From NCBI GenBank assembly GCA_937872125.1, contig CALMNY010000453.1, positions 1-12,502 on the forward strand: a stretch of DNA of 12,502 nt, read 5' to 3'. How positions within the stretch are numbered: the first letter of the stretch is position 1; every line of letters starts with the position of its first letter. The position numbers and the translations under genes are program-made. Shown one piece after another: positions 1 to 12,502 of this stretch. A model generated the notes under the pieces. That model ran no database searches, was not told where the DNA came from, and saw only the letters and a list, made by a program, of their open reading frames with translations. Source of the DNA: an uncultured Candidatus Competibacteraceae bacterium. Its GTDB lineage: Bacteria > Pseudomonadota > Gammaproteobacteria > Competibacterales > Competibacteraceae.

Positions 1-48
1 GAGCGCGCTTATGATCGGCCGGTCAATGACTTGCTGAACGCGAACTGA
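1..48 (+). CDS. C-terminal end of an upstream gene (unknown)
   Basis: Reading from base 1 gives 15 codons ending at TGA 46-48, with the tail ERAYDRPVNDLLNAN. The tail is hydrophilic and ordinary in composition, and the codons are typical of the neighbouring genes, so this is probably the real end of a gene whose body lies outside the window. The product cannot be identified from 15 residues. Since the next operon carries tra genes, it may be another transfer gene, but that is only a guess from position. Confidence 0.5.
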   Translation, partial: ERAYDRPVNDLLNAN

Positions 49-350
49 GTCGGTGGGCCCGCGCTGACCGGCCGCGGCGCCCCGCCTCAACCCCGGCGCG
101 CCCGCGCCGGCGCGCCACCCCTCCCTACCCGGAACGTCTGCCGGTGATCCGACCAGTCGCCCGTGCGCCGCTGGCCGGCCGCGGCCGCTCCCGCCACGGG
201 TCTGGTCCCGCCGCGCTTCCCACCTGATCGCGCCGGCCCTCCGTCGCGCCCTTTGCGGCGCAAGCGCGCCTTTTGCCCGCGCTTTCGCCGCAATACGCCC
301 GGAGGCGCTTGCTACAGTGCCGCCTCAATTACGGTCCCGGAGCGCGCGGC
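49..350. other. Intergenic leader region with dyads, no credible gene
   Basis: About 300 bases separate the upstream stop from the MBOAT gene. Reading frames exist on both strands but are Arg/Ala/Pro-rich artefacts of the GC content. Two GGCGCGCC octamers at 95-102 and 109-116 can pair with each other across six bases. A much stronger inverted repeat sits at 253-293. A weak extended -10-like element (TGCTACAGT, 310-318) has no convincing -35, so the operon promoter is not placed with confidence. Confidence 0.5.
253..293. repeat. Near-perfect 16-bp inverted repeat
   Basis: The left arm TTGCGGCGCAAGCGCG (253-268) and right arm CGCGCTTTCGCCGCAA (278-293) pair at 15 of 16 positions, with one C/T mismatch and a nine-base loop (269-277). 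It ends 57 bases before the GTG start of the MBOAT gene. No T run follows on either strand, so it is not a standard intrinsic terminator. It could be a leader hairpin in the operon mRNA, an operator for a dimeric regulator, or a recombination or nick-site dyad. The sequence does not decide between these. Confidence 0.75.
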
Positions 351-1787
351 GTGCTGTTCAATTCAGCCTTGTTCTTTTACGTCTTTCTACCCGTGGTGGT
401 GCTGGGTTATTACGTCGGGCGGGCGCGGGGCGGTTATGCCGTGGCCGAGGCCTGGTTATTCGCCGCTTCGCTCCTCTTTTACGCCTCGTGGGACATCCGT
501 TATCTGCCGCTGTTGCTGGGCAGTATCGCCGTCAATTACCGCCTGGGCCAGACGCTGCGTCGCCAGCCACGTCGCCGCTGGTTGGCGGTCGGGGTGGCGC
601 TGAACCTGGGTCTGCTGGGCTTTTACAAGTACGCGGACTTCTTTCTCGGCGAAGTGAATGCCCTGGCAGGCACGGCCTATCCGTTGTTCGGGGTGATTCT
701 CCCGCTGGGTCTGAGCTTCATCACCTTTCAGCAAATCACCTATCTGGTCGACAGTTTTCACGGCCAGTCCCACGGGGATGAGGGCTGGTTGCGCTACGCG
801 CTGTTTGTCACCTTTTTTCCGCAACTGGTGGCCGGACCGATCGTTCAGCACCGCGAGATCATTCCCCAGTTCGGCGCCCTCGCCCGCCCCACCCCCGGCC
901 TGACGTGGGGGTTCGCCACCGGGCTGTTCATCTTCAGTGTCGGCCTGTTCAAGAAGGTGGTGATAGCCGACAGCCTCGCGCCGTGGGCGGACTGCGCCTT
1001 TGCTGATACCGCCGCCCTCGGCTTCTTCGATGCCTGGACCGCCGCCCTGGCCTACACCCTGCAGATCTATTTTGATTTCTCCGCGTATTCGGACATGGCG
1101 GTCGGCCTCGGCCTGCTGTTTGGCCTGCGCCTGCCCCTGAATTTTCTCAGCCCCTATCAGGCGGTGACGATCTCGGACTTTTGGCGCCGCTGGCACATCA
1201 CCCTGGGGCGCTTTCTGCGCGACTACCTCTATATCCCCCTCGGCGGCAACCGCCAGCGCCTGGCCCGCACGCTGATGGCGCTGGCCGTCACCATGCTGTT
1301 GGGCGGACTGTGGCATGGCGCGGCCTGGACCTTTGTCGCCTGGGGCGGTTTGCACGGGGCCTATCTGGCGGTCTATCACCTGTGGCGGCGCGGCCGTTGG
1401 CGCTTGCCGCGGCCCGTCGCCTGGGCGCTGACGTTCACCGCCGTGGTCTTTGCCTGGGTCTTGTTCCGCGCCGACAGCTTTGCCGCGGCGTGGCATCTGT
1501 GGGGGGCGATGCTCGGCCTGCACGGGGTGGACCTGCCCAACACGCTACGCCCCATGCTGGGGTTTCTGGGCGAGGCCGTGGTGTGGCGCACGCCCCGCCA
1601 GGCCAATGGCCTGGAGATGCTGATCCTGCTGCCGCTGCTGGTGTTCGTGGTCACCCAGCCGAATGTCCACGACCTCGCGGCGCGCTTTCAGCCGACGCGG
1701 CGCTGGGGGGTGACGACCTTCGGCGCGGCCGCCGCGGCAGTGGTGCTCCTGGGGCAACCCACCACCTTCATCTACTGGGCCTTCTAG
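351..1787 (+). CDS. MBOAT family O-acyltransferase (AlgI/DltB-like)
   Basis: This is a polytopic inner-membrane acyltransferase of 478 residues, about the usual size for AlgI-like proteins. It moves an acyl group across the membrane to a partner that acylates an envelope polymer or protein. The GTG at 351 is preferred because it yields the family N-terminus (M)LFNSALFFYVFLPVV and has GGAG about nine bases upstream. Family landmarks include FFPQLVAGPI, SDFWRRWHITLGRFLRDYLY and PLGGNR, with the conserved membrane histidine in GLWHG at about residue 322 and a second in GGLHG at about 335. It heads an operon with a small membrane protein and an SGNH-fold protein, the standard partners of such enzymes, and then T4SS genes. 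The substrate is unknown. I see no alginate or cellulose genes nearby. Confidence 0.93.
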   Translation: MLFNSALFFYVFLPVVVLGYYVGRARGGYAVAEAWLFAASLLFYASWDIRYLPLLLGSIAVNYRLGQTLRRQPRRRWLAVGVALNLGLLGFYKYADFFLGEVNALAGTAYPLFGVILPLGLSFITFQQITYLVDSFHGQSHGDEGWLRYALFVTFFPQLVAGPIVQHREIIPQFGALARPTPGLTWGFATGLFIFSVGLFKKVVIADSLAPWADCAFADTAALGFFDAWTAALAYTLQIYFDFSAYSDMAVGLGLLFGLRLPLNFLSPYQAVTISDFWRRWHITLGRFLRDYLYIPLGGNRQRLARTLMALAVTMLLGGLWHGAAWTFVAWGGLHGAYLAVYHLWRRGRWRLPRPVAWALTFTAVVFAWVLFRADSFAAAWHLWGAMLGLHGVDLPNTLRPMLGFLGEAVVWRTPRQANGLEMLILLPLLVFVVTQPNVHDLAARFQPTRRWGVTTFGAAAAAVVLLGQPTTFIYWAF

Positions 1788-1791
1788 GCGC

Positions 1792-1941
1792 ATGGCCGCT
1801 CCTCTCCCGCCGAACGCCGCTGTGACCCGCCCGGTGCGGCGCTGGGCCCGGCGCTGGGTCGCCGCGCTCACCGTCTGGGCCCTTCTGCTCCTCCTGCTGA
1901 ATCTGTGGGTGATCCACGGCGGTGGGGCATCCCATGGTTGA
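1792..1941 (+). CDS. Small single-pass membrane protein, 49 aa, between MBOAT and SGNH genes
   Basis: ATG 1792 starts four bases after the MBOAT stop and the TGA at 1939-1941 overlaps the next gene's ATG by eight bases. This tight packing argues that the reading frame is used. The N-terminus is basic (RPVRRWARRW, about residues 13-22) and is followed by a single hydrophobic helix at about 23-41 (ALTVWALLLLLLNLWV), giving an N-in topology. A short tail, IHGGGASHG, ends it. In Gram-positive dlt operons a peptide of similar size, DltX, works with the MBOAT protein DltB and with DltD. A similar accessory role here is inference from size and position only. The helix resembles the N-terminal helix of the next gene, so a duplicated remnant is the main alternative. 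Confidence 0.5.
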   Translation: MAAPLPPNAAVTRPVRRWARRWVAALTVWALLLLLLNLWVIHGGGASHG

Positions 1942-3010
1942 CGCCCGCCACCCGGTTTCCCCGCCGTGCCCGCCGCCGGCGCCGGCGGCCGGCCGCGATC
2001 CGGCGCCCGCCCGCCGGTGGTCGCGCTATCTGGTCACGGCCCTGGCCCTGTGGACCGGGCTGCTGCTGACCCTCAATCTGCTGGTGGATCCGTTCCAGGT
2101 CTTTGGCCTGCTGCCGCTGCGCGACAGCTATGGGCCGAACGAGATGCTGAACAAATACCGGCATCTGGCCGCGCAGCCCACGCGCCATGACGCGTTCTTC
2201 ATCGGGTCGAGCCGGATGGGGGCATTTGACCCCGCGCATGTGGCGGCGCTCCGTCCCGAGCGGCGCTATTACAACCTGGGGGTGCTGGGCAGTCGCCCGG
2301 CAGAACAGCTGGCGTTACTCCAGGCGCTGCACACCGCCGGGGTGACGATCCGCGAAGTGGTCGTCGGTCTGGAACTTTACCCCTTTCTCACCCCGCCGCC
2401 GCGCGACGCGCTGACCTATCGCCTGCCGCCCGAGGTCACCGGGGAATCCCGCCTGTCATTTCACCTCGCTTATCTCTGGCAGGTGGATTATCCGCGACTG
2501 GTCTCGCGGCTTATCCATCAATTCCACGCCGCGCCGCAGATGCACTTCGATTTTACCGGCAGCGGGCGCTACCTGCTCACCGGGCTCGAACGGGAACGGG
2601 CGGCGGATCCGCAGGCGTATCAGCAGCGCTATGTCCCCGACCTGCCGGAAAGCCCGCGCCCCGCTGGGCCGCCCCCGTGGCGTGCCGACGCGTTTGCCGA
2701 GCTGACCCGGCTGCGGGACTGGCTGCAGGCGCAGGGCACCACCGCCTGGTATTTCATCCACCCCTTCCATCCCGGCGATCTGACCAACGTCCCGGTGAGC
2801 GCGCCGGCCGAATTCGTGCGCCAGCTCCGCGCCCTCCTGCCGGCGGTGCACGATTTTTCGCGCGACGCGCGGTTCCTCTCCAGTCGCGATTACTACGACT
2901 ACAAGCATTACACCTCCGTGGTGGCCGACGGCATTCTGCACGCGCTGTTCGCCGCGTCTCCCACCGCCTCACCGTCCGATTCCGCGGCTTTGGCCGGCGG
3001 GGGAGATTGA
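1934..3010 (+). CDS. Membrane-anchored SGNH-fold protein, MBOAT partner (acyl transferase/esterase-like)
   Basis: The product is 358 residues from ATG 1934, preceded by GGTGGGG; a GTG at 1922 would add four residues. After a Pro-rich N-terminus there is one membrane helix (about 32-54), and the rest is probably periplasmic. Block I of the SGNH fold is FIGSSRMG, with the likely nucleophile Ser93. The block V-like motif D322-Y-K-H325 followed by YTSVVADGIL supplies the Asp/His pair. NLGVLGSRPAEQ and VVVGLELYPF fit the strand and helix order. Proteins of this type (DltD, AlgJ/AlgX, PatB-like) receive acyl groups from an MBOAT protein or hydrolyse them. It is coupled to the 49-residue gene upstream and lies six bases before traC. 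The acceptor molecule cannot be told from sequence. Confidence 0.8.
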   Translation: MVDARHPVSPPCPPPAPAAGRDPAPARRWSRYLVTALALWTGLLLTLNLLVDPFQVFGLLPLRDSYGPNEMLNKYRHLAAQPTRHDAFFIGSSRMGAFDPAHVAALRPERRYYNLGVLGSRPAEQLALLQALHTAGVTIREVVVGLELYPFLTPPPRDALTYRLPPEVTGESRLSFHLAYLWQVDYPRLVSRLIHQFHAAPQMHFDFTGSGRYLLTGLERERAADPQAYQQRYVPDLPESPRPAGPPPWRADAFAELTRLRDWLQAQGTTAWYFIHPFHPGDLTNVPVSAPAEFVRQLRALLPAVHDFSRDARFLSSRDYYDYKHYTSVVADGILHALFAASPTASPSDSAALAGGGD

Positions 3011-3016
3011 AGCCGT

Positions 3017-5476
3017 ATGAGTGCGCAGGCGCGGATCAAACAAATGCTGGATCGGACCCGGCCGGAACAGTTTATTCCCGTCCTTTCCTACAATGAGGAG
3101 GACGGTCTGTTCTATGTCGATGGCGGCTTTGTCGGCGCCTGTTTCATGGGCGCCTTGTTGCCCGGCGTGGACGAAATGACCAGTTTGCGCCTGGCCAGCG
3201 CCTTGCGCACGCGTCAACCCCCGGGGACCTTCATCCAGTTCATGCAATTTGCCAGCCCCGACATCGAGCATCTGGTCGCGGGGTATAGCGGGCGGCGGGT
3301 GGGGATTACCCCGGACACCGACCCCCATCACTACCCAGGGCGGGCAGAGCAAATCGAGATCCTGCAGGAACTGGTCCGCCGCCGCACCCGGGCGATCAGC
3401 GCGGGCAAAACCACCGAATTGATCCCGCGGACCGGCATCCATTCCAATAATCCGGTGCTCGTCATCAGCATCAAGATTCCCGTGCCCAACGCCATCCCGT
3501 CGGAGCGGGAGTTCCGGGACGCCCACGACGCCATCATCAAGTTCCATGAGGCCCTGGAAACGGCGGGCCTGTCCCTGCGCCAGATGGGCAAGGCGGAATA
3601 CCTGCTGCTGATGCGCCGCCTGCTGCACATGCGCGGCGCCCAGGAGCGGTGGGTGGACCCGGAGCGCCTGATCCGCGATCAGGTCTTTGAGCCGGGTGAC
3701 GCGGTGAAAATCGATGGCGCCGATATCGAGCTCAACGACAGCGTGCTGCGGGTCCTGTCGGTCAAGACCTACCCGGAGACCATGGCCCTGGGGCGGATGC
3801 TGCCCCTCGCCGGCGATCCGGATGGCATTGACAACCAGATCCCCTGCCCCTTCACCCTCGTCACCACCCTGCACTATCCCGATCAGCGCAAGAAGACCGG
3901 CCTGGTGCGCTCGAAAAGCGGCGCCCTGAATTTTCAGGCCTATGGCCCGATCGTGAAATTCGCGCCGATCATCATGAAGAAGAAACAGGGAATCGACATC
4001 CTCATCGACGCGCTCAATGACGGCGATACGATCGTCGAGGTCAATTTCACCGTCACCCTGTATGAAGCCGACCGGATTGAGGCCGGCCGCGCCTCGGCCA
4101 TGCTGCAAACCTATTACAGCTCGCTGGGCTTTCTCATGGCCGAGGAGAAGTACATCGCCTTCCCGGTGTTCTGGAACACCCTGCCGCTGTTTCCCGATGA
4201 GGAGTCGATCAAGCAAACCTACCGCTACAGCACCATGGCGGCGCGGCATGCCGCGGTGTTCCTGCCGGTGGTCGGCGAGTGGCGCGGCACGGGCCATGAT
4301 CCGGCCATGCTCTTCTCCAGCCGGCGCGGCATGCCGGTGGAGCTGGATCTCTATCATTCGCCGACCTCCTACTCGGGGGTGGTGTTCGCCGAGTCCGGCG
4401 CCGGCAAGTCGTTCTTCACCAACCGCCTGATCGTCGACTATCTGAGTCTGGGCGGGAAAATCTGGGTGTTTGACGTCGGCCGCAGCTATTTCAAGCTGTG
4501 CAAGCTGCTGGGCGGCGAGTTCATGGAGTTTTCCGAGGACAGCAACATCTGCCTCAATCCGTTCACCCACGTGACCGATATTGACGAGGACCTGGATGTG
4601 CTCAAGGCGCTGATTGGCAAAATGGCCTCCCCAGGGGCCACCCTCAGCGCCTATCAGATGGCCAGCGTCGAAGAGGCGATCAAGCAGTGCTGGGGCCGCT
4701 ACGGGCCGCATACCACCGTGACCCACCTAGCCGAGTATTTCCGCTTTCAGGAGGACCCCCGCGAAACCGACCTGTCGCGGCAGCTGTTCCCCTTCACCCG
4801 GGACGGCTCCTACGGGCGCTTCTTCGATGGCGACAACAATCTGCAGTTCGAGAACCGCTTCGTGGTCCTGGAACTCGATCACCTGAAAAGCAAACGCACC
4901 CTGCAACAGGTGGTCCTGTTGCAATTGCTGGCGCGCATCCAGGCCGAACTGTTCCTGCGCCCGGAACGTGTGCCGCGGATGATCATCGTCGACGAGGCCT
5001 GGGAGCTGCTCGCCGAGCGCGATAGCCCCGGCGACCAGCCGGGCATGGTGGCGCAGTTTCTCGAGGCCAGCTATCGCAAACTGCGCAAGGCCACCGCCGG
5101 GGCGGTGGTGGTGACCCAGTCGATTCGCGATCTGGCCTCGACCTCCGCCGGCCGGGCGATTGCCGAGAACGCCCCGTTCCGCTTCATTCTCGCCCAGCGC
5201 CCGGAATCGATCGACGCCGCCCTGCGCGAGGGGCTGCTGGCCATGACGCCGGACAAGGCCCATGTCATGAAGACCATTCACACCCAGCCGGGGAAATACA
5301 GCGAGGTGCTGGTCGACTGCCCCCTTGGTTGGGGGACGATGCGCCTGATCGAGGATCGGTTCACCCAGGTGCTGTTTTCCACCCGGGGCCCGGAGCGCGA
5401 TGAGGTCATGGCGGCGATCAACGCCGGCGTGCCGCCCATCCGGGCGATCGAGGACTTTATTGAACGCCACGGCTGA
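3017..5476 (+). CDS. traC: TraC, F-type T4SS assembly ATPase (VirB4 family)
   Basis: At 819 residues this matches the VirB4/TraC size of F-type systems. It is a cytoplasmic, membrane-associated hexameric ATPase that powers pilus assembly. The N-terminal half (about 1-430) is the TraC-specific domain and the C-terminal half the P-loop domain. Walker A is ESGAGKS at about 459-465, in the context GVVFAESGAGKSFF. Walker B is RMIIVDEAWELL with Asp659 and Glu660. A conserved TQSIRDL stretch follows, near residue 705. A GGGGGAG ribosome-binding site lies in the end of the preceding gene. The start is six bases after the SGNH gene, which places the acylation module in the same transcript. The reading frame is intact, with no missing key residue. 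Confidence 0.96.
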   Translation: MSAQARIKQMLDRTRPEQFIPVLSYNEEDGLFYVDGGFVGACFMGALLPGVDEMTSLRLASALRTRQPPGTFIQFMQFASPDIEHLVAGYSGRRVGITPDTDPHHYPGRAEQIEILQELVRRRTRAISAGKTTELIPRTGIHSNNPVLVISIKIPVPNAIPSEREFRDAHDAIIKFHEALETAGLSLRQMGKAEYLLLMRRLLHMRGAQERWVDPERLIRDQVFEPGDAVKIDGADIELNDSVLRVLSVKTYPETMALGRMLPLAGDPDGIDNQIPCPFTLVTTLHYPDQRKKTGLVRSKSGALNFQAYGPIVKFAPIIMKKKQGIDILIDALNDGDTIVEVNFTVTLYEADRIEAGRASAMLQTYYSSLGFLMAEEKYIAFPVFWNTLPLFPDEESIKQTYRYSTMAARHAAVFLPVVGEWRGTGHDPAMLFSSRRGMPVELDLYHSPTSYSGVVFAESGAGKSFFTNRLIVDYLSLGGKIWVFDVGRSYFKLCKLLGGEFMEFSEDSNICLNPFTHVTDIDEDLDVLKALIGKMASPGATLSAYQMASVEEAIKQCWGRYGPHTTVTHLAEYFRFQEDPRETDLSRQLFPFTRDGSYGRFFDGDNNLQFENRFVVLELDHLKSKRTLQQVVLLQLLARIQAELFLRPERVPRMIIVDEAWELLAERDSPGDQPGMVAQFLEASYRKLRKATAGAVVVTQSIRDLASTSAGRAIAENAPFRFILAQRPESIDAALREGLLAMTPDKAHVMKTIHTQPGKYSEVLVDCPLGWGTMRLIEDRFTQVLFSTRGPERDEVMAAINAGVPPIRAIEDFIERHG

Positions 5477-5490
5477 CCGCGGCAGAGAGC

Positions 5491-6021
5491 TTGACCATAA
5501 CGCACCCTACGGATTCGCCCGCCCCCCCGGCCGCGCCCACCCGGCCCGCCGGCGGCGAGGGCTTTCTGCCGCTCTTTCTGGCGGTACTGACCGGCGGCCT
5601 GGTGGTCCTCGGTCTGCAGCTGTGGCAGGACGGGCTCGCGCCGCCGCCGGCGGCCCCGCGCCCGGCCTATGTCATCGTCGACAGCGACACCCTGCTGCAG
5701 GCGCAGCTGCAACAGGCGTTCACTCGCCCGGGCCGCCGCGAGGCCACTGTCGCGCCGCAGGTGGCCGCGGAGATGCGGCAGGCCCTCGAAACGGCCTTTG
5801 AGCGCTATACCCGGCAGGGCCTGGCGGTGCTGCATAAGGCCGCGGTCATCGCCGCCCCGCCGGCGTTGGATGTGACCGCGGCGGTGGCGCAGGACCTGGG
5901 CATCGCGCCGGAATTTCTCGACAGTGCCCGCCACTTCCAGCGCACCGGGGAATTGCCGGCGCTGCCGCCGGCGGCGGAGCCCGACCCGAGCCCGCCGGCG
6001 CCGGCGCCGGCTGCGCCATGA
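5491..6021 (+). CDS. trbI: TrbI, F-type conjugative transfer protein
   Basis: This is an inner-membrane, periplasm-facing protein linked in F to pilus outgrowth and retraction. It starts at TTG 5491, with a purine-rich AGAGAG just upstream, 14 bases after traC. Order in the 176 residues: Pro-rich N-terminus; a membrane helix at about 27-46 (LPLFLAVLTGGLVVLGLQLW); the TrbI core (YVIVDSDTLL, then AVIAAPPALDVTAAVAQDLG); and a Pro/Ala-rich tail from about 152. F TrbI is about 128 residues, so the ends are extended. The core pattern and the place right after traC both match F-type gene order. Its stop overlaps the next start as ATGA. Confidence 0.85.
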   Translation: MTITHPTDSPAPPAAPTRPAGGEGFLPLFLAVLTGGLVVLGLQLWQDGLAPPPAAPRPAYVIVDSDTLLQAQLQQAFTRPGRREATVAPQVAAEMRQALETAFERYTRQGLAVLHKAAVIAAPPALDVTAAVAQDLGIAPEFLDSARHFQRTGELPALPPAAEPDPSPPAPAPAAP

Positions 6022-6551
6022 GCCCCGCCCGCTGGTGGCGCGGCCCGCGCGTGCGGATCGCCCTCTTCGCCCTGCTCTTCGTGCCCGGCGCCTGGCTGGG
6101 CGCCCACACCCTGCATGCCGCCTGGTCGGCGCAGTACCGGATTGGCCTGGATGTGCAGCGCGTGGCCTGCCTGCCCTGGCAGGTGTACCTCATTGCCCGG
6201 CAGCCCTATAAGCCGACGGTGGAGCGGGGCGACATCCTCATGTTTCGCACCGACCTGGCGCTGTTCCGCCGCCAGTTTCCCGGCGTGGACGCCATCGCCA
6301 AACTGGTGGCGGGCCTGCCGGGCGATCGTATCGAGGTGCGCGATAATCAACTGTTCATCAACGGGGTCTATTGGGACCGCCTGTGGCTGCTCGGTTTTCT
6401 TGAGGCGGAGGACGGCGCCTTCGATCGCACGTTCGTGGTCCCCGAGGGCCATTACTTCCTGGCAGGGACCGCGCCGGGCAGCTATGACGGCCGTTATTGG
6501 GGCACGATCACGGCAGAACAGGTGACGGGTTATGTACGGCCGATATGGTAA
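6018..6551 (+). CDS. traF: TraF/TrhF-like S26 (signal peptidase-type) conjugative peptidase
   Basis: This 177-residue protein belongs to the S26 signal-peptidase-like group found after traC in SXT/R27-type systems, probably for pilin or subunit processing at the periplasmic face. One helix (about 13-33) anchors it. Box-like motifs follow in order: VACLPWQVYL (49-58), RGDILMF (70-76), AKLVAGLPGDRIEV (94-107) with the presumptive catalytic Lys95, and SYDGRYWG (145-152). Where RP4 TraF and LepB have the nucleophilic serine before x-P, this protein reads Cys51-Leu-Pro. Either the nucleophile is a cysteine, as may be normal in this branch, or the activity has changed. It overlaps trbI by four bases and the next gene by 20. 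Confidence 0.85.
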   Translation: MSPARWWRGPRVRIALFALLFVPGAWLGAHTLHAAWSAQYRIGLDVQRVACLPWQVYLIARQPYKPTVERGDILMFRTDLALFRRQFPGVDAIAKLVAGLPGDRIEVRDNQLFINGVYWDRLWLLGFLEAEDGAFDRTFVVPEGHYFLAGTAPGSYDGRYWGTITAEQVTGYVRPIW

Positions 6552-7770
6552 GTGGGTGCTGGGGGTGCTGTTGGCGCTCGGCAGTGGCGGGGCGCGGGCG
6601 GACCCGGTGGCGGACGTTCTGGGGGCGCTGCGCCAGCCCAGGCACCCCCCGGTGGCCCTGGAGGGTCTGGATGCGTTTCGCCGCGCCCCGGCGCCCGTCG
6701 CCGGGCTGCCCAGCGGCCCGTCCCAGGCGATCAGCACCTGGCTGCAGGCGGGAGGCCCGCCGGCGCCCACCGCGACCGCGCAGGCCCTGGCCGCGGAGAT
6801 CCGCGCGCAGAGTCAGGCGTCCCTGGCCGCGTCGGCGGGTTTCCCGGCGGCGGGAGAGCGGGCGACCAATCCGCTGCGCGGCAAGACCCTGGTGTTCATC
6901 TCCCTGGGCATGCCGGATGCGGCGCTGAAAGCGCTGCTGGAGCAGGCGCGGGGCCGGGACGATGTGGTGTTCTATCTGCGCGGCTGGCAGCCGCCCAAGC
7001 TGCAGGCGGTCTTCGCCCACCTGCACCGGCTGATCGATCTGGAAAAAAACCCGGTGATCGTCCTGATCGACCCGCAGCCGTTCAAGGATTACCAGATCCA
7101 GCAGGTCCCGGTGTTCCTGGCCGAGGATCCCCGGGGCGGCCCCTTGCGGCGCCTGGACGGGGAAATCGCCCTGGAGGGGGCCCTCGCCCGCCTGCGCGCG
7201 GACGAGCCGTTGCCCGAACACCCCATTGGCCAACTGCATCCGATCGCGGAACCGGACATCATCGACTATGCGCGCGAGAAGGCCGCGCGTCTCGACTGGC
7301 CGACCCTGCTGGCGGAGGCGCGCACCCGCGCCAAGCAGCGCATCCAGGGCGTGGCCCTGCCGCCGGCGAAGCGGGATCAGACCTATTACGTGGATCTGAG
7401 CGTGCGGGTGAAACAGGATATCCACGGCCCCCACGGGCTGCTGGCGCGCGCGGGCACGGTGATCAATCCCTTGACGCAGGTGCTGGTGCGCAGCCACTAC
7501 GTCTTTTTTGATCCGGCCTCCCCGGCGCAGCTCGCCATCGTCAAGGACTGGCTGCGCGAACACCGCAATGTGGTGCTGATCGCCACGGAACTCGCCCCCC
7601 TGTCCGAGGCGCGCGTGGCCTTGTCCGCGGAACTGGGCCAGCCCGTCTATCACCTCAACCCCACCCTGGCGAGCCGTTTTCAGCTGCGGGAAGTCCCGGC
7701 GCTGGCGATGGCCGAAGGGCCTTATCTCAAAGTGATCACCCGGAGCCCGCTGCTGACCCATGAGCACTGA
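6532..7770 (+). CDS. traW: TrbC-TraW fusion, F-type pilus assembly protein
   Basis: Two F-type periplasmic assembly proteins are joined in 412 residues. A signal peptide (about 1-23, ending GGARA) is followed by an Ala/Pro-rich stretch to about 117. The TrbC part, a thioredoxin-like repeat, begins at KTLVFISLGMP (118-128) and includes NPVIVLIDPQPFKDY. The TraW part begins near residue 230 with GQLHPIAEPDIIDY, which matches TraW's GxxYPIxExD opening. It continues with YVDLSVRVKQDI, AGTVINPL and the C-terminal RFQLREVPAL. TraW and TrbC interact in F, so one polypeptide makes sense. The start overlaps traF by 20 bases and the stop overlaps the S49 gene by 11. The cysteine of F TraW's LCQRF stretch is absent here (LASRF). 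Confidence 0.9.
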   Translation: MYGRYGKWVLGVLLALGSGGARADPVADVLGALRQPRHPPVALEGLDAFRRAPAPVAGLPSGPSQAISTWLQAGGPPAPTATAQALAAEIRAQSQASLAASAGFPAAGERATNPLRGKTLVFISLGMPDAALKALLEQARGRDDVVFYLRGWQPPKLQAVFAHLHRLIDLEKNPVIVLIDPQPFKDYQIQQVPVFLAEDPRGGPLRRLDGEIALEGALARLRADEPLPEHPIGQLHPIAEPDIIDYAREKAARLDWPTLLAEARTRAKQRIQGVALPPAKRDQTYYVDLSVRVKQDIHGPHGLLARAGTVINPLTQVLVRSHYVFFDPASPAQLAIVKDWLREHRNVVLIATELAPLSEARVALSAELGQPVYHLNPTLASRFQLREVPALAMAEGPYLKVITRSPLLTHEH

Positions 7771-8872
7771 CCTGCCGCTCCCGGCGGAGACCGCCGCCAC
7801 GCCCGCCACCTCGCCGCCGGGGGAGCCGCCACCGCCCGGGGCGCCGCCATCGGAGCCCACGCCCGGTCAGGGCGCGCCCCGCGCCGCCTGGCGCCCGCGG
7901 CTGGCCCGCGGCTGGCCGTGGCGGCGGCGGGCGGCGGTCACCCCCGGCCCCCTGGACCGCGACAGCGTCTTGCTGGAGGTCTGGCTGTTCCTGGTGCGGG
8001 AGCGCCGGCAGGCCCGGCGCCGCCATGTGGGGCTGGTGGTGCTGCTGGGGTTCCTGCTGGCCGCGCCGGCCCTGTTGCTCTCGGACCACGGGGTGAGTGA
8101 GTGGCTGACGCCGCGGGGTCCGACCATCCTGGCCGCGGTTGAGGTGTCCGGGGTGGTGGGCGCCAAGGCCGGCGTCGATGAGGAACGGGTGATCAAGGGG
8201 CTGCGCCGCGCCTACCAGGCGGCGCCCAAGGCTGTGGTGCTGCGCATCAATTCGCCCGGCGGGGCGCCGTATGTCGCCGAGCGCATCACCGCGGTGCTGG
8301 ACGAACTCAAGGGGGAGTTCCCCCACATCCCGGTGTACGCGGTCATCGAAGGGGTAGGGGCCTCCGCCGCCTACCTGATCGCGATCCATGCCGACGAGAT
8401 TATCGCCGGACGCTACAGCACCGTCGGCTCGATCGGCGCCGTGCTCAGCAGCTGGGACATGCATCGCCTGGCCGAGCGGGTGGAGGTAGGCAAGCACATC
8501 TTCGCCAGCGGCAGCCTCAAGGCCATGCTCGACCCCTTCCGGCCGCTGCAGGCGGCGGAGGCGGCCAAGGCGCAGGCGATCGTGGACAGTGTCGCGCAGG
8601 TCTTCGTCAGCGATGTGCAGGCGCAGCGTGGCCGCGCCCAGGCGCTGGATATGGCGGCGTTGACCACCGGCGAGGTCTGGGTGGGGGAACAGGCGGTGGC
8701 CCTGGGACTGGTGGACCGCCTGGGCACCCTGGAGACCCTGAGCCGGGAATTGGCGCTGAAGGTCGTGGACTTTACCGTCAAACCCAACCCCTTCGCCACG
8801 GGCCTGGCCGCGGTGGGGCGGCAGCTGACGGAGACCCTGCTGGCCACCGCGACCCAGCCGGTCTGGCGTTAA
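7760..8872 (+). CDS. S49 family serine peptidase (SppA/SohB-like), membrane anchored
   Basis: The protein has 370 residues. The first 85 or so are Pro/Ala/Arg-rich, a single helix lies at about 92-113 (VGLVVLLGFLLAAPALLL), and the rest is an S49 domain on the periplasmic side. It contains AVEVSGVVG, LRINSPGG, the Ser motif GVGASAAY with nucleophile Ser202, and the catalytic Lys254 in SGSLKAMLDPF. GLVDRLGT lies near residue 315. SppA-type enzymes degrade signal peptides and membrane-bound fragments through a Ser-Lys dyad, and both residues are present. It starts 11 bases inside the TrbC-TraW gene and precedes traU by 19, so it belongs to the transfer operon. Likely roles are clearing pilin leader peptides or quality control of assembly proteins. 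This is inference from position. Confidence 0.88.
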   Translation: MSTDLPLPAETAATPATSPPGEPPPPGAPPSEPTPGQGAPRAAWRPRLARGWPWRRRAAVTPGPLDRDSVLLEVWLFLVRERRQARRRHVGLVVLLGFLLAAPALLLSDHGVSEWLTPRGPTILAAVEVSGVVGAKAGVDEERVIKGLRRAYQAAPKAVVLRINSPGGAPYVAERITAVLDELKGEFPHIPVYAVIEGVGASAAYLIAIHADEIIAGRYSTVGSIGAVLSSWDMHRLAERVEVGKHIFASGSLKAMLDPFRPLQAAEAAKAQAIVDSVAQVFVSDVQAQRGRAQALDMAALTTGEVWVGEQAVALGLVDRLGTLETLSRELALKVVDFTVKPNPFATGLAAVGRQLTETLLATATQPVWR

Positions 8873-8879
8873 CCCGGCG

Positions 8880-8891
8880 AGGAGGACGATC
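8880..8891 (+). promoter_or_regulatory. Strong ribosome-binding site deciding the traU GTG start
   Basis: AGGAGG at 8880-8885 lies six bases before GTG 8892. It is the best Shine-Dalgarno sequence in the operon and it follows one of the few non-overlapping junctions, so traU is probably translated independently and well. It supports GTG 8892, which also gives a proper signal peptide. Confidence 0.75.
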
Positions 8892-10178
8892 GTGACCGCG
8901 ATAACCACAGCCTACCCGCGCCCCCGCCCCCGCCGCGGGCGGGGCCGCCTGCGCCTCGCCGTGTTGCTGGCGGGCTGGCTGGCGGCCAGTCTGGTCGGCG
9001 CGGCGCACGCCGCCGAGCCGGCCTTGCCATTGAAAGATATCGGCTGTCCCAATAGCGAGATCATGGGGGCGGGGCTGATAGACCGCATCTGCTGGAGCTG
9101 CCTCTTCCCCATCGCGCTGATGGGCGTCGAGTTGTTCAATATCAATGGCGCCGCGGCCCCCGAGGATCACGCCAACCAGGCGTTATGCATTTGCGGCGGC
9201 AGTCTCGAGGAACTGGAACTGCCGACGATCGGCTTCACCCTGGGTTATTGGCAACCGGCGCGGCTGCTGGAATTAACGCGCCTGCCCTACTGTTTCCCGG
9301 GCCTCGGCGGGCTGCGCGCCACCATGTCGCTGTCGACGGCGGGTGGCGCGGCGCAGGTGGGCATTCTGTCCTCCCAGGAAGTGGACCAGACCCAGACGGA
9401 AATCGACTTCGTCAATATTCACTACTATGCCTTCCCCCTGTTCGCCATGCTGGAATTGCTGGATTTTCCCTCCTGCAACCCCGATGGCTATATGACCTTC
9501 GACCTGCTGCAGATTGGCGAGGCCTACCCGAATTGGTATTCGGATGAGCTCTCGTTTCTGGTGCAGCCGGAATCCCTGGTGTTTGCCAATCCCTTTGCCC
9601 AGGCTGCGGCGATGCTGGAGTGCGGCTATATCGCCGCCATGGACGAACCCATCGATGATTGGTGGTGGACAGCCGGCTGCTGGGGGATGGTCTACCCCTT
9701 CTCCGGCAATATGCCGGTGAGCTCCCAGATTGTGAATAACTGGTCGCTGGCGTCGACCAAGTTCCTGTACATGCTGGGGCGGCTGAAAATGATCAAACGC
9801 ACGGTCGGCAATGACGCCCTGTGCGAAGCGCAAGATATGCCGATTCTGCTCAAATCACAGTATCGGATGCAGATGGCGTTTCCGGTGGCCGAGACGGACG
9901 ATTCGGCGACCGCGGCATGTGGTAACGGCGGCACCGACCCCCCGGAGGGCTGTGACACCCCGCCGGCGGGGGGCGGTGAAGGCGGCGGTGAAGGCGGCAG
10001 CATGAAAGAGGCGATCAAAGAATCCTCCTTCCGCATCCGCAAGCGGTGCTGTCACGCCTTGGGCGACAGCACGTTGTTGTGGGGGGATTGGCGCCATGTC
10101 CCGGTTACCGGGGAGGACGCGGTCTTCATCCTGTGGCAGTGGGTGGATTGCTGCCTGGGTGTGGTGCTTGACGGTTAA
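8892..10178 (+). CDS. traU: TraU, F-type conjugation/DNA transfer protein
   Basis: This is a periplasmic, cysteine-rich protein needed for pilus assembly and DNA transfer. The signal peptide (1-40) has a very basic start and ends VGAAHA. The TraU opening CPNSEIMGAGLIDRICWSC is at about 52-70, followed by a CxC at about 99 and TraU-type stretches such as YYAFPLFAMLEL and SQYRMQMAFPVAETDDS. The end, HVPVTGEDAVFILWQWVDCC, matches the family's GED...W..DCC terminus. At 428 residues it is roughly 100 longer than F TraU. Much of the surplus is a Gly/Pro-rich insert at about 343-370, before RKRCCHALG. Many cysteines imply disulfide bonding and dependence on a Dsb-type partner, which is not in this window. 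In SXT-like loci traN usually follows; here it does not. Confidence 0.93.
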   Translation: MTAITTAYPRPRPRRGRGRLRLAVLLAGWLAASLVGAAHAAEPALPLKDIGCPNSEIMGAGLIDRICWSCLFPIALMGVELFNINGAAAPEDHANQALCICGGSLEELELPTIGFTLGYWQPARLLELTRLPYCFPGLGGLRATMSLSTAGGAAQVGILSSQEVDQTQTEIDFVNIHYYAFPLFAMLELLDFPSCNPDGYMTFDLLQIGEAYPNWYSDELSFLVQPESLVFANPFAQAAAMLECGYIAAMDEPIDDWWWTAGCWGMVYPFSGNMPVSSQIVNNWSLASTKFLYMLGRLKMIKRTVGNDALCEAQDMPILLKSQYRMQMAFPVAETDDSATAACGNGGTDPPEGCDTPPAGGGEGGGEGGSMKEAIKESSFRIRKRCCHALGDSTLLWGDWRHVPVTGEDAVFILWQWVDCCLGVVLDG

Positions 10179-10304
10179 AGTAAATTATTAATGTTTCGTC
10201 ATAAAAAGAAGTGGAAACCCGAAATAAGAAGTGGAAAAATCCACCTACCCCCGGCAAAAAAAAAAGTGGTAAAAACCCAAATAAAATTTATGGCTTCAAC
10301 CCTC
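10179..10304. repeat. AT-rich segment with short direct repeats after traU
   Basis: Base composition changes abruptly after the traU stop: this stretch is A-rich while everything upstream is GC-rich. AAGAAGTGGAAA occurs at 10207-10218 and again at 10227-10238, 20 bases apart. A looser copy with GTGG at 10266 is followed by AAAAACCCAAATAAA, echoing the first copy's AAACCCGAAATAA. GTGGA/TCCAC forms a short hairpin at 10231-10244. A 70-codon frame (10191-10403) crosses it but lacks a ribosome-binding site and has odd Lys-rich composition, so I do not call it a gene. It may be the edge of an inserted element. Confidence 0.5.
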
Positions 10305-10775
10305 GATGAGTCGCTGGAGGGAGAGCGAGTTTATCCCTTGGCTCATCTTTTCACCTGGGCAACGTCAGGTTCCGGCACTTCCAGAGCAGTCATTTCCTGC
10401 TAGCTGTCTAGCCCACTGGGGGCTAACTCTAGGCGTCAAACCATGGACGGGTAGTCTAGCTGTCCCATGCCTCTTAGGCAGGTTCGTCAGAGGTCGCCGC
10501 CCGATCGGGCCTAGCTGGGTCCTGATGACACGGTCGCCCCAAGCCCAATCTGCCAGTGAGGCGGTGGTGGGCAAGATGGGGAGCATTCATGAATGACAGG
10601 TAAGTCAACCGAAGCCTCAAGTTTGCCTCTTTTAGTAATAGGGGTGTTGTCGCTAAGTCACGAGCCAGCGGCACAAGAGCGATACTGAATTCTGGCCGAG
10701 TAAGGTCTCGTTATGGTCCCGGCTTGCGAAAGAACGATCATAACCGACCAGAAGAAAAAGGTTCTTTGGCTGCTG
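10305..10775 (+). ncRNA. Candidate structured RNA, omega RNA/HEARO-like
   Basis: No frame here looks like protein, but hairpins follow one another: 10305-10347 (GATGAG/CTCATC, inner GGGA/TCCC), 10353-10370, 10409-10425 (TAGCCC/GGGCTA), 10468-10480 (TGCCT/AGGCA), 10500-10509, 10543-10572 and 10690-10753. The last is a nested arm with TTCTGG/CCAGAA outside and a 9-bp perfect GTTATGGTC/GATCATAAC inside. The core at 10575-10606 (GATGGGGAGC, then GTAAGTC) resembles, in the same order after a hairpin, the GATGGAGC...ATAAGCC segment of the IscB omega RNA as I remember it. Omega RNAs guide IscB nucleases and lie upstream of iscB. I searched by eye for group II intron domain V and found none. The strand is inferred from this resemblance. 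The structure is well supported and the family is not. Confidence 0.42.
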
Positions 10776-10909
10776 CAGGCTACCCATGCATCCCAGTGGT
10801 CCCCATTGACGATCCAGGGGTGAGTAGCACAACCCATAAGGGGCCCTTGGAACGGGCCATCAACCGTAAGCGGACATACCTCAGACGACCGGCGGCGACC
10901 GGTCTGTAG
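10724..10909 (+). pseudogene. Possible remnant of an IscB-like N-terminus
   Basis: Directly behind the structured RNA, a short frame contains IPVVPIDDPGVSSTT (from about 10790) and then LERAINRKR before a stop at 10907-10909. IscB/IsrB proteins begin with a pattern like (V/I)PV(V/L)..DGKPLMPTTP.RAR, and the spacing of PVV, ID and TT is similar. The hallmark PLMP is absent and nothing resembling the RuvC or HNH domains follows. If real, it is only a decayed stub and the RNA would be an orphan. Chance similarity is quite possible. The frame's first codons overlap the RNA hairpin and are unlikely to be coding. Confidence 0.18.
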
Positions 10910-10960
10910 CTATGCAGGCCCCCTCTCCCCTCTCCCCGGCCCTGCCCCACGTGCGGGGGG
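10887..10960. repeat. Palindromic, C-rich intergenic segment
   Basis: GACCGG/CCGGTC forms a 6-bp stem at 10887-10904 around CGGCGA, and a CCCC...GGGG dyad centred on CACGTGC lies at 10945-10958 after a long pyrimidine run. Segments of this make (CCCTCTCCCC...GTGCGGGGG) are frequently scattered between genes in proteobacterial genomes and resemble REP-like elements. No T run follows either stem. It may end the transcript of the RNA upstream, but that is not demonstrated. Confidence 0.35.
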
Positions 10961-11025
10961 GTGAGGATCAGCAATGTGTGCCGATCAAGCCCTCTTGGGG
11001 CGTGAGGGGTCTGAACGGGGACGGG

Positions 11026-11375
11026 GTGGGATGCGGGCCTGCTTGCTGGTACTTCGGGCTGGAGCGGGAGCGCCCGGCGCCGCAGGCCTGGCGGTGCGTG
11101 CGGGAGCGGCATGCCACGGTGGCGGCCCTGTTCAACATCCTGGGGGCCGAGGTGATGGCCCAGTATGGGTACCTGGAAGAGGTGTGTGACGGGGGAGCGA
11201 GGCCCCGGCTCAGGTGGAGCCCCGGTCGGTGGTAGATATCCTCGATGACGGGCGGGTGGTGGCGTGGCGGGTGCCGTGCGGTTTCAGGGGTTTGACGCAG
11301 ATAGTCGGCGATGAAGCGGTTCCCGCCCGTCCGACGGTGACGGCTCAGCGCCTTGCGGGGCGGCAAGCCGCGTGA
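11026..11375 (+). pseudogene. Unknown small protein gene broken by a one-base frameshift
   Basis: Two adjacent frames read as continuous protein if one G is restored in the GGGGG run at 11191-11195. The first part, from GTG 11026 or earlier, contains WYFGLERERPAPQAWRCVR and TVAALFNILGAEVMAQYG. After the run the other frame continues with EPRSVVDILDDGRVVAWRVP and ends at TGA 11373-11375, giving about 116 residues. In the present sequence the first frame stops soon after with a Trp/Arg-rich tail, and the second has no start of its own. I do not recognise the family. The break could be true decay, a sequencing error in a homopolymer, or less likely programmed frameshifting. The start is uncertain because the frame is open back to 10912. 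Confidence 0.5.
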
Positions 11376-11409
11376 GACGCCGCCAAGTGGAAGGTAACCA
11401 ACAACAATC

Positions 11410-11444
11410 ATTCCATTGACGGAATATTCCGGCTGGGCTATTTT
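11410..11444 (+). promoter_or_regulatory. Toxin-antitoxin promoter with palindromic operator
   Basis: TTGACG (-35, 11416-11421) and TATTTT (-10, 11439-11444) are separated by exactly 17 bases, upstream of the toxin ATG at 11451. GGAATATTCC, a perfect 10-bp palindrome at 11421-11430, fills the spacer, and a further ATTCC half-site at 11410-11414 overlaps the -35 side. A bound Xre-type antitoxin would block RNA polymerase, the usual autoregulation of such operons. The expected transcription start is at or next to the ATG, so there is no room for a Shine-Dalgarno sequence. Confidence 0.65.
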
Positions 11445-11450
11445 TGGCTC

Positions 11451-11816
11451 ATGACGTGGGAGGTTGAGTATACCGATGAATTCGGCGCCTGGTGGGCCGG
11501 CCTGACCGAGGGTGAACAAGAGTCCCTGGCGGCGTCGGTGCGCCTGCTGGAGGAGCGTGGGCCCGCCCTGGGTTACCCGCATAGCAGTGGCATCAGCGGA
11601 GCGAAGCACGGTCATCTGCGGGAGTTGCGAACCCAGCACGAGGGGCGCCCGCTGCGGACCTTATACGCGTTCGATCCGCGGCGGTCAGCGATCTTGCTGA
11701 TCGGTGGCGACAAGACGGGCGACGATCGCTGGTATGTCACCCACATCCCGATCGCGGATCGGTTGTATGACGAGCACCTTGAACAACTCCGACAGGAAGG
11801 GCTGATCGATGGCTAA
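11451..11816 (+). CDS. higB: HigB-like toxin (RelE/ParE superfamily, Gp49-type)
   Basis: This 121-residue protein belongs to the phage Gp49/HigB branch of RelE-like toxins, which as a rule cut mRNA on the ribosome. The N-terminus (EVEYTDEFGAWWAGLTEGEQ) forms the usual helical part, and YPHSSGISGAKHGHLRELR (42-60), R69, YAFDPRRSAILLIGGDK (72-88) form the sheet with basic residues expected at the active site. It comes first in the pair, as in higBA. Its stop overlaps the antitoxin start by eight bases (ATGGCTAA). No ribosome-binding site precedes ATG 11451, which fits leaderless translation from the promoter just upstream. The reading frame is intact and key residues are present, so the toxin is likely active and held in check by its partner. 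Confidence 0.88.
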   Translation: MTWEVEYTDEFGAWWAGLTEGEQESLAASVRLLEERGPALGYPHSSGISGAKHGHLRELRTQHEGRPLRTLYAFDPRRSAILLIGGDKTGDDRWYVTHIPIADRLYDEHLEQLRQEGLIDG

Positions 11817-12135
11817 CAAGTTCGCCGACCTGCGGGCGCGGATGACGCCCGAATCCCAGGCGCGCGCCGAGGCGCGGGCGCAAGCGCTGCTGGCGGAAAT
11901 GCCGCTGCACGAACTACGGCAGGCGCGTGGCTTGTCGCAGAAGATGCTGGCCGAGGTCCTTCACGTCCAGCAGCCAGCCATCGCCAAGATCGAAAAGCGC
12001 ACGGACATGTACATCTCGACGCTGCGCAGCCACATCGAGGCGATGGGCGGTCAACTGGAGATCGTGGCACGATTTCCTGACGGTACGGTGAAGATCAGCA
12101 ATTTTGCCGCCCTGGGCGGCAATGCGATCCCCTGA
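11809..12135 (+). CDS. higA: HigA-like antitoxin, Xre family HTH
   Basis: The product has 108 residues. A helical N-terminus (about 14-31) precedes a Cro/C1-type helix-turn-helix at about 36-64 (LRQARGLSQKMLAEVLHVQQ, then PAIAKIEKR). Next comes YISTLRSHIEAMGGQLEIVA, a signature of the Xre antitoxins paired with Gp49/RelE-like toxins. It neutralises the toxin and should bind the GGAATATTCC operator upstream. The start lies within the toxin's last codons, with GGAAGG about ten bases before it, so translation of the two is probably coupled. This couples production of inhibitor to toxin. I see no clear intrinsic terminator in the 56 bases that follow. Confidence 0.92.
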   Translation: MANKFADLRARMTPESQARAEARAQALLAEMPLHELRQARGLSQKMLAEVLHVQQPAIAKIEKRTDMYISTLRSHIEAMGGQLEIVARFPDGTVKISNFAALGGNAIP

Positions 12136-12191
12136 GCCAGGTAACTCCGGCTTAATTCCCGCCGCGACGACCTGCCAGGTGGCGTGCAGAG

Positions 12192-12502
12192 ATGACCATG
12201 GCGCACACGCGGCGGGGTGAAAAGCTCGGCTGGCTCGGCGGTTTCGCCGGCGCGTTCCTGTGGATACCTGTGCTGGCGGTGGTGTTCCTGGTCCAGGGAA
12301 AACTGCTGGCCGGGCTCCTCGGTCTGCCCCTCGGCGCCCTGGGATATGGCATCGTGGTCTGGTTCCGGCCCTGGCGTTTCCCGGACACGCCCTACTGGCG
12401 GCTGCTGATACCGCCTTACCTGGCGTTTAGCGCCGCGGTGGCGTGGGGGTTCTGGGCTTACGGAGCGGAGGCCGCGGCGGAGATGGACTGGTGGGAGATC
12501 AT
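12192..12502 (+). CDS. Multi-pass membrane protein of unknown function (partial, runs off the window)
   Basis: From ATG 12192 (a second ATG two codons on is equally possible) the frame stays open to the last base, 103 codons, without a stop. After a basic start (HTRRGEKLGW) come three likely membrane helices at about 13-35 (GFAGAFLWIPVLAVVFLVQ), 38-57 (LAGLLGLPLGALGYGIVVW) and 71-91 (LIPPYLAFSAAVAWGFWAYG), with WFRPWRFPDTPYW between the last two. I do not recognise a family. GCAGAG before the ATG is a weak ribosome-binding site. The minus-strand frame over the same bases is Arg/Pro-rich and looks like a shadow. Confidence 0.7.
   Translation, partial: MTMAHTRRGEKLGWLGGFAGAFLWIPVLAVVFLVQGKLLAGLLGLPLGALGYGIVVWFRPWRFPDTPYWRLLIPPYLAFSAAVAWGFWAYGAEAAAEMDWWEI

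Follow-up and report, generated by a model that had tools for sequence, protein, structure and literature searches.

An MBOAT-SGNH Pair Lies within an F-Type Transfer Operon

The stretch of DNA analyzed here (the window, 12,502 nucleotides) encodes an MBOAT and an SGNH protein, whose genes lie together with traC on the + strand of an F-type T4SS operon. The following features were assigned.

1..48, + strand: traV 3' end (final 15 codons plus the stop codon), 48/48 bases identical to the traV 3' end of the sister contig L012
253..293, no strand: inverted repeat between traV and the MBOAT gene, 8+7 bp stem in the fold
351..1787, + strand: MBOAT O-acyltransferase (DltB/AlgI/PatA-type), PF03062 102.8 bits (cut-off 27)
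1792..1941, + strand: 49-aa ORF, probably not a gene
1934..3010, + strand: SGNH acyltransferase with an N-terminal membrane helix, GSS at 91-93, DxxH at 322-325, SGNH fold
3017..5476, + strand: traC, F-type T4SS ATPase, TIGR02746 670 bits (cut-off 567)
5491..6021, + strand: trbI-like (F-type), PF09677 22 bits (under its cut-off, 27.4), at the same place as in relatives
6018..6551, + strand: S26 signal peptidase, TraF/LepB-like, PF10502 68.7 bits, TIGR02771 57.7 bits (below the cut-off of 100)
6532..7770, + strand: TrbC-TraW fusion, PF09673 above cut-off and TIGR02743 TraW 70.7 bits (below cut-off), in separate parts
7760..8872, + strand: S49 (SppA-like) peptidase within the tra operon, PF01343 109 bits
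8892..10178, + strand: traU, PF06834 247.5 bits

Matches to TIGR02746, PF06834 and PF09673 above their cut-offs identify the system as an F-type T4SS (MPF_F), with the TraW model scoring below its own cut-off. As the sequence-only reading had proposed, the pair is packed tightly against traC, with 6 bases between the SGNH stop codon and the traC ATG, and no promoter- or terminator-like site was found in this gap; over the whole window such sites number 2 and 7, respectively, which is the level of shuffled sequences (1.6 and 7.9). Upstream, a gap of 302 bp separates the traV stop (position 48) from the MBOAT start (position 351), and the pair could therefore have its own promoter. This gap contains the inverted repeat, the stem of which is retained in L012 with an altered loop. 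It is a single site in the 3.49 Mb MAG at up to 3 mismatches and is not a repeated genomic element, but possibly a regulatory site.

L012 (SACH01000087.1), an independent MAG contig, has the same gene order and 94.3% nucleotide identity over 8.8 kb, thus the arrangement in the window is no assembly accident. Its ORF 1321-2076 is traV (PF09676 TraV match), which gives the order traB-traV-MBOAT-SGNH-traC. As three relatives carry the pilin gene traA between traV and traC, the pair fills the slot held there by traA. The TraA-like pilin gene of the window's genome sits on another contig, C35, which carries an SLT lytic transglycosylase with traL/traE; such an enzyme is also encoded by plasmid pUP202. 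MobH was not found in the window's own MAG (80.7% complete), and in the sister genome G403 MobH and TraD are on another contig.

Both Proteins Carry Conserved Acyl-Transfer Motifs

The MBOAT gene has a GTG start and encodes a protein of 478 aa, the sole PF03062 match in the MAG. Its C-terminal end reads FIYWAF, which in MBOAT-SGNH transferases serves as the acyl-Tyr shuttle motif. F473, Y475 and F478, as well as H322, are invariant in all 16 MBOATs aligned, and FIYWxF is present in 17/17 module MBOATs compared and also in locus L020. In the SGNH protein, G91, S92 and S93 together with D322 and H325 are invariant (17/17), and the structural model adopts an SGNH fold with DltD as its best Foldseek match. 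An MBOAT with a conserved His and FXYXXF, adjoined by an SGNH protein with Ser and DxxH, is the sequence signature of bacterial MBOAT-SGNH pairs, and domains, motifs and fold thus agree with the acylation module initially recognized at this locus. Between the window and L012, dN/dS was 0.22 for MBOAT and 0.30 for SGNH; both genes are under purifying selection.

The small protein that had been counted as part of the module did not withstand the same comparison. The 49-aa ORF gave a dN/dS of 1.03 and its hydrophobic stretch is lost in L012; FXYXXF is absent from it, and it ends in GGGASHG. In related modules the SGNH start overlaps the MBOAT end, which leaves no room there for such an ORF. Judged by these sequence comparisons, it is probably not a gene.

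The Pair Recurs near mobH-traD in Methylococcales

Using the window SGNH alone as a query, we obtained matches in 5 of 72,556 plasmids, all of them Methylococcales plasmids, and in 5/5 the pair lies within 10 kb of mobH-traD. The window's SGNH sequence was otherwise searched against 59 genomes, where it matched itself and gave one weak N-terminal match, and in a protein search, which returned three proteins of 74-93% identity (scoring covered the 8,000 candidates with the most words in common). For the wider set of loci, the search alignments were started from the window and the plasmids it had matched; loci of the generic relatives (L026-L032) span about 3.4 kb. At 17 of the 21 loci examined, mobH-traD or traC is present in the fetched flank, which speaks against a module residing mostly away from tra genes; mobH is missing from the fetched flank at 4/21. 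In each of three arrangements the pair runs in the same direction as the transfer genes, with gaps of 2-16 bp in the window and the Methylomonas plasmids and of 76-127 bp at five Methylobacter-type loci. As a control, mobH or F-type tra genes were annotated in 0/8 surroundings of other plasmid MBOATs (9-12 kb fetched; hand-picked from 35 listed non-hit records, with 96 further records outside that listing, and PLSDB gene tables being incomplete). Because it recurs near mobH-traD or tra genes, the pair is, on the evidence of gene neighborhoods, a recurring component of MOBH/F-type conjugative elements.

The adjacency to traC emphasized in the sequence-only reading is real in the window and L012, but these two are exceptional; elsewhere the pair accompanies mobH-traD, and in the six Methylococcales genomes with both on one contig it lies 34-346 kb from traC. 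F-type TraC was detected in 44/221 Methylococcales genomes, including all 13 that have the pair. The pair is missing from the other 31 TraC-bearing genomes and is thus not essential for transfer. The MBOAT and SGNH trees (45/77 and 68/95) do not prove one origin of the window-type and Methylococcales-type modules.

Proposed Function of the Pair

Alginate, cellulose, peptidoglycan and teichoic acid each have dedicated pathways with MBOAT-SGNH pairs. Our best explanation, which we hold with reasonable probability, is that the pair forms an O-acyltransferase in the membrane, belongs to the MOBH/F-type conjugative elements and acylates an envelope polymer. It builds on the genes present, their motifs and selection, the predicted fold, and the repeated association with mobH-traD or tra genes. 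Cytosolic acyl-CoA would supply the MBOAT with an acyl group (probably acetyl), and the Tyr of its FIYWAF tail would be auto-acylated on the periplasmic face. From there, the SGNH protein, anchored in the membrane, would pass the acyl group via its active-site Ser to a hydroxyl of the polymer. We infer this shuttle chemistry by analogy with published work on PatA/PatB; FXYXXF pairs are described as moving acyl groups through Tyr and Ser intermediates onto polymers (PMC12148441). Most likely, the pair O-acylates an envelope glycan or a mating-surface component; with less certainty, we infer the former, i.e., peptidoglycan or a surface polysaccharide. The glycan would be altered when the transfer genes are expressed, which might confine the element's lytic transglycosylase or change donor-surface contacts. 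More tentatively, a lineage of MOBH/F-type elements may encode its own O-acyltransferase of the acyl-Tyr-shuttle type, dedicated to modifying the donor envelope as a step of conjugation itself, either at peptidoglycan near the T4SS or at the mating surface.

Alternatively, the pair could be hitch-hiking cargo that acylates host LPS or capsule (phage receptor masking, fitness) and has no role in mating. The TraC-bearing genomes without the pair would fit this idea, as would some generic MBOAT-SGNH pairs that lie, on other plasmids, among glycosyltransferase, alginate or cellulose genes. However, the consistent orientation and short distances described above argue against it, and no glycosyltransferase is annotated in the fetched stretches of the five plasmids, so that we regard cargo as rather unlikely.

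Considerably less likely still is O-acylation of the pilin or a pilus-bound lipid as a functional stand-in for TraX, the F-plasmid pilin N-acetylase to which the module had originally been likened. The position of the pair in the traA slot and the Ser/Thr residues in the TraA-like pilin on C35 are compatible with such a role. In pUP202, however, 35 kb separate traA from the pair, the flanks of L013-L024 gave no match to TraA (a short protein that could be missed), and the S26 TraF-like peptidase may hint at different pilin processing. TraX is likewise an integral membrane acyltransferase of the F-type transfer region, but it is of a different family, and neither protein of the pair had a TraX match at E≤0.1 in Pfam or NCBIfam. 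The analogy is also weak chemically, since TraX acetylates the pilin N-terminus (PMC7555446), whereas characterized FXYXXF pairs relay acyl groups via Tyr and Ser onto polymers and the reaction predicted here is O-acylation; TraX-like N-acetylation of pilin by the pair is therefore unlikely. Finally, a non-functional chance insertion into one operon, to which the restriction of traC adjacency to the window and L012 might point, is highly improbable and largely refuted by dN/dS values of 0.22-0.30, intact catalytic motifs and recurrence near conjugation genes.

Comparison with Known Systems

The proposed envelope O-acyltransferase resembles the peptidoglycan O-acetyltransferase PatA/PatB, likewise an MBOAT-SGNH system with an FXYXXF shuttle, but it is located in conjugation operons and its SGNH model is nearest to DltD by Foldseek. 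Among PDB sequences, the MBOAT closest to that of the window is DltB, which acts with DltD in the D-alanylation of teichoic acids. In contrast to DltB/DltD, there is no DltX microprotein here (the neutrally evolving 49-aa ORF lacks its motif), the MBOAT reaches 147.5 bits against the 375 of the NCBIfam LTA_dltB equivalog, and the host is Gram-negative. Related pairs lie near conjugation genes on MOBH/MPF_F plasmids of Methylomonas and Methylobacter (pUP202, pLM6, pFW12EY), although there they are found near mobH-traD and not between traV and traC, where pUP202, unlike the window, retains traA.

Full-text literature searches yielded no published link between MBOAT-SGNH pairs and conjugative elements. 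That such a pair accompanies conjugation genes suggests chemical reshaping of the donor envelope by conjugative elements. If this is part of conjugation itself, O-acylation of the envelope would serve transfer or exclusion, by a chemistry unlike that of TraX. Its link to mating, exclusion or T4SS insertion is testable, and sequenced Methylomonas isolates with complete pair-carrying plasmids exist. Altogether, the set in the window and the related one that recurs near transfer genes on plasmids of methane-eating bacteria suggest that these mobile elements bring along a tool of their own for modifying the envelope.

Organization of the Window Operon

The window is a complete 12.5-kb contig (C453) from a MAG that is 80.7% complete, and the pair stands directly before traC:

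351-1787, + strand, MBOAT acyltransferase gene
1934-3010, + strand, SGNH gene
3017-5476, + strand, traC

After traC, a trbI-like gene, genes for an S26 peptidase, a TrbC-TraW fusion and an S49 peptidase, and traU follow on the + strand. The sequence-only reading had described the module as tightly packed against traC, and this was confirmed: six bases separate the SGNH stop from the traC start, and no promoter- or terminator-like site dividing the module from traC was found at this junction. Counts of such sites across the whole window (2 and 7, respectively) were at shuffle level. The traV stop lies 302 bp before the MBOAT start, a space that could allow the pair, along with traC, to have a transcript of its own. 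A palindrome at 253-293, which has a stem of 8+7 bp and ends 57 nt short of the MBOAT gene, occurs at a single place in its own MAG and is kept, with a changed loop, in the sister contig L012; it is possibly an operator or a transcript hairpin. The S49 (SppA-like) peptidase gene (7760-8872) lies between TrbC-TraW and traU, whereas in Methylomonas pUP202 an S49 gene is placed after traN. Among the ORFs searched 3' of traU (10179-12135), no tra gene was identified; about 1.3 kb beyond traU, a toxin-antitoxin-like pair of Gp49/HigB-like and HTH genes lies at 11451-12135.

L012 (SACH01000087.1), from another MAG, is 94.3% identical to the window over 8.8 kb. It reaches further upstream and carries, in order, the C-terminal part of traB, traV (PF09676), the pair and traC; the window opens with the final 48 bases of this traV gene. 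Allochromatium pAt1, a Simplicispira plasmid and pUP202, by contrast, have the pilin gene traA between traV and traC, and the pair thus occupies the traA slot in the window and L012. At 2-1321 of L012, a UbiX-like flavoprotein domain (PF02441) is fused in frame to the TraB C-terminal part (PF03743), which may be genuine or an artefact of chimeric assembly.

Comparison of the window with L012 gave dN/dS values of 0.22 for MBOAT, 0.30 for SGNH and 0.06 for TraC. The 49-aa ORF between MBOAT and SGNH, earlier counted as a small protein of the module, gave 1.03, thin evidence from one sequence pair of 49 codons; its hydrophobic stretch is gone in L012, and in related modules SGNH already begins within the end of MBOAT, leaving no space for it. 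The ORF is probably not a gene.

A TraA-like pilin, 48% identical to that of Allochromatium, is encoded on C35 (L099), another contig of the same MAG. At 183-7900, C35 carries traL, traE and genes for OmpA-like, thioredoxin-like, SLT and T2SSE-type ATPase proteins, the pilin gene being on the opposite strand. A secretion ATPase of the T2SSE type is not known from the standard F set. Since the MAG has a single TraC over the family cut-off, C35 and C453 are probably parts of one element.

Recurrence of the Pair Near Conjugation Genes

Searching 72,556 plasmids with the window SGNH alone returned five records, four from Methylomonas and one from Methylobacter. In all five, an MBOAT gene lies directly upstream and overlaps the SGNH gene, and mobH-traD is less than 10 kb from the pair (9.9 kb to mobH in Methylobacter YRD-M1, with an RHS gene in between). 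As a control, we examined eight of the 131 other plasmid records with an MBOAT match (136 in total); no mobH or F-type tra genes were annotated within the 9-12 kb fetched, and the Skermanella rosea plasmid carries P-type trb genes about 8 kb from its MBOAT. A profile search of genome contigs yielded 13 loci, each with MBOAT directly upstream. Among 369 gammaproteobacterial genomes, the five-sequence profile hit the window and gave seven further matches, weak and partial, each adjoining a generic MBOAT.

The window, the five plasmids, the 13 genome-contig loci and the loci of two genomes from the Methylococcales survey, G502 (cut by a contig end) and G554, make 21 loci, several of them near-copies and thus not independent. 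The proposed tie to tra genes holds in part: mobH-traD is present in 15 of the 21 fetched flanks and traC in two, but adjacency to traC is confined to the window and L012. Three arrangements were seen: traV-[pair]-traC in these two; mobH-traD-hyp-DUF4400-nuclease-hyp-[pair] in Methylomonas; and [pair]-HerA-like ATPase-PH-domain protein-mobH-traD in Methylobacter and kin. Neither mobH-traD nor traC was found in the fetched flanks of four genome-contig loci. L013 has Rep3, ParA and ParB genes downstream of the pair; L014 and L024 have a ParM-like gene upstream, the L024 contig ending 2 kb downstream; and the L020 module is identical to that of YRD-M1, its contig ending 3.5 kb downstream. The trees allow, without proving, a single origin for the window-type and Methylococcales-type pairs.

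Small lipoprotein-like genes of one family, candidates for a partner or exclusion lipoprotein, lie shortly upstream of MBOAT in four Methylococcales modules, and the three tested had no Pfam match:

L013, 7004-8226
L014, 6588-6854
L021, 7209-8415
L024, 7736-8065

Among 221 Methylococcales genomes, the SGNH subfamily (E<=1e-15) is found in 13 and F-type TraC (E<=1e-100) in 44, and all 13 fall within the 44 (hypergeometric 1.5e-10, kinship ignored); the pair is absent from the other 31. Where both are on one contig (six genomes), traC lies 34-346 kb from the pair. TraC over the cut-off and a MobH match were each found in 11 of the 12 genomes behind the genome-contig loci. In the window's family, F-type TraC (E<=1e-60) is present in one of 39 genomes, the window's own, which fits a mobile element. 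No MobH was found in this 80.7% complete MAG; in the sister genome G403, MobH and TraD are on a contig other than the pair's.

Predicted Function of the Pair

Taken together, linkage, selection and motifs speak for a functional O-acyltransferase that moves with MOBH/F-type conjugative elements. The suggested analogy to TraX fails on chemistry, as TraX N-acetylates pilin whereas the pair is a predicted O-acyltransferase. TraX is described as an N-acetylase of pilin that is dispensable for pilus formation (PMC7555446), and traX as non-essential yet present in 88% of plasmids analysed (PMC5102898).

By analogy, we favour an envelope glycan as the substrate, because peptidoglycan is the target of the FXYXXF pair that has been characterised, while others modify polysaccharides. 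Lytic transglycosylases are blocked by O-acetylation. Local peptidoglycan O-acylation by the pair could then confine the element's own lytic transglycosylase (SLT on C35); entry exclusion or a change of the mating surface may equally be the role of the pair.
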